Shown piece after piece: positions 1 to 57,843 of a stretch of 57,843 nucleotides of DNA; within the stretch, counting starts at the first letter, position 1, and every line of letters begins with the position of its first letter. Origin of the DNA: Erysipelotrichaceae bacterium (GTDB lineage Bacteria; Bacillota_I; Bacilli_A; Erysipelotrichales; Erysipelotrichaceae); NCBI GenBank assembly GCA_017473265.1, contig JAFULQ010000015.1, forward strand, positions 1 through 57,843. Reading direction: 5' to 3'. The notes beneath the pieces were generated by a model that did no database searches, was not told where the DNA came from, and was given only the letters and a program-made list of their open reading frames with translations. The position numbers and the translations under genes were made by a program.

Positions 1-63
1 AAGCGCATCCAAAAATACTATTTAAGTTTAGATAACAAACAGCAATCTTATGCGATGGCCTAA
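1..63 (+). CDS. C-terminal tail of an unknown gene, possibly an IS transposase (partial)
   Basis: An open frame runs in from the left edge and ends at TAA (61-63), encoding about 20 residues that begin KRIQKYYLSL and end SYAMA. KRIQ-type tails occur in IS3-family OrfB proteins, and the DNA from about 113 to 142 resembles the end of such an element, but the fragment is too short to assign. It converges on rimO. The rest of the gene lies outside the window. Confidence 0.35.
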   Translation, partial: KRIQKYYLSLDNKQQSYAMA

Positions 64-93
64 GAAAAGATGCCTTACATTGCGTAAGGCATC
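61..93 (-). terminator. Hairpin terminator downstream of rimO
   Basis: GATGCCTTAC and GTAAGGCATC form a perfect 10-bp stem around a 5-nt loop. On the minus strand it is followed by CTTTTCTT, so it can end rimO transcripts. It may also end the plus-strand gene entering from the left. Confidence 0.6.
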
Positions 94-112
94 CAATATC
101 TTTATTTATTTC

Positions 113-142
113 CACTGTCTACTTGACAGGGAGCTGATCAAA
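113..142. mobile_element. Possible terminal inverted repeat of an IS3-like element
   Basis: The stretch contains CTGTCTACTTGACAGGGAGC followed by TGATCA. It has the general look of right ends of IS3-family elements (a TGTC...GGGAGC pattern) and follows a short plus-strand ORF tail. No target duplication or left end can be seen, so this is a tentative reading from memory of the family. Confidence 0.3.
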
Positions 143-158
143 CTAAAGAGCTTCAATC

Positions 159-1454
159 TTATTTTTCAACAACACCAATTAAATCATGAACTTTTGCTTT
201 CATTATCTTAACATTCACAAACTCACCCAATTGTAATGGTGTTTCACTTTTAAATAATACCAATCCATCAATACCATCAGGTGCACTATACATACTACGT
301 CCTCTATACATATGTGTTAATCCATCTACAGATTCTACTAATACTTCTAAAGTTTGTCCAACAAGTTTTTCCGCATTTTCTTGTGCAATCTTTTCTTGTT
401 CTTCCATTAAAATACGTAAACGACGTTGCATCGTCTTTTCAGACACTCTAGGCTTCATATCATAAGAAGCAGTATCTTCTTCCAAAGAATATGTAAATGC
501 TCCTAAACGGTCCCATTTCACCTCTTTAATAAACTCCATCAAGTCATTAAAGTCCGCTTGTGTTTCCTTAGGAAAACCAACAATCATAGTTGTACGCAAT
601 ACACTATGTTCAAATGTACTACGAATTAAATTGATTGTATGCTTAATTTCTTCAATTGTTCCTCTACGATTCATAAGTTGTAACATACGATCATTACCAT
701 ATTGAACCGGAATATCAAAGTAAGGCAATACCTTCTTCAATTGTTTCATACCCACAACCAATTCATCATCAATTTCATCTGGATACATATATAACACACG
801 AATCCAATGGAAACCTTCAATCTTATCCAATTCTTGTAATAATTCCAATAAACGACGTTTACCATATTTTTCAATACCATAACGAGTCGTATCTTGAGCA
901 ATGATATTTAATTCCTTAACACCTTTAGCCGCCAACATCTTCGCTTCTTCAATAATCGCTTCAAAATCATAACTTACATAATCATGACGAATCAAAGGAA
1001 TTGCACAATAACTACAACGATTCGAACAACCCTCCGCAATCTTTAAATACGCCATCCAAGGTTGACTCGTTAACATGCGAGGCATCTTACAACCCACAAA
1101 AGGAACATCCATTTCCTCTTGTAAAATTGCTTCCAATTGAGGATATTCATCAATCGTAATGAAACGATCCACTTCAGGTAATTGTTCAATCAAATCATCA
1201 CGATAACGCTGAGACAAACAACCCAAAACAAACAACTTCTTACACTTATCTTGCTTATATTCTGCCATTTCTAAAATCGTATTAATAGACTCTTCTTTCG
1301 CACTATTAATAAATCCACAAGTATTTACAAACAAATAATCTGCATCTTGAGGATGATTCGTAAACTCAAAACCATTATGTTTTAATAAACCCATAACACG
1401 TTCACTATCAACTAAATTTTTACTACAACCCAATGAAATAAATCCAACCTTCAT
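159..1454 (-). CDS. rimO: Ribosomal protein S12 methylthiotransferase RimO
   Basis: Radical-SAM methylthiotransferase that adds a methylthio group to an aspartate of ribosomal protein S12. The 431-residue length is normal. The N-terminal UPF0004 domain carries its cluster cysteines at C10, C46 and C79. The radical-SAM cluster motif lies at C143, C147 and C150 (EGCSNRCSYCAIP), and a TRAM domain forms the end. The N-terminus ISLGCSKNLVDSE is typical of RimO rather than MiaB. The start follows AGAGGATAGT. It lies 3 nt downstream of the exporter gene, so the two are co-transcribed. Family assignment is firm. Confidence 0.95.
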   Translation of the reverse strand: MKVGFISLGCSKNLVDSERVMGLLKHNGFEFTNHPQDADYLFVNTCGFINSAKEESINTILEMAEYKQDKCKKLFVLGCLSQRYRDDLIEQLPEVDRFITIDEYPQLEAILQEEMDVPFVGCKMPRMLTSQPWMAYLKIAEGCSNRCSYCAIPLIRHDYVSYDFEAIIEEAKMLAAKGVKELNIIAQDTTRYGIEKYGKRRLLELLQELDKIEGFHWIRVLYMYPDEIDDELVVGMKQLKKVLPYFDIPVQYGNDRMLQLMNRRGTIEEIKHTINLIRSTFEHSVLRTTMIVGFPKETQADFNDLMEFIKEVKWDRLGAFTYSLEEDTASYDMKPRVSEKTMQRRLRILMEEQEKIAQENAEKLVGQTLEVLVESVDGLTHMYRGRSMYSAPDGIDGLVLFKSETPLQLGEFVNVKIMKAKVHDLIGVVEK

Positions 1455-1457
1455 ATA

Positions 1458-2321
1458 CTATCCTCTTTTCTTCAAAAATGACAACTTCGTTTCTGATACA
1501 ACTACAGCACCAAAAATACAAGCAAATCCTATAAACATTTTAACAGTTACAATTTCATGATACAACAATACAGAGAATAAAACTCCAAATACCGCTTCTA
1601 AAGATAACAATAAAGAAGCTGTAGACGCATCTGTACCCTGTTGTCCATAGTTTTGTAATAATGTACCCACAGCACTCGCAAACACACCAAGTAAAAATAC
1701 ACTCACCCAACTATTAAATTGCATACTTGAAATACCACTAGTCATAAATACAACCATCCAAGACAACACCATACATGTAGCTAACTGTAAGGTTGTCATC
1801 ACCATTGGATTTTTCCCTCTAGCAAATTTCGCAATCGCTACAATTTGTAAAGCATAAAACACACTAGAAACCAATGTCCAAAAATCACCAAAACCAATAG
1901 TCAACGTTTGCGTTAATGATACCATTCCAATACCAAAAATACACATAAATGCCGCCACAAAAGAATATACATCTGGACGATGTTTATCCACAATCCAATA
2001 AACAAACGGAACTAAAACACAATACGTAGCTGTTAAAAACGCATTTTTACCAGGCGTAGTATCTGTAATACCCACCGTTTGTACAAAGAAACCTAAAAAT
2101 AAGATGATGCCAATGCCAATACCAACTACTAAATCATGCTTACTCATTTTCATCAAATCTTTATAACAAAACAACACCATAAAAATAGTACCAATTGTAA
2201 AACGTAATGCCAATAAATATGACACACTAATCACATCCGTTACGTTTTTCATCATCACAAAAGAACTACCCCAAATAATTGTAGATACTAATAGTGCTGC
2301 TTTATGTAAACTAAACTTCAT
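1458..2321 (-). CDS. EamA/DMT-family transporter
   Basis: Membrane protein of 287 residues with about ten hydrophobic segments arranged as two EamA repeats. The pattern SSFVMMKN near the N-terminus, LTATYCVLVPFVYW in the first half and LLSLEAVFGVLFS in the second is typical of the drug/metabolite transporter superfamily. The substrate cannot be predicted. The ATG at 2321 is chosen because GGGGTGAAAG lies just before it; an upstream TTG in frame would begin inside that site. Forms an operon with rimO, driven by the promoter at 2358-2363. Confidence 0.85.
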   Translation of the reverse strand: MKFSLHKAALLVSTIIWGSSFVMMKNVTDVISVSYLLALRFTIGTIFMVLFCYKDLMKMSKHDLVVGIGIGIILFLGFFVQTVGITDTTPGKNAFLTATYCVLVPFVYWIVDKHRPDVYSFVAAFMCIFGIGMVSLTQTLTIGFGDFWTLVSSVFYALQIVAIAKFARGKNPMVMTTLQLATCMVLSWMVVFMTSGISSMQFNSWVSVFLLGVFASAVGTLLQNYGQQGTDASTASLLLSLEAVFGVLFSVLLYHEIVTVKMFIGFACIFGAVVVSETKLSFLKKRG

Positions 2322-2339
2322 ACTTTCACCCCACAAAAA

Positions 2340-2379
2340 AAGCTAGAATGCTTGGGTATTATACCACAAAATCTAGCTT
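2340..2379 (-). terminator. Long-loop terminator of the ktr operon that encloses a promoter
   Basis: The arms AAGCTAGA and TCTAGCTT form an 8-bp stem and are followed on the minus strand by a T-run. The 24-nt loop contains the -10 element of the next operon. It ends alkD-ktrB-ktrA transcription. Confidence 0.6.
2358..2363 (-). promoter_or_regulatory. -10 element of the eamA-rimO promoter, inside a terminator loop
   Basis: TATAAT preceded by TGG (extended -10), with a weak TTTGTA -35 seventeen bases upstream. Transcripts starting about 7 nt downstream would carry only the 3' arm of the hairpin, leaving the GGGGTG ribosome-binding site open. Confidence 0.6.
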
Positions 2380-2387
2380 ATACAAAC

Positions 2388-3056
2388 TTATCCTTTAGAA
2401 AAGAAATCATGTTCATCTAATATATGATTTTCAACCACCATAACAATACGTTGCTTATCATGAAGAGGTTTTGAAATATCCATATTAATAATTAAAGAAC
2501 TAAAACGTTCCTCACGCAATCCAATAACATTAATACCATAACGCTTACGCAAATCCAACTCTAAGATATTCTTACCAATCCAAGGCTTTGGAACATTCAT
2601 CTCTACAACACTATAATCATTATCCACACTAATTAAATCAACCAAATCCCCACTAATAAGATTTTTCGCAATTCTTTGTCCCATTTCCCTTTCAGGCAAA
2701 ACTACTTCATCAGCACCCATCTTCAACAAGATTTCTTTATGTCTGCGACTCTTAGCTTTTACAATCACATAAGGAACCCCTAAATCTTTCACATTCATTA
2801 AAGCAATAATCGTATCTTCTAAATGATTAGAACTTGCTATAATTGCCACATCACACTCACCAACACCCAACTCTTTCAATTGACCAAAATTGGTAAAGTC
2901 AACACAAGCGGTTTGTTCAATGGTACGAGATACATTCTCAACATTTTCCATATCAATGTCCAACGCAATAACATCACAATCATATTGCGCTAATGTTTTC
3001 GCAACAGAAGCACCAAATCTTCCTAAACCTAATACTGCATATTGTTTCTTTTCCAT
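2388..3056 (-). CDS. ktrA: KtrA/KtrC-type potassium uptake regulatory subunit
   Basis: Cytoplasmic RCK protein of 222 residues that gates the KtrB channel. The N-terminal nucleotide-binding fold begins VLGLGRFGASVAKTL (the GxGxxG loop), followed by an acidic residue at the end of strand 2 (IALDID). A TrkA_C domain fills roughly residues 135-218. The start at 3056 is preferred over an ATG 6 nt upstream because AAAGGA is then at correct spacing. It lies 12 nt downstream of ktrB. In Bacillus the RCK_C domain can bind c-di-AMP; that is family knowledge, not visible here. Confidence 0.92.
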   Translation of the reverse strand: MEKKQYAVLGLGRFGASVAKTLAQYDCDVIALDIDMENVENVSRTIEQTACVDFTNFGQLKELGVGECDVAIIASSNHLEDTIIALMNVKDLGVPYVIVKAKSRRHKEILLKMGADEVVLPEREMGQRIAKNLISGDLVDLISVDNDYSVVEMNVPKPWIGKNILELDLRKRYGINVIGLREERFSSLIINMDISKPLHDKQRIVMVVENHILDEHDFFSKG

Positions 3057-3068
3057 AAACATTCCTTT

Positions 3069-4421
3069 CTAGCCAATCATAATATCCGCCTTCGGATAAT
3101 GAATTTGTTGATGAATTGGCTTTTCTTTACGTAATAATGATAAATAAATAGATAATGGACCCGTACGTCCTACATACATCAACACAATAATAACCATTTT
3201 AGAAACACTCGATAATTGAGAAGTAATACCAACACTTAAACCAACCGTACCAATTGCACTCACAATCTCAAATAAAGAATCCAAAGCATCAAATGGTTCT
3301 ACAACCAAGAAAATAAATAAAGCAATAATAATTAAAGTCATATACAACGATAATAAGAAATAAGCCTTACGAATGACATCCCTACCAATCGTACGATGTG
3401 CAAGAACAATCCCATCATCATTTACATGTGACTGTATTGCATACATAAATAGGATTAAGAACGTGGTAACCTTAATACCACCAGCCGTACCACCAGGAGC
3501 CCCACCTATTAACATAAAAAACAACATAAAGAACTTCGTCGCTGGATGTAAAAACGCAAAATTCACTGTTGAAAAACCAGCTGTACGTAATGTTACCGAT
3601 TGAAATACACTCACCATAACTTTATCCATAAAAGACATATCACCTATAGTATTTGGATTTTGATATTCTAACACTAAGAATAAAACAGTTCCTACAACAA
3701 GCAATACTCCTGTTAACTTTAATACCATTTTCGTATGTAAAGACAATCTAACTTTTCTATGTATATTCTTTAATTGCTCTTGAAGTTCAAACCACACAGC
3801 ATAACCAATACCACCAGCAATAATTAAAAACATAACCGTAAAATTAACAATTGGATTTGTGGCATAATCTAACAAACTAACTGTACCCAAAATATCCAAA
3901 CCTGCATTACAAAAAGCAGAAACGGCATGGAAAATACCATAATATATACCTTTTAATCCAAATTCAGGCACAAAAACAATAGATACTAAAATAGCACCAA
4001 TCACTTCAAACACTGCTGTATAACTAACTACACGCTTCAAATAGCCACTCATATCCGCAATACTTGATTGATTAACCGCTTCTTGAATCAAACGCTTTTC
4101 TTTTAAACTAATTTTACTACGCTTAATTAATACCAAAACAAATGATAGTACAGATATTAAACTCAAACCACCAATTTGAATCAACACCAATATCACCAAT
4201 TCACCAAATAAAGAATATTGACCAACAATAGGCACAGTAACCAAACCCGTTACACACACCGAAGTCGTCGCCATAAACAAATGATCCAAAAAGGAAATAG
4301 GCTCACCTATATTCGATATTGGCAAAGATAACAAGATTGCACCAACTAATATCGTGAATATAAATCCCAACGTAATCAAACGAACAGGACGCATTTTTTT
4401 AATAATATCATCAATTTTCAT
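3069..4421 (-). CDS. ktrB: KtrB/TrkH-family potassium channel subunit
   Basis: Membrane subunit of 450 residues of the Ktr potassium uptake system. Four M1-P-M2 repeats can be followed, with selectivity-filter-like segments TSVCVTGLVTV, FCNAGLDILG, LRTAGFSTVN and IGTVGLSVGI, each holding the conserved glycine. The gated loop GGAPGGTAGGIKVTT is present. The ATG at 4421 is chosen over the TTG codon immediately before it. It sits between alkD and ktrA with gaps of 9 and 12 nt, so the three are one unit. Confidence 0.93.
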   Translation of the reverse strand: MKIDDIIKKMRPVRLITLGFIFTILVGAILLSLPISNIGEPISFLDHLFMATTSVCVTGLVTVPIVGQYSLFGELVILVLIQIGGLSLISVLSFVLVLIKRSKISLKEKRLIQEAVNQSSIADMSGYLKRVVSYTAVFEVIGAILVSIVFVPEFGLKGIYYGIFHAVSAFCNAGLDILGTVSLLDYATNPIVNFTVMFLIIAGGIGYAVWFELQEQLKNIHRKVRLSLHTKMVLKLTGVLLVVGTVLFLVLEYQNPNTIGDMSFMDKVMVSVFQSVTLRTAGFSTVNFAFLHPATKFFMLFFMLIGGAPGGTAGGIKVTTFLILFMYAIQSHVNDDGIVLAHRTIGRDVIRKAYFLLSLYMTLIIIALFIFLVVEPFDALDSLFEIVSAIGTVGLSVGITSQLSSVSKMVIIVLMYVGRTGPLSIYLSLLRKEKPIHQQIHYPKADIMIG

Positions 4422-4430
4422 CAAACCATC

Positions 4431-5111
4431 CTACCCTTTAACTTTCATAGTTCTTAACATATCTTTCTCATCTTGACTTACTCTATTAGACTCAATCATC
4501 TTCTGAATCGCTTTATTATAAGTCCAAGCATCAATTTGAGCAAATAACAAATAATCCAAAGTTCGTTTTGGATACTTAATATAAGCAATTGAAATTGCCC
4601 AAGCCACAGCCATCTTTACATAATAACCATCATGATTAACATCATCAAACATCTTATAACACAATTCAATATATTCATCATTCAAATAATACGATAAAAG
4701 CATAACCACTACAAAGCGAACCGTAAATACATGATCAGAATGAACTTTTGTTATCATCCACTTCCACACTTCATCTGGATACATATTTACAAACTTCAAT
4801 GTCGAAACAAACAAATCACAAGTAGCCCAATTATCAATTTTAGGAAGATAATTTTCAATATAAGATAAACGTGTTTCTATATCCACTTTACTATACCCAA
4901 TAATCATCCCCTGCAACAAAACTTCTTCATAACTATCATCATTGATTTGATTTATACATTCTATGCCATATTCTTTAGCACAACGTTTTGCAATCTTGCG
5001 TAACTCAGGTGTACGTATTCCTAGATTATTATCCATTCCAGGAATCAAATTCGCATGAAATTTGCGATACTCTTCATCTATTAACGAATACAACTTTTCT
5101 TTCAATTCCAT
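4431..5111 (-). CDS. AlkD-type DNA alkylation repair glycosylase
   Basis: HEAT-repeat DNA glycosylase of 226 residues that excises alkylated bases. The AlkD catalytic pair is visible in DNWATCDLF (W and D four residues apart), and the second tryptophan in AWTYNKA. The C-terminal helices match the family. The ATG at 5111 follows AGGTGAT at good spacing; a GTG upstream would overlap that site. It is first in an operon with ktrB-ktrA, a pairing without an obvious functional link. A TATAAT -10 lies about 25 nt upstream. Confidence 0.85.
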   Translation of the reverse strand: MELKEKLYSLIDEEYRKFHANLIPGMDNNLGIRTPELRKIAKRCAKEYGIECINQINDDSYEEVLLQGMIIGYSKVDIETRLSYIENYLPKIDNWATCDLFVSTLKFVNMYPDEVWKWMITKVHSDHVFTVRFVVVMLLSYYLNDEYIELCYKMFDDVNHDGYYVKMAVAWAISIAYIKYPKRTLDYLLFAQIDAWTYNKAIQKMIESNRVSQDEKDMLRTMKVKG

Positions 5112-5167
5112 ACGTATCACCTAGACTTATTATACATTAATTTAATGACTCAGTGTAAAAACTACGT

Positions 5168-5197
5168 AAAAAAAGAGAATCATCAAGATTCTCTTTT
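5168..5197 (-). terminator. Terminator of the rnf operon
   Basis: GAGAATC and GATTCTC form a 7-bp stem with a 5-nt loop. It is flanked by A- and T-runs and follows the short rnfB within a few bases. Confidence 0.8.
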
Positions 5198-5201
5198 AAA
5201 A

Positions 5202-5510
5202 TTAACCTCTTAAAGTAACTGTTTCACCATTAGGTCCTGGTGTTTCTTTTAAGTAAGCAACAATCGCATCACGTTGTTCTTTCTTACAAGGTTTACAAGG
5301 AGCAGTTGCATTCACATCACCTGTAACTAAAGCTTCAGCCATACCAGAACATCCAGCATAACCACATCCACCACAGTTATATCCAGGTAATAATCCTGTA
5401 ACTTCTTCAATTCTTGCATCTACTTGTACTTCAAATACTTTTGAAGCAACACCCAAAACTAAACCTAAAGCACCACCAATTACTAAAGTAACTAAAATTG
5501 CACTTAACAT
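5202..5510 (-). CDS. rnfB: Short RnfB: membrane anchor plus one Fe-S domain, no ferredoxin modules
   Basis: Protein of 102 residues. Residues 3-25 are a transmembrane helix. Residues 44-76 hold the RnfB-type cluster motif NCGGCGYAGC, then CKPC, as in the 4Fe4S domain of RnfB. Canonical RnfB continues with one or more CxxCxxCxxxCP ferredoxin modules; here the frame stops after TVTLRG and a terminator follows at once, so the C-terminal half is absent rather than frameshifted. It is last in the rnf operon. RnfB normally passes electrons from ferredoxin to the membrane RnfA/E cluster. Identity is firm; the electron route is not known. Confidence 0.85.
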   Translation of the reverse strand: MLSAILVTLVIGGALGLVLGVASKVFEVQVDARIEEVTGLLPGYNCGGCGYAGCSGMAEALVTGDVNATAPCKPCKKEQRDAIVAYLKETPGPNGETVTLRG

Positions 5511-5527
5511 CGTTTTGTCTCCTTCTA

Positions 5528-5698
5528 TTATTCATTATGACTTGGATGATGACCACAACTTGTGATATGACATCCACTACAAGAACTCTCGATTTCCTCA
5601 CAGCCCTCAGGTTTTGGCGTATTCTTGTTTAGGTAATATAGTAACGCATAAACAGAACCCAAACCACCAAGCACTAAAACTAAACCGATCGCTTGCAT
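5528..5698 (-). CDS. Small Cys-rich single-pass membrane protein in the rnf operon
   Basis: This 56-residue frame starts one base after the rnfA stop and ends 17 nt before rnfB. Residues 2-23 form a hydrophobic helix (IGLVLVLGGLGSVYALLYYL). The tail carries C33, C40, C43 and C48 (motif ESSCSGCHITSCGHH) plus several histidines. It resembles the FeoB-associated Cys-rich membrane protein family, but the context is an Rnf operon. A metal or Fe-S ligand role is plausible. Translation is probably coupled to rnfA, as no strong Shine-Dalgarno site precedes it. Confidence 0.75.
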   Translation of the reverse strand: MQAIGLVLVLGGLGSVYALLYYLNKNTPKPEGCEEIESSCSGCHITSCGHHPSHNE

Positions 5699-5699
5699 C

Positions 5700-6278
5700 T
5701 TAAATCAATCCAGCCAATCCGCCGAACGCTAAAGCCATTAAACCAGCAGTAATTAAAGCTAATGGGTTACCTAAGAAAGCCTTAGGAGTTTTCGTATTCA
5801 TATCTAAACGTTCACGAATTGTTGAGAAGATATAAAGAACTAACATAAACCCAACAGAAACACCAACACTGTTTACTAATGTTTCAACAATAGTATATTT
5901 CTTAGTGATATTTTCTAATGCTACAGCTAATACTGCACAGTTTGTTGTAATTAAAGGAAGGAAGATACCCAAACTCTTATAAAGAGATGGTGAGAACTTC
6001 TTCAAGAATAATTCTGTAAATTGTACGAAACATGCAATTACAAGAATAAATGTAATTAATTGTAAATATTCTAATCCAAATGTAACTAATACACCATGGT
6101 ATAAGAAATATGTAATAATTGATGAACCAACGATAACGAATAATACCGCAAAGCCCATACCTAAAGCAGAACTACGATTCTTACTAACTCCCATGAATGG
6201 ACACATTCCTAAGAATTGAGAAAGAATAATATTGTTAATTAAGACTGTTGATAAGAATAAAGTTAATAACTCACCCAT
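5700..6278 (-). CDS. rnfA: Electron transport complex subunit RnfA
   Basis: Integral membrane subunit of 192 residues with six hydrophobic segments. It carries the two conserved cysteines, in LGMCPFMGVS and TTNCAVLAVAL, that with RnfE hold a membrane-embedded iron-sulfur cluster. Length and sequence are typical. AGGAGG precedes the start, placed within the end of rnfE with a 2-nt gap between genes. Confidence 0.95.
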   Translation of the reverse strand: MGELLTLFLSTVLINNIILSQFLGMCPFMGVSKNRSSALGMGFAVLFVIVGSSIITYFLYHGVLVTFGLEYLQLITFILVIACFVQFTELFLKKFSPSLYKSLGIFLPLITTNCAVLAVALENITKKYTIVETLVNSVGVSVGFMLVLYIFSTIRERLDMNTKTPKAFLGNPLALITAGLMALAFGGLAGLI

Positions 6279-6280
6279 AC

Positions 6281-6949
6281 TTATTTAGCCTCCTTTGCTT
6301 TTTTAGCAGCTGCAGCTTGTTTAGCTTCATAACCTTGTTTGTATGCAGCAAATACAGCAGCTAAAATACCGAATGTAATAAATGCACCAACAGGTTTAGA
6401 GAACAATCCAATTGCAAATTCTTCAGGAAGAACTGTAAATTTGAAGATTGTAGCTAAATTTAATGGGTTAGATAAGCTTAATCCACCTTCTGCTAAGAAT
6501 TGACGAATAGCAGATAATGAGAAGATAGCTACTGCATAACCAGCACCCATAACGCATGCATCTTTGATAGAAGTTAACACATTATTTTTACTAGCACATG
6601 CTTCAGCACGACCTAAAATAATACAGTTAACAACAACTAATGAAATGAAAGCACCCATAGATGTATATAAGCTTGTAGCATATGCTTTAATAAACATTTC
6701 AGCTACAGAAACTAATGTCGCAATAATTACGATATACACAGGAATACGAATTTCATTAGGTGTAATTTTACGTAATAAACTAACGATAATATTTGAGAAC
6801 AATAATACAACAAATACAAGTAAACTCATACCTAATGCATTATCTAATGATGTTGAAACCCCCAAAATAGAACAAATACCTAAGTAAAGAACAAATACAG
6901 GGTTTTCAAGAATCAAACTTTGTAAAAAATTTGGCTTTTTATTTTCCAT
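6281..6949 (-). CDS. rnfE: Electron transport complex subunit RnfE
   Basis: Membrane subunit of 222 residues, a paralogue of RnfA. The paired cysteines lie in LGICSILGVS and VVNCIILGRAEA. The C-terminus is a charged, alanine- and lysine-rich cytoplasmic tail (AAAAKKAKEAK). It pairs with RnfA in the membrane and relays electrons across it. A GGAGG site is 8 nt before the start. Confidence 0.95.
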   Translation of the reverse strand: MENKKPNFLQSLILENPVFVLYLGICSILGVSTSLDNALGMSLLVFVVLLFSNIIVSLLRKITPNEIRIPVYIVIIATLVSVAEMFIKAYATSLYTSMGAFISLVVVNCIILGRAEACASKNNVLTSIKDACVMGAGYAVAIFSLSAIRQFLAEGGLSLSNPLNLATIFKFTVLPEEFAIGLFSKPVGAFITFGILAAVFAAYKQGYEAKQAAAAKKAKEAK

Positions 6950-6961
6950 GATTCATTCCTC

Positions 6962-7474
6962 CTATTTTAAATTTGCTTCATAATGAGCAACAGCCGCATC
7001 AATACCACCAACTACAGCACTACTTGAAACAGTAGAACCAGAAATTGTATCGATTGAAGCACCAACATCTTTACCTACGATACTATTTACAAAGCTATCA
7101 GAAGCAACTTTGTCACCAATACCTTTAGTATCACTACAAGAAATTACTGTATAACCAGCAATTTTACCATCAGTACCAAAAGCAACCATGAATTCGATAG
7201 AACCAGATCCACTGAATCCATTTACAGCTAATTTATAAACATAACCAGCATCACCAGCTTGATAAATATTTTGAATTAAACCAGTTTCATCATCAAAACC
7301 TTCGATTGGTAAGAATTCAGCACCTGGATAAATTAATTCTAAGTTCGCTTTATCAGCAGCAACTTTATTTGCATTGATACGATCAATAGTTAAATCATTT
7401 GCTAATGTTAAAGCACCACCAGCTAAGGCACTAACAATAGCCAAGAAAAATGCTAAATATAACGCTCTTTTCAT
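6962..7474 (-). CDS. rnfG: Electron transport complex subunit RnfG (FMN protein)
   Basis: 170 residues. An N-terminal signal-anchor (residues 4-27) is followed by an extracytoplasmic FMN-binding domain. The covalent flavinylation motif DTISGST places the modified threonine at about T148, in SGSTVSSSAV. FMN is attached through a phosphoester bond by ApbE, whose gene is divergent from this operon. RnfG receives electrons from the RnfA/E cluster and passes them to RnfD. Length is slightly short but within the family range. Confidence 0.94.
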   Translation of the reverse strand: MKRALYLAFFLAIVSALAGGALTLANDLTIDRINANKVAADKANLELIYPGAEFLPIEGFDDETGLIQNIYQAGDAGYVYKLAVNGFSGSGSIEFMVAFGTDGKIAGYTVISCSDTKGIGDKVASDSFVNSIVGKDVGASIDTISGSTVSSSAVVGGIDAAVAHYEANLK

Positions 7475-7479
7475 TTCTA

Positions 7480-8970
7480 TTACCCCCTAGCCGCATTGAT
7501 AGCTGCTTGAACAGCACTCATAACTGATTTAGATGTAATTGTAGCATTTGTAACTGCATCAACAGTTGCATCAGTACTATCAATTGACATACCTTCAAAT
7601 TGACTCATGAAACGAGAATCCTTAGTTGTATCACCAACATATTCTGTATCAGAGAACTTCACATATTCAACTTTAACAACTGTTCTAGTAGCTGTATCAA
7701 TTGTTACATTGTATACGTTAGGTTGAGCATTATCATAGTGACCAAATGCATAACCATTAGCTTCAACAGTATAAATTACATTGCTTCCATCTTTTGTTTT
7801 ACCTGTAACTTTAGCAGGATAATCAGCAGAATAATCATCAGCTAATGATAAATGTTGAGTTTCAGATAAGAAAGAAGGTTTCTTTGGAGGTTGTGGAACC
7901 ACTGGAGCAATCATTGTAGAAACAACAAATGTTAATCCACAAGCTACAGCCACAACACCAGCTAATAAAGGCATAACCTTTTTGCCCATATTGTATTGAA
8001 CACCAACACATGCACGTTCAATCCATGGTGTTAACATGTTCATTAATAAGATTGAATATAATACACCTTCTGGTAAAGAACCTTTAACACGAATTAATAC
8101 AGTAATTAAACCACATCCAATTGCGAAAATGATTTTACCAGCACGAGTTGTAGGATTTGTTACAGGGTCAGTAGCCATAAATACAGCACCAAATGCAACA
8201 CCACCTGTTAATAAATGGAATACAGGATACCATAAACCAGCACCATGATATAATCCGATAATTAATGCTAATACAAATACTGTACCTAAATAGAATACAG
8301 GAACTCTCCAGTCAATGATGTTACGAACAACTAAGTATACACCTAAAACTAAAATTAAGATTGTGCAAGTTTCCCCTAAAGCACCATCATGCATACCAGT
8401 TAATAAACCGAACATTCCACCGAATTGATCCATGAATTTATCTAATACATCTTGTTGGTTAATAATCCAACCATATGTACCAGCAATAGTCTTAGTTGGA
8501 GTAGCACCAGTAACAACATCTTTAGCTACACTTGTTGCGAAATAAGAGAAAATTACTGCACAACCAGCAGCTGCAGGGTTGAAAATGTTAGTACCAAATC
8601 CACCGAAGAATAATTTAGCAACCACAATCGCAAAGATTGTACCAATGATAACAGGATATACTTGAGTATTTACTGGAACCATTAATACTAAAATAATAGC
8701 AGTAACCCAAGGGAAAGAATCACGTAAGTAATCCAATGGATTTTCCTTAGCTACTAAGATAGCCCATAAAACTTCACAAACAACAGCAGTTACTAATGCG
8801 CTACCCATTAAAATTAAAGTATGAATAACATTACCAATACCGTGTGCTGTAAATTGATAGAATAATGCAAATGCAAATACTACCAATAAGCAAACAGTAA
8901 GTTCTAACATTACTTTTCTTGTACTAGCCCCACAATGGTAATTAGGAGCTGGATTCAATTTAAATTTCAT
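7480..8970 (-). CDS. rnfD: RnfD with a fused C-terminal FMN-binding domain
   Basis: 496 residues, against about 300-350 usual for RnfD. The membrane part (about residues 20-355) has the NqrB/RnfD flavinylation motif DVVTGATP (threonine near 157). After a Pro/Lys linker (VVPQPPKKP), residues 370-496 form a second FMN_bind domain resembling RnfG and ending in DAVTNATITSKSV, whose threonine near 477 fits the ApbE target consensus. The ATG at 8970 is used; a GTG one codon upstream overlaps the rnfC stop. The fusion is seen directly; flavinylation is inferred. Confidence 0.92.
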   Translation of the reverse strand: MKFKLNPAPNYHCGASTRKVMLELTVCLLVVFAFALFYQFTAHGIGNVIHTLILMGSALVTAVVCEVLWAILVAKENPLDYLRDSFPWVTAIILVLMVPVNTQVYPVIIGTIFAIVVAKLFFGGFGTNIFNPAAAGCAVIFSYFATSVAKDVVTGATPTKTIAGTYGWIINQQDVLDKFMDQFGGMFGLLTGMHDGALGETCTILILVLGVYLVVRNIIDWRVPVFYLGTVFVLALIIGLYHGAGLWYPVFHLLTGGVAFGAVFMATDPVTNPTTRAGKIIFAIGCGLITVLIRVKGSLPEGVLYSILLMNMLTPWIERACVGVQYNMGKKVMPLLAGVVAVACGLTFVVSTMIAPVVPQPPKKPSFLSETQHLSLADDYSADYPAKVTGKTKDGSNVIYTVEANGYAFGHYDNAQPNVYNVTIDTATRTVVKVEYVKFSDTEYVGDTTKDSRFMSQFEGMSIDSTDATVDAVTNATITSKSVMSAVQAAINAARG

Positions 8971-8972
8971 CA

Positions 8973-10277
8973 CTATTTACCTCCCTTTTTAGGCGCCATT
9001 GCCAAGACTTGTTTAGCTCTTCTAATACCTTCAGTTACTTTGATATGAGAAGGACAAACATATGTACACATACCACATTCAATACAACGTGCTACTTCTA
9101 ATTTTTCTAACATATCAATATCTTTGATACGTCCAGCATTGTTAATACGTACTGGTTGAATACCAGCAGGACAGAAATCATTACAACGTCCACAACGTAA
9201 ACATCCGATTTCTTTTTCTTCTTTTGCTTCTAATACTGTAACAGCATTCATCGCATGGTGAATTACAAATTGATCATTATTGATAGTTTTACCCATCATA
9301 GGACCACCAGCAATAATATGAACGTTTTCTTTGCTATATCCACCTAATTGTTTAATAATTTCCCCAACAGGAACACCAACTGGAACTAAAACGTTAGCAG
9401 GATTTGCTAATGCTTCACCAGAGAATGTAACCATCTTAGAAACGATAGGTTCACCTGTTTTCATAGCTCTTGCTAAAGATAAAGCTGTTGTAGAGTTATT
9501 TACAACAATACCAATTTCACTAGGTAAACGATCATAACGTTTCTTAGTTACTTGATAAATTAATGTACGTTCCCAACCCATTGGATATACATCAGGAACT
9601 TCTTTAATTTCTACACCCTCAACATTTGCTACAGCTTCTTTCATTACTGGGATAATATCTTTCTTAGTTTCTTTGATTGCAATATAAGCAACTTCAGCAT
9701 CACAAGCTTTTTTCATAGCCACAACACCTTCAACTAATAAAGCTAACTCAGCTTCAGTAACTTTATAGTCTGCAGTAATATAAGGTTCACATTCAACATC
9801 ATTAATAATTAATGTTTGAATCTTGTTCGCTGGATTATATTTGACATAAGTAGGGAAGCCAGCGCCACCGCATCCTACCATACCACTATTTTTCATAAAC
9901 TCAACGATTTCTTCTCTTGTTGCAGTTTTATAATCTAATGGTTCGATATCAAACTTCTTAGTGTAATTACCATCGTTAGCAATTACGATGTGCTCTACTA
10001 ATTTCAAGCTACCATGCATTCTTTTTTCAATTCCTAAAACTGTTCCAGAAACACTAGAGAACAATGGAACTGTAAAATGATCATTACGCACAGCAAGTCT
10101 AGTACCTACACAAACTGCATCGCCTTCTTTAACTAGTACTTCAAACTTTGTACTTCCCATGCTAATTAAAGGAATATACACTTTTTCACCAGCTAAAACT
10201 TTTACGACTTCAGTATGAGCAGTCAATTCTTTTTTACCATCAACATGCTTGCGCATTGGACCTGTAAATAATGACAT
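8973..10277 (-). CDS. rnfC: Electron transport complex subunit RnfC
   Basis: 434-residue peripheral subunit that binds NADH and FMN and exchanges electrons with NAD. The glycine-rich loop CGGAGFPTYVKY, an SLBB region and two 4Fe4S motifs (GCLRCGRCNDFCP and CIECGMCTYVCP near residues 366-415) are all present. The start at 10277 (MSLFTGPMRK) follows AAGGGAG; the longer upstream frame would begin at or before the transcription start predicted from the -10 at 10315-10320. First gene of the operon C-D-G-E-A-small protein-B. Confidence 0.95.
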   Translation of the reverse strand: MSLFTGPMRKHVDGKKELTAHTEVVKVLAGEKVYIPLISMGSTKFEVLVKEGDAVCVGTRLAVRNDHFTVPLFSSVSGTVLGIEKRMHGSLKLVEHIVIANDGNYTKKFDIEPLDYKTATREEIVEFMKNSGMVGCGGAGFPTYVKYNPANKIQTLIINDVECEPYITADYKVTEAELALLVEGVVAMKKACDAEVAYIAIKETKKDIIPVMKEAVANVEGVEIKEVPDVYPMGWERTLIYQVTKKRYDRLPSEIGIVVNNSTTALSLARAMKTGEPIVSKMVTFSGEALANPANVLVPVGVPVGEIIKQLGGYSKENVHIIAGGPMMGKTINNDQFVIHHAMNAVTVLEAKEEKEIGCLRCGRCNDFCPAGIQPVRINNAGRIKDIDMLEKLEVARCIECGMCTYVCPSHIKVTEGIRRAKQVLAMAPKKGGK

Positions 10278-10314
10278 TACAAATTCTCCCTTCTGAATAA
10301 TCATATTCTTCAAT

Positions 10315-10320
10315 ATTATA
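10315..10320 (-). promoter_or_regulatory. -10 element of the rnf operon
   Basis: TATAAT with TGC immediately upstream (extended -10); a weak TGATAC lies 17 nt further up. It gives a leader of about 30 nt before rnfC. Confidence 0.7.
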
Positions 10321-10394
10321 GCACTATTCTCAAAAATGTATCACACTATTTTCATTTTTTATTTACATAATTATGGGCATAAAAGATACACTTA

Positions 10395-10403
10395 TGCTAT
10401 AAT
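10395..10403 (+). promoter_or_regulatory. Extended -10 element of apbE
   Basis: TGCTATAAT on the plus strand, back to back with the rnf promoter about 80 nt away, so flavin transferase and its substrates share one regulatory interval. No convincing -35 is present. Confidence 0.65.
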
Positions 10404-10422
10404 GTCCCCGGTGATGAAAGAA

Positions 10423-11535
10423 ATGAAAAAGTTATTCGTATTATTTATTTTATTATGTACACTTTTTGGATGTACACCAAAAGAACCTGTTTACAACAAA
10501 TACCCTAAAGTCATTTTAGGTTTTGACACTATGATTACCATGAATGCCTATGCAACAAACGATAAAGATGCTCTAACCTATTCACAAATCTTAGAAAATG
10601 CATTCACAAAATACAATCAATTATTTGACAAATACAACGATTATGAAGGCGTAAACAACATTAAAACCATTAATGATAATGCTGGAAAACAAAAAGTAAC
10701 CGTTGAACAACCAATTATTGATTTATTATTACTTGCGAAAGAATACACAGAAATTACCAATGGCACATTTGATATTACTATGGGAAACACTATGGTTTTA
10801 TGGCACAACTATCGTGATCAAGGAGAACAAATCAATTTAAGCGGAAGTGATGATGTTCCACTTCCTACTACTAAAGAATTACAAGAAAGCGCAAAATACG
10901 CTGGTTGGAAATATGTAGAAATCGATGATGAAAACAACACAGTATACATTACAAATGAACATGTATCACTAGATGTTGGAGCTATCGCAAAAGGATATAC
11001 AACAGAAGTTGTAGCTCAAGAACTTGAAAAAGCTGGTATGTTATTTGGAAATGTCAATGGTGGCGGAAATGTCCGTGTAGTTGGTAATAAAGTTGATGGA
11101 AAACCTTGGAGTGTTGGAATTGCTAATCCAAATGATCCATATGGAGATACAGTCACAACTATTTATACCGGTGGAAACATGTCTGTAGTAACTAGTGGTG
11201 ATTACCAACGTTACTTTGTTTCAAATGGTAAAATTTATAGCCATATCATTGATCCAGATACATTGTTCCCTGCTACACACCATCGTTCAGTTACCATCGT
11301 AACAGAAGATTCTGGTGTAGCGGATATCCTATCTACTGCACTATATGTTATGGACTTAGAAGAAGGATTACAATTTGTAGAAAACTATAACAAAACACAA
11401 GAAAAACCTGTTGCTGTTGTTTGGGTATATGATGTAGACAATCACCCTGAATCTAGTTTAGGTAAAGAACTAAATGGTGTTTATATTGTAGCTACAGAAA
11501 ACATTCAAGAAAACTTAAGAGAGTTTGGTAAGTAA
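10423..11535 (+). CDS. apbE: ApbE family FAD:protein FMN transferase (lipoprotein)
   Basis: 370 residues. The signal peptide ends in the lipobox LFGC, giving a membrane-anchored extracytoplasmic lipoprotein. ApbE motifs include the N-terminal GFDTMITM, the DVGAIAKGY segment, VNGGGNVRVVG and the metal-binding region VTSGDYQRYF with HIIDP. It transfers FMN from FAD to threonines of RnfG and RnfD. The ATG at 10423 is used because GGTGAT lies 7 nt before it and the -10 element at 10398-10403 excludes the much longer upstream frame. Divergent from rnfC. Confidence 0.94.
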   Translation: MKKLFVLFILLCTLFGCTPKEPVYNKYPKVILGFDTMITMNAYATNDKDALTYSQILENAFTKYNQLFDKYNDYEGVNNIKTINDNAGKQKVTVEQPIIDLLLLAKEYTEITNGTFDITMGNTMVLWHNYRDQGEQINLSGSDDVPLPTTKELQESAKYAGWKYVEIDDENNTVYITNEHVSLDVGAIAKGYTTEVVAQELEKAGMLFGNVNGGGNVRVVGNKVDGKPWSVGIANPNDPYGDTVTTIYTGGNMSVVTSGDYQRYFVSNGKIYSHIIDPDTLFPATHHRSVTIVTEDSGVADILSTALYVMDLEEGLQFVENYNKTQEKPVAVVWVYDVDNHPESSLGKELNGVYIVATENIQENLREFGK

Positions 11536-11539
11536 GCTA

Positions 11540-11567
11540 GAGGGGAATTTCCCCTCTTTTCTTTTTT
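11540..11567 (+). terminator. Terminator of apbE
   Basis: GAGGGG and CCCCTC pair around AATTT, followed by TTTTCTTTTTT, 5 nt after the apbE stop codon. Confidence 0.85.
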
Positions 11568-11596
11568 ATGTTATAGTAAAGATGTGGAGGTATTTT

Positions 11597-11917
11597 ATGA
11601 ATAAAATCAATCTGCTTAGTTGTTTACTTATCTTTATTCTTTATGCATTTTGTGTACTAAACAATATTGATGTCTTTCTTATATTATGGGCATTACTTGC
11701 TGTATTAGGTCTATTATTCCTACTTGTTGATGGAATTGGCTTAAATCTATCCAATAAAAAAACAGGTACCTTCCAAGAAGTTGCACCTGAAGAAATCAAT
11801 CGTCAAATTGAACTAAGAAGACAAGCAGCATTTGATAAATCCAAATTTACAACTTGGATTTGTTATATTGGCTTCGCATTATTCCTTTGTTTGTTACATA
11901 CCTATATCTTCTTATAA
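11597..11917 (+). CDS. Small hypothetical membrane protein
   Basis: 106 residues with three predicted transmembrane segments (about 5-23, 28-47 and 84-104). Between the second and third is a charged stretch, QEVAPEEINRQIELRRQ. The family is not recognised. The start follows GGAGG by 6 nt; a TATAGT -10 lies just upstream, after the apbE terminator, so it is probably its own unit. No function is proposed. Confidence 0.65.
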   Translation: MNKINLLSCLLIFILYAFCVLNNIDVFLILWALLAVLGLLFLLVDGIGLNLSNKKTGTFQEVAPEEINRQIELRRQAAFDKSKFTTWICYIGFALFLCLLHTYIFL

Positions 11918-11923
11918 TAAAAC

Positions 11924-11948
11924 AAGCTGACAAAATGTCAGCTTTTAT
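11924..11948. terminator. Bidirectional terminator
   Basis: AAGCTGAC and GTCAGCTT form an 8-bp stem with loop AAAAT, between convergent genes and flanked by A- and T-runs. Confidence 0.85.
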
Positions 11949-12559
11949 TTTACATTCACAACTTGAATACCATTACTTGCCATAATATCACAAGCAACTT
12001 CATTCCACTTCATATGATCATGTACCCCTTCAATACCATAAGTCTCAATCATATTGATTGGTACAATAATACGTTTATCCACCATTTGATGTTCATTAAA
12101 ATAGGTATTTAGACATAACGCAAACGTTAATACACAAATATCACTACAACAACCTACTAACACCAAATCTTGATATTGATCTAAATCATTCTTCAAGATT
12201 TCTTGCATAACTGGCGCAAAGAAAGCATTCGTACTATTTTTAAGAACAACTTTCCCATTGATATATCCCTTTAATTCATCAATTACTGCTGACTCATTTG
12301 AACCAATTAAACAATGAGTAGGATATGATACAAATTCACGTGCATCTTCAGGATGAGAATCACAAATAAACACACGATCTTCTACCTTTTCTAATAACAT
12401 TTGAATATTAGGTACAATATTCATAATACGAGAATCAGCTAAAGCCCCTTCTTTCACAAAACCATTAATCATATCAATAACAAATACTAATGGATTTTTC
12501 AAATCACTACTATCCATATTTTGAATGTTATCAAGATATTCTTTTCTTACTTCTGCCAT
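11945..12559 (-). CDS. Isochorismatase-fold hydrolase, probably nicotinamidase
   Basis: 204 residues. The cysteine-hydrolase triad is visible as VIDMINGF (Asp), LKNSTNAF (Lys) and GCCSDICV (nucleophilic Cys). The metal-binding pattern CDSHPEDAREF...YPTHC matches nicotinamidases, which convert nicotinamide to nicotinate for NAD recycling. The ATG at 12559 follows GAGGTGAG; a GTG upstream lies within that site. Other isochorismatase-like amidases cannot be excluded. Confidence 0.78.
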   Translation of the reverse strand: MAEVRKEYLDNIQNMDSSDLKNPLVFVIDMINGFVKEGALADSRIMNIVPNIQMLLEKVEDRVFICDSHPEDAREFVSYPTHCLIGSNESAVIDELKGYINGKVVLKNSTNAFFAPVMQEILKNDLDQYQDLVLVGCCSDICVLTFALCLNTYFNEHQMVDKRIIVPINMIETYGIEGVHDHMKWNEVACDIMASNGIQVVNVK

Positions 12560-12588
12560 GACACTCACCTCTACATTTATTATAATCT

Positions 12589-13575
12589 TTAGATTACATA
12601 CTGTCTACAGGAATCAAAAGCACTCGCAATAGGATACATAGATAATTCTTCTTTACTTACCCATAATCCATCACATGGATGTTGTAATTCCACCACATAT
12701 ACTTGCATATGCCATTCAATATGCGAAAAGACATGTACATAAGATTGTGCATATTCATTAGAAATAATGTTCTGACCACTTATCCAATCATTCCCTACTT
12801 CATTATAAAATTCATAAAGATTTGCTAATAAGCCTTTAGAATCTCGTTTGCGAATCAAATAACGACTGTTACATTTCACAATATATACATTCCTATGTTC
12901 AATTCTACGTTCTTTCTTCTTCCCTTTTACAGGATATTCATAGATTTTACCCTTTTGATAACTTAAACAAGCATCCGATATAGGACAAATATTACACCTA
13001 CTAGCACCATTTCCAATACAAACACAAGCACCTAGTTCCATCATAGCCTGATTAAAATCACCACTCGCATCTGGAATCAAAGTATCCAATTGCTTCTTAA
13101 CATAATCCTTCGTCTTTTGTTTACTAATATCTTCATCCAACATAAACAAGCGACTATATACTCGTAATACATTACCGTCCACAGCACTTTGTTTTTCATT
13201 ATGACAAATACTACTAATTGCCGCAGCTGTATAACTACCAATACCCGGTAACTCTAACAACTCCTCATACGATTTAGGCAATTCGCCATTATAATGATTT
13301 ACACAATATTTCGCACTCTTATGAATATTCCTTGCACGATTATAATATCCCAAACCTTCCCAACATTTTAATACTTCCATTTCATCCGCATTAGCCAAAG
13401 CTTCAATGCTTGGAAAATGAGCTAACCAACGGTGATAATAGTCAATTACCGCTTCCACACGCGTTTGTTGTAACATAATTTCTGAAATCCATACATGATA
13501 TGGATCTATATTTCTTCTCCATGGTAAATCACGCTTTTCTTGGTTATACCATGCTAATAATTGTTCTTGCCACAT
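12589..13575 (-). CDS. mutY: A/G-specific adenine glycosylase MutY
   Basis: 328 residues. Base-excision glycosylase that removes adenine mispaired with 8-oxoguanine. The HhH-GPD core contains the catalytic glutamate (WISEIMLQQTR), the hairpin LPGIGSYTAAAI and the catalytic aspartate (AVDGNVLRV). A 4Fe4S motif follows (CIGNGASRCNICPISDAC), with seven rather than the usual six residues between the first two cysteines. A shortened NUDIX-like C-terminal domain ends the protein. The start at 13575 is 6 nt after GAGGG; the frame further upstream lies beyond the -10. Confidence 0.93.
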   Translation of the reverse strand: MWQEQLLAWYNQEKRDLPWRRNIDPYHVWISEIMLQQTRVEAVIDYYHRWLAHFPSIEALANADEMEVLKCWEGLGYYNRARNIHKSAKYCVNHYNGELPKSYEELLELPGIGSYTAAAISSICHNEKQSAVDGNVLRVYSRLFMLDEDISKQKTKDYVKKQLDTLIPDASGDFNQAMMELGACVCIGNGASRCNICPISDACLSYQKGKIYEYPVKGKKKERRIEHRNVYIVKCNSRYLIRKRDSKGLLANLYEFYNEVGNDWISGQNIISNEYAQSYVHVFSHIEWHMQVYVVELQHPCDGLWVSKEELSMYPIASAFDSCRQYVI

Positions 13576-13593
13576 ATACATCCCTCGCAAATT

Positions 13594-13602
13594 AGTATAG
13601 CA
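13594..13602 (-). promoter_or_regulatory. Extended -10 element of mutY
   Basis: TGCTATACT on the minus strand, about 20 nt upstream of the start. It faces away from the yitT promoter, whose TGATACAAT lies near 13650. Confidence 0.55.
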
Positions 13603-13688
13603 CAACCATAAGATTATTTTGCGTTTTGTGCTTTTGAAAACAGTTATGAAGTGATACAATAAAACACATAGACAAAGAGGTAGACCAT

Positions 13689-14567
13689 ATGACATATAAC
13701 CACTATTTAACAAACCTAAAAAATTATTCCTTAGTTATTGGTGGAACCATTATTTATGCAATTGCTGTAAATGTTTTTATGCTTCCTATTGGACTCTATA
13801 ACTCAGGAGTCATGGGTATTGCACAAATTATTCGTACCCTATTTTTAAATATTACCCATTTACAACTTCCTTTTGATATTGCGGGTATATTATATTTTAT
13901 TTTTAACATTCCTTTATTTTTAATTGGATATCGCTCCATTTCTAAATCATTTATTCAAAAAACCTTATTATCAGTAATCTTACAAACTATTTTATTATCC
14001 ATTATTCCGATTCCTACAACACCAATTATGAACGATATGTTATCAAACATTTTAATTGGAGCTGTACTTGCGGGAATTGGTTGTGGTGCTTGTTTAATGG
14101 GAGAAGCTTGTGCTGGTGGTACGGATATTTTAGGCATGTATGCAGCCATTCATTGGAAAGAAATATCAGTAGGCAAATTATCTACCGTAATTAATATGTG
14201 TATTTATATTTGCTGTGCATTATTATTCAATATTCAAGTTGCTTTATATTCAGCATTATTCTCTATCGTTATGGGATTAGTTATTGATAAAACACACTTA
14301 CAAAATATTGAACTATGTGTCATGATTTTCACTAAAAAACAAGATGTAACTCCAATGATTCTTAAAGAAATTCGTCGTGGTGTTACTTGTTGGAATGGAC
14401 AAGGCGCTTACACTAAAGATGATGTAAATATTTTAGTTACTGTTATTTCCAAATATGAATTAGATGCATTGAAAGAAAAAATACAAGAACTTGATCCAAA
14501 TGCCTTTATTATTGTACATGAAGGCTTACAAGTAACTGGTGGCTTTGAAAAACGTCTAGTACGTTAG
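13689..14567 (+). CDS. YitT family membrane protein
   Basis: 292 residues with five or six transmembrane segments (YitT_membrane) and a C-terminal cytoplasmic DUF2179 domain (about 215-285). Family landmarks include NSGVMGIAQI, the AGGTDILGMY loop and RGVTCWNGQGAYTKDD. The transport or signalling role of the family is not established. GAGGT precedes the ATG. It is 9 nt upstream of the carboxypeptidase gene, so the pair is co-transcribed. Confidence 0.88.
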   Translation: MTYNHYLTNLKNYSLVIGGTIIYAIAVNVFMLPIGLYNSGVMGIAQIIRTLFLNITHLQLPFDIAGILYFIFNIPLFLIGYRSISKSFIQKTLLSVILQTILLSIIPIPTTPIMNDMLSNILIGAVLAGIGCGACLMGEACAGGTDILGMYAAIHWKEISVGKLSTVINMCIYICCALLFNIQVALYSALFSIVMGLVIDKTHLQNIELCVMIFTKKQDVTPMILKEIRRGVTCWNGQGAYTKDDVNILVTVISKYELDALKEKIQELDPNAFIIVHEGLQVTGGFEKRLVR

Positions 14568-14576
14568 GAGGGTTAT

Positions 14577-16079
14577 ATGAATACACAAGAATTAGTAAAA
14601 CAATATCAAGAATGGGAATTAAAACTAAGTGCTTATACTTTAGCTTTAAGCACAATGGGTTTTGATTCAAGAACCATTGCCCCAACAAATGGAAGTGCTT
14701 ATCGTAACAAACGTAATGCCTATTTAGTTGGTGAATATTTCTCTATTGTTAATGATGAAAACATTTTAGAAGTCATGAAACAATTAAGTACGAAAGAAGA
14801 TTTAGATGAAAAAACAAAACGTGCAATTAATTATCGTTTAGCTGATATTGCCAAAATCAATTGTATTCCTAAAGAAGAGTATGTGAAATACGATGAATTA
14901 GCTTCTATTAGTTATGATAAATGGTATGAAGCGAAACATAATAATGACTATGCCCTATTTGAACCATATTTAAAAGAAACAATCTTAACAAAAAAACGTT
15001 TCCTAGAATATCGTAATAAAAATAACGCATTATACAATCTAGCACTAGACGATTATGAAATAGGTATGACTATGGAAGAATATGATGAATTTTTTAGCTT
15101 AATTAAAGAAAAACTAGTACCATTAATTCATCAAATTAGTCAAAAACAAGATGAAGTAGACACTTCTTTCTTCAATCAAAAGTTTGACATTGAAAAACAA
15201 AGAATTTTTATGAACCAAATGATGAATTATTTAGGATTCACAAAAGATTGGGGTTACTTATCAGAAAGTGAACACCCATTTACAAGTGGTTTCTCAATTA
15301 ATGATGTTCGTATTACCACTCGCTATATTGAAGACAATCTAATTTCTAGTATCTTCTCTATTATTCATGAAATTGGACATGCGACCTATAATCATCAAAT
15401 TGATGAACGCTTTGATGGAACTTATTTAGTAGATAATATCACTAGTGGTTTACATGAATCACAATCTCGCTTATTTGAGAACTATTTAGGACGTTCTGAT
15501 GCCTTCTGGGATAACAACTATCAAACATTACAAAATCTTTTCCCAGAGCAATTAAAAGACGTTACACAAGAAATGTTTGTTAGAGCTATTAATGCTTCTT
15601 GTCCTTCATTAATTCGTACAGAAGCCGATGAATTAACCTATCCAATTCATATTTATATTCGTTATGAAATGGAAAAAGCGATTATGGACGGTTCAATGAC
15701 ACTAGAACAACTTAATGAAAAATGGAAAGACTTATACGAAGAAAACTTAGGTATTCGTCCTGATACAGATACAGATGGCATCTTACAAGATGTACACTGG
15801 TCAGATGGTTCTTTTGGTTACTTCCCTACTTACGCTTTAGGTAGTGCCTATGCTGCTCAATTCTATCAAGCTATGAGAAAAGACATTGATGTAGACGATT
15901 GCTTACGTAATAATAACTTCAATGCAATCAAGTTATGGTTAAAAGAACACATTCATAAAGATGGTGGTTTATTAACACCAAAAGAAGTATTACTTCGTGC
16001 AACAAATGAACCATTCAATCCAAATTACTACATCGACTATTTAACAAATAAATATAAAAAACTATATAATATCGACTAA
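14577..16079 (+). CDS. M32 family metallocarboxypeptidase
   Basis: 500-residue cytosolic zinc carboxypeptidase of the Thermus Taq type. The zinc motif HEIGH is at residues 264-268, and the third ligand region LHESQSRLFEN follows about 30 residues later. IRTEADELTYPIHIYIRYEME and GIRPDTDTDGILQDVHWSDGS-type segments are hallmarks of the family. Length is typical. The start is preceded by GGAGGG. Likely role is peptide recycling. Confidence 0.93.
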   Translation: MNTQELVKQYQEWELKLSAYTLALSTMGFDSRTIAPTNGSAYRNKRNAYLVGEYFSIVNDENILEVMKQLSTKEDLDEKTKRAINYRLADIAKINCIPKEEYVKYDELASISYDKWYEAKHNNDYALFEPYLKETILTKKRFLEYRNKNNALYNLALDDYEIGMTMEEYDEFFSLIKEKLVPLIHQISQKQDEVDTSFFNQKFDIEKQRIFMNQMMNYLGFTKDWGYLSESEHPFTSGFSINDVRITTRYIEDNLISSIFSIIHEIGHATYNHQIDERFDGTYLVDNITSGLHESQSRLFENYLGRSDAFWDNNYQTLQNLFPEQLKDVTQEMFVRAINASCPSLIRTEADELTYPIHIYIRYEMEKAIMDGSMTLEQLNEKWKDLYEENLGIRPDTDTDGILQDVHWSDGSFGYFPTYALGSAYAAQFYQAMRKDIDVDDCLRNNNFNAIKLWLKEHIHKDGGLLTPKEVLLRATNEPFNPNYYIDYLTNKYKKLYNID

Positions 16080-16085
16080 CAAAAA

Positions 16086-16112
16086 AATACCTGTTATCTA
16101 ACAGGTATTTTT
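16086..16112. terminator. Bidirectional terminator
   Basis: AATACCTGTT and AACAGGTATT pair around ATCT, between the convergent carboxypeptidase and Na/Pi symporter genes, with A- and T-runs outside. Confidence 0.85.
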
Positions 16113-16114
16113 CA

Positions 16115-17755
16115 TTAGTCAAATAATTCATGAGTTAAAATAATATGAACACCACGATACTCTTCCATAATATTCATCATATGGTCAGAAACACGTTCAA
16201 TATCTGTCATAATTTGAGAGAAAATAACACAGTCTTTCGCATCCAATTTATTTTCACGCATACGCTCGATTTGTTTTTCTCTATATGATGCAGTTAAGTT
16301 GTCGATTGCCTCTTCAATTTCTTCAATACGATCACAATTACTAGCTAAAGTTTCTTCTGTCATATTTAATAACAACGCAAAACTTTCTTTTAATAATTCC
16401 TTAAGTTCACGTAATTCTTCAACAATACTAATTTGTACTTTTAAACCATTTTCTTTAGACTTTTCTTGATATTGTGCAATATTCAATGCATGATCTCCAA
16501 TACGTTCAATATCCGCAAAAGATTTATATAATGCATTTACAATCGCACTTTCTTTTTTACTCATATGTAATAAAGAAACTTGAGACATATACTTCGCAAC
16601 TTCAAAGTTAATTAAATTGATATGATCTTCTCGTTTATCAATTTTTTCATAATCAAATTCTTTACCATACACTCCACCCAATGCTTCAATTAAATTATCT
16701 TTCGCTAAATTTAACATAGCTTGTGCTTCTAAACGTAAATTTTGCATTGCCAATGGAACATTCCCAATATTGTTTTTATCAATGAATTGTAATTGAATGC
16801 TAGATTCTTCTTTTTCTTCTGGTAATACTGGAAGAACCATTTCAGGTATTTTCGCCAATTTATAACCAAAAGGGATTAATAATAATGTAGTCGCAATATT
16901 GAAAATGGTATGTGTATTCGCAATTTGCGCTGCAGGATTTGTAGTAAATGCTTCCATCCAAGTCACAAATGGAACAAGTTGAATAAACAACATAAATAAT
17001 GCTGTACCAATCAAGTTAAATGATAAGTGGATTACTGTCGCACGTTTGGCATTACGACTTGCACCTAAAGATGCGATAACAGAAGTAATACAAGTACCAA
17101 TGTTTTGACCAAAGATAATATAAATAGAACTACTCAATGGAATCAATCCACCCATAGCTAATGTTTGTAAAATACCAACTGAAGCTGATGAACTTTGAAT
17201 TAAAGCCGTAAATCCAGCACCAAATAATACTGCCACAAATGGATTTGAAATTGTTGTCATAAGATCAATAAAAGCAGGTTCATTACGTAAAGGTCCCATT
17301 GCCCCACTCATTGTACTCATACCGATAAACAAAATACCTAAACCAGCAAGAATTTCCCCAAAACTATTCACTTTTTTATTCTTAATAAACGTAACCATTA
17401 CTACACCAACAATAGCCATTAAAGGTGCCATCTCTGATACATTTAACGCTACCAATTGCCCAGTAATCGTTGTACCAATATTCGCTCCCATAATAATCCA
17501 AACCGCTTGTGATAATGTCATTAACTTAGAGTTAACAAACCCAACTACCATTACCGTTGTCGCACTAGAACTTTGTACAACTGCAGTAATTAATGCTCCT
17601 ACTATAATTCCTAAAAAGCGATTACTCGTTAATTTTTCTAAAATAGTTTTCATACGATCGCCAGCAGCTTCTTCAAGCCCATCACTCATCATATGCATAC
17701 CATATAAAAATAAAGCCAATCCTCCTAATAAGGATAAAATATTTTCAATAGTCAT
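16115..17755 (-). CDS. Na/Pi cotransporter family protein with PhoU domain (copy 1)
   Basis: 546 residues. The membrane half has two inverted repeats, each with the family motif QSSSA (residues 61-65 and 187-191). The cytoplasmic C-terminal third contains two PhoU-like helical units with FADIERIGDHALNIA and MTDIERVSDHMMNI. It is expected to import phosphate with sodium. Directly downstream of a close paralogue that has its own terminator. AGGAGATAG precedes the ATG. Confidence 0.92.
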   Translation of the reverse strand: MTIENILSLLGGLALFLYGMHMMSDGLEEAAGDRMKTILEKLTSNRFLGIIVGALITAVVQSSSATTVMVVGFVNSKLMTLSQAVWIIMGANIGTTITGQLVALNVSEMAPLMAIVGVVMVTFIKNKKVNSFGEILAGLGILFIGMSTMSGAMGPLRNEPAFIDLMTTISNPFVAVLFGAGFTALIQSSSASVGILQTLAMGGLIPLSSSIYIIFGQNIGTCITSVIASLGASRNAKRATVIHLSFNLIGTALFMLFIQLVPFVTWMEAFTTNPAAQIANTHTIFNIATTLLLIPFGYKLAKIPEMVLPVLPEEKEESSIQLQFIDKNNIGNVPLAMQNLRLEAQAMLNLAKDNLIEALGGVYGKEFDYEKIDKREDHINLINFEVAKYMSQVSLLHMSKKESAIVNALYKSFADIERIGDHALNIAQYQEKSKENGLKVQISIVEELRELKELLKESFALLLNMTEETLASNCDRIEEIEEAIDNLTASYREKQIERMRENKLDAKDCVIFSQIMTDIERVSDHMMNIMEEYRGVHIILTHELFD

Positions 17756-17823
17756 AATCTATCTCCTAACATATACATTTATTATTCTAACAAAACAAAT
17801 GTTTAATAATGTAAAATGTATGT

Positions 17824-17847
17824 AAAAAAAGAACCCTTAATGGGTTC
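17824..17847 (-). terminator. Terminator of Na/Pi copy 2
   Basis: GAACCC and GGGTTC pair around a 5-nt loop, followed by seven Ts on the minus strand. It separates the two paralogues into distinct units. Confidence 0.8.
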
Positions 17848-17852
17848 TAATA

Positions 17853-19496
17853 CTATTGAATAAAAATTTCATCCTTTAAAGAAATATGCACACCATAATA
17901 TTCTTGCATAATATTCATCAAATGGTCAGATACACGTTCAATATCCGTCATAACTTGAGAGAAAATTACACAGTCAGTCGCATCCAGTTTACCTGCACGC
18001 AAACGTTCAATTTGTTTTTCTCTATAAGATGCTGTTAACTTATCGATTTCATCTTCAATCTCTTCAATTCTTTGAGAATTCTTCTCAATAGAATCTTGAT
18101 CCATATTTAAAATCAAATCAAAACTTTCTTTTAACAATTCCTTTAATTCACGCAATTCTTCAACAATACTTGCTTGTAATTTCAAACCATTTTCATTTGC
18201 AGTTTGTTGATATTGTGCAATATTCAATGCATGGTCACCAATACGTTCGATATCCGCAAACGTCTTATACAATGCATTACAAATATTTGTTTCACGTTGA
18301 TTCATAGGTAATAAAGATACTTCAGACATATACTTCGTCACTTCAAAATTAATTAAGTTAATATGATCTTCACGTTTATCAATTTGTTCATAATCAAATT
18401 CATTGCCATATAAACCACGAATTGCTGTAATTAAGTTTTCAAAAGACAATGTTAACATAGCTTGTGCTTCTTTACGCAAATTACTCATCGCCAATGGAAC
18501 ATTACCAATATTATTCTTATTAAGGAATTTCAATGTAATAGCTTCATCATCTTTTTCAGATTCTAACACAGGAATTATCCATTGAGGAATCTTCGCTAAA
18601 ATTGTACCAAATGGAATCAATAAGATAGTTGTTGCAATGTTAAAGATTGTATGTGTATTCGCAATTTGTGCTGCTGGATTAGAAGTAATAGCTTCCATCC
18701 ATTCTACAAATGGGAAAAGCGCCGCAAACAACATAAATCCAATTGTACCTATAATATTAAATGATAAATGCACCACTGTTGTACGCTTCGCATTACGACT
18801 AGCTCCTAAAGAAGCTAACGCAGCAGTAATACATGTACCAATATTTTGACCAAAAATAATATAAATAGAACTACTTAAGCCAATCAATCCACCATTAGCC
18901 AAAGTTTGTAAAATACCAACAGACGCTGCAGAACTTTGAATCAATGCCGTAAACGCTGCACCAAACAATACACCAACTACTGGATTCGAAATTTTTGTCA
19001 TAAAATCAATAAACGCAGGTTCACTACGTAAAGGAGACATAGCACTAGACATCATACTCATACCGATAAACAATACCCCTACACCGGCAATCATTTTACC
19101 AACACTATTCGCCTTTTTATTTTTAATAAATGTAATTAATACAACACCAATAATCGCAAACAATGGAGCCAATTTCGTAACATTTAAAGCAACCAATTGA
19201 CCAGTGATTGTCGTACCAATGTTAGCACCCATAATAATCCATACAGCTTGTTGCAATGTCATTAACTTAGAGTTAACAAACCCAACAACCATTACTGTTG
19301 TCGCACTACTACTTTGCATAACCGCAGTAATTAAAGCCCCAACAATAATTCCTAAAAAACGATTACTCGTTAATTTTTCTAAAATTAATTTCATTTTGTC
19401 CCCAGCTGTTTCTTCCAAACCAGAGCTCATCATATGCATACCATATAAGAATAAGGCTAATCCTCCCATTAAGGAAAGAATAATTTCAAAACTCAT
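17853..19496 (-). CDS. Na/Pi cotransporter family protein with PhoU domain (copy 2)
   Basis: 547 residues, colinear with copy 1 without gaps over most of its length and identical at the large majority of positions, so a tandem duplication. The first motif is QSSSATT (61-67), but the second is QSSAASVG (187-194), losing one serine of the signature. The PhoU region is intact. The ATG at 19496 follows GAGGG; an in-frame GTG upstream overlaps that site. Confidence 0.92.
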   Translation of the reverse strand: MSFEIILSLMGGLALFLYGMHMMSSGLEETAGDKMKLILEKLTSNRFLGIIVGALITAVMQSSSATTVMVVGFVNSKLMTLQQAVWIIMGANIGTTITGQLVALNVTKLAPLFAIIGVVLITFIKNKKANSVGKMIAGVGVLFIGMSMMSSAMSPLRSEPAFIDFMTKISNPVVGVLFGAAFTALIQSSAASVGILQTLANGGLIGLSSSIYIIFGQNIGTCITAALASLGASRNAKRTTVVHLSFNIIGTIGFMLFAALFPFVEWMEAITSNPAAQIANTHTIFNIATTILLIPFGTILAKIPQWIIPVLESEKDDEAITLKFLNKNNIGNVPLAMSNLRKEAQAMLTLSFENLITAIRGLYGNEFDYEQIDKREDHINLINFEVTKYMSEVSLLPMNQRETNICNALYKTFADIERIGDHALNIAQYQQTANENGLKLQASIVEELRELKELLKESFDLILNMDQDSIEKNSQRIEEIEDEIDKLTASYREKQIERLRAGKLDATDCVIFSQVMTDIERVSDHLMNIMQEYYGVHISLKDEIFIQ

Positions 19497-19593
19497 AAGT
19501 AAATCCCTCACTATCCACTTATGTTTAATTTTACATAAAATTTACATAACTTTCCACTATAAAGTGAATATATTCACAAAAAAATGAAAAAGA

Positions 19594-19619
19594 TTAAAAA
19601 AAGCCCTACTTATAGGACT
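19594..19619 (-). terminator. Terminator of the S1-domain gene
   Basis: A 7-bp stem (AGTCCTA/TAGGGCT in the transcript, one G-U pair) with a 4-nt loop, followed by TTTTTTT, overlapping the stop codon. Confidence 0.65.
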
Positions 19620-19987
19620 TAATCTTTAGACATTTTTTCTAATTTTTGGGCAATCCATTCATCCATGTGTGATTCCAATGAACGGAAACCAATCACCATT
19701 TCTGGCAACTTATCTTTACGTTGATACTTCTTAAATTTACGAGCATGATTGCTATTTAACGCTTTTAAAGACAAACGTAACTGACCCGTTACTTGATCAA
19801 TATCTACTACCTTCAAACGCAAGGTTTCTCCTACTTTTACAAAGTAACGAACATCACGTACAAAGTCTTCAGAAATCTCAGATATATGAATCAAACCTGA
19901 ATGTTGTTCATCGATATAAACAAACGCACCATATGGTTGAATACCTGTCACAACACCGGTAACAATTTGTCCAACTTGATATTGCAT
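19619..19987 (-). CDS. S1 domain RNA-binding protein (GSP13/CvfD-like)
   Basis: 122 residues. The S1 fold fills residues 3-75 (VGQIVTGVVTGIQPYGAFVYID, then GLIHISEIS and LKVVDID). A basic C-terminal extension, NHARKFKKYQRKDKLP, resembles Bacillus YugI (general stress protein 13) and CvfD, which bind ribosomes or RNA. It has a TGCTATAAT promoter (20014-20022) and is divergent from the DUF212 gene. Confidence 0.85.
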   Translation of the reverse strand: MQYQVGQIVTGVVTGIQPYGAFVYIDEQHSGLIHISEISEDFVRDVRYFVKVGETLRLKVVDIDQVTGQLRLSLKALNSNHARKFKKYQRKDKLPEMVIGFRSLESHMDEWIAQKLEKMSKD

Positions 19988-20013
19988 AAGAAACCTCCTC
20001 GCTAATGTAGATT

Positions 20014-20022
20014 ATTATAGCA
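20014..20022 (-). promoter_or_regulatory. Extended -10 of the S1-domain gene
   Basis: TGCTATAAT on the minus strand, identical to the rnfC, apbE and nagA promoters. It is followed by GAGG about 20 nt later. Confidence 0.6.
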
Positions 20023-20038
20023 CAAATTGTAGGAATAG

Positions 20039-20047
20039 TGTTATAAT
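20039..20047 (+). promoter_or_regulatory. Extended -10 of the DUF212-nfu operon
   Basis: TGTTATAAT on the plus strand, 20 nt before the start codon of the DUF212 gene. Confidence 0.6.
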
Positions 20048-20067
20048 AAGACAACGAGGTGAGAAAA

Positions 20068-20529
20068 ATGCTAAATCACTTATATCCATTATCTTGTTCA
20101 TTTATTGCTTTAATTGTTGCGCAAGCATTAAAACCATTTTTCTATTACGCAGTCAAAAGAGAATGGGTACCTTTACTATGCTTCTCTAGTGGTGGTTTCC
20201 CGAGTTCACATACAGCTATGGTAACAGCTTTAGCACTATCTGTTGGCTTAACAGAGGGATTTGATTCTACATTATTCGTCATCACTTTGGTATTATCATT
20301 AGTTGTTGGATACGATGCTGCTAATGTACGTTATTATGCAGGTCAAAACATCCAAATTACCCAAAAGCTAATCAAAGACTTGCAATACTTAGCAGGATTA
20401 AAATTAGATGATCCAATTTATTTCACAAAAGTAAAAGAAGTATTAGGTCATAAATGGCGCGAAGTATTTGGTGGATGTATTTTAGGAATTGCGACAGCTT
20501 ATATAATTTATATTTTAGCTGTTATTTAG
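20068..20529 (+). CDS. Divergent PAP2-like (DUF212) membrane protein, YuiD type
   Basis: 153 residues with about four membrane segments. Landmarks are the N-terminal SFIALIVAQALKPFFYY, then SSGGFPSSHTAMVTALA and YDAANVRYYAGQ, matching the acid-phosphatase-related DUF212 family (YuiD). The SSH phosphatase-like motif is kept; the physiological substrate is not known. The ATG at 20068 follows GAGGTGAG. Ten nt separate it from nfu. Confidence 0.88.
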   Translation: MLNHLYPLSCSFIALIVAQALKPFFYYAVKREWVPLLCFSSGGFPSSHTAMVTALALSVGLTEGFDSTLFVITLVLSLVVGYDAANVRYYAGQNIQITQKLIKDLQYLAGLKLDDPIYFTKVKEVLGHKWREVFGGCILGIATAYIIYILAVI

Positions 20530-20539
20530 GAGGATACAT

Positions 20540-20776
20540 ATGAACGAAATCGATATTGAGTTAGTAAAACAAACAATCAATAAAATTCGCCCTTATTTAC
20601 AATACGATGGTGGCGATATTGAATTTGTAAAAGTAGAAGACTTTTATGTATATGTTAAAATGTTAGGCGCTTGTGCCGGATGCATGTCATTGGATGTTAC
20701 TTTAGCTGAAGGTGTTGAAGCCTTACTAATGGATGAAGTACCTGGTATTTTAGGAGTAAAATTATATATGGAATAA
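20540..20776 (+). CDS. NifU C-terminal-type Fe-S scaffold/carrier (Nfu)
   Basis: 78 residues comprising only the NifU C-terminal domain. The N-terminus IRPYLQYDGGDIEFV and the cluster-binding CxxC in GACAGCMSLDVTLAEGVE are diagnostic. Nfu proteins carry 4Fe4S clusters to target enzymes; Fe-S clients in this window include Rnf, RimO and MutY. A strong AGGAGG site lies 7 nt before the start. Second gene of an operon ending in a hairpin. Confidence 0.93.
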   Translation: MNEIDIELVKQTINKIRPYLQYDGGDIEFVKVEDFYVYVKMLGACAGCMSLDVTLAEGVEALLMDEVPGILGVKLYME

Positions 20777-20798
20777 AAAAGGCGAAAGCCTTTTTATT
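20776..20798. terminator. Bidirectional terminator
   Basis: AAAAAGGC and GCCTTTTT pair around a GAAA tetraloop, between convergent genes. Confidence 0.85.
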
Positions 20799-21966
20799 TT
20801 ACTTTCACCACATAACTACCTTTTTGATAAAAAATTTCCATCAAAAATTCTTTAAAACGGTCATCTTCATAATACACACCACTATATTTACAACGATGAT
20901 ATCCATATACTTCATCAATAATTTCTAATGGTTCACTACCCTTTGCAATAAAATCTTGTAAATTGTATTTATATCCATTAAATGGACCTTCATTTTCAAC
21001 ATCCATAAGATACATATTACAAAAATCCCAATCCACACCTTCAAATTCCAAATACCCATCTACATACTGTAAATTCTCTATCTCAAATAGTCCATGTTCA
21101 AAATACAATCGTAAATTAGCATCTTCAATTTCATAACGTACAATACGTTGATCATGCAAACTATATGGTAAACCCAAATCCGTAACCATATCTATTTTTT
21201 GATACATTACTTCTTTAGAATTAATGATATTCATTGCATATTGTAATACTTCTACAATAGATGGATATCCCCAATTAAACACTTTTCCCGTTTGATAACT
21301 TTCTTTAGCCATCGATAATAACAAATGAAAACGTTCAGGAAAATGGTTATATGCCCATTCAACACCTTCTTCTTTGGATAACACTTTTCGTTCTAAAACA
21401 TATGCACAAGCTCTACAAGCATTTAATAAACAATATACAGGATTTTCTTTCGCTTGTTCAAATACATCACACAAATCTTCTTGGATACTGTCAATCATAT
21501 ACTTTGCATCCACTGCACCAAAGACTTCTTGAATACCTTTTCCATATAAGCAAATACCACAAGTATTTATAACCATTACATGTGCCGCCAAATCTTTATC
21601 AGTACCCATCATATCCAAACAAGTACCCACTAAATCAATTTTATAATCACGTCTATAAGCATTGGAATAATGTAACTCATATGGTGTAGGATACACAAAA
21701 GGATTACACACACTAGCCAATACAACACTCATTTCCAATCCTTTAGTAGGACAATAATCATCCAAATCAAGTAGTACCGATATTAACATTGTCTTTTCTT
21801 CTACCGTTAAACATGATTTGACAACCACTAAAAAATCAATATCACTAGTATCATAATGAAAACAACCAAAAGCAAGCGAACCATGTACATAAATACCCAC
21901 TAATTTATCACCCAATATATATAAATATCTAGTTTTAATTTGTTCCAATATCATTTGCTCATTCAT
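20794..21966 (-). CDS. Aminoglycoside-adenylyltransferase-like nucleotidyltransferase with extra C-terminal domain
   Basis: 390 residues. The nucleotidyltransferase core has the signature GSLAFGCFHYDTSDIDFLV (GS followed by DxD) at residues about 29-48. A DUF4111/AadA-like helical domain (about 165-245) includes NACRACAYVLERKVLSKEEGVEWA. AadA proteins end near residue 260; here a further 115 residues follow (from about LGLPYSLHDQRIVRY), rich in aromatic and acidic residues, which I do not recognise. The substrate is unknown and a resistance role should not be assumed. Overlaps the EcsC gene by ATGA. Confidence 0.75.
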   Translation of the reverse strand: MNEQMILEQIKTRYLYILGDKLVGIYVHGSLAFGCFHYDTSDIDFLVVVKSCLTVEEKTMLISVLLDLDDYCPTKGLEMSVVLASVCNPFVYPTPYELHYSNAYRRDYKIDLVGTCLDMMGTDKDLAAHVMVINTCGICLYGKGIQEVFGAVDAKYMIDSIQEDLCDVFEQAKENPVYCLLNACRACAYVLERKVLSKEEGVEWAYNHFPERFHLLLSMAKESYQTGKVFNWGYPSIVEVLQYAMNIINSKEVMYQKIDMVTDLGLPYSLHDQRIVRYEIEDANLRLYFEHGLFEIENLQYVDGYLEFEGVDWDFCNMYLMDVENEGPFNGYKYNLQDFIAKGSEPLEIIDEVYGYHRCKYSGVYYEDDRFKEFLMEIFYQKGSYVVKVK

Positions 21967-22760
21967 TCTTTTGCCTTCTTTCTTTGAAAACTATAAAATC
22001 TACGCTTATATTTCAATTGCACATAGGAAGATATAGCATTCATATATATCACATCATACATTCCTCCAATTGCACCAATAACAGGAATACCTTGTAAAAA
22101 CTTCATATATAATAATTCCTTAGACAATGCAATTGCGGCCATCGAAATGTATTCATTCATATCCAAAGACAATACCACTTCTTCATCAATCCAAGCATTA
22201 CATAAATCATTTCTTTCATACAAGGTATCTCCATAAGAAACGCTTGTACAAATCATTAGTAATATCCATTTCTTTTCTTCTTCACTTTGATAGTCAAAAC
22301 CATAATTCAAAGAAATTTCATAAATATTCTTCAATACTAAAGATAAAAATAAAGCAATATCCGGCAAACCAATCCCCAATACTCCCAAACCAATACCAGA
22401 AATACCAGACAAAACAATATTGCCCATTTTTGTAGACTGTGCCTTTTTAGAAAATGAACGTAAACTCTTTCGGTTTTTCTTCACTTGCATTGTATATTCT
22501 TTGATATCATATTCTTCTAATAGATCTTTTTTAGAATAGGTCTTTTCAATCATTCCAACACCCTTTTCAAAAACAATCGCAAATGCCTTAGAAAAAGCTA
22601 ATTCTAACGTATTTTGTAAATTTGCTGGTACTTTTTCACTCAAAAACAAATTCATTTTAGAATCTTGTTTTTCTTTACGTTTATCTAAATACAATTTTTC
22701 TTGTTTTTCTAATTGCATCCACTCTTTTTCAAGTGCAGATTTCTTATTGAACCAGTTCAT
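21963..22760 (-). CDS. EcsC family protein
   Basis: 265 residues. A basic, coiled N-terminus (about 1-30) is followed by the EcsC domain, which includes GNIVLSGISGIGLGVLGIGL, PDIALFLSLVLKNIYEIS and YGFDYQSEEEKKWI. The function of EcsC proteins is unclear. The ATG at 22760 follows AAAGGTGAG. Its TGA stop overlaps the next start (ATGA), so the two are translationally coupled; this also shows that TGA is a stop codon here. Confidence 0.85.
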   Translation of the reverse strand: MNWFNKKSALEKEWMQLEKQEKLYLDKRKEKQDSKMNLFLSEKVPANLQNTLELAFSKAFAIVFEKGVGMIEKTYSKKDLLEEYDIKEYTMQVKKNRKSLRSFSKKAQSTKMGNIVLSGISGIGLGVLGIGLPDIALFLSLVLKNIYEISLNYGFDYQSEEEKKWILLMICTSVSYGDTLYERNDLCNAWIDEEVVLSLDMNEYISMAAIALSKELLYMKFLQGIPVIGAIGGMYDVIYMNAISSYVQLKYKRRFYSFQRKKAKE

Positions 22761-22797
22761 ATTTCTCACCTTTAGGATATTATGGCATGATTACTAA

Positions 22798-22825
22798 AAA
22801 AAGAAAACTCCTATACTAGGAGTTT
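22798..22825 (-). terminator. Terminator of the glgB-lipoprotein unit
   Basis: AAACTCCT and AGGAGTTT form an 8-bp stem with loop ATACT, followed by a T-rich tract on the minus strand. Confidence 0.8.
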
Positions 22826-22829
22826 CCCT

Positions 22830-23342
22830 TTACACTTTTTCAATATATACGTTCGTATATCCATAATTCAATAAAGCATTCACAACATCTTTTGGATTTT
22901 GAGAATAATCAATATTGAAGAATGTACAATTGATAGCTTCATCACCCACAAATGTATATTCCTCTGCAGGTTCTTCATCATTCTTTTGGAAAGACATATA
23001 AATCTTCACCAATTTACCATCTTGATAATGAAGTTCTACATAATTCCATAGCATACTATCACCAACAGTAACTACATAATTACCACCTTGACTCACATTA
23101 TCAATAGTTTCTTTTTCAGGTTTAGGTTTATTAACTTGCTCATTATCTCCAGTAATCATACCTAATTCATCCATTAACGCTTCTTGTTTTTCCTTAGGCA
23201 TTGCCGCAAAAGTTTCTTCAGTAATACCCGCTTCTTGAAGTGCTGCTAACTGTGATTCACTTAAACCATCGAAAGCACCACCATTAGAACCACAACCCAC
23301 TAACAATAAAATTACAAATAAACTAATAATTACTTTCTTCAT
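22830..23342 (-). CDS. Hypothetical lipoprotein
   Basis: 170 residues. A classic lipoprotein signal (KKVIISLFVILLLVGCGSNGG) puts the lipidated cysteine at residue 17. Next comes a small helical segment, LSESQLAALQEAGITEETFAAMP, repeated loosely in EKQEALMDELG. The second half is probably beta-rich. The family is not recognised. Its ATG overlaps the glgB stop (TAATG), indicating co-translation with the branching enzyme, for which no reason is known. Confidence 0.75.
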   Translation of the reverse strand: MKKVIISLFVILLLVGCGSNGGAFDGLSESQLAALQEAGITEETFAAMPKEKQEALMDELGMITGDNEQVNKPKPEKETIDNVSQGGNYVVTVGDSMLWNYVELHYQDGKLVKIYMSFQKNDEEPAEEYTFVGDEAINCTFFNIDYSQNPKDVVNALLNYGYTNVYIEKV

Positions 23343-25396
23343 TATTCTTCAGTCTTTACTTTCTTTGTTCTTTTTGTAGTTGTTTTACGAGTTCTTTTTG
23401 GCTTTTCTACAACAACCGTTTTTTCTTCTAAAATCATCGCTGTACGAGCAGGTAAATACAATTCAACATAATATTTTCCATCAAATTCTTTTACAGGATA
23501 TGTCATATGTTCAACTAAACCATGACCACCATATACACCATCTTCACTACATAACTTCATTTCATAGTCCGTCTTTTGATGAACAGGAACCAATACATTT
23601 GTTAATGATTGCGATGTATTAAAGTTAAACGCAAACAACAATCCATGACGATAGAATACAATTACCTTTTCAGGATCTTTTAATAACATACAATCTGGCA
23701 TATGTTGTTTAAAGATATCTTTAGACTTCACCAAATTCACAACATCACGATCAAATTCGCCTAACCATTGATATTTTAAGTAACCATTATCTAATAAACT
23801 CCATTGTCTACGGCAATAATGGAAACTCCAACCATTACCTTCACGAGGGAAATCAATCCACTCTGGATGACCAAATTCATTACCCATGAAGTTCAAATAC
23901 GCTTCTCCTCCACCAGCAATCGTAAACAAACGAATCATCTTATGTAATGCAATTGCACGATCAATCACTGGATTATGACAAGCCTTATCCATATCAGTAT
24001 ACATGTTCGCATCAGCCAATCTAAAGATCATTGTCTTATCACCAACCAATGCTTGGTCATGACTTTCTACATAAGCAACCGTCTTTTCGCCAGGACGACG
24101 TAAACACATGCTACCCCACATTTGGCCAATTTCCCAATCTTCATCACGTTTTTCTTTAACAGTCTTAATCCACATATCAGGAAGACCCATAGCTAAACGA
24201 TAATCAAAGCCACATCCACCATCTTCAATTGGTAAACACATACCTGGCATACCAGACATATCTTCCGCAACTGTAATAGCATTTGGATTAATTTCATGAA
24301 TCAATTCATTCGCTAATTGTAAGTAAGTGATTGCTTCTGTATGTGTATTGTAAGAGAAATACTTACTATTATCATCAAAATCTGTACCTAAACCATGATC
24401 ATGATACAACATAGAAGTTACACCATCAAAACGGAAACCATCAAAATGATATTCTTTCATCCAGAACTTTAAGTTAGATAATAAGAAATGTAATACTTCA
24501 TCTTTACCATAGTTAAAACACTTTGTACCCCAAGTTGGATGATCACCCTTTGCTCCATCATGGAAGAATTGCCAAGTAGTACCATCAAACATATTAATAC
24601 CTTCAGCTGTATTCTTAACTGCATGAGAATGTACTAAATCTAATAACACACGAATACCCATCTTATGCGCAGTATCCACCAAATATTTCAAATCTTCTGG
24701 TTTACCAAACCAGCTAGAAGCCGCATAGAAATTACTTACTTGATAACCAAAACTACCATAATAAGGATGTTCCATAATTGCCATCAATTGAATGGTATTA
24801 TAACCCGCTTTTTTAATTCTAGGTAACACCAAATCCGCAAATTCACGATATGTACCCACTTTACCTTCTTCTTGTGCCATACCTACATGCGCTTCATAAA
24901 TATATAAATCATCTTCTGCTTTAAAGTTTTGATCTGTCCACTCATATTGTTTCCAATCATCAACAACTTCACAACACCAAGTAATTGTTTTTGGATCTTG
25001 TACTACACGTCTAGCATATACAGGAATATGTTCTGTACGAGTTAAGTTCGCATCCACTACTGTCTTAACTTTACAGCCCTCCCATAAAGCTTTGTCTCCT
25101 TCTAAATATAGTTCCCAACAACCATTTTCTAGTTTAGTTAATGGATGAGAAGTTAAATTCCAATCATTAAATTCACCAGTTAAATATAATTGATAAGCAC
25201 TTGGTGCCCATTCACGATAGTACCAACCACTATCTACATGATGAATCCCAAAATATTCGTGTGCATTCGCAAAATTATTTAATGTTTGATCATTTCCTAA
25301 TAAACGTTTTTTAGTGTCATGATACAAATGCATACGTAAATCAATATCACCTTTAAAAGGCATTAACTGAGGGTTTAATTCTAATACTCGATACAT
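23342..25396 (-). CDS. glgB: 1,4-alpha-glucan branching enzyme, eukaryote-like GH13_8 type
   Basis: 684 residues. It forms alpha-1,6 branches in glycogen. A CBM48 domain at the N-terminus (HHVDSGWYYREWAPSAYQLYLTGEFNDW) precedes the GH13 barrel, with catalytic motifs FRFDGVTSM (Asp), TVAEDMSGMPG (Glu) and VESHDQALVGD (Asp). The latter block and GEAYLNFMGNEFGHPEW match the eukaryotic GBE1 subfamily rather than E. coli GlgB. The tail is Lys/Arg/Thr-rich (KPKRTRKTTTKRTKKVK). No other glycogen genes are nearby. The ATG at 25396 follows GGAAGGTGA. Confidence 0.92.
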   Translation of the reverse strand: MYRVLELNPQLMPFKGDIDLRMHLYHDTKKRLLGNDQTLNNFANAHEYFGIHHVDSGWYYREWAPSAYQLYLTGEFNDWNLTSHPLTKLENGCWELYLEGDKALWEGCKVKTVVDANLTRTEHIPVYARRVVQDPKTITWCCEVVDDWKQYEWTDQNFKAEDDLYIYEAHVGMAQEEGKVGTYREFADLVLPRIKKAGYNTIQLMAIMEHPYYGSFGYQVSNFYAASSWFGKPEDLKYLVDTAHKMGIRVLLDLVHSHAVKNTAEGINMFDGTTWQFFHDGAKGDHPTWGTKCFNYGKDEVLHFLLSNLKFWMKEYHFDGFRFDGVTSMLYHDHGLGTDFDDNSKYFSYNTHTEAITYLQLANELIHEINPNAITVAEDMSGMPGMCLPIEDGGCGFDYRLAMGLPDMWIKTVKEKRDEDWEIGQMWGSMCLRRPGEKTVAYVESHDQALVGDKTMIFRLADANMYTDMDKACHNPVIDRAIALHKMIRLFTIAGGGEAYLNFMGNEFGHPEWIDFPREGNGWSFHYCRRQWSLLDNGYLKYQWLGEFDRDVVNLVKSKDIFKQHMPDCMLLKDPEKVIVFYRHGLLFAFNFNTSQSLTNVLVPVHQKTDYEMKLCSEDGVYGGHGLVEHMTYPVKEFDGKYYVELYLPARTAMILEEKTVVVEKPKRTRKTTTKRTKKVKTEE

Positions 25397-25469
25397 AATA
25401 TTCACCTTCCAAACTATTCTATTATAAGTTTATCATATTTTTTATAATAACAAAATTATACATTTGCTA

Positions 25470-25505
25470 AAAAAAGAATATCGTCATAAAAACGATATTC
25501 TTTTA
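25470..25505 (-). terminator. Terminator downstream of the SIS gene
   Basis: GAATATCGT and ACGATATTC form a 9-bp stem, followed by TTTTTT on the minus strand. Confidence 0.8.
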
Positions 25506-25509
25506 CTAA

Positions 25510-26232
25510 TTAATATCCTTTAATTCTTCCATCATACTTCTTATAAATGGCATCATTATCAAATCCATCTACATTTTGAGATTGGAATACATAAGGTCTA
25601 AATCCTTTATCCGTTACAATTTTAATAGCCTCTGTCCAAACTGTATTTAATAAAGCCATACTCGCGATTGTACTTGCAGGACCTGTTTTTAATCCATTCA
25701 CATCCATCATCGCATCACCACTAGGTACACACGTATCTAATACATAATCACATAATTCATATAATTTTTTACCACTTGCATGTCTTGACGTTGTTTGTTG
25801 AGATTGTTTTAAATTCGTAACCGCCAATGTGATAACACCCTCTTTTTTACAACGCATCGCCATTTCAATTGGCATTGCATTTCTACCTGAATTACTAGAA
25901 ATAATCATTAAATCTCCAGCATTAATTTTATAATTATCGTACACAATATCAGATAAACCACTTAATTTTTCTAATGCGCAACTTCTTTGTGCACCATTCG
26001 ATGTAATCACATCAGGATCCAACATTGCGTTAATATTCCCTAAACCTCCAGCTCTTGCGAACAATTCAATACCAATCATATGAGAATGTCCAGTTCCAAA
26101 AGTATGAATAATACGATCTTCCATAATATTCTTTGCGAATACTTCTGCTAGTTCTTTAATCGTTTCTTTATTCGTTTCATAACCTTCCTGTAAACATTCT
26201 GTCAATTTATTCATATATTCAAATTCATACAT
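25510..26232 (-). CDS. SIS domain protein (sugar phosphate isomerase-like, UPF0309 type)
   Basis: 240 residues. The SIS fold is seen in IIHTFGTGHSHMIGIELFARAGG and DLMIISSNSGRNAMPIEMA, with a glutamate- and serine-rich phosphosugar site. It fits the UPF0309/sugar isomerase-domain family rather than MurQ. The ligand is unknown; amino-sugar phosphates are a guess. The ATG at 26232 is 7 nt after GGAGGT. It has its own extended -10 (TGATATAAT). Confidence 0.8.
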   Translation of the reverse strand: MYEFEYMNKLTECLQEGYETNKETIKELAEVFAKNIMEDRIIHTFGTGHSHMIGIELFARAGGLGNINAMLDPDVITSNGAQRSCALEKLSGLSDIVYDNYKINAGDLMIISSNSGRNAMPIEMAMRCKKEGVITLAVTNLKQSQQTTSRHASGKKLYELCDYVLDTCVPSGDAMMDVNGLKTGPASTIASMALLNTVWTEAIKIVTDKGFRPYVFQSQNVDGFDNDAIYKKYDGRIKGY

Positions 26233-26253
26233 ACATGCCACCTCCACATTTTT

Positions 26254-26262
26254 ATTATATCA
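26254..26262 (-). promoter_or_regulatory. Extended -10 of the SIS gene
   Basis: TGATATAAT on the minus strand in the 47-nt gap between yunB and the SIS gene, just before the GGAGGT site. Confidence 0.55.
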
Positions 26263-26279
26263 CTAAACACCTCTTTTGT

Positions 26280-26915
26280 TTAGTCGGTAATTTCATATGG
26301 ATAGGTAATCGAAGCTTTTGCGCCTATGACTTGAATCACCAAAGGAAAATTACACGTTATCATCATCGTTTGATGAATTATTGGACTCACCGTATATACA
26401 TGCACATGAACATCTACCCCTATCATTAATAAAGTATTATTCAAGCCATACGGTTCCATTTTAATATTTAACTCACCCTGTAAATAAGGCTGAGTTTTCA
26501 ATTTTAAACGTACAATAGGTCCAGTATTCGCTAAATAAATATTACGCGTAAACATCCCCAATTTCATTTCATACACGAATTCACTGACTTCTTGCAAAGT
26601 ATTTTGAGCCTCAACAATTATTAAATGCATCACTTCTTGTAAATACGCACTATCATAATATACTGACGTAATATACCCATCATTCCCAGTTTCTATTTTC
26701 ACAAAGCGGTTTGCATCATAATCAATATGTTCAATCACTTCCTGCAATACTTGTGTAACATCTTGTTTGAGTTGCCTTTCTTCTAAAATCTCTAAATACT
26801 GCATAATAACAATATTCATTTGCGAAAACCACCAATTCATCAAATAGACAACTACCACACAAATAACAATAAACCATACAAGCCACTTTCTATTTCTGTA
26901 AGATTTCCAATGCAT
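26280..26915 (-). CDS. yunB: Sporulation protein YunB homologue
   Basis: 211 residues. An N-terminal membrane anchor (about 12-32) is followed by an extracytoplasmic domain. The C-terminal half, with LKTQPYLQGELNIKMEPYGLN, HVHVYTVSPI and ITCNFPLVIQVIGAKAS, follows the YunB pattern in which a hydrophobic beta region ends in an exported repeat. YunB is required for sporulation in Bacillus. The gene overlaps yunC by 26 nt, and the same pair is adjacent in Bacillus, which supports the call. The start is 6 nt after AAGG. Confidence 0.8.
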   Translation of the reverse strand: MHWKSYRNRKWLVWFIVICVVVVYLMNWWFSQMNIVIMQYLEILEERQLKQDVTQVLQEVIEHIDYDANRFVKIETGNDGYITSVYYDSAYLQEVMHLIIVEAQNTLQEVSEFVYEMKLGMFTRNIYLANTGPIVRLKLKTQPYLQGELNIKMEPYGLNNTLLMIGVDVHVHVYTVSPIIHQTMMITCNFPLVIQVIGAKASITYPYEITD

Positions 26916-27174
26916 CAACAACCTTCATCCCCACCCATATATCCTCATCCTGTACTAAACGATACTGCTTTACCTCTCCATATAGCATAGCTTCAACCGA
27001 AGAATTGACATTAGTATATAAAACATTCACACGATCAAATGTGCTCGATTCCATTAGAAAAGGATCACTCACTACAACGGCATTGGTATGATACAAAAGA
27101 ACAATCTTTGTTTTCGGTAAATACATCGTGATGCCTAAAATACAATTATTATGCAAAACTTCAATTTCAACCAC
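26890..27174 (-). CDS. yunC: YunC-like DUF1805 protein
   Basis: 94 residues matching the DUF1805 fold of YunC: TMYLPKTKIVLLYHTNAVVVS near the N-terminus and the C-terminal GMKVVDALEIL. The central residues diverge from Bacillus YunC. It uses a GTG start after GAGGTGATT. Its function is unknown. The overlap with yunB shows they form one translational unit, and the YunC-YunB synteny is conserved with bacilli. Confidence 0.72.
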   Translation of the reverse strand: MVEIEVLHNNCILGITMYLPKTKIVLLYHTNAVVVSDPFLMESSTFDRVNVLYTNVNSSVEAMLYGEVKQYRLVQDEDIWVGMKVVDALEILQK

Positions 27175-27250
27175 ACAATCACCTCAATATAGTATAAGAA
27201 AAAAATGAATAAAAAGACTGCATTTACCCATATTAATAATGGTGATATCT

Positions 27251-28657
27251 ATGCAATCCATATGGAAAGAAAACATACAATTGAATACGTATCCAACATT
27301 AGACAAAGACGAAAGCTGTCAAATTTGTATTGTTGGAGCAGGATTAAATGGCATCGTTTTAGCCTATTTATTAAAGGATTATGATGTAATACTTGTTGAC
27401 CAAGATACTTTTATGAATGGATCAAGTAGTATGAACACAGGAAAACTAACAGCACAACATAATGACTGTTATCATAAAATATTGAAAAAATACGGATACA
27501 ATGTAGCCAAAACCTATTATGAACACAATCAAAAAGCCATTGAACAAGTGATTCAATGGCACAAAGAATATAATTTCACATTAACACAATGCGATACCTA
27601 TCTATATTCAAAAAATGAAGATAGCTTACAAAAAGAAAAAGAAGCATATGAAACCTTACAAATTCCACACCATTTTCATCATCATAAAACCTATACAACC
27701 CTATCCATGGAACAACAATACCAATTCCATCCTATAGAACTCGCAAACGCACTTTTACAAAATATGCCGAAAGTACGTTGTTTTGAACATACTCAAATTC
27801 TAAAATATGATACTAACATTACACTCTATACACCAAATCATACCATTACTTGCAAACAAGTCATCTTTACCACACATAGTCCTAGCATGTTCAATGAATA
27901 CTTCTTATTTTCACGTTACAAAGCATATTCAAGCTATATACTCGCTAAACCATATGCATATAACAAGCCATTCAGTGCATTAAGCATTGATCAACCATCA
28001 ATTTCATTGCGCACAATAGACTATAACCAAGATAAGTATCTTTTAATTTGTAATGAAGACCATCGTTTTGGTGTTCATAATACAACACCATACAAAAATC
28101 TTAAACACAAAACACAAAGCATATCCCAAGAAACTTTATTACAATGGCAAAATCATGATTATGAAACTTTTGATCTATTACCCTTCATTGGTGAAATAAA
28201 AGAAAATATCTATGTAACCTTTGGTTACAATTTATGGGGTAATAGTTGGAGTATCGCATCAAGTTTACTTTTATCTCAAGCAATCATTAATCATCATCAA
28301 GAACAACTATACAATTATCGACCACAAAGAATTACCGATTGTTTAACACTACCTTTTATACAAAATAACATAGATACTCTATATCTATGGTTAAAATACG
28401 TTATCCTATTCCATTATCATAAACCAAATGGCTCCATCATTCTATTCAACAAAAAGAAATATGGTTATTATGAAGATGATAAACAAAAAATCTTAGTAGA
28501 TATTCATTGTCCACATCTAGGATGTATTTTACAATACAACAAATATAAAGAGACCTGGGATTGCCCATGTCACGCTTCTAGTTTTAACTATGATGGTAAA
28601 CGCCTATCAGGACCAACCACAAAATCTTTAGCACACATCACTATAAAAAAAGAATAG
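27251..28657 (+). CDS. FAD-dependent oxidoreductase with C-terminal Rieske domain (YhfW-like)
   Basis: 468 residues. The N-terminal DAO/FAD domain opens with CIVGAGLNGIVLAYLL and an acidic residue at the end of strand 2 (VILVDQD). A Rieske 2Fe2S domain at the C-terminus carries CPHLGC and CPCH, giving the CxH and CxxH ligands. Bacillus YhfW has this layout; its substrate is not known. The ATG at 27251 follows GGTGAT. The gene is very AT-rich with frequent His and Tyr. Divergent from yunC. Confidence 0.85.
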   Translation: MQSIWKENIQLNTYPTLDKDESCQICIVGAGLNGIVLAYLLKDYDVILVDQDTFMNGSSSMNTGKLTAQHNDCYHKILKKYGYNVAKTYYEHNQKAIEQVIQWHKEYNFTLTQCDTYLYSKNEDSLQKEKEAYETLQIPHHFHHHKTYTTLSMEQQYQFHPIELANALLQNMPKVRCFEHTQILKYDTNITLYTPNHTITCKQVIFTTHSPSMFNEYFLFSRYKAYSSYILAKPYAYNKPFSALSIDQPSISLRTIDYNQDKYLLICNEDHRFGVHNTTPYKNLKHKTQSISQETLLQWQNHDYETFDLLPFIGEIKENIYVTFGYNLWGNSWSIASSLLLSQAIINHHQEQLYNYRPQRITDCLTLPFIQNNIDTLYLWLKYVILFHYHKPNGSIILFNKKKYGYYEDDKQKILVDIHCPHLGCILQYNKYKETWDCPCHASSFNYDGKRLSGPTTKSLAHITIKKE

Positions 28658-28673
28658 GACAAACATCCTATTC
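28644..28673. terminator. Terminator overlapping both convergent stop codons
   Basis: GAATAGGA and TCCTATTC form an 8-bp stem whose arms contain the two stop codons; the minus strand has a following T-run. Confidence 0.7.
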
Positions 28674-29819
28674 AATAACAATCTTTTTCTTATCTAATGA
28701 TTTACCAACAAATTCTTTAAATAAGGTATAAATTAAGGCAAATACCGGCACCCCAATAAACATACCCATAAAACCAAATAAGCCACCACCAATAATAACG
28801 GCAAACATAATTAATAAGCTTGGTAAACCTAAAGCATCTCCTAAAATAGCAGGACCAATGACATTACCATCCAATTGTTGAAGGAAGAAAATGAAAAATG
28901 TAAACATCAACATCTTCATTGGATCCACCAATAACAATAAGAACATACATGGGATAGCACCAATAAATGGTCCAAAGAATGGAATCATATTCGTTACACC
29001 AACCACAAAGGCAATTAAACCATAATATGGAAGTTTCATAATCATACATCCCACTAAACAAATAATTCCAATAATCAAGGAATCAATCGCTTTACCAACG
29101 ATAAATTGATTGAAAATTCTAGAACTCAAAGTAGAAATACGTTGCAATTCATCTGCTATGCCTTTAGGAAATACAGCATAAATAATCATCTTTGCTTTCT
29201 TATGTAAATTTTCATAATCCAATAAATAATAGGTAGCTACAATAATTCCAATCAAGAAATTAAATGCGAACTTCACAACTTGAATAGAAGCACTTAATGC
29301 ATTCGTAATAAATGTAGGAATATATTCTGTAACATATGCAATACCTGATTGTACTGCTGATTCAATATTATTAATAATCCAATTCATCAATTCACGATTT
29401 GAACGGAATTCAAAGGCAATAGAATCCAATATTTTTTCTAAAGAAGCCAAATATCCATCAATAGAATTCGATAATAAAACAACACTATCTACCAATTCTG
29501 GTGTAATAATCGCAAAGAAAATAAAGATAATAAAGAAAAACAATAACAAACTAGCCACAACAGATAGTACTCTTTTCAACTTAGCCTTCAAGTTAGTTTT
29601 TGCACTCAATAAACCCTCTACCTTATACATAAAAGGTGCCAATAAAAACGCAATAACAAAACCAATAATAAATGGCATTGTCGTTGTAACAACTAAATCC
29701 ACTACTGTCTTTAATACTTGGATTCTAGAAACCGCAAAATAAGCAGTTAGAATAATTAATCCTGTTGTAGTTAACGCTACAATATAATTTAAGACTTTCT
29801 CATTCCAAAACTTCTTCAT
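28668..29819 (-). CDS. AI-2E transporter family (PerM-like) membrane protein
   Basis: 383 residues with about eight membrane helices. The family pattern is clear in PFIIGFVIAFLLAPFM near the N-terminus and in the C-terminal core VVGVTNMIPFFGPFIGAIPC, DGNVIGPAILGDALGLPSLL and GMFIGVPVFALIY. Members export small molecules or act as antiporters; no substrate can be predicted. It starts 10 nt after nagA, so the two are co-transcribed. Confidence 0.9.
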   Translation of the reverse strand: MKKFWNEKVLNYIVALTTTGLIILTAYFAVSRIQVLKTVVDLVVTTTMPFIIGFVIAFLLAPFMYKVEGLLSAKTNLKAKLKRVLSVVASLLLFFFIIFIFFAIITPELVDSVVLLSNSIDGYLASLEKILDSIAFEFRSNRELMNWIINNIESAVQSGIAYVTEYIPTFITNALSASIQVVKFAFNFLIGIIVATYYLLDYENLHKKAKMIIYAVFPKGIADELQRISTLSSRIFNQFIVGKAIDSLIIGIICLVGCMIMKLPYYGLIAFVVGVTNMIPFFGPFIGAIPCMFLLLLVDPMKMLMFTFFIFFLQQLDGNVIGPAILGDALGLPSLLIMFAVIIGGGLFGFMGMFIGVPVFALIYTLFKEFVGKSLDKKKIVIE

Positions 29820-29829
29820 CTAATTTCCC

Positions 29830-30984
29830 CTATCGTTCAAATACAACTTCACCATTTACAATAGTTGTTGTAACGTCTAAATCCTTAGAAAGAATAATCA
29901 TATCCGCATCCTTACCAACAGCTAAAGTACCTTTAGTATCCTTAACTTGTGCTAAAACTGAAGGATTTATACAAGCCATTTGTACAACATCATTTAATGT
30001 ACAGCCTGTAAACGTAATGATATTCTTCAAAGCATCATTCATACCAATACAAGACCCTGAAATACGTCCAGTTTCCTTCACTTGTACAGTCTTACCTTTT
30101 TTAATACAATTTAAACTAGAGAATGTATAAGGACCATCAGGCATATCCTTACCAAGCATTGCGTCTGTAATTAATGTCATACGTTTAGGGCCAAATACAT
30201 CATACGTTACTTTTACAACATGAGGATCTACATGGAAACCATCACAAACTAATTCCGCATACATATCCTTCATCAAAAAAGCCCCAGTAACCGCTCCAGG
30301 CTCACGATGTGTATGTTGACTCATTGCATTATACAAATGCGTAAATCCCTTAGCACCAGCCTCAAATGCATTTATAACATCCTTAACACGACTATCTGTA
30401 TGACCAACCATACAATACACACCTTTATTCAATGCATGTTGAATCAGTTCACTAGAACCATTTCTTTCAGGCGCAATAGTCATATATTTCAATTTACCAT
30501 TAGCCGCTTCTACCATTTCATCAAATTCAGAAATACTAGGATCACGTAAATATTCTTCAATCATTAATGCTTTATATTTCGTAGCCAAAAAAGGCCCTTC
30601 CGCATGAATACCTAAATAATTCGCACCACCACTAGGTTGCGTACAATGACCCAAACCACGCAAAATCTCTAATGTCTTTTCATGAGATTCTACAGTTAAT
30701 GACGCAAAGAAAGAAGTACATCCATCTTGAATTACATTACGACTCACAACATCAATACTTTCTTGAGAACCATCAATAAAGTCATGACCCATAGCCCCAT
30801 GAATATGCACATCAATCATACCTGGTAGTACATATTGACCTTTCGCATCAATAACAGTATCACAAACAAAATCTTCTGTTCCAATTTTAACAATTTTACC
30901 ATTTTCAACCAAAATAGAACCATTTTCAATTGTTTGTTGTCCATCTAATACCAATGTCGCATTCTTAATACATAATGTACGCAT
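29830..30984 (-). CDS. nagA: N-acetylglucosamine-6-phosphate deacetylase
   Basis: 384 residues. It removes acetate from GlcNAc-6-phosphate. Amidohydrolase motifs are present: VLPGMIDVHIHGAMGHDF, the metal glutamate in LGIHAEGPFL, GHTDSR, HLYNAMSQHTHREPG and the catalytic aspartate in TLITDAM. The ATG at 30984 is chosen over one 6 nt upstream because GAGG is then at workable spacing. No nagB is adjacent. A TGCTATAAT promoter lies at 31010-31018. Confidence 0.93.
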   Translation of the reverse strand: MRTLCIKNATLVLDGQQTIENGSILVENGKIVKIGTEDFVCDTVIDAKGQYVLPGMIDVHIHGAMGHDFIDGSQESIDVVSRNVIQDGCTSFFASLTVESHEKTLEILRGLGHCTQPSGGANYLGIHAEGPFLATKYKALMIEEYLRDPSISEFDEMVEAANGKLKYMTIAPERNGSSELIQHALNKGVYCMVGHTDSRVKDVINAFEAGAKGFTHLYNAMSQHTHREPGAVTGAFLMKDMYAELVCDGFHVDPHVVKVTYDVFGPKRMTLITDAMLGKDMPDGPYTFSSLNCIKKGKTVQVKETGRISGSCIGMNDALKNIITFTGCTLNDVVQMACINPSVLAQVKDTKGTLAVGKDADMIILSKDLDVTTTIVNGEVVFER

Positions 30985-31009
30985 ATCCATACCTCATTTC
31001 TCTTTTAGT

Positions 31010-31018
31010 ATTATAGCA
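31010..31018 (-). promoter_or_regulatory. Extended -10 of nagA
   Basis: TGCTATAAT on the minus strand, about 25 nt before the start codon. No cre palindrome was seen close by. Confidence 0.6.
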
Positions 31019-31054
31019 CGAATTTCCAACAAAAAAAGAAAGGAATCCTAAAGA

Positions 31055-31750
31055 TTACCCATGTCGATACAATTCATGGTCCTCTAATTCAATTCCTTTG
31101 TAATAAAACAATTCATCCACAGTGACTAGTTGATATCCTCTACGTACCAATTCAGGTATTACAACTTCACACGCTTCAGCCGTACTTTCATATAAATCAT
31201 GCATCAATATGATATCTCCATCTTTAACATCTTTTAATATTTGATTCACAACTCTATCCGCATCTTGATGCTTCCAATCTAAAGTATCCATTGACCACAA
31301 AATAATCGGACCATCAATTGCGGCCAATAACGCCTCATTATAAGCACCACCAGGTGTACGTACCACATAACTTTGTTCACCAATAACTAACTCCATCAAA
31401 TCTTTTGTTTGTTCTAATTCACTGATACATTTTTTGGTATTTAATCCATTAGGTATTACATGAGTATACGTATGATTCCCTATTTGCATACCTTTCTTGG
31501 CCATAGCTAATACGAATTCTTTATTCTCTTCCATACGGGAACCTAGTTGAAAAAAGGTAGCTCGGCTCTCATTTTCAACTAAAGCATCCACGATTCTTTT
31601 TGTTACTTTAGGATATGGGCCATCATCAAACGTTAGAGCAATCATTGGTTGATTAGCATCTATATTTCGAGTAAACACATATACATCAATATCTTCTTCT
31701 TTGTAATATACATTGGATAATAATAAGATACATAAAAGTAATTTGTTCAT
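31055..31750 (-). CDS. Polysaccharide deacetylase (NodB domain)
   Basis: 231 residues with an N-terminal signal (NKLLLCILLLSNVYY), so exported or membrane-anchored. The NodB motifs are complete: LTFDDGPYP, GNHTYTH, RTPGGAYN, LWSMDTLDW and ILMHDLYEST. It removes N-acetyl groups from a cell-wall polymer, probably peptidoglycan. The ATG at 31750 is 6 nt after GAGGTG, which lies inside the 3' arm of the upstream hairpin at 31757-31784. Confidence 0.9.
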   Translation of the reverse strand: MNKLLLCILLLSNVYYKEEDIDVYVFTRNIDANQPMIALTFDDGPYPKVTKRIVDALVENESRATFFQLGSRMEENKEFVLAMAKKGMQIGNHTYTHVIPNGLNTKKCISELEQTKDLMELVIGEQSYVVRTPGGAYNEALLAAIDGPIILWSMDTLDWKHQDADRVVNQILKDVKDGDIILMHDLYESTAEACEVVIPELVRRGYQLVTVDELFYYKGIELEDHELYRHG

Positions 31751-31784
31751 AAAAAACACCTCAGTACTAGTATGTACTGAGGTG
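31751..31784 (-). terminator. Hairpin that is both a terminator and an RBS-sequestering stem
   Basis: CACCTCAGTAC and GTACTGAGGTG form a perfect 11-bp stem with a 6-nt loop, followed on the minus strand by TTTTTT and then ATG. It begins 6 nt after the stop of the kinase-like gene. The 3' arm is itself the Shine-Dalgarno site of the deacetylase. Confidence 0.85.
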
Positions 31785-31790
31785 ATTTAA

Positions 31791-33491
31791 TTAGTTATTT
31801 TTTATATATTCCAACAATTGGCTAGCCGCATCTTGTAAGCCATCTTTGTGTTCCGCTACACCTAAACAAGTATAAATTTCACCAACATATACTTTATTCT
31901 TATATAATTGATCAAACACATCTTCAAAAATGCGTCCACAAATTTCTTGTTGTTGCATAGGACCAAATGGATTCGCAAAATACGTTTTAGACAATCCCTT
32001 TTCTTGAGTTGTTCCTAAAGCCATACGTTTTCCTTGAATAAAAACTTCTTTCGCTTCATTTACACCTTCAAAACGATGCATACCACGCTTATCTTCATAG
32101 TTATTGGCATATAACACCATATCCACAGTTTGGTCATGTACCACTAATTCATATGGCGCAGAAGGTAAGATAACACGTGCATTACTTGATTCTGGATTCA
32201 TAAAAATACTACGTTCCATATCACGATATGCTGTACCCTTATCCAAATCATCTAAACGCACAAAGGCACCAATTTCTGTTCCTTGAGCATATACTTGATC
32301 ATTATTAATATGGAAAGAACCCATATCATCAAATACCACATCCACTTTGACAATATCTTTAGAACCTAATCCACGTAATGCTTCAATGGTTTCTGATTTA
32401 CCAGCACCAGAATCACCAATTAAAACAATACCTTTTTTCTTGCCATTACGTAAATAAACGTTTACCATCGCACCATGAATAGGTAACCAACCTTTACTCA
32501 TTTTCGCTAAATTGTGTAAAGTTAAAGACATTTTCTTTAAATAGCCAAAATACTCAATACGTTGAGAATAAGACACACTACCTACCCAAATATCATTTTC
32601 TTTATCATGATAGAATGTCGTTTCATCTTTTTCATCTTCATTGCCAAATAATACAATCGCATCTGGTTTACGATTTGCACATTCTTCTTCAGTCGCTAAT
32701 TCAAATAAATTCGCTAAAGAAACAGCACCAGAAATAAAATCTTGATGGAAGTAAATAAAGATTAATAAACTACCCACTTTAGCTGGGAAACACATCCAAT
32801 ATTGCTTATTCATACGCAATTTATTCATTGGATTATAATCAATTTCTGTAAAAGAACCAGTACGTTTATTACTACGAGGATATAACAATAATGGAGTACG
32901 CATCATAACTGTATGCACAAATGGTACACTCTTCAATGTACGATACTCATTTGGAATATTCCAACGATAATTACGTAATACTAAAGAACCATTACTTCCA
33001 GCACTCATTTGACGATAGACTCTATTCTTTGTACCTTGTAATTTTTCTTCTAGTGTACGATAAATAGATAATACTAATGCATTAAATTTTTGGTCCGCAT
33101 CCATAAAACTTGCGAATTGTAAACTATTACTGCTTGTAGTAGTAACGGTTGTAAAACGTTCTAATTTACGCCAATAGTCATACCCCTTTTCAACTAATGA
33201 CAATAAACGAATGGAACTAATTGTTTGTAAAGTTGGTTCATGAATATCTTCCACATCCATAATCATTAATAATTTTAATAATAATACCAATTTCGGAATG
33301 AATTCTTCTAATGGTTCTTTGCGAACAATCCATTCAAACATTTCGATATCATCCATCGCTAACTGTGATAAAAAACGTTTCAAAAAGATAGCGAAACCTT
33401 CACTTGATAATAAATCTTCCGCATTTTGATAATACGCAGATGTAAAGTTAATTACCGCTGTACGATTTCTCAAATAAAATGCTTCCTTCAT
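31791..33491 (-). CDS. HPr-kinase/PEPCK-like P-loop protein of unknown function
   Basis: 566 residues. The C-terminal part (from about residue 335) resembles HPr kinase: IHGAMVNVY, then the Walker A loop LIGDSGAGKSET (near 353-364) and the acidic pair VFDDMG. The rest, such as GTEIGAFVRLDDLDKGTAYR, looks more like the PEP carboxykinase branch. The 330-residue N-terminal region is not recognised. Relatives are often labelled PEP carboxykinase, but length and motifs differ from the classical enzyme. The substrate could be a protein or small metabolite. GGGGGATG precedes the ATG. Confidence 0.65.
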   Translation of the reverse strand: MKEAFYLRNRTAVINFTSAYYQNAEDLLSSEGFAIFLKRFLSQLAMDDIEMFEWIVRKEPLEEFIPKLVLLLKLLMIMDVEDIHEPTLQTISSIRLLSLVEKGYDYWRKLERFTTVTTTSSNSLQFASFMDADQKFNALVLSIYRTLEEKLQGTKNRVYRQMSAGSNGSLVLRNYRWNIPNEYRTLKSVPFVHTVMMRTPLLLYPRSNKRTGSFTEIDYNPMNKLRMNKQYWMCFPAKVGSLLIFIYFHQDFISGAVSLANLFELATEEECANRKPDAIVLFGNEDEKDETTFYHDKENDIWVGSVSYSQRIEYFGYLKKMSLTLHNLAKMSKGWLPIHGAMVNVYLRNGKKKGIVLIGDSGAGKSETIEALRGLGSKDIVKVDVVFDDMGSFHINNDQVYAQGTEIGAFVRLDDLDKGTAYRDMERSIFMNPESSNARVILPSAPYELVVHDQTVDMVLYANNYEDKRGMHRFEGVNEAKEVFIQGKRMALGTTQEKGLSKTYFANPFGPMQQQEICGRIFEDVFDQLYKNKVYVGEIYTCLGVAEHKDGLQDAASQLLEYIKNN

Positions 33492-33549
33492 ATCAACATC
33501 CCCCTTTAACCTCTATTATTAAACCATTGAAATACAATTTTGTATACCT

Positions 33550-34908
33550 TTAATTTTTTAAGCTTTGTAATGGAGCCGGAATCTTTCCACCACGACGAAT
33601 CATCACTTCACAACTGGTTTGATTAATATTCATCACAGGACCACTACCTAATAAACCACCAAACTCAAGTTCATCACCTACTTGATATCCAATTGCCGGA
33701 ATCAAACGAACTGCTGTTGTTTTACTATTGACCATACCAATCGCAGCTTCATCCGCAATAATACCAGAAATCACTTCAGCACTTGTTTCTCCTGGAATAA
33801 CAATCATATCCAATCCCACAGAACAAACTGCCGTCATCGCTTCTAATTTTTCTAGTGTTAAAACACCAGCTCGTGTTGCCGCAATCATACCTGCATCTTC
33901 ACTCACAGGAATAAAAGCACCAGATAATCCTCCTACAGAACTACTTGCCATAACGCCACCTTTTTTAACGGCATCATTAAGCATAGCCAAACAAGCAGTA
34001 GTACCGTAAGCCCCACATACTTCCAAGCCCATTTCTTCTAAGATGTACGCTACAGAATCACCTACAGCAGGTGTTGGAGCCAAAGATAAGTCCACAATAC
34101 CAAATGGTACCCCTAATCTTTCAGAGGCAATACTACCAACTAATTGACCCATACGCGTGATTTTAAATGCCGTACGCTTAATTAAATCCGCAATTTCATG
34201 CATAGGCAAATCTTTAGGTGCTTTTGCTAAAGCAGCACGCACAACACCAGGACCACTAACCCCAACATGAAGTTCCACATCCGGTTCACCTACACCATGG
34301 AAAGCCCCTGCCATAAATGGGTTATCTTCTACCGCATTACAGAAAACCACCAACTTAGCTGCACCAATACAATTACGATCTTTTGTCAATTCAGCACTCT
34401 CTTTAATAACATTTCCCATCATTTGTACTGCATCCATATTGATACCCGCTTTCGTAGAACCTACATTAACCGATGCACAAATATGTTCTGTTTCACTTAA
34501 GGCTCTTGGAATAGACGCAATCAATTCCTTATCTCCTGCACTAAAACCTTTTTGCACTAACGCACTATAGCCACCAATAAAGTTAACTCCAACAGTTTGT
34601 GCAGCTTTTTCTAATGTTAGAGCATATTTCACTGGATCTCCACCACTAACAGCTACTAACATCGAAATTGGAGTAACTGAAATACGTTTATTGATAATAG
34701 GAATCCCATATTCCTTTTCAATTTGTTCTCCGACCTTTACTAAATCTTTAGCTTTTGTTGTTATCTTTTTATATACCTTCTCACAAGAAACATCAATATC
34801 CGCATCACAACAATCTAACAAAGAAATACCCATTGTAATGGTACGAACATCTAAATCTTCTTCATCAATCATTTTAATTGTTTCTAATATATGATTTACA
34901 TTTAGCAT
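33550..34908 (-). CDS. UPF0210/DUF711 (PFL-like) family protein
   Basis: 452 residues. Family landmarks are [11 protein letters not shown], the glycine-rich [32 protein letters not shown] and [30 protein letters not shown]. These proteins share a glycyl-radical-like fold and are almost always paired with a small ACT protein, as here (9 nt upstream). Their biochemical role is not known. GAGGTGG precedes the ATG. Confidence 0.9.
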
Positions 34909-34917
34909 AAGCCACCT

Positions 34918-35187
34918 CTAAATCGTATGCATCGCTTGGAAAATATCTTCATGCATTACATGAATTTTCATTCCCAAAGTTGACCCATATTGTTCCATCG
35001 CATCTACAAATTCTGTATATGCAATATGTAATTGATCAATTTCAACTAACATAATCATACAAAACATATCTTGCATAATCGTTTGATTCACATCCACAAT
35101 ATTGGCATTATAATTCGCACACTTTGTACTTACTTTTGCTAAAATACCAACACCATCTTTACCCACAACTGTTAAAACTGCACGCAT
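34918..35187 (-). CDS. ACT domain protein (UPF0237)
   Basis: 89 residues made of one ACT domain (RAVLTVVGKDGVGILAKVS, NIVDVNQTIM). It is presumed to bind an amino acid and regulate the UPF0210 partner. The internal ATG at 35187 is 6 nt after GGAGGT, giving the usual family length. A TTGTTT/TATAAT promoter with 17-nt spacing (35213-35241) drives both genes. Confidence 0.88.
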   Translation of the reverse strand: MRAVLTVVGKDGVGILAKVSTKCANYNANIVDVNQTIMQDMFCMIMLVEIDQLHIAYTEFVDAMEQYGSTLGMKIHVMHEDIFQAMHTI

Positions 35188-35212
35188 ACTACTACCTCCA
35201 CAATTTTTTCTC

Positions 35213-35241
35213 ATTATATAGTAATTCACTAGTGAAAACAA
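35213..35241 (-). promoter_or_regulatory. Promoter of the ACT-UPF0210 operon
   Basis: -35 TTGTTT and -10 TATAAT separated by 17 nt on the minus strand. Confidence 0.65.
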
Positions 35242-35274
35242 TAATTATCATCGATGAAACCCTTTCCACAAAAG

Positions 35275-35301
35275 AAAAAACGTATAGATACTATACGTTT
35301 T
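35275..35301 (-). terminator. Terminator of the trhP operon, overlapping the YggS stop codon
   Basis: AAACGTATAG and CTATACGTTT form a 10-bp stem with a 3-nt loop. The stop codon lies in the stem, and a T-rich run follows on the minus strand. Confidence 0.8.
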
Positions 35302-35920
35302 CAAATAATTTACTACCTACACGAATCATCGTTGCACCATGTGCTAAAGCAAGCGGATAGTCATCACTCATACCCATTGATAACTCTTGAATTTGAGGAT
35401 ACTTACTTTGCATTACCTGCAATAATTCCTGTGCTTGTTTAAAAACACTTACAATCGCTTCTTCATCATCAGTATGTGGACCCATTACCATAATTCCACA
35501 AACATCAATATAAGATAAATGACTACAATATTCCATTACTTCTTTCCATTCATCTAACTTAAAACCACTCTTTGTTTCTTCTTTTGCAATATTAAATTGT
35601 AAACAAACAGACACTTTACGATTGATTTTTTTACACTCTTTTTCAATTGTATCTAATAAAGATAGTGTATCCACAGAATGAATCATCGTAATAAAAGGCA
35701 CAATATATTTCACTTTATTACTTTGTAAATGCCCAATCATATGCCAACAAATATCTTTAGGTAACAAATCATATTTCTTTACTAATTCTTGTACACGATT
35801 TTCCGCAAAATCACGATGTCCTAATGCATAATAATGCATCAATTGTTCATTGCTACGATATTTCGATACAATTACTAATTTTGCACCCTGCAATTCACTT
35901 TGTATTTGTTGATAAACCAT
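35291..35920 (-). CDS. YggS/PLPBP family pyridoxal-phosphate-binding protein
   Basis: 209 residues. PLP homeostasis protein with an alanine-racemase-like barrel. The Schiff-base lysine is in LVIVSKYRS, and DFAENRVQEL, WHMIGHLQSNKV and LSMGMSDDYPLALAHGATMIRVG follow the family order. The ATG at 35920 is one base before the preceding gene's stop region, after GAGGATAGT. Last gene of the trhP operon; no enzymatic activity is expected. Confidence 0.92.
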   Translation of the reverse strand: MVYQQIQSELQGAKLVIVSKYRSNEQLMHYYALGHRDFAENRVQELVKKYDLLPKDICWHMIGHLQSNKVKYIVPFITMIHSVDTLSLLDTIEKECKKINRKVSVCLQFNIAKEETKSGFKLDEWKEVMEYCSHLSYIDVCGIMVMGPHTDDEEAIVSVFKQAQELLQVMQSKYPQIQELSMGMSDDYPLALAHGATMIRVGSKLFENV

Positions 35921-35921
35921 A

Positions 35922-36650
35922 CTATCCTCTTCTTTGTCTAAATACTTCATATGCCAAAATAGAAACTGCACTAGAAGCATTCAATGCATTACGGAAATCA
36001 ATCGCATATGGAATATAAATATTTTGACTAGAATGCTGTAACAACTCTGAACTTAACCCCCTTAAAGGGCCACCTAACGCCAATACAACACTTTGGGTAT
36101 AATCATAATCAAACATATCAATCGCATCTTCACGCATCGCACAAACTAGTTTTACATCATATTCACTACATGCTTGTAAAAGTTCTGTATAATCATCACA
36201 CAAATAAATTGGCATCTTTTCCCAAGCTCCAGCACTACTTTTTAAAATAGCACCTTCATCTTTAGACCAATCACGCTTAGGCATAATCACACCCTGACAA
36301 CCACTCGCATATAAAGTTCTTAAAGAATAACCAACATTATATGGATCTTCAATACCTTCTAATAACACAAAGAAATGTGGTTTATCACAAGCAAATAATT
36401 CATCTATCGTCACAAATCGTCTTTCATTCACAAATGCAATTACACCACCATGGGTACTACCACTGGCAACTCTATCAATTTCATCCCTAGAAACACGTTT
36501 AACAACAATATTATGTACTTCAGACATTTTTAAGATATACCCAAAATCTTTAGACTTCTTCTTTTCATCCATCCAAATCTCAGAAATTGTACGATACGGA
36601 GATTGTAATGCTGCTTTAACAGAAATAGCACCTTCAAATACTATTGACAT
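35922..36650 (-). CDS. SPOUT (TrmH/RlmB-like) RNA methyltransferase
   Basis: 242 residues. An N-terminal substrate-binding L30e-like domain (SDIV-type; about 1-95) is followed by the knotted SPOUT domain, with LLEGIEDPYNVGYSLRTLYASG, LALGGPLRGLS and FRNALNASSAVSILAYE. Motif 2 normally reads G-N/S-E-G-x-G; here it is GGPLRG, lacking the glutamate. The target RNA is unknown. Overlaps trhP2 by 10 nt. Confidence 0.82.
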   Translation of the reverse strand: MSIVFEGAISVKAALQSPYRTISEIWMDEKKKSKDFGYILKMSEVHNIVVKRVSRDEIDRVASGSTHGGVIAFVNERRFVTIDELFACDKPHFFVLLEGIEDPYNVGYSLRTLYASGCQGVIMPKRDWSKDEGAILKSSAGAWEKMPIYLCDDYTELLQACSEYDVKLVCAMREDAIDMFDYDYTQSVVLALGGPLRGLSSELLQHSSQNIYIPYAIDFRNALNASSAVSILAYEVFRQRRG

Positions 36651-37861
36651 GAGCCACCTCTATATTTACGAATCATATCTTCCTTTTCAACTACAAAAGG
36701 AATCTTCGTTTTTAATACTTGCATTGGCTGTTTGGCAACATCAATCTTTTCACCATCTAAAGTAAATAACTCCTCAACCACAAATGTTTCATTATCAATT
36801 GTAGGACTTAAGACTTCCATTTTCGTACCACAAGTAAAATGATTACGTACTTGAATAGTCGCCATTTGGCTTTCTTTATCATAATCCAATACATACGCCA
36901 CAAAATCTTGAATAACCCCAGCACCATTGACTCCATATAAATGACCTTCTTTTGGAGGCAATCCATAATAGAAACCACTATACGTTGGACGATTTTCAGC
37001 TTTCGCTAATTCATTTTGGAACTTTTCCATTTCTTCTTCCGTTACTTTACCATTTTCATGATAGGTATCAATCAATTGACGATACGCCTTAACAACAGTC
37101 GCAATATAATACGCCGTTTTCATACGCCCTTCAATCTTTAAACTATCAATACCCATATCCATTAAAGCAGTAATCACACTAGCCGCTTGTAAATCCTTAG
37201 AACTCATAGAGAACAAACAATCCTCAGGACTAATTAAATTCCCATCATCATACATACGATATTTCCAACGACAAGATTGTGCACAACCACCACGATTGGC
37301 ATCACGTAGTGTCATAATATTACTTAACGTACAACGACCAGAATAGTTAACACACATACCACCATGAATAAACACTTCAAGAGGTAAACTACTAGTTTTC
37401 GCAATCTCTTTCATTTCTTCTAAAGTTACTTCACGTGCTAATACTACACGATCCGCACCAATTTCTTTCCAATAATCAACAGTTGCAGTATTGGTTGTAG
37501 TTTGTTGCGTACTAATATGTACTTCCATTTTAGGCGCTACTTTTTTACATAATTTCATTAAATGAATGGAAGCCACAATAATTGCGGATACACCTGCATC
37601 CTCTAAAGATTTAAAATACTTCTCAACTTCTTTAAAATCTTCATCATGAGGAATCATATTCACAGTTACATATACTTTTGCCCCATATTGATTCGCAAAA
37701 GCAACACCCTCTTTAATTTCCTCAATCGAAAAATTACCTGCACGAGAACGCAAGCTCAATTCTTTACCACCAATATACACTGCATCCGCACCATAGCGAA
37801 CAGCCGTTTTTAAACGATTTAAATCTCCAGCTGGAGCCAATAATTCAATCGAATGTCTCAT
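36641..37861 (-). CDS. trhP2: U32 family protein, tRNA hydroxylation factor TrhP2-like
   Basis: 406 residues of the peptidase U32/collagenase-like family. It begins IELLAPAGDLNRLKTAVRYGADAVYIGG and contains the Fe-S-type cysteine cluster region FIHGGMCVNYSGRCTLS, GGCAQSCRWKY and SLKIEGRMK. In Bacillus the YrrN/YrrO pair (TrhP1/TrhP2) makes 5-hydroxyuridine at tRNA position 34 using prephenate-derived chemistry. The order P1-P2 and lengths match. Confidence 0.85.
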   Translation of the reverse strand: MRHSIELLAPAGDLNRLKTAVRYGADAVYIGGKELSLRSRAGNFSIEEIKEGVAFANQYGAKVYVTVNMIPHDEDFKEVEKYFKSLEDAGVSAIIVASIHLMKLCKKVAPKMEVHISTQQTTTNTATVDYWKEIGADRVVLAREVTLEEMKEIAKTSSLPLEVFIHGGMCVNYSGRCTLSNIMTLRDANRGGCAQSCRWKYRMYDDGNLISPEDCLFSMSSKDLQAASVITALMDMGIDSLKIEGRMKTAYYIATVVKAYRQLIDTYHENGKVTEEEMEKFQNELAKAENRPTYSGFYYGLPPKEGHLYGVNGAGVIQDFVAYVLDYDKESQMATIQVRNHFTCGTKMEVLSPTIDNETFVVEELFTLDGEKIDVAKQPMQVLKTKIPFVVEKEDMIRKYRGGSCQ

Positions 37862-37868
37862 ACTACAC

Positions 37869-38735
37869 CTACTTTACAATATTCGTCTTTTGGTACAAAT
37901 AACCAGACGTATACAATTCTTCATTCTTTGCAATAAATGCATCATACACACTATCTACATCATTACCATTTAAAATTTGAGCATAATACATAATCGCATC
38001 CGCAATTTCATCACTATTCATAAAAACACCATCAATACGAATTGCTTGTAATGACAACAATGATGGTAATTCTTTAACCATTTGTAAACGAGTTCCCGTA
38101 AAAATATGAGTTCCTTGTTCATCTTGCGTAATAAACATCTTATCTTTACGCGTCTCTTCTTCCAATGTATACATTTTAGCAGTAGAATGTACTTCACCGA
38201 TTTCATCAAAATAACAAGACAACAAACGACGTTTAGAATATGATAAATTCATATGCCCATGAACCATCAATTCTAATTTATTTTCACAACGATTCATGAT
38301 TGTTAAAATTTCATCCAATGTAATTTCTCTTGAAATAACACAACGTTTAATACCTAAATCCAAATATCCTTGAATATCCAACGAATTTGTTAAAACGGTA
38401 TCTTGATTATAAATAAGAATGTTTTCCATACCATATTTTTTAGCCAACATATAGACCGCAGGATCACTATAATAAATACCTGCAAATTGCACATCTTTAC
38501 ACCAAACTAAGAATTCTTCTAATTGTTGTAATTCATCTTGCGCAAAAATACGATTCACAATCGTATAAAATTGCACATCCGCATGTTCTTGCATTGCACA
38601 TACAATTTCCTCTTTTGTAAAATAATGGTTTTGACGAGTCGCAAAATAGTCACAAGACAAAATACAACCAGTCATACCTAAACTTTTATATCTTGGAATA
38701 TCACGTATAGATTGAATACTTGTTAATAATTCCAT
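37869..38735 (-). CDS. trhP1: U32 family protein, tRNA hydroxylation factor TrhP1-like
   Basis: 288 residues. The shorter U32 partner (YrrN type): MELLTSIQSIRD, YKSLGMTGCILSCDYF, CVISREITLDEI and MVHGHMNLSYSKRRLLSCYFDE. It lacks the extended C-terminal domain of TrhP2. The internal ATG at 38735 follows AAAGGATG and fits the family N-terminus; the longer frame would add an unrelated leader. First gene of a four-gene operon, 7 nt before trhP2. Confidence 0.8.
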   Translation of the reverse strand: MELLTSIQSIRDIPRYKSLGMTGCILSCDYFATRQNHYFTKEEIVCAMQEHADVQFYTIVNRIFAQDELQQLEEFLVWCKDVQFAGIYYSDPAVYMLAKKYGMENILIYNQDTVLTNSLDIQGYLDLGIKRCVISREITLDEILTIMNRCENKLELMVHGHMNLSYSKRRLLSCYFDEIGEVHSTAKMYTLEEETRKDKMFITQDEQGTHIFTGTRLQMVKELPSLLSLQAIRIDGVFMNSDEIADAIMYYAQILNGNDVDSVYDAFIAKNEELYTSGYLYQKTNIVK

Positions 38736-38849
38736 AAATTTCACATCCTTTACCAGTATAAGTATACCACAACAATATCTATTATGATTATTATTGTTTA
38801 CTCTAACCAAGAGATTATGGGATAATAAAATAAATTAAGGAGACTACTT

Positions 38850-39731
38850 ATGACAAAAATTGATTTACATATGCATTCCATTTATAGCGATGATGGACAA
38901 TATACTGTAAAAGAATTATTTGATATCGCCAAAAAACAACAACTAACCCATATGGCCATTGCAGATCACAATTCTGTAAAAGCCATCTATGAAGCTCACA
39001 CATTAGAAAAAGACTATGATATTGAATATATTGATGCAGTAGAACTAGATTGCACTTATAAAGGAGTAAATTTACATTTATTAGGTTACAACTTTGATTA
39101 TACTTTGCCTATTTTTGAAGCAATCGAAAAAGATATTTATAATCAAATGCTAAAAAATAGAGATACACTTATTCAAAAAATCCAAGAACTAGGTATTATT
39201 ATCGATATGGAAAAACTAAATCAACTATGTCCCGATGGAATTGTGATTGGAGAAGATATTGCGGAAGTTGTGATTCCAGATACAAGAAATCACAATCACC
39301 CTTTAATACAACCATATTTAGAAAATGGCACACGTAGTGATAACCCATTTGTAAACTTTTATTGGGATATCTGTTCACAAGGAAAACCAGCCTATGTAAA
39401 AATGGAATTCATGTCATTACAAGATGCTATGCAAATTATCCATTCTGCAGGTGGCATTTGTGTTGTTGCTCATCCTGGTAATAACTTCAAAGGAAAAGAT
39501 GATATTTTAAAAGAAATCCTAGCTATGGATGTACAAGGATTAGAAGTATACAGTAGTTATCATTCTCAAGAACAAATTGCTTACTATAAACAATTAGCAA
39601 GCGATTATAGCAAAATTTGTACTGTAGGTAGTGATTTCCATGGAAAAACAAAACCAAACATTCAAATGGGTTCTACAAGCCCTATAGATGCAGATGATGT
39701 AATAAACAGCTTTAAAAGTATACTAAAATAA
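38850..39731 (+). CDS. PHP domain phosphoesterase
   Basis: 293 residues. The PHP metal motifs are visible: DLHMHSIYSDDG, MAIADHN, a central VEL and later VVAHPGNN and GSDFHGKTKP. The layout matches RNase AM/YciV-type nucleoside 3',5'-bisphosphatases and related exonucleases; the precise substrate is uncertain. AAGGAG precedes the start. Divergent from trhP1. Confidence 0.82.
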   Translation: MTKIDLHMHSIYSDDGQYTVKELFDIAKKQQLTHMAIADHNSVKAIYEAHTLEKDYDIEYIDAVELDCTYKGVNLHLLGYNFDYTLPIFEAIEKDIYNQMLKNRDTLIQKIQELGIIIDMEKLNQLCPDGIVIGEDIAEVVIPDTRNHNHPLIQPYLENGTRSDNPFVNFYWDICSQGKPAYVKMEFMSLQDAMQIIHSAGGICVVAHPGNNFKGKDDILKEILAMDVQGLEVYSSYHSQEQIAYYKQLASDYSKICTVGSDFHGKTKPNIQMGSTSPIDADDVINSFKSILK

Positions 39732-39781
39732 CCCGAGCATTCTACAACATAATCTATATATTCCAGTATATACTATAGACA

Positions 39782-39797
39782 GTTAGATAAGACTAAC
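39782..39797. promoter_or_regulatory. Inverted repeat at the dps start region (possible operator)
   Basis: GTTAG-ATAAGA-CTAAC lies between a likely -10 (TATACT, 39769-39774) and the AGGAGG site. Its position near +1 suits an operator or a short hairpin. It does not match PerR, Fur or DtxR consensus spacing. Confidence 0.35.
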
Positions 39798-39818
39798 ATA
39801 TATAGGAGGAAAAAATAT

Positions 39819-40250
39819 ATGGAAAATAAATTAAACAAATTATTAGCAAACTACGTAGTTGAATATCACAAACTACAAAACTATCACTGGTACATCAAAG
39901 GAAAGGACTTCTTCCAAGTACATGCAAAACTAGAAGACATCTACAATGGTATTAACGGTGCAATTGATGAGTTAGCAGAAAACATCCTAATGATTGGATA
40001 CAAACCACTAGCATCATTAAAAGACTTCTTAGAAGTAGCTGATATCGAAGAAGCAAAGATGGAAAACATCAAATCAAAACACATCTTCAAAGAAGTGTTA
40101 AAAGACTTCGATAAATTACTTAAAGATGTACTAGAAATCAAAAAACTAGCAGATGAACAAGAATCATATTTAATCAGTGCCCTAATGGATGATTATATAA
40201 AAGAATTCTCAAAAAACATCTGGATGATCAATCAAGTAATTGAAGACTAA
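39819..40250 (+). CDS. dps: Dps-like ferritin (DNA protection during starvation protein)
   Basis: 143 residues, the usual Dps length. The ferroxidase residues are present in NYHWYIKGKDFFQVHAKLE (two His) and GAIDELAENI (Asp and Glu). Dps forms dodecamers that oxidise and store iron and protect DNA. The N-terminus is short with few lysines, so DNA binding is not assured. A strong AGGAGG precedes the ATG. Single-gene unit ending in a hairpin. Confidence 0.92.
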   Translation: MENKLNKLLANYVVEYHKLQNYHWYIKGKDFFQVHAKLEDIYNGINGAIDELAENILMIGYKPLASLKDFLEVADIEEAKMENIKSKHIFKEVLKDFDKLLKDVLEIKKLADEQESYLISALMDDYIKEFSKNIWMINQVIED

Positions 40251-40253
40251 AAG

Positions 40254-40278
40254 AAAAAGGCTCCATACGGAGCCTTTT
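40254..40278. terminator. Bidirectional terminator
   Basis: AAGGCTCC and GGAGCCTT form an 8-bp stem with loop ATAC, between dps and the convergent third IIB gene. Confidence 0.85.
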
Positions 40279-40281
40279 AAA

Positions 40282-40767
40282 TTAGAATTTTAATAAATCA
40301 CTTACTTCTTCAGCTTTTTCTTGAACAGTTGGTTGATAATATAAATGAACGCCTCTATTATGTAAAGATTTCAATAATTCAACTTCTTCAGGTGTACATA
40401 CTAAATTCTTTGCATAAACTGTAGCATTTTCTTTATTTTCTTTATAAATACCAGCACAGTTTAATTCTTTAATTTCAACACCTAAATCCATACAAGCAAT
40501 AACATCTTCAACATAACGGAATACAACAATTGTTTTTGTTCCATAGTAATCTTTATCAGCAAAAATCTTAGCATATGTAGAACATTTAACAACATCAAAA
40601 TCTGCACCACCAGTAATAGACATATGCATTAATCCCATTTGTGCTTCATCATTCATAATTGTATCATTTACAACGATATATTCATCAGCACCTAAGAAAC
40701 GACCAAAGCTAGTAACAACTTTACCACAAACAGTTTTTCCATCAATTTTATTTAAAATAACTCCCAT
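40282..40767 (-). CDS. PTS mannose-family IIB paralogue with His-to-Cys active site
   Basis: 161 residues, colinear with the two upstream IIB proteins. The catalytic region, RMLHGQV in the paralogues, reads KTVCGKV here: the phosphorylated H14 is C14 and the neighbouring R11 is K11. The rest of the fold is conserved (DEYIVVNDTIMNDEAQM, DFDVVKCSTYAKIF, KTIVVFRYVEDV). It is separated from the other IIB genes by a terminator and has its own promoter. It may be a regulatory or decoy IIB, or use cysteine. Confidence 0.82.
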   Translation of the reverse strand: MGVILNKIDGKTVCGKVVTSFGRFLGADEYIVVNDTIMNDEAQMGLMHMSITGGADFDVVKCSTYAKIFADKDYYGTKTIVVFRYVEDVIACMDLGVEIKELNCAGIYKENKENATVYAKNLVCTPEEVELLKSLHNRGVHLYYQPTVQEKAEEVSDLLKF

Positions 40768-40794
40768 ATAAAAGCCTCCTATAATTACTCTACT

Positions 40795-40800
40795 ATTATA
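40795..40800 (-). promoter_or_regulatory. -10 element of the third IIB gene
   Basis: TATAAT directly downstream of the terminator T-run, about 16 nt after TGAAAT. It gives a leader of about 20 nt with AGGAGG. Confidence 0.5.
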
Positions 40801-40804
40801 GCCT

Positions 40805-40834
40805 AAAAAAAACAGGATTTCATCCTGTTTTTTA
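40805..40834 (-). terminator. Terminator between the second and third IIB genes
   Basis: AAACAGGAT and ATCCTGTTT form a 9-bp stem with a 3-nt loop, followed by TTTTTT on the minus strand. Confidence 0.8.
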
Positions 40835-41323
40835 GTATTTTACATATTTGTTTAATGGTTCTTCTGGAGTTAAGTGAGAAACTTTGTAAGTTAGTTTAAC
40901 ACCATGGTCTTCTAACCAACGTAAGTGTTTCTTATCTTCTTCAGTGATCCATAAGTTTACACCATAGTTTGTTTGAGGAAGAGCTGATTTAGGATTTTGA
41001 TAGAATCCAGCAGCATTTAAATAAGGAATTTGAGCACCTAATTGTACAGCTTCAACTACGTCAGTAATATAACGGAAAACTACGAATGTTTTTGTTCCAA
41101 AATAATCATTTTCTTGGAAAATTTTAGCATATGTTTTTGGAGAAACACAGTCAAAATCAGCATCACCTGGAACAGCGATTTCTAATACTACTCTTTGAGA
41201 ATCATCTTTAGCAACTTCTTCATTTACAACGATGAATTCATCTGGGTTTAAAATACGGCCGAATGTTGATAATACTTGTCCATGTAACATTCTTCCATCT
41301 AATTTGTATAATTCTACAGCCAT
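40832..41323 (-). CDS. PTS mannose-family IIB component (second copy)
   Basis: 163 residues. Cytosolic phosphocarrier with the phosphorylatable His at position 14 (KLDGRMLHGQV), followed by DEFIVVNEEVAKDDSQR and DFDCVSPKTYAKIF. It accepts phosphate from IIA and transfers it to the sugar bound to IIC-IID. It lies 18 nt downstream of the first IIB, so both are made from the cre-controlled promoter. Substrate is not predicted. Confidence 0.9.
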   Translation of the reverse strand: MAVELYKLDGRMLHGQVLSTFGRILNPDEFIVVNEEVAKDDSQRVVLEIAVPGDADFDCVSPKTYAKIFQENDYFGTKTFVVFRYITDVVEAVQLGAQIPYLNAAGFYQNPKSALPQTNYGVNLWITEEDKKHLRWLEDHGVKLTYKVSHLTPEEPLNKYVKY

Positions 41324-41341
41324 TTTATTTAATTTCCTTTC

Positions 41342-41827
41342 TTAGTATTTAACTACATTTTTTAGAGGTACAGGGTTGTTATAGAATGATACGCGATATT
41401 CTAATTCAACACCTAATGATTCCAATTCACGGAATAAAGCACGGTCGCTATCAGCAACGAATAAAGCGATTTCTTCTTTTACTTCACCTTCACGTCCACG
41501 AGAATACATACCACCAACAGTTAATTTCTTAACTTGAGCACCAGCTTTAATAGCAGCTAAGCAGTCTTCTAAATAACGGAATACTACGAAAGTATGTTCT
41601 CCCCAATAATCGTTTTCTTTATCGATTTTAGCAAAAGTTTCAGGACTAACTACATCGAAATCAGCTCCTGGAGGTAATGCTAATTCTAATAAAGCTCTTT
41701 GTTGTTCATCTTTAGATACTTCTGTGTTTACAACGATATATTCATCAATATTCAATACTTTTGAGAAAGTTGTCATTACTTGTCCATGTAACATTCTTTC
41801 ATCAATTCTAAACATCTCTACGGCCAC
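41342..41827 (-). CDS. PTS mannose-family IIB component (first copy)
   Basis: 161 residues with RIDERMLHGQV (H14) and the conserved DEYIVVNTEVSKDEQQRALLELA. It starts with GTG, 7 nt after GGAG and inside the end of the IIA gene (20-nt overlap); the N-terminal MAVE matches the second copy, which supports that start. Translational coupling to IIA is likely. Confidence 0.9.
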   Translation of the reverse strand: MAVEMFRIDERMLHGQVMTTFSKVLNIDEYIVVNTEVSKDEQQRALLELALPPGADFDVVSPETFAKIDKENDYWGEHTFVVFRYLEDCLAAIKAGAQVKKLTVGGMYSRGREGEVKEEIALFVADSDRALFRELESLGVELEYRVSFYNNPVPLKNVVKY

Positions 41828-42236
41828 GGCGAATCTCCTTTTCTACATGTACACCAACAGTTTCTTTACACATTTCAACTACTGGAATTAAATCTTCTTT
41901 AGAAGCATACATGTCTTTCATTAAAATAATTTCTAATAACATTGGTAAGTTCATACCATGAACGATTGTAAGATTACTATATGTTTTAGATAAAATTACA
42001 GATGCGTTAAATGGTGAACCTGATTTCAAATCACAGAAAACGATAATATGATTATTTTCTGGATCGAACTTTTTGATTTGTTCTTCCAAACGATCTTTTA
42101 ATGTGTCTAAGCTATCATTTGGATAGAAGTTTACTGCTGCAACTTGTTCTGGATCCTGTTGACCAGCAATCATACCAACAGAATACAATAATGCGCTAGA
42201 TAATTCTCCATGCGCTGTCATAATAATTTTTGTCAT
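41808..42236 (-). CDS. PTS mannose-family IIA component
   Basis: 142 residues. The phosphorylated histidine is H9 in KIIMTAHGELSSALL, with the conserved DLKSGSPFNAS loop further on. It receives phosphate from HPr and passes it to IIB. It is a separate protein rather than a IIAB fusion. The promoter with a perfect cre lies just upstream. Confidence 0.92.
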   Translation of the reverse strand: MTKIIMTAHGELSSALLYSVGMIAGQQDPEQVAAVNFYPNDSLDTLKDRLEEQIKKFDPENNHIIVFCDLKSGSPFNASVILSKTYSNLTIVHGMNLPMLLEIILMKDMYASKEDLIPVVEMCKETVGVHVEKEIRRGRRDV

Positions 42237-42269
42237 TGTTTCCTCCTGATTTTAAAACAATACATAACG

Positions 42270-42283
42270 TGTAAGCGATTACA
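42270..42283. promoter_or_regulatory. cre site (CcpA operator) upstream of IIA
   Basis: TGTAAGCGATTACA fits the consensus TGWAANCGNTNWCA at every defined position on both strands. It lies just downstream of the -10, where CcpA would block initiation or elongation. Confidence 0.8.
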
Positions 42284-42297
42284 CTTGAACTACGTAT

Positions 42298-42326
42298 ATC
42301 ATAGCATATTTCATAATATTTGTAAC
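42298..42326 (-). promoter_or_regulatory. Promoter of the IIA-IIB-IIB unit
   Basis: -35 GTTACA and -10 TATGAT with 17-nt spacing and TGC before the -10, on the minus strand. Confidence 0.65.
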
Positions 42327-42363
42327 CACTTTTTTTGTTTTCTTTGCTTTTTTATTGTTTCAA

Positions 42364-42453
42364 AAATTTTTTCTTTTTTGTTTTAAAATCACAAAAAAAA
42401 AGAACTCTCCAATTTTTCTTTTTTGTTTTAAAATCACAAAAAAAGAACTCTCC
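42364..42453. repeat. Two tandem copies of an AT-rich unit of about 45 bp
   Basis: Copy 1 (42364-42410) and copy 2 (42411-42453) share the order T-rich tract, GTTTTAAAATCAC, A-run, AGAACTCTCC, differing only in homopolymer length. Copy 2 overlaps the 3' arm of the IID terminator, so that arm is duplicated. Confidence 0.85.
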
Positions 42454-42464
42454 GAAGAGAGTTC
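42438..42464 (-). terminator. UUCG-loop terminator of the IIC-IID unit
   Basis: GAACTCTC and GAGAGTTC form an 8-bp stem closed by C(UUCG)G in the transcript and followed by a T-run. Confidence 0.88.
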
Positions 42465-42486
42465 AGTTTTAACATCATTCTTACTA

Positions 42487-43383
42487 TTAGCAGAAGATAA
42501 CAACGCCAGTAAATGTAGAGATAACTGCAGATACTAATGCGATACCGAATACTAATACGATAAGTTTTGTTGTTGTCCAACCTTTTTTCATTAAGCCAGC
42601 CATGAACATAACTAAGCATAAAGGTAAGATTTTTGGATGGATACCATCTAATACTTCTTGTAAAGCAGTTGTGATAACTTTTGGTTGTTCAGTTGTAACA
42701 CCATTAGCATCAGTTACATATTCTGTACCTTCAACTGTTAAAGCTAAACCTGTGTTTAAAGAAACCCAAGAAGCTGTTAATACACCTAATACCATTAAAC
42801 CTAATACAGAACCAGCTGTAGAGATTTTTTCGATGATGTTAGATGAACGTAATGTTGTTAACATTGTTGTACCAGCTTTGTATCCATATACTAATGTGAA
42901 GTAACGGAATGCAAAGTTAACAACGTTCCAAATTACTAACGCAACGATTGGACCAGCAGCTGATCCATTAGCAGCGATAGAAGCACCAATTGACATAGCG
43001 ATTGGACGGAATGTACCCCACATTAAAGAGTCACCGATACCAGCGAAAGGACCCATTAAAGCAACTTTAATGTTGTTTACAGATTCTTCTAATTCAGCTG
43101 TATCTTCTTCAACTGGAGTGTTAGCAATTTTTTCTTCTAATGCTAATGTTGTACCTTGAATTACAGGGATGAACAAAGGCATTGTGTTGAACATTTCAAC
43201 GTGACGTAAGCATGCACGAGTCATTCTTTCTTTGTTGTCACCATATAATTTTTTGAATACTTTTTGGAACGTAAACAAGTATGGTAATGCTTGGAAACGT
43301 TCGTAGTTGATTGACGCCATATCGAAGAATGAACGCCAGTAAACTGACATAATATCAGATTGAGTAATTTTCTTTTCAGCCAT
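42487..43383 (-). CDS. PTS mannose-family IID component
   Basis: 298 residues. Membrane subunit IID: ITQSDIMSVYWRSFFDMASINYERFQ and LKKLYGDNKERM near the N-terminus, GPFAGIGDSLMWGTFRPI in the middle, and hydrophobic segments toward the end. It includes a variable loop (about 195-235) typical of the family. With IIC it forms the sugar channel. The ATG at 43383 is preferred; another 6 nt upstream is also possible after GGAGGAG. Confidence 0.93.
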   Translation of the reverse strand: MAEKKITQSDIMSVYWRSFFDMASINYERFQALPYLFTFQKVFKKLYGDNKERMTRACLRHVEMFNTMPLFIPVIQGTTLALEEKIANTPVEEDTAELEESVNNIKVALMGPFAGIGDSLMWGTFRPIAMSIGASIAANGSAAGPIVALVIWNVVNFAFRYFTLVYGYKAGTTMLTTLRSSNIIEKISTAGSVLGLMVLGVLTASWVSLNTGLALTVEGTEYVTDANGVTTEQPKVITTALQEVLDGIHPKILPLCLVMFMAGLMKKGWTTTKLIVLVFGIALVSAVISTFTGVVIFC

Positions 43384-43397
43384 CTTCATTCTCCTCC

Positions 43398-44168
43398 TTA
43401 CGCTTCTCTACTTCTTCTTTTCTTTTCAGGTGCAGCTGGAGCATCCATTTGTTGGATGTATAATAAAGCAGCAGCTAAACCTAATACAGCTGTTGGAACT
43501 AATCCCATTCCTAATGCAGCAGCTAATACGAAACCGATCATATAGAATGGAGTTAATTTTGGCTTGTTCATCATAACGAATAACATAGCGAACCCTACAG
43601 ATGCCATCATACCACCAGCTAATGTTAACCATGTGTTAACTAATGCAGGTAATACGATATTTGATACTAATTCTTGACCAAATGCTACTAAGCAGAATGC
43701 AGGAATAGCACCTTGGAAGAACCATAATGTACATGGAATGTACATGCAACGGCAAGCACCGTCGATATCCCCAACTTTAGCATATTTGTCAGCTTGGTGT
43801 TGGAACCAGATGTTAACTGTCCAAATTAACATTTGTAACATTTGTGCTACTGAAGCTAATGCAACACCTAATGTAACCGCTTGGTTAGCATTTAAAGCTC
43901 CGTTTGAAATACATGCAGCAGCAACAGCTAATGAAGCAGCAGAACATGCATCAGGTGGAATAGCAGCACCTACAGATACTGTACCCAAGAATACGAATTC
44001 AAGACCAGCACCGATTTCTAATCCTAATGATAAGTCACCTAAAGCTAAACCCATCAATGGACCAACAACTACTGGACGGTTTGTTTGAACGTGGAATCCA
44101 CCATAGATATCCCATTCACAAATACCAGCAACTAATGCAGCGATTAGCGCTTGTAAAATGTTTCCCAT
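43398..44168 (-). CDS. PTS mannose-family IIC component
   Basis: 256 residues with six to eight membrane segments. Family motifs are GICEWDIYGGFHVQTNRPVVVGPLMGLALGD and GLEFVFLGTVSVGAAIPPD, seen in the first third. It binds and moves the sugar together with IID. A Lys/Arg-rich tail (KKRRSREA) ends it. The first gene of the unit, preceded by a leader of about 190 nt and a TTGACA/TATACT promoter. Confidence 0.93.
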   Translation of the reverse strand: MGNILQALIAALVAGICEWDIYGGFHVQTNRPVVVGPLMGLALGDLSLGLEIGAGLEFVFLGTVSVGAAIPPDACSAASLAVAAACISNGALNANQAVTLGVALASVAQMLQMLIWTVNIWFQHQADKYAKVGDIDGACRCMYIPCTLWFFQGAIPAFCLVAFGQELVSNIVLPALVNTWLTLAGGMMASVGFAMLFVMMNKPKLTPFYMIGFVLAAALGMGLVPTAVLGLAAALLYIQQMDAPAAPEKKRRSREA

Positions 44169-44216
44169 CTTTTTTTCCTCCTTATAAATTTTAAAAAATG
44201 ATGTGATAATATGTCA

Positions 44217-44253
44217 AAATATTCATAGTGGGTTACAAACACTATAAATATTT
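44217..44253 (-). promoter_or_regulatory. Long hairpin in the IIC leader
   Basis: AAATATTCATAGTG and CACTATAAATATTT pair at 13 of 14 positions around a 9-nt loop (GGTTACAAA). No T-run follows on the minus strand, so it is not a terminator. It sits about 50 nt before the start codon. Confidence 0.5.
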
Positions 44254-44367
44254 TTACACCAAACTTAATAAATGGTTAAAGTTTCATCTTTAACACCATA
44301 AGGATGATTTGTATAAATTCGTTTGTTTTTTTTGATTAGAAGCGACAAAATCCTTTATACATTAAGT

Positions 44368-44396
44368 AGTATATCTTTAAATGTAAGCGGTGTCAA
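44368..44396 (-). promoter_or_regulatory. Promoter of the IIC-IID unit
   Basis: A near-consensus -35 TTGACA and -10 TATACT separated by 17 nt on the minus strand. Confidence 0.8.
44382..44395. promoter_or_regulatory. cre site overlapping the -35 of the IIC promoter
   Basis: TGTAAGCGGTGTCA matches TGWAANCGNTNWCA at every defined position. CcpA bound here would occlude the -35, giving glucose repression. Confidence 0.8.
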
Positions 44397-44579
44397 TCCA
44401 TTTCACACATTTTACACAAAATTCAATTAACAATTTAACATAATTATTTTAACAATTTTCAACTAATGGTTTAATCCATTACCATTCTATGACTTACAAA
44501 ATTAAAATATCTTTTATCATTGCACATAATTAAAGATGTGATATAGTAATTTTGACAATTTTTTCAAGGAGTCCATACT
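44397..44579. other. AT-rich intergenic tract between the IIC promoter and the TRIC-like gene
   Basis: No ORF above 30 codons is evident. It holds the plus-strand promoter of the next gene (TTGCAC, 16 nt, TATAGT at 44520-44547) and a small AATGG/CCATT inverted repeat near 44464. Nothing else was recognised. Confidence 0.5.
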
Positions 44580-45221
44580 ATGGAATTTAATTTTATATTT
44601 ATTTTAGAAATAATTGGAGTTATTTCGTTTGCAGTATCCGGATCCATTTTGGCCATGGAAAAAGAATGCGATTTATTTGGTGTTATTGTATTAGGATGTA
44701 TCACCTCTATTGGAGGCGGAATCATTCGTGACGTTATCCTTGGTATTCATCCACCAATGGCTTTCCAAGATCCTATTTACGCTATAGTTTCAATTATTAC
44801 CAGTTTAGTGACATTTATTATTTTCTATAAAAATCAAATCACTGTTCAAAAATATATCAAAAAACTTGATTATGCAAACTTATTTTTCGACTCAGTAGGT
44901 TTAGCTATTTTTGTAGTCGTTGGAATTAACACTGCCATTCAATATGGTTCAACAAGTACTTTCTTAATTCTTTTTACTGGATTAATCACTGGTGTTGGTG
45001 GCGGAATCTTGCGTGATATGATGGCCACACAAATCCCAATGGTATTACGTAAACGCATTTATGCAGTAGCTGCATTAATCGGTGGTAGTACTTACTATTT
45101 TTTATATTTACTTATGCCTGGAACCATCGCCATTATCATTGGCACCCTAACTACTATCGTTATTCGTTTACTAGCTGCTTACTATAAATGGAATTTACCA
45201 AGAGTAAAATTACATCAATAA
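44580..45221 (+). CDS. TRIC/UPF0126 (YadS/YicG) family membrane protein
   Basis: 213 residues, seven hydrophobic segments in two homologous halves. Each half has the kinked-helix motif: SIGGGIIRDVILG and GVGGGILRDMMA. The family covers prokaryotic trimeric cation channels and proposed glycine transporters; the substrate here is not known. AAGGAG precedes the ATG; a hairpin follows the stop. Confidence 0.87.
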   Translation: MEFNFIFILEIIGVISFAVSGSILAMEKECDLFGVIVLGCITSIGGGIIRDVILGIHPPMAFQDPIYAIVSIITSLVTFIIFYKNQITVQKYIKKLDYANLFFDSVGLAIFVVVGINTAIQYGSTSTFLILFTGLITGVGGGILRDMMATQIPMVLRKRIYAVAALIGGSTYYFLYLLMPGTIAIIIGTLTTIVIRLLAAYYKWNLPRVKLHQ

Positions 45222-45245
45222 TCCAATCCTTCGATTGGATTTTTA
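45220..45245 (+). terminator. Terminator of the TRIC-like gene
   Basis: AATCCAATC and GATTGGATT form a 9-bp stem with loop CTTC, followed by TTTTTAATT. Confidence 0.85.
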
Positions 45246-45246
45246 A

Positions 45247-45274
45247 TTAAAAAGAAGTAGACTATTCCACTTCT
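45247..45274 (-). terminator. Terminator of the Gfo/Idh gene
   Basis: AGAAGTGG and CTACTTCT (transcript sense, one G-U pair) form an 8-bp stem containing the stop codon, followed by TTTTT. Confidence 0.65.
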
Positions 45275-46260
45275 TTCTTATCTGGATCAAAATAAATACC
45301 TGCACTTCTTCTAGCCAATTGAGCAACTTCAACAACCGTCAAAGTATGATTTTTTACTTCTTCATATTTTACATAATCCTGTTCTCTAAACATCTTTTCA
45401 AAAGCAATCAATTCATACTTCATACGCATCTTAGAATCATTCGCATTCTCTTGATGAAGTTCTTGCTTATTCAACTGCCATTCATATGATTCACAAATAA
45501 ATGCAGGAGTAAGTGTACGAATATAACCCAATGTACCTTGTACCTGTGTTCCTCCTGGTGCCCCATTATCTTTAGAACCAATACAAACTGCTTTAAATGT
45601 TGGATAATCCAATGTCACAATACCCGAAGTATCAATATCTCTTTCAATATTCGCAATATAATTAACAGCACTAGGTTTACCAAACAAACCACAAACCATA
45701 TGTAAATTATAAATATTAATATCCATCAATGCGCCACCACAACACTTAGGATCAAATGCACTCATAACAATCCCCTTTTGGAAATTATCATAACGAGAAG
45801 AATATTGAGAATAATTCGATTGTACAATCTTAACATCACCTAAATCTGCCAATTTCTTTTTCATATTTAAGAAATTAGGTAAATAAATCGTCGTAATTGC
45901 CTCCCAAATCATAACTCCATTTTCTTTAGCCACTTCAAACAAATGCTTCGCTTCATTTAATGTTGTTGTAAAAGGCTTTTCACAAATAACATATTTCTTC
46001 GCTTGTAATGCTTTTAAACTCATTTCATAATGCAAATGATTTGGAACTGCAACATAAATTGCATCAATCTCAGGATTTTCTAGCATTTCATTATAATCCG
46101 TATACACCCATTTTAAATCATATTGTTTCGCTAATTCATTGGCTCTTTCAATTGAACTTGGAACACAACAAATCGCAACATCCTCTACCCCATCTACAAT
46201 CTTAACTGTATCTGCATGTGTAGGTACTATCATACCTGAACCCAAAATACCAATCTTCAT
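45262..46260 (-). CDS. Gfo/Idh/MocA family NAD(P)-dependent oxidoreductase
   Basis: 332 residues. The Rossmann fold begins KIGILGSGMIVPTHAD, followed by YVAVPNHLHYEMSLKAL and the signature CEKPFTTTLNEA. The C-terminal GFO_IDH_MocA domain includes GGALMDINIYNLHMVCGLFG. It oxidises or reduces a sugar or inositol-like substrate that cannot be named from sequence. A monocistronic unit divergent from the chromate-type transporter. Confidence 0.88.
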   Translation of the reverse strand: MKIGILGSGMIVPTHADTVKIVDGVEDVAICCVPSSIERANELAKQYDLKWVYTDYNEMLENPEIDAIYVAVPNHLHYEMSLKALQAKKYVICEKPFTTTLNEAKHLFEVAKENGVMIWEAITTIYLPNFLNMKKKLADLGDVKIVQSNYSQYSSRYDNFQKGIVMSAFDPKCCGGALMDINIYNLHMVCGLFGKPSAVNYIANIERDIDTSGIVTLDYPTFKAVCIGSKDNGAPGGTQVQGTLGYIRTLTPAFICESYEWQLNKQELHQENANDSKMRMKYELIAFEKMFREQDYVKYEEVKNHTLTVVEVAQLARRSAGIYFDPDKKEVE

Positions 46261-46345
46261 ACTTAAACCTCACTCATATTTTACAATTATTTTAACATAC
46301 ACTTTCAAAACTATGCTACAATAACCGCATGAAAGAAGGATGAAT

Positions 46346-46882
46346 ATGAAAATATATCTTGAACTATTTTGGGCATTCTTTCAAATTGGCGCTCTCACCT
46401 TTGGTGGAGGATATGCCATGTTACCAATGATCCAAAAAGTAATTGTAGAAAAACACCATTGGGCAACCGATGATGAAATCATTGATTACTTCGCTATTGG
46501 ACAATTAACTCCAGGAGTTATTGCAGTAAATACAGCTACATTTGTAGGTTATAAGACAAAAGGTATCCTAGGTGGTATATTCGCAACATTAGGTGTTGTA
46601 ACCCCTTCTATTATGATTATTACTATTATCGCTGCATTCTTAAAAAACTTCATGGACTATGAAATTGTACAACACGCATTTGGTGGTATTCGCGTTGCTG
46701 TATGTGTTTTAATCTCTATTGCTATTATGAAACTAGCGAAGAAAAACATTAAAAATAATACAGGAATCATAATTGCAGTACTTGTATTCTTACTTGTTAC
46801 CTTTACAAATATCTCAAGTGTATACGTCATCATAGGAGCTATTATTTTTGGCTTACTATGGAAAGGAGGTAAACAAGCATGA
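46346..46882 (+). CDS. Chromate transporter family, first half-protein
   Basis: 178 residues, a single CHR domain: FQIGALTFGGGYAMLPMIQKVIVEKHHW and GQLTPGVIAVNTATFVGYKTKGILGG. Short CHR proteins work as heteromeric pairs encoded by adjacent genes. The ATG at 46346 is spaced 6 nt from AGAAGG; an ATG 6 nt earlier abuts that site. Natural substrate may not be chromate. Overlaps its partner by ATGA. Confidence 0.9.
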   Translation: MKIYLELFWAFFQIGALTFGGGYAMLPMIQKVIVEKHHWATDDEIIDYFAIGQLTPGVIAVNTATFVGYKTKGILGGIFATLGVVTPSIMIITIIAAFLKNFMDYEIVQHAFGGIRVAVCVLISIAIMKLAKKNIKNNTGIIIAVLVFLLVTFTNISSVYVIIGAIIFGLLWKGGKQA

Positions 46883-47436
46883 TTTACCTAACCTTATTCT
46901 TAGAATTCTTTAAAATTGGATTATTCGCTGTAGGAGGCGGACTAGCAACCATTCCTTTTTTAACCGATTTAGCTAGCAAATACAATTGGTATACAACAGC
47001 TGAACTTACCAATATGATTGCCATCTCTGAATCTACGCCAGGACCTATTGGAGTAAATATGGCAACTTATGTAGGTTATACTGTAGGTGGTATTTTTGGC
47101 GCAATTGCAACTACAATTGGATTAATTACACCATCAGTGATTATCATTTTAATTGTTGCTAAAGTATTAACCAACATTAAAGACAATCCACATGTAAATA
47201 ATGCATTTAAAGCATTACGACCTGCAGTTACTGGATTAATTGCTTCCGCTGGATTTCAAGTATTTCAAGCAGCCTTTATCTTGTTACAACCAGAATCAAC
47301 CGAATTCTTTAGTATCATCAATTGGCCAGCAATTATACTCTTTATACCACTATTTATATTTCAATATAAAACCAATAAGCATCCAATTATTGTCATAGCC
47401 ATTGCATGCATCATTGGAATTGTTTGTAAACTATAA
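46879..47436 (+). CDS. Chromate transporter family, second half-protein
   Basis: 185 residues, CHR domain homologous to its neighbour: FKIGLFAVGGGLATIPFL and SESTPGPIGVNMATYVGYTVGGIFG. Start overlaps the upstream stop (ATGA), preceded by GGAGG. Together the two proteins form the bipartite transporter. A terminator follows. Confidence 0.9.
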   Translation: MIYLTLFLEFFKIGLFAVGGGLATIPFLTDLASKYNWYTTAELTNMIAISESTPGPIGVNMATYVGYTVGGIFGAIATTIGLITPSVIIILIVAKVLTNIKDNPHVNNAFKALRPAVTGLIASAGFQVFQAAFILLQPESTEFFSIINWPAIILFIPLFIFQYKTNKHPIIVIAIACIIGIVCKL

Positions 47437-47457
47437 CTTATACTTAATATAGTAACT

Positions 47458-47482
47458 AGAGTCACCATCGTGACTCTTTTTA
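47458..47482 (+). terminator. Terminator of the chromate-type transporter operon
   Basis: AGAGTCAC and GTGACTCT form an 8-bp stem with loop CATC, followed by TTTTTATT. Confidence 0.88.
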
Positions 47483-47608
47483 TTCTTTCATTCATCTAAT
47501 CACCCACTAAAAAATACTCAAATTATGTGAATTTCATATGAACATTGTAAGTATTTTAAACGAATTTCACAAAACAGTGGTATGATAACAAACAAGGGAG
47601 ATGAAGAT

Positions 47609-49537
47609 ATGAAAACAATCACATTAGAAACATTAGAAAAGTTTAAGTATTTATCCGACTTAAAAGTACATAATCATGATTTATATTATGTAGAAACAGC
47701 TATGGATATGGAAAATAATAATTACAAACAACGTCTTCATAAATACAATACATTAACAAATGAAGACAGCATTTACATTGACTACAAAAAACGTTGTACA
47801 ACCTATTTAATGAATGATGGATCATTCCTATACGCAGACCAAGATCCAGAATCAAAAACGGTACATACACGTTTAACAAAAATAGAAAATGGAGAATTTA
47901 AAAATTCATTTACACTACCTTTACAAGTAAGTAACATTAAAGACTTAAACGAAGAATCATATTTAGTACAAGCAACTATCAATCGTAGTTGTCCTGAATA
48001 TCATCATTTAACACTTGAACAACAACTACAAGTTGAACAAGCCAAAAAAGACAATGAAGACTATGTAGTCTTTGATGAATATCCATTCTTCTATAATGGT
48101 GCAGGCATTATTAATGGTGATCGTAATACTTTATTCTTAGTCAATAAACAAACATTAGAAATTACAAATCTAATTCCATTAACTGTTGATGTTGAATCTT
48201 ATGATATTGATGGTGATGAACTTGTCTATGCAGGTGTAGATTTTACAGATGTGAAAGGTTTATGGAGTTGGGTTTGGAAAGTCAATCTTAAAACATTAGA
48301 AACAGAAGTATTATTTGATGATGTATTAATGATTGGTAGAGTATTCTATTATAATCATAAAGTTATTTTAACAGGTACAAATGGTGCCGCTGTAGATGGA
48401 AAAGACTTCTATGAATTAAAAGATAAACAATTACATTTATTATTCAAAAATGAAAACTGCTTATACAATAGCATTCTTACAGATGCTCGTTATGGCAGAA
48501 TGAAAAACTACTATAAATTCAATAACGATTCTTATTTCATTGGCGTTGAATACCATACATCTTATATTTACAAATTCACTGAAACTGGTTTAGTTAAAAT
48601 GAATGATTTTGATGGTGCAAGTGATGATGTTGTTGTGAATGAACATGGTATATGGATGTTAGGCTTAGTTGATCAAAAACTATCTGAACTATATGCTATA
48701 GTTGATAAAAAGCCTGTACAATTAACACACATTAATAATGTAGATGATTATTATGTAGCGACACCTCAACGCATTTGGTTAAAGAAAGATGTAGATATTC
48801 AAGGTTGGGTATTATTACCTAAAGACTATGATGAAAACAAAACATACCCTGCTATTTTAGATATTCACGGTGGTCCTAAGTGTACATATGGTGAAGTTTT
48901 CTATCATGAAATGCAAGCATGGGCAAATATGGGATATTTTGTAATGTTCTGTAACCCAAGATGTTCTGATGGTAGAGGAAATGAATTCGCAAACTTTATG
49001 AAACATTATGGTAAAACAGACTATGAAGATTTAATGGATTTTGTTGATGAAGTATTGCGCTTATATCCAGCAATTGATGCTGAACAATTAGGAGTTGCTG
49101 GTGGAAGCTATGGTGGCTTTATGTGTAACTGGATTATCGGTCATACTGACCGTTTCAAAGCTGCTTGTTCACAACGTTCAATTTCTAATAGAATTGCTCA
49201 AATTTGTTATAGCGATTATGGTATTGACACTCCATACGAATTCAATATTTATGATGTAGATGATTGTTTTGATGTATTCTGGGATATTTCTCCATTAAAA
49301 TACGCAAACAATGCGAAAACCCCTACATTATTTATTCACGCTACAGAAGACTATCGTTGTCCAATTTCTGAAGCTATTCAAATGTATACTGTATTGAAAT
49401 GTCGTGGTGTAGATACAAAATTAGTAGCCTTCATTGGTGAAAACCATGAATTATCTCGTGCTGGTAAACCTAAACACCGTTTACGCAGATTAAATGAAAT
49501 GACAGATTGGTTAAATCATTACGTAAAAAAGGATTAG
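47609..49537 (+). CDS. S9 family (prolyl oligopeptidase-like) serine peptidase
   Basis: 642 residues. An N-terminal beta-propeller (about 1-380) is followed by an alpha/beta hydrolase domain with the nucleophile GGSYGGFMCNW, the aspartate in IHATEDYRCP and the histidine in GENHELS. It resembles acylaminoacyl peptidases such as YuxL and cleaves small peptides in the cytosol. The internal ATG at 47609 is 8 nt after GGGAG. Its stop overlaps the convergent aroA stop. Confidence 0.92.
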   Translation: MKTITLETLEKFKYLSDLKVHNHDLYYVETAMDMENNNYKQRLHKYNTLTNEDSIYIDYKKRCTTYLMNDGSFLYADQDPESKTVHTRLTKIENGEFKNSFTLPLQVSNIKDLNEESYLVQATINRSCPEYHHLTLEQQLQVEQAKKDNEDYVVFDEYPFFYNGAGIINGDRNTLFLVNKQTLEITNLIPLTVDVESYDIDGDELVYAGVDFTDVKGLWSWVWKVNLKTLETEVLFDDVLMIGRVFYYNHKVILTGTNGAAVDGKDFYELKDKQLHLLFKNENCLYNSILTDARYGRMKNYYKFNNDSYFIGVEYHTSYIYKFTETGLVKMNDFDGASDDVVVNEHGIWMLGLVDQKLSELYAIVDKKPVQLTHINNVDDYYVATPQRIWLKKDVDIQGWVLLPKDYDENKTYPAILDIHGGPKCTYGEVFYHEMQAWANMGYFVMFCNPRCSDGRGNEFANFMKHYGKTDYEDLMDFVDEVLRLYPAIDAEQLGVAGGSYGGFMCNWIIGHTDRFKAACSQRSISNRIAQICYSDYGIDTPYEFNIYDVDDCFDVFWDISPLKYANNAKTPTLFIHATEDYRCPISEAIQMYTVLKCRGVDTKLVAFIGENHELSRAGKPKHRLRRLNEMTDWLNHYVKKD

Positions 49538-49556
49538 AAATTTTCTAATCCTTTTA
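49526..49556. terminator. Bidirectional terminator over convergent stop codons
   Basis: GGATTAGAA and TTCTAATCC pair around a short loop with A- and T-runs; the stops of the S9 peptidase and aroA overlap within the left arm. Confidence 0.85.
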
Positions 49557-50796
49557 TTTTGATACCTAATTTTGCTAAATCATCAAAGAAATGTGGATAC
49601 GATTTACTAACTGCTTCTGCTCCTTGAATTGTTATTCCATTTTCAGACACAATCGCTCCGATTGCTAAAGCCATAACAATACGATGATCATTATGTCCAT
49701 CTACCATACATGGCGTATTCCATTTCTTACTACCTGTAATCCATACTTCATCTTCTGTTGTAAGGAGATCAACACCTAGTTTTCGTAGTTCACATTCCAT
49801 TGCACAAATACGATCACTTTCTTTGATTCGTAATCTTTTACAATTGATAAAATGCGTAGTACCCTCCGCTAACGAAGCACATACAAATAATATCGGACCT
49901 AAATCTGGACAGTTTTGTAAATCTATTGTTGTACTATGTAATGAATCCCCTTTTACACAAACACCATCTTCATTCCAAACAATTGAACATCCCATATTAG
50001 TTAAGATATCCAATATTGCTTTATCCCCTTGTAAACTATTAGGATTCGCATGTAAACAAGTAATAGGTATTCCTAATGCTCCTAAACCTGCAAAAAATGC
50101 TAATTGTGAATAATCAGCTTCAATTGTTACATTTTGAGATTGATATATCTGATTTCCTTTAATGAATATTGTTGTATCATCTATCCATTCAACCACAACA
50201 CCAAATTGCTTTAACATATCCACTGTTAAATCTACATACGATTTAGATGCAAATTCTCCTTGTATTTTGATTTGAGAATCATTATCACACAAAGGTAATG
50301 CAAATAATAATCCAGAAATAAATTGCGAACTAACATTCCCATCAATTTCATAGTTTCCACTCTTCAAACATTCTTCAACAACAATTTCTTGCTCATTATG
50401 TTCAAAGTGACTAAATATATTTTGATATATATTTTGTGGACGTTCTAATAAACGTTTTGTACCTTGTAAGGTTACTTTTTGTTTTGTTAAAGATGCTATA
50501 GGAATCATAAAACGCAAAGTAGACCCTGATTCATTACACCACAATGTATATTCCCTATTTTCAAAACATTCAATACCTGTAATTTCAAGTGTATTTCCTT
50601 TTTTAAGAATTTTAGCCCCCAATTGTTCCATACAACCAATCGTTGCCTCAAGATCCTTGGACATATCTACATTATAAATATGAGATGTACCTTTAGCCAA
50701 TGATGCACAAATGATGGCACGATGTCCTAACGATTTACTAGAAGGAATACGAATTTGTTTTTCAATACATTTTGAAGGTTCAATAGTAACCAACAT
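49534..50796 (-). CDS. aroA: EPSP synthase (3-phosphoshikimate 1-carboxyvinyltransferase)
   Basis: 420 residues. Joins shikimate-3-phosphate and PEP. Motifs include the N-terminal IRIPSSKSLGHRAIICASLAKG, CNESGSTLRFM, GNVSSQFISGLLFALP, the catalytic D/E region (DCPDLGPILF-like) and DGHNDHRIVMALAIGA. The overall pattern has the 420-residue class. Last gene of the aro operon; its start overlaps the aroF stop (TAATG). Confidence 0.94.
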   Translation of the reverse strand: MLVTIEPSKCIEKQIRIPSSKSLGHRAIICASLAKGTSHIYNVDMSKDLEATIGCMEQLGAKILKKGNTLEITGIECFENREYTLWCNESGSTLRFMIPIASLTKQKVTLQGTKRLLERPQNIYQNIFSHFEHNEQEIVVEECLKSGNYEIDGNVSSQFISGLLFALPLCDNDSQIKIQGEFASKSYVDLTVDMLKQFGVVVEWIDDTTIFIKGNQIYQSQNVTIEADYSQLAFFAGLGALGIPITCLHANPNSLQGDKAILDILTNMGCSIVWNEDGVCVKGDSLHSTTIDLQNCPDLGPILFVCASLAEGTTHFINCKRLRIKESDRICAMECELRKLGVDLLTTEDEVWITGSKKWNTPCMVDGHNDHRIVMALAIGAIVSENGITIQGAEAVSKSYPHFFDDLAKLGIKIKGLENF

Positions 50797-51812
50797 TAGA
50801 TACTTCTCCCTAAAACTTCTGCTACTTTTTTTACTTTTTCTACCAAAGTTTTAAATTTTTCTGGTTTTAATGATTGTGAGCCATCACTCCAAGCACATTC
50901 CGGTTGATCATGAACTTCAATCATTAAACCATCACACCCTGCCGCAACAGCAGCCAAAGACATAGCTTCTACCAATTTCCAATCACCTGTCGCATGAGAA
51001 GGATCAATAATAATAGGTAAATGCGTTCTTTCTTTAATAATTGGAATAACACTTACATCCAATGTATTGCGAGTCAACGTTTCAAAGGTACGAATCCCAC
51101 GTTCACATAAAATAACATTTGGATTTCCATTAGCCATAATATATTCAGCAGACATTAACCATTCTTCAATGGTATTTGCCATACCACGTTTTAATAAAAT
51201 TGGTTTATTTACTTTGCCTAACGCTTTTAATAACTCAAAGTTTTGCATATTTCTTGCACCAACTTGAATAACATCAACATTTTTAACAAACTCATCAATT
51301 TTATCAATACTCATTAATTCTGATACAATTGGCATACCCGTTAATTCTTTCGCATGCACCATGCATTGAATTCCTTCCGTTTGCATCCCTTGGAAAGCAT
51401 ATGGAGAAGTACGAGGCTTATAGGCACCACCACGCATCATTTTACCACCTGCATCTTTAACATCTTGTGCTAAACGACACATCATCTCATCACCTTCAAC
51501 AGAACATGGTCCACCAATAATAACTAGTGGTTGCCCCGCTCCAATTTTAACATCTCCAACCTCAATAATCGTATCTTCAGGATGCACATAACGACTTACT
51601 AGTTTATATGGCACATCCATACGACGTACTTCAATTACCCAAGGATTTGCTAGAATACGCTTATCATCCACTTTAATGGTATCACCCGTTAAAGCTAGTA
51701 ATGTCATATGTACGCCTTCAATTATCGTAATTTGAAAATCTTGATTTTCTAAATCCGTAATTAATTTTTGTTTTTCTATTTCTGGAGTATGTTTTTTTAA
51801 TGAAATAATCAT
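50796..51812 (-). CDS. aroF: DAHP synthase with N-terminal ferredoxin-like regulatory domain
   Basis: 338 residues. First enzyme of the shikimate pathway, condensing PEP and erythrose-4-phosphate. Residues 1-70 form a ferredoxin-like domain as in the Thermotoga enzyme, where Tyr and Phe inhibit. The barrel carries IIGGPCSVEGDEMM, MRGGAYKPRTSPYAFQG, ILLKRGMANTIEEW and IDPSHATGDW. The conserved Cys, His and Arg residues for metal and phosphate are present. Between aroEK and aroA. Confidence 0.94.
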   Translation of the reverse strand: MIISLKKHTPEIEKQKLITDLENQDFQITIIEGVHMTLLALTGDTIKVDDKRILANPWVIEVRRMDVPYKLVSRYVHPEDTIIEVGDVKIGAGQPLVIIGGPCSVEGDEMMCRLAQDVKDAGGKMMRGGAYKPRTSPYAFQGMQTEGIQCMVHAKELTGMPIVSELMSIDKIDEFVKNVDVIQVGARNMQNFELLKALGKVNKPILLKRGMANTIEEWLMSAEYIMANGNPNVILCERGIRTFETLTRNTLDVSVIPIIKERTHLPIIIDPSHATGDWKLVEAMSLAAVAAGCDGLMIEVHDQPECAWSDGSQSLKPEKFKTLVEKVKKVAEVLGRSI

Positions 51813-51825
51813 GCTTTCTCCCCTT

Positions 51826-53049
51826 TTATAAGATCTCTACAATCTTTTGTACTACCTCTTCTATAGTACCATTATTTTCAATAATATAATCACTATATCC
51901 TTCATATAATGACTTTCTATCTTCATATAATTTCAAAATTGCCTCTTTACTTGAACTTAAAGGACGCGTATCATCCGCAATTAACAAATCAAGATTACGT
52001 TGAATATAAATAATTTTACCATTCTGTTTTAAGGCTATCATATTCTCTTCACGTTTAATGATTCCACCACCACAAGAAAGAATCAACCCTGTTTGTTGAC
52101 TTAGTTCTTTGGCAATTTGTGTTTCACAATCACGGAAATAATCTTCCCCATATTGTTCAAATAACGCAGGAATACTTCCATATCGTTCTACAATCTTAGC
52201 ATCTAAATCTACTACTTGTTTATTTAAATGTTGTGCCAATGCTTTCGCAATGGTACTTTTGCCACAACTTGGCATACCAATGAAAACAATATTTTGTTTT
52301 TCTTTTTCTAATTGCTTGGTAATAGTTGTAATACAACTATCATCCAAGCAATTACCTGTAAAAATTTCTACTGCTTCTTTTGCTTGAGCTACAAGCATCA
52401 TTAAGCCACCTGCAGTTTTTACACCATTTCTTTCTGCCTCAACAAGAAACTTGGTTTTTAGTGGATTATAAATAACATCAACTGCACTCTCTAAGTGAGT
52501 AAACCTTTTTACATCTATAGGTGTACAATTACCATTAGGATACATTCCTACTGGCGTTGTATTTACAATCACTTGTGCATCTTTATGCTTAGCGTAACAT
52601 TCTTCATAAGTAATCCCGTTTTTTCCTTTAGGATGCACAAAAACAACTTCTTTAGCCTGTAAATCCGCTAAAACCGCATAGACTGCTTTAGAAGCTCCCC
52701 CAACACCTAACACAATGACTTTGCGATCTTTAATCGTAATATCATTGTACTCTAACATATACTTAAAGCCATAATAATCCGTATTATATCCTTTTAAACA
52801 ACCATCCACATTAACAATTGTATTCACTGCACCAATCTTTTGCGCATGTTCACTAATTTCATCTAAATAAGGAATAACGGTTTGTTTATAAGGAATCGTA
52901 ACATTCACTGCATGAAAGTTTTTTTCTTTTAAAAATACATCCAACTCTTCAGCAGTTAATTCAATCATATCAAAAGTATAATCAGCCAACTGTTCATGAA
53001 TACCTTTGGAATAACTATGACCTAATTTCGCTCCAATTAATCCATACAT
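51826..53049 (-). CDS. aroEK: Fused shikimate dehydrogenase-shikimate kinase
   Basis: 407 residues carrying two enzymes. Residues 1-260 are AroE: LIGAKLGHSYSKGIHE, VNVTIPYKQTVIPYLD, VLGVGGASKAVYAVL and NTTPVGMYP. Residues 268-407 are AroK: Walker A GMPSCGKST, DLDAKIVERYG, the shikimate-binding EDYFRDCE and CGGGII, and the lid arginine in TRPLSS. It would reduce 3-dehydroshikimate and phosphorylate shikimate. The ATG at 53049 overlaps aroC by 13 nt; GGTGG precedes it. Confidence 0.94.
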   Translation of the reverse strand: MYGLIGAKLGHSYSKGIHEQLADYTFDMIELTAEELDVFLKEKNFHAVNVTIPYKQTVIPYLDEISEHAQKIGAVNTIVNVDGCLKGYNTDYYGFKYMLEYNDITIKDRKVIVLGVGGASKAVYAVLADLQAKEVVFVHPKGKNGITYEECYAKHKDAQVIVNTTPVGMYPNGNCTPIDVKRFTHLESAVDVIYNPLKTKFLVEAERNGVKTAGGLMMLVAQAKEAVEIFTGNCLDDSCITTITKQLEKEKQNIVFIGMPSCGKSTIAKALAQHLNKQVVDLDAKIVERYGSIPALFEQYGEDYFRDCETQIAKELSQQTGLILSCGGGIIKREENMIALKQNGKIIYIQRNLDLLIADDTRPLSSSKEAILKLYEDRKSLYEGYSDYIIENNGTIEEVVQKIVEIL

Positions 53050-54149
53050 GGCATCCACCAACTTGTTCCATATACTTCCGTTAACATATCCACTAACGCT
53101 AATGCAAGTAAACTATCTTGTACAACTCTAGCACGATGAATAATTGCAGGATCATGACGACCAGTAATTGCTACAGTTGTATTTTCTAATGTTTGCATAT
53201 TGATTGTTTCTTGTTCTTTTGCAATAGATGGAGTAGGTTTTACTACTGTTTTTACAAGAATTGGCATACCATTACTGATACCACCATTAATACCACCATT
53301 ATGATTAGTTGTAGTCACAACATTCCCATGTTCATATCTAAACGCATCATTTGCACTAGAACCATACATATTTGCGAAAGAAAAACCACTTCCAAACTCA
53401 ATACCTTTAATACCACCAATACTAAATAAATAGTGAGAAATTACACTTTCTAATGAATCAAAGAATGGTTCTCCAATACCACTAGGCAATCCTACAATTG
53501 CACTTTCTAACACACCACCAACAGAATCTTGTTGTAAACGTGCTAGTTCAATCGTTTCTTCCATTTTTTGCCCAATATATTCATTTAATACCGCAAAATA
53601 CATCGTATTTACTTTATCTATTTCATGCTTTAATTCTTCAGCATTACTACTAAACGCATCATCAAATACATTATATAACTGCAAAATATGTGTGCCGATA
53701 GAAATACCCTTTTGTTGTAATAACTGTAAAGCAACAGCACCAGCAGCCACAATTGGAGCCGTTAAACGACCAGAAAAATGACCACCACCACGATAATCTT
53801 GATAACCATGATATTTAATATTCGCCACATAATCCGCATGAGAAGGACGAGCAATATCTTTTAATGAACTATAATCCTTACTCTTTTGATCTTGATTCTC
53901 CATTAAAATCGTAATAGGAGTACCTGTAGTTTTCCCTTCAAATACACCACTCACAATCTTAGGCATATCACTTTCTTTACGCGCAGTAGAAATACTTCCT
54001 TGAGGTTTACGTTTATCCAATTGCTTTAACATGAATTCCATATCAATAGAAACACCTGCACACACACCATCTAATACACAACCAATCATATCTCCATGTG
54101 ATTCACCAAATACGGTAATCGCAACATTTTTTCCAATTGTATTCTTCAT
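53037..54149 (-). CDS. aroC: Chorismate synthase
   Basis: 370 residues. Forms chorismate from EPSP using reduced FMN. Signatures are FGESHGDMIGCVLDGVCAG, ARPSHADYVANIKYHGYQDYRGGGHFSGRLTAP-type block and GNVVTTTNHNGGINGGISNGMPI. RHDPAII near the C-terminus is also typical. Second gene of the operon, one base after aroB. Confidence 0.95.
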   Translation of the reverse strand: MKNTIGKNVAITVFGESHGDMIGCVLDGVCAGVSIDMEFMLKQLDKRKPQGSISTARKESDMPKIVSGVFEGKTTGTPITILMENQDQKSKDYSSLKDIARPSHADYVANIKYHGYQDYRGGGHFSGRLTAPIVAAGAVALQLLQQKGISIGTHILQLYNVFDDAFSSNAEELKHEIDKVNTMYFAVLNEYIGQKMEETIELARLQQDSVGGVLESAIVGLPSGIGEPFFDSLESVISHYLFSIGGIKGIEFGSGFSFANMYGSSANDAFRYEHGNVVTTTNHNGGINGGISNGMPILVKTVVKPTPSIAKEQETINMQTLENTTVAITGRHDPAIIHRARVVQDSLLALALVDMLTEVYGTSWWMPCMD

Positions 54150-54150
54150 A

Positions 54151-55146
54151 TTAAAACTTCACCTTCAATTCTTCTTGCGTCATATCTATTATACATGCTT
54201 GCCCAATTTCTTTCACTTGAACTACACTCACCATATTCGCTACTTTCTTTTTATCATGTAACATATACTCAAAACTTTTTTGTTTATCATATTCATATTC
54301 TAATGGCATATTCCATTTTTCTAAAACACGAACCAATCGTTTTCGAACGCTTTCATCTTCCACCATTTTAACCATACCCAAAGCAACTGCTTCACCATGT
54401 AATAATTCATAGTTAGAAGCACTTTCAATACCATGACCTAAAGTATGTCCAAAATTCAAAATTTTACGTAATCCCAATTCTTTCTCATCAATTTCAACAA
54501 CTGCTTTTTTCACCATGAGACTACGATATAAAATTTCTTCAATTTGTTCTTTTACATCACAATCTTCTAATAATTCAAATAGTTCTTGATCATATATAGC
54601 TCCACTTTTTAAAGCTTCAACTAAACCACTATAAAAATGACGATTACTTAATGTATCTAATGTATTTGGATCAATAAACACTGCTTTCGGTTGATAAAAT
54701 GAACCAATACAATTCTTAACATTTCCTAAATCAATAGCTGTTTTACCACCAATACTACTATCCACTTGTGCTAAAGTAGTTGTCGGAATATTAATAAAAT
54801 CAATACCACGCATATAAGTACTTGCTACAAAACCACACAAATCACCAACAACACCACCACCAACAGCAATCATCAAATCTTTTCTAGAAAACCCTAATTC
54901 TAGCATCTTTTGAATCAATGCTTGATAGTTTTCAATATTCTTAGAAGATTCACCTTGTTCAATACATACAATAGTAGCTTCTTTACATTGTTTTTGAACA
55001 CATTCACTATACTTACTAGGTACTCCAGTATCTGTTACAATCAATACTTTACGTTGTAAATCTATGTATTGATTTACATTTGTTAAAATACCTTTTTCAA
55101 TATAGATAGGATAACTTCTCTCTTGTAAATCCACTACAATCTTCAT
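54151..55146 (-). CDS. aroB: 3-dehydroquinate synthase
   Basis: 331 residues. NAD-dependent cyclisation of DAHP. Motifs: AVGGGVVGDLCGFVASTYMRGIDFI-type block, PTTTLAQVDSSIGGKTAIDL, the metal ligands GLRKILNFGHTLGHGIES and LLHGEAVALGM. First gene of the operon aroB-aroC-aroEK-aroF-aroA, starting just downstream of an intrinsic terminator. GGAGGG precedes the ATG. Confidence 0.95.
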   Translation of the reverse strand: MKIVVDLQERSYPIYIEKGILTNVNQYIDLQRKVLIVTDTGVPSKYSECVQKQCKEATIVCIEQGESSKNIENYQALIQKMLELGFSRKDLMIAVGGGVVGDLCGFVASTYMRGIDFINIPTTTLAQVDSSIGGKTAIDLGNVKNCIGSFYQPKAVFIDPNTLDTLSNRHFYSGLVEALKSGAIYDQELFELLEDCDVKEQIEEILYRSLMVKKAVVEIDEKELGLRKILNFGHTLGHGIESASNYELLHGEAVALGMVKMVEDESVRKRLVRVLEKWNMPLEYEYDKQKSFEYMLHDKKKVANMVSVVQVKEIGQACIIDMTQEELKVKF

Positions 55147-55162
55147 AAACCCTCCATTAAAG

Positions 55163-55192
55163 AAAAAATCCGAACGGATAACCTGTTCGGAT
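55163..55192 (-). terminator. Intrinsic terminator (attenuator) in the aro leader
   Basis: ATCCGAAC and GTTCGGAT form an 8-bp stem with a 9-nt loop, followed by TTTTTT in the aroB sense, only about 17 nt before aroB. Placed upstream of the operon, it must be bypassed for expression. Confidence 0.8.
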
Positions 55193-55219
55193 AAATATTC
55201 CTTTCAGATATCAGCCGCG

Positions 55220-55246
55220 CTAATAATATGTATAACGCCACTTCAT
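55220..55246 (-). CDS. Putative aro leader peptide MKWRYTYY
   Basis: An 8-codon frame (ATG to TAG) encodes one Trp and three Tyr, ending 28 nt before the attenuator stem. No Shine-Dalgarno site is visible; if transcription starts from the TATTAT box the ATG is at the 5' end and would be leaderless. Aromatic richness upstream of aromatic biosynthesis genes is the main support. Confidence 0.55.
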   Translation of the reverse strand: MKWRYTYY

Positions 55247-55253
55247 TTTTTAC

Positions 55254-55282
55254 ATAATAGCATCAATCCATTATATTTTCAA
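55254..55282 (-). promoter_or_regulatory. Promoter of the aro operon
   Basis: -35 TTGAAA and -10 TATTAT with 17-nt spacing and TGC before the -10. A second possible -10, TATAAT, lies at 55270-55275 with TGTACA 17 nt upstream. Confidence 0.6.
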
Positions 55283-55321
55283 TCCAAAACCATGTACATA
55301 ACTACCTTTTTCTTAGAATTC

Positions 55322-55346
55322 AAAAAAGGGGCATTGCCCCTTTTTT
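55322..55346 (-). terminator. Terminator of deoD-gdhA
   Basis: AAAAAAGGGGC and GCCCCTTTTTT form an 11-bp arm pair with a 3-nt loop, immediately after the gdhA stop codon and upstream of the aro promoter. Confidence 0.9.
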
Positions 55347-56685
55347 AATAATCACCTTGAGCAAGCATCGCTTCAATTACTCGCTCCATACCTGCAATAT
55401 TAGCCCCAGCCATATAATTTGTAGGATCTAATCCATACTTATTGCAAGCGTCTACACATTGTGCATGAATGTTAATCATAATTTGATGTAAACGTTCATC
55501 CACTTCTGCACTTGTCCATGATAAACGCATACTATTTTGTGACATTTCAAGAGCACTTGTCGCAACTCCACCAGCATTCGCAGCCTTACCTGGACCATAT
55601 AACATGCCATGATTCAAATAATAAGCCACAGCATCCTTGTTACTAGGCATATTCGCACCTTCCGCAACCAAGCGACAACCACAATTATACATATTCATAG
55701 CACGTTCACCATTAATTTCATTTTGTGTTGCACATGGTAATGCCACATCATAAGCTAAAGAAGCATCATAGACACTACCTTCATGATATTCACCATGTCC
55801 TGCATATTCTGGGTATAAGGCCAATGATCCACGTTCAACTTCTTTAATGTGTTTTACAACATCTAAATCTAAATGTTCATCCACAATATATCCTTTAGAA
55901 TCACTCATAGCAATTACTTGCCATCCCATTTGTTTTGCTTTTTCACAAGCATAAATGGCTACATTTCCACTTCCAGAAACAACAACACGTGGTTTGGCAT
56001 TCTCTAATCCAACATTTTTTAACATTTCACATACAAAATATACTAAACCATATCCTGTAGCCTCTTTACGAATTAAAGAACCACCAAATCCTAATGATTT
56101 ACCCGTAAATACACCAGGTTCAACTACACCACGAATTCTACGATAATGACCATATAAGTATCCTACTTCTCGAACTCCAACACCCATATCACCAGCAGGA
56201 ACATCCGTATCCGGTCCAATATGACGATACAATTCTGTCATAAAACTTTGACAGAAACGCATAATTTCTTCATCACTTTTACCCTTAGGATCAAAGTCAC
56301 TACCACCTTTACCACCACCAATTGGTAAAGTTGTTAAAGCATTTTTAAAAATTTGTTCAAAACCCAAGAATTTTAAAATCCCCAAATTTACACTCGGATG
56401 AAAACGTAAACCTCCCTTATATGGACCAAGCGCACTATTATATTGCACGCGATATCCACGATTTACATGATATACCCCTCTATCATCCATCCAAGGAACT
56501 TTAAATTGAATCATACGTTCAGGTTCAACCAAACGCTCTAAAACGGCTTTATCTTCATACAATGGATGCAAATCAAATACAATACTTGTACTAGTTAAAA
56601 CTTCTTCCACTGCTTGTAAAAACTCAGGTTGATACGCATCCTTCTTCTTTAAGTCATTCAAGACTCTTTCAACATAAGCATTCAT
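55345..56685 (-). CDS. gdhA: NADP-type glutamate dehydrogenase
   Basis: 446 residues of the hexameric GdhA class. Motifs: NSALGPYKGGLRFHPSVN, LPIGGGKGGSDFDPKGKSD with the catalytic lysine, DVPAGDMGVG with the catalytic aspartate, and the Rossmann loop VVSGSGNVAIYACEKA. It aminates 2-oxoglutarate. The ATG at 56685 is 7 nt after GGGGGA; a TTG upstream overlaps that site. Co-transcribed with deoD. Confidence 0.95.
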   Translation of the reverse strand: MNAYVERVLNDLKKKDAYQPEFLQAVEEVLTSTSIVFDLHPLYEDKAVLERLVEPERMIQFKVPWMDDRGVYHVNRGYRVQYNSALGPYKGGLRFHPSVNLGILKFLGFEQIFKNALTTLPIGGGKGGSDFDPKGKSDEEIMRFCQSFMTELYRHIGPDTDVPAGDMGVGVREVGYLYGHYRRIRGVVEPGVFTGKSLGFGGSLIRKEATGYGLVYFVCEMLKNVGLENAKPRVVVSGSGNVAIYACEKAKQMGWQVIAMSDSKGYIVDEHLDLDVVKHIKEVERGSLALYPEYAGHGEYHEGSVYDASLAYDVALPCATQNEINGERAMNMYNCGCRLVAEGANMPSNKDAVAYYLNHGMLYGPGKAANAGGVATSALEMSQNSMRLSWTSAEVDERLHQIMINIHAQCVDACNKYGLDPTNYMAGANIAGMERVIEAMLAQGDY

Positions 56686-56704
56686 AGCTAAATCCCCCAA
56701 ATAA

Positions 56705-57412
56705 TTATTTAGTAACTGCTTCTAAAGCAATCTCCATCATATTTGTAAATGAATTTTGTCTTTCTTCAGGTGTAGTTTCTGTATGATCCACTAATGAATC
56801 ACTAATTGTACATACACAAGCAGCTTGTTTTCCAGTAACTTTCGCATTATGGAATAAAGCAAAACTTTCCATTTCTACACATACACATCCATTTTCAACA
56901 GCTTTATTAGGTGATTTTTCTAAATCACGATAGAAAACATCAGAAGAATGGATTCTTCCAATACGCATTTCTTTACCTAAACGTTTAGCTGCTTCAACCA
57001 TTTTATTATTTAATTCTTCACTAGGATATGTAACTGGTTGATCATAACCATTATGAGTATAAGCATAGCTTGATTCACTCCAAGCACTATCAGCTAATAC
57101 AACATCATATACTTTGCAATCCTTTAAATAAGAACCTGCAGAACCAATACGAACAATCGCATCTACATCATATTCTGTAAATAACTCATAAGAGTAAATA
57201 CCAACACTTGGCATACCCATACCGCCACCCATGACAGTTACTGGAACGCCATTATAAGTTCCTGTATAAGCAAACATATTACGTACGCTATTTACTAATT
57301 TCGCATCTTTCAAATATGTTTCTGCAATAAATTTAGCACGTAATGGATCTCCTGGCATTAAAACTACTTTCGCAATATCTTCTTTTTTTGCACTATTATG
57401 TGGTGTTGACAT
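56705..57412 (-). CDS. deoD: Purine nucleoside phosphorylase DeoD
   Basis: 235 residues. Hexameric phosphorylase for purine nucleosides. N-terminus STPHNSAKKEDIAKVVLMPGDPLRAKFIAE and the later VTVMGGGMGMPSVGIYSYEL, RIGSAGSYL, VEMESFALF and TISDSLVDH are typical. The second ATG is used because the first abuts the GGAG site. The promoter has an extended -10, TGATATACT. gdhA follows after 19 nt. Confidence 0.95.
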   Translation of the reverse strand: MSTPHNSAKKEDIAKVVLMPGDPLRAKFIAETYLKDAKLVNSVRNMFAYTGTYNGVPVTVMGGGMGMPSVGIYSYELFTEYDVDAIVRIGSAGSYLKDCKVYDVVLADSAWSESSYAYTHNGYDQPVTYPSEELNNKMVEAAKRLGKEMRIGRIHSSDVFYRDLEKSPNKAVENGCVCVEMESFALFHNAKVTGKQAACVCTISDSLVDHTETTPEERQNSFTNMMEIALEAVTK

Positions 57413-57440
57413 ATATTTCATCTCCTTTATATATAGTGTT

Positions 57441-57449
57441 AGTATATCA
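57441..57449 (-). promoter_or_regulatory. Extended -10 of deoD-gdhA
   Basis: TGATATACT on the minus strand, about 30 nt before the deoD start codon; no good -35 is seen. Confidence 0.55.
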
Positions 57450-57483
57450 TAATTTATCTATAGTTGATAGAAAAACACTCAAC

Positions 57484-57508
57484 AAAAAAGAAGCATACGC
57501 TTCTTTTT
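57484..57508 (-). terminator. Terminator upstream of deoD
   Basis: GAAGC and GCTTC pair around ATAC, flanked by six As and five Ts. It would end transcripts arriving from the right edge. Confidence 0.7.
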
Positions 57509-57630
57509 GGTCATGTTTTATTGCCTATACCATCATATCAACAACACTCATAATCTTTATTATTTCTTCATATTCAATGAATTTAGGATATAAATTATCA
57601 ATTACAACCATTTATTGATATTTGTCTTTT
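57509..57630. other. Intergenic tract with no clear gene
   Basis: Only a 28-codon minus-strand frame (57525-57611, starting MVVIDNLYPKF) is present. It has no Shine-Dalgarno site, and I do not support it as a gene. It may be remnant DNA attached to the broken frame to its right. Confidence 0.4.
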
Positions 57631-57843
57631 TTATATAATTTTCTCAATCTGTTCCCTAGTTAATACCGCAACCGTTTCCACAGTTATCCCTTTAGGTAGG
57701 GAGTCTACTAAAGTGTTTGATATATTGGAATTGGTCAGTCACTTAGAAAAATCAATATTATAACGAGTTCCGTGAGATAACAGTAATCCGTGTGTTAGTT
57801 CAATTCGCAAAATGCATGTATTCACATCGTCAAAATTATTATG
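57631..57843 (-). pseudogene. Partial minus-strand reading frame with an in-frame TGA
   Basis: A frame open to the right edge codes 34 residues (including CILRIELTHGLLLSHGTRYN), then TGA at 57739-57741, then another 35 residues in the same frame (including VDSLPKGITVETVAVLTREQ) to TAA. Both halves look protein-like. TGA is a normal stop elsewhere in the window, so this reads as a nonsense-mutated C-terminus or a gene end with unrelated remnant. The family is not recognised. Confidence 0.4.

Follow-up and report, generated by a model that had tools for sequence, protein, structure and literature searches.

Attenuators governed by a leader peptide are known from several groups of bacteria. His leader attenuators precede the his operons of Erysipelotrichales (PMC9413887) and have been described in bacilli (PMC2965389), and a Leu-rich attenuator peptide is known from Staphylococcus aureus (PMC5794164). 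For the shikimate pathway, the uORFC-13-1 motif, located ahead of aroF, has been described only from Acholeplasma and from environmental sequences (PMC8632094). Our search of the open-licence literature returned no description of such an attenuator before aroB in the family studied here.

The locus in question lies in a stretch of 57,843 nucleotides from an Erysipelotrichaceae bacterium (contig JAFULQ010000015.1), hereafter the window. Between gdhA and aroB, on the minus strand, sit an eight-codon frame reading MKWRYTYY (codons ATGAAGTGGCGTTATACATATTATTAG) and an intrinsic terminator (Table 1). The original prediction regarded this frame, in which four of the eight residues are Tyr or Trp, as the sensor of a ribosome-mediated attenuator of the aro genes. 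Its physical parts were readily recovered: the frame is present between a promoter and aroB, and the terminator that follows it (ATCCGAAC-A-GG-TTAT-CC-GTTCGGAT at 55192-55168, plus T6 at 55168-55163) is strong, at -12.1 kcal/mol. A pattern scan for terminators did not pick up this structure, probably because of its bulge. The promoter recurs in the nearest species, G003, and transcription is predicted to start one base ahead of the ATG, so that the MKWRYTYY frame would be leaderless; the frame also has no Shine-Dalgarno (SD) site. When upstream regions are shuffled, about 4% of them yield a frame with at least four aromatic residues in the last eight codons, and a chance frame like MKWRYTYY is therefore not rare. 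The operon headed by aroB belongs to a complete pathway to chorismate in the window genome (G000), with a type I dehydroquinase encoded elsewhere. Farther along the window (5202-10313) a membrane-protein cluster, judged by eye, resembles an Rnf electron-transport complex and has an ApbE-like protein alongside (10336-11535).

Table 1. Features of the aroB leader and of the operon downstream, in window coordinates
Feature	Coordinates	Strand	Remark
-35 box TTGAAA (predicted promoter)	55277..55282	-	Same hexamer and same 17-nt spacing in G003
-10 box TATTAT	55254..55259	-	TATCAT in G003; predicted start site about 55247
Frame MKWRYTYY*, functional leader peptide improbable	55220..55246	-	AAAAATGAAGTGGC matches AAAAATGAGGTGGC of G002 (SD of a true leader)
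Hairpin P1 (AGU-g-GCGUUA ... UAGCGC-g-GCU)	55213..55242	-	Stem same in G003, loop exchanged
Element C, CGGCTGATATCTGA	55204..55217	-	Homologue of family C segment AGGCATTATCTGA; near-identical to AGGCTGATATCTA of G002
Intrinsic terminator and T tract (attenuator)	55163..55192	-	G003 copy identical
aroB, 3-dehydroquinate synthase, at the head of the operon	54151..55146	-	
aroC, chorismate synthase	53037..54149	-	
aroE-aroK fusion, shikimate dehydrogenase and kinase	51826..53061	-	
DAHP synthase, aroF type	50796..51812	-	
aroA, EPSP synthase	49534..50796	-	

Leader peptides before aroB proved to be widespread in the family. The gene was detected in 143 of 273 family genomes, and 128 upstream regions were analysed; a leader was scored as a short, stop-ended frame with at least four aromatic residues in its last eight codons, and dinucleotide shuffles served as the control. 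By this measure 78 of the 128 regions carry a leader, the window's own frame counted among them, against 5.3 expected, and with at least five aromatic residues the count is 56 against 1.05. Regulatory codons are thus in clear excess over chance upstream of this pathway gene in the relatives. Examples include MKNLNLHNQTYFYYYAFR in G002 (same genus as the window genome), MHNKGYYYYR in G009, MIKLLQNSYFYFYFR in G296 and MKQNNILKGFFYYFR in Anaerorhabdus furcosa. The 787 residues of 58 family leaders include 178 Tyr and 133 Phe but not one Trp, and the chorismate-binding family PF00425, which includes the anthranilate and aminodeoxychorismate synthases, is absent from 13 of 13 family genomes tested. 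Sensing of Trp was rejected on these two grounds. The survey thus brings to light an attenuator with a Phe/Tyr leader peptide that is widespread in this Gram-positive family. Other hairpin plans also accompany Phe/Tyr leaders (L004, L006, L031, L048, L073 and L007, L015, L037, L040), and before aroB these take the form of CGTTATAAAG...CTTTATAACG or GCCCC...GGGGC stems followed by a GCATC...GATGC terminator.

Forty leaders share a common plan, in which the stop codon is followed by segment A (GGGC..), segment B (..AGATATTGCCC), segment C (AGGCATTATCTGA) and a terminator whose loop, GGATAATGCC, mimics segment B. Among 32 non-redundant leaders, the A:B, B:C and C:terminator loop pairings are each stronger with the leader's own partner than with a swapped one (0 of 2000 permutations). 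The B:C helix is 93% paired with 12 doubly changed cells, C:terminator 88% with 21, and the terminator stem 96% with 51 (0 of 500 shuffles in each case), pair counts that are inflated by kinship among the sequences; covariation in all three stands well above that of slid controls. Mutually exclusive helices are thereby backed by covariation in the relatives, and from the position of A relative to the stop codon we infer the order in which they would switch. In the intact version the leader peptide would close with a run of Tyr/Phe codons and the stop, with A starting just past it. With Phe and Tyr plentiful, a ribosome at the stop would cover A, B would pair with C, and the terminator would form. 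When they are scarce, a ribosome stalled upstream would leave A to pair with B, and the freed C would pair with the loop and 3' arm of the terminator, allowing transcription to continue.

The window copy is a homologue of this element. A covariance model made from the 32 non-redundant leaders, with the window left out, returned the window element as its top match (28.2 bits, E 0.0016; the next match has 14.8 bits) and gave 23.2 bits for the G003 element, while the held-out intact leaders L094, L099, L112 and L165 scored 57-92 bits. Element C is shared almost letter for letter by the window and G002. In an ungapped local match, AAAAATGAAGTGGC of the window occupies the place of AAAAATGAGGTGGC, the SD of the G002 leader, and 13 of 3000 shuffles match equally well; a global alignment of the two leaders was dropped, its 5' part being misplaced. 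The window leader has no clear A or B segment and no SD-led aromatic peptide. Its upstream:C pairing amounts to -8.0 kcal/mol against a family mean of -13.0, and its C:terminator pairing to -7.1 against -14.1, although one family member is equally weak in the latter (-6.7). The weak alternative pairing of the original prediction exists, at half the strength seen in relatives. That prediction was right in kind, since the region descends from a ribosome-mediated aro attenuator of a sort common in the family; it appears wrong for the copy in the window, which has no SD, whose frame covers the position of the G002 SD, and whose genome lacks the Phe, Tyr and Trp branch enzymes that were searched for (see below). 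A class-wide scan with the model under strict filters found four genomes and missed the window genome itself, and we place little weight on the distribution it gives. In another family of the class (G353; L255, about 1380-1620) the model matches what is probably a His leader, MKIQLQEQVHWHHHF; its hairpins are arranged in a similar way, and a his-type gene lies farther downstream.

This homology bears on another account of the locus, namely that the terminator is a leftover devoid of a regulatory role, the frame a product of chance, and the aroB ribosome-binding site the only part of the leader that matters. The frequency of such frames in shuffled regions and the missing sensor parts agree with it, but the leader folds better than 200 of 200 shuffles (z -3.1), and C and the terminator, both homologues of parts of the family element, show no change from one species to the other, so we find this account barely credible.

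The loss of the sensor is paralleled by a loss of enzymes. Prephenate dehydratase (PDT) is absent from the window genome and from G003 (95% and 85% complete, respectively), in which prephenate dehydrogenase (PDH) matches are only sub-threshold; two other members of the genus, G002 and G001, have both enzymes. Two PDH_N matches in the window genome (21.6 and 20.2 bits, below the cut-off of 26.5) probably represent other NAD-binding dehydrogenases, judging from length and the short match, and a match in G067 just above the cut-off (27.4 bits) is likewise read as such a dehydrogenase. In G002 and G001 the relevant locus carries ppaC, tyrA, a chorismate mutase-PDT fusion (pheA) and an aminotransferase. 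The syntenic locus of the window genome and G003 retains ppaC, the aminotransferase and a chorismate mutase of 103 residues, which ends where the PDT domain would start. An assembly gap was rejected as the cause of the absence, since in each of the two genomes the syntenic locus is assembled and contains neither enzyme. The stand-alone chorismate mutase is seen at G000:C20:9696-9929 (L149, L250) and at G003:C98 (L249). The shikimate genes are still conserved in both genomes, although nothing known to consume chorismate or prephenate was detected. As the searches of the window genome yielded neither PDT nor PDH nor a chorismate-binding enzyme, the regulatory amino acid does not appear to be a product of the pathway there.

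A similar relation holds more widely. Among 41 genomes with aroB, the leader occurs in none of the six that lack PDT and PDH and in 28 of the 35 others (Fisher 3.8e-4, a value to be taken as a guide only, the species being related and a few leader calls having been made by inspection); the count scores the MKWRYTYY frame of the window as no leader, and leaving its genome out gives 0 of 5. Contrasts between leader and enzymes are found within genera g1, g11, g31 and g51, and because they recur, a link of the leader peptide to biosynthetic capacity can be tested. No leader precedes aroB in seven tested genomes that have both PDT and PDH, so a genome with the branch need not have a leader as well. 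Two genomes with PDH and without PDT have Tyr-rich leaders, MNKKLYYYKN and MHIHEIYSYYYFR.

We consider it probable that the window leader derives, in shortened form, from the family-wide Phe/Tyr ribosome-mediated attenuator, the sensor having been lost along with the ends of the pathway. Homology, peptide loss, enzyme loss and the covariation in relatives are the observations behind this reading. In the window lineage, tyrA and the PDT part of pheA are gone; the SD, the start and the aromatic run would have disappeared from the leader, with A and B shrinking to hairpin P1, and C would no longer pair well with the terminator. Promoter, hairpin, C and terminator would remain, probably setting basal aro transcription with aromatic amino acids no longer sensed. 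The conserved leftover RNA may be either a fixed or a rewired terminator. If so, the locus would show a regulator dismantled upon loss of its pathway ends.

Comparison with G003, a metagenome-assembled genome from water-buffalo rectum, bears on what the remnant does. The aroB genes differ at 39 of 993 bases and at 14 of 100 fourfold sites (14%). About 96 bases of the leader are without change, including the P1 stem, element C and the terminator; the changes fall in a short spacer and in the P1 loop with the Tyr codons, TACATATTAT in the window and TAAAAGAGAGT in G003. The resulting G003 frame, MKWRYKRELARLISERNMQSEQVIRSDFFFNGGF, has no stop, is in frame with aroB and stays open through the terminator. 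Between the two genomes, then, conservation extends to stem and terminator but not to the peptide, an outcome that the original prediction had itself named as one that would refute it. The G003 leader (L002/L152) also has a second in-frame ATG preceded by an SD-like AAAGGAAT.

That MKWRYTYY is translated leaderless, and that stalling at its Tyr/Trp codons controls the terminator as first proposed, is very unlikely in our estimation. Frame and terminator both exist, relatives use Tyr/Phe leaders before aroB, and with the predicted start at the AUG leaderless translation is conceivable; but G003 lacks both the Tyr codons and the stop, the frame has no SD, Trp is never found in family leaders, and the genome is without detected Phe, Tyr and Trp branch enzymes. 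A ribosome stalled at Tyr5 would moreover sit over the 5' half of the P1 stem, reversing the family logic.

The roughly 96 unchanged bases indicate that the remnant cannot drift freely, and a role as a basal terminator only may therefore be too simple. The element may instead have been rewired, P1, C and terminator forming a different switch triggered not by Phe/Tyr codons but by some ligand or protein, or by a ribosome that initiates at the 5' AUG; we regard this as unlikely, though with a real chance of being right. Stem, C and terminator are identical in the two genomes despite the difference at fourfold sites, P1 and C share GGCU, so that the two folds compete, and the G003 frame from the 5' AUG is open into aroB, so that a ribosome translating it would pass over the terminator. 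The comparison has only two sequences, however, and these are close; the conserved stretch is in good part terminator and aroB ribosome-binding site, constrained anyway; the C:terminator pairing is weak; and Rfam gives no family match. A fuller version, in which the old attenuator was rebuilt after the loss of Phe/Tyr synthesis so that P1, C and terminator answer another signal, possibly a ribosome from the 5'-terminal AUG that in G003 would continue in frame past the terminator and into AroB, appears distinctly improbable.

Comparable elements to a Phe/Tyr attenuator before aroB are already known at Acholeplasma aroF and at Erysipelotrichales his operons. The Acholeplasma motif uORFC-13-1 (PMC8632094) resembles it by description, in that a terminator and a short frame containing one or more Phe codons precede a shikimate-pathway gene, and differs in gene (aroF) and in host. 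The His leaders of Erysipelotrichales (PMC9413887) likewise combine leader peptide, attenuator, antiterminator and terminator hairpins, and differ in their His codons and his operon. T-box riboswitches control amino-acid genes in the window genome, which carries 16 of them, by our reading of the downstream translations ahead of pheS, tyrS, trpS, other synthetases and transporters; among family genomes T-boxes were checked in this one. None lies at aroB: as originally predicted, the Rfam search matched no T-box, nor any other family, within the window, and no RF00230 at the aroB locus. With 16 T-boxes in the genome, a missing T-box at aroB does not reflect absence of the T-box system. The closest counterparts of the window element are the aroB attenuators of its own family, such as those of G002 and Anaerorhabdus furcosa, which it resembles in position before aroB, promoter, element C, terminator and covariance-model match, and from which it differs in lacking an SD-led aromatic peptide and clear A and B segments and in its weak C:terminator pairing. 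As in classical attenuators (E. coli trp, phe and his; Rfam leader families), peptide stalling would choose among alternative helices in the family element. What sets it apart is the overlap of four helices, A:B, B:C, C:terminator and the stem of the terminator, by which a stalled ribosome would favour the first hairpin.
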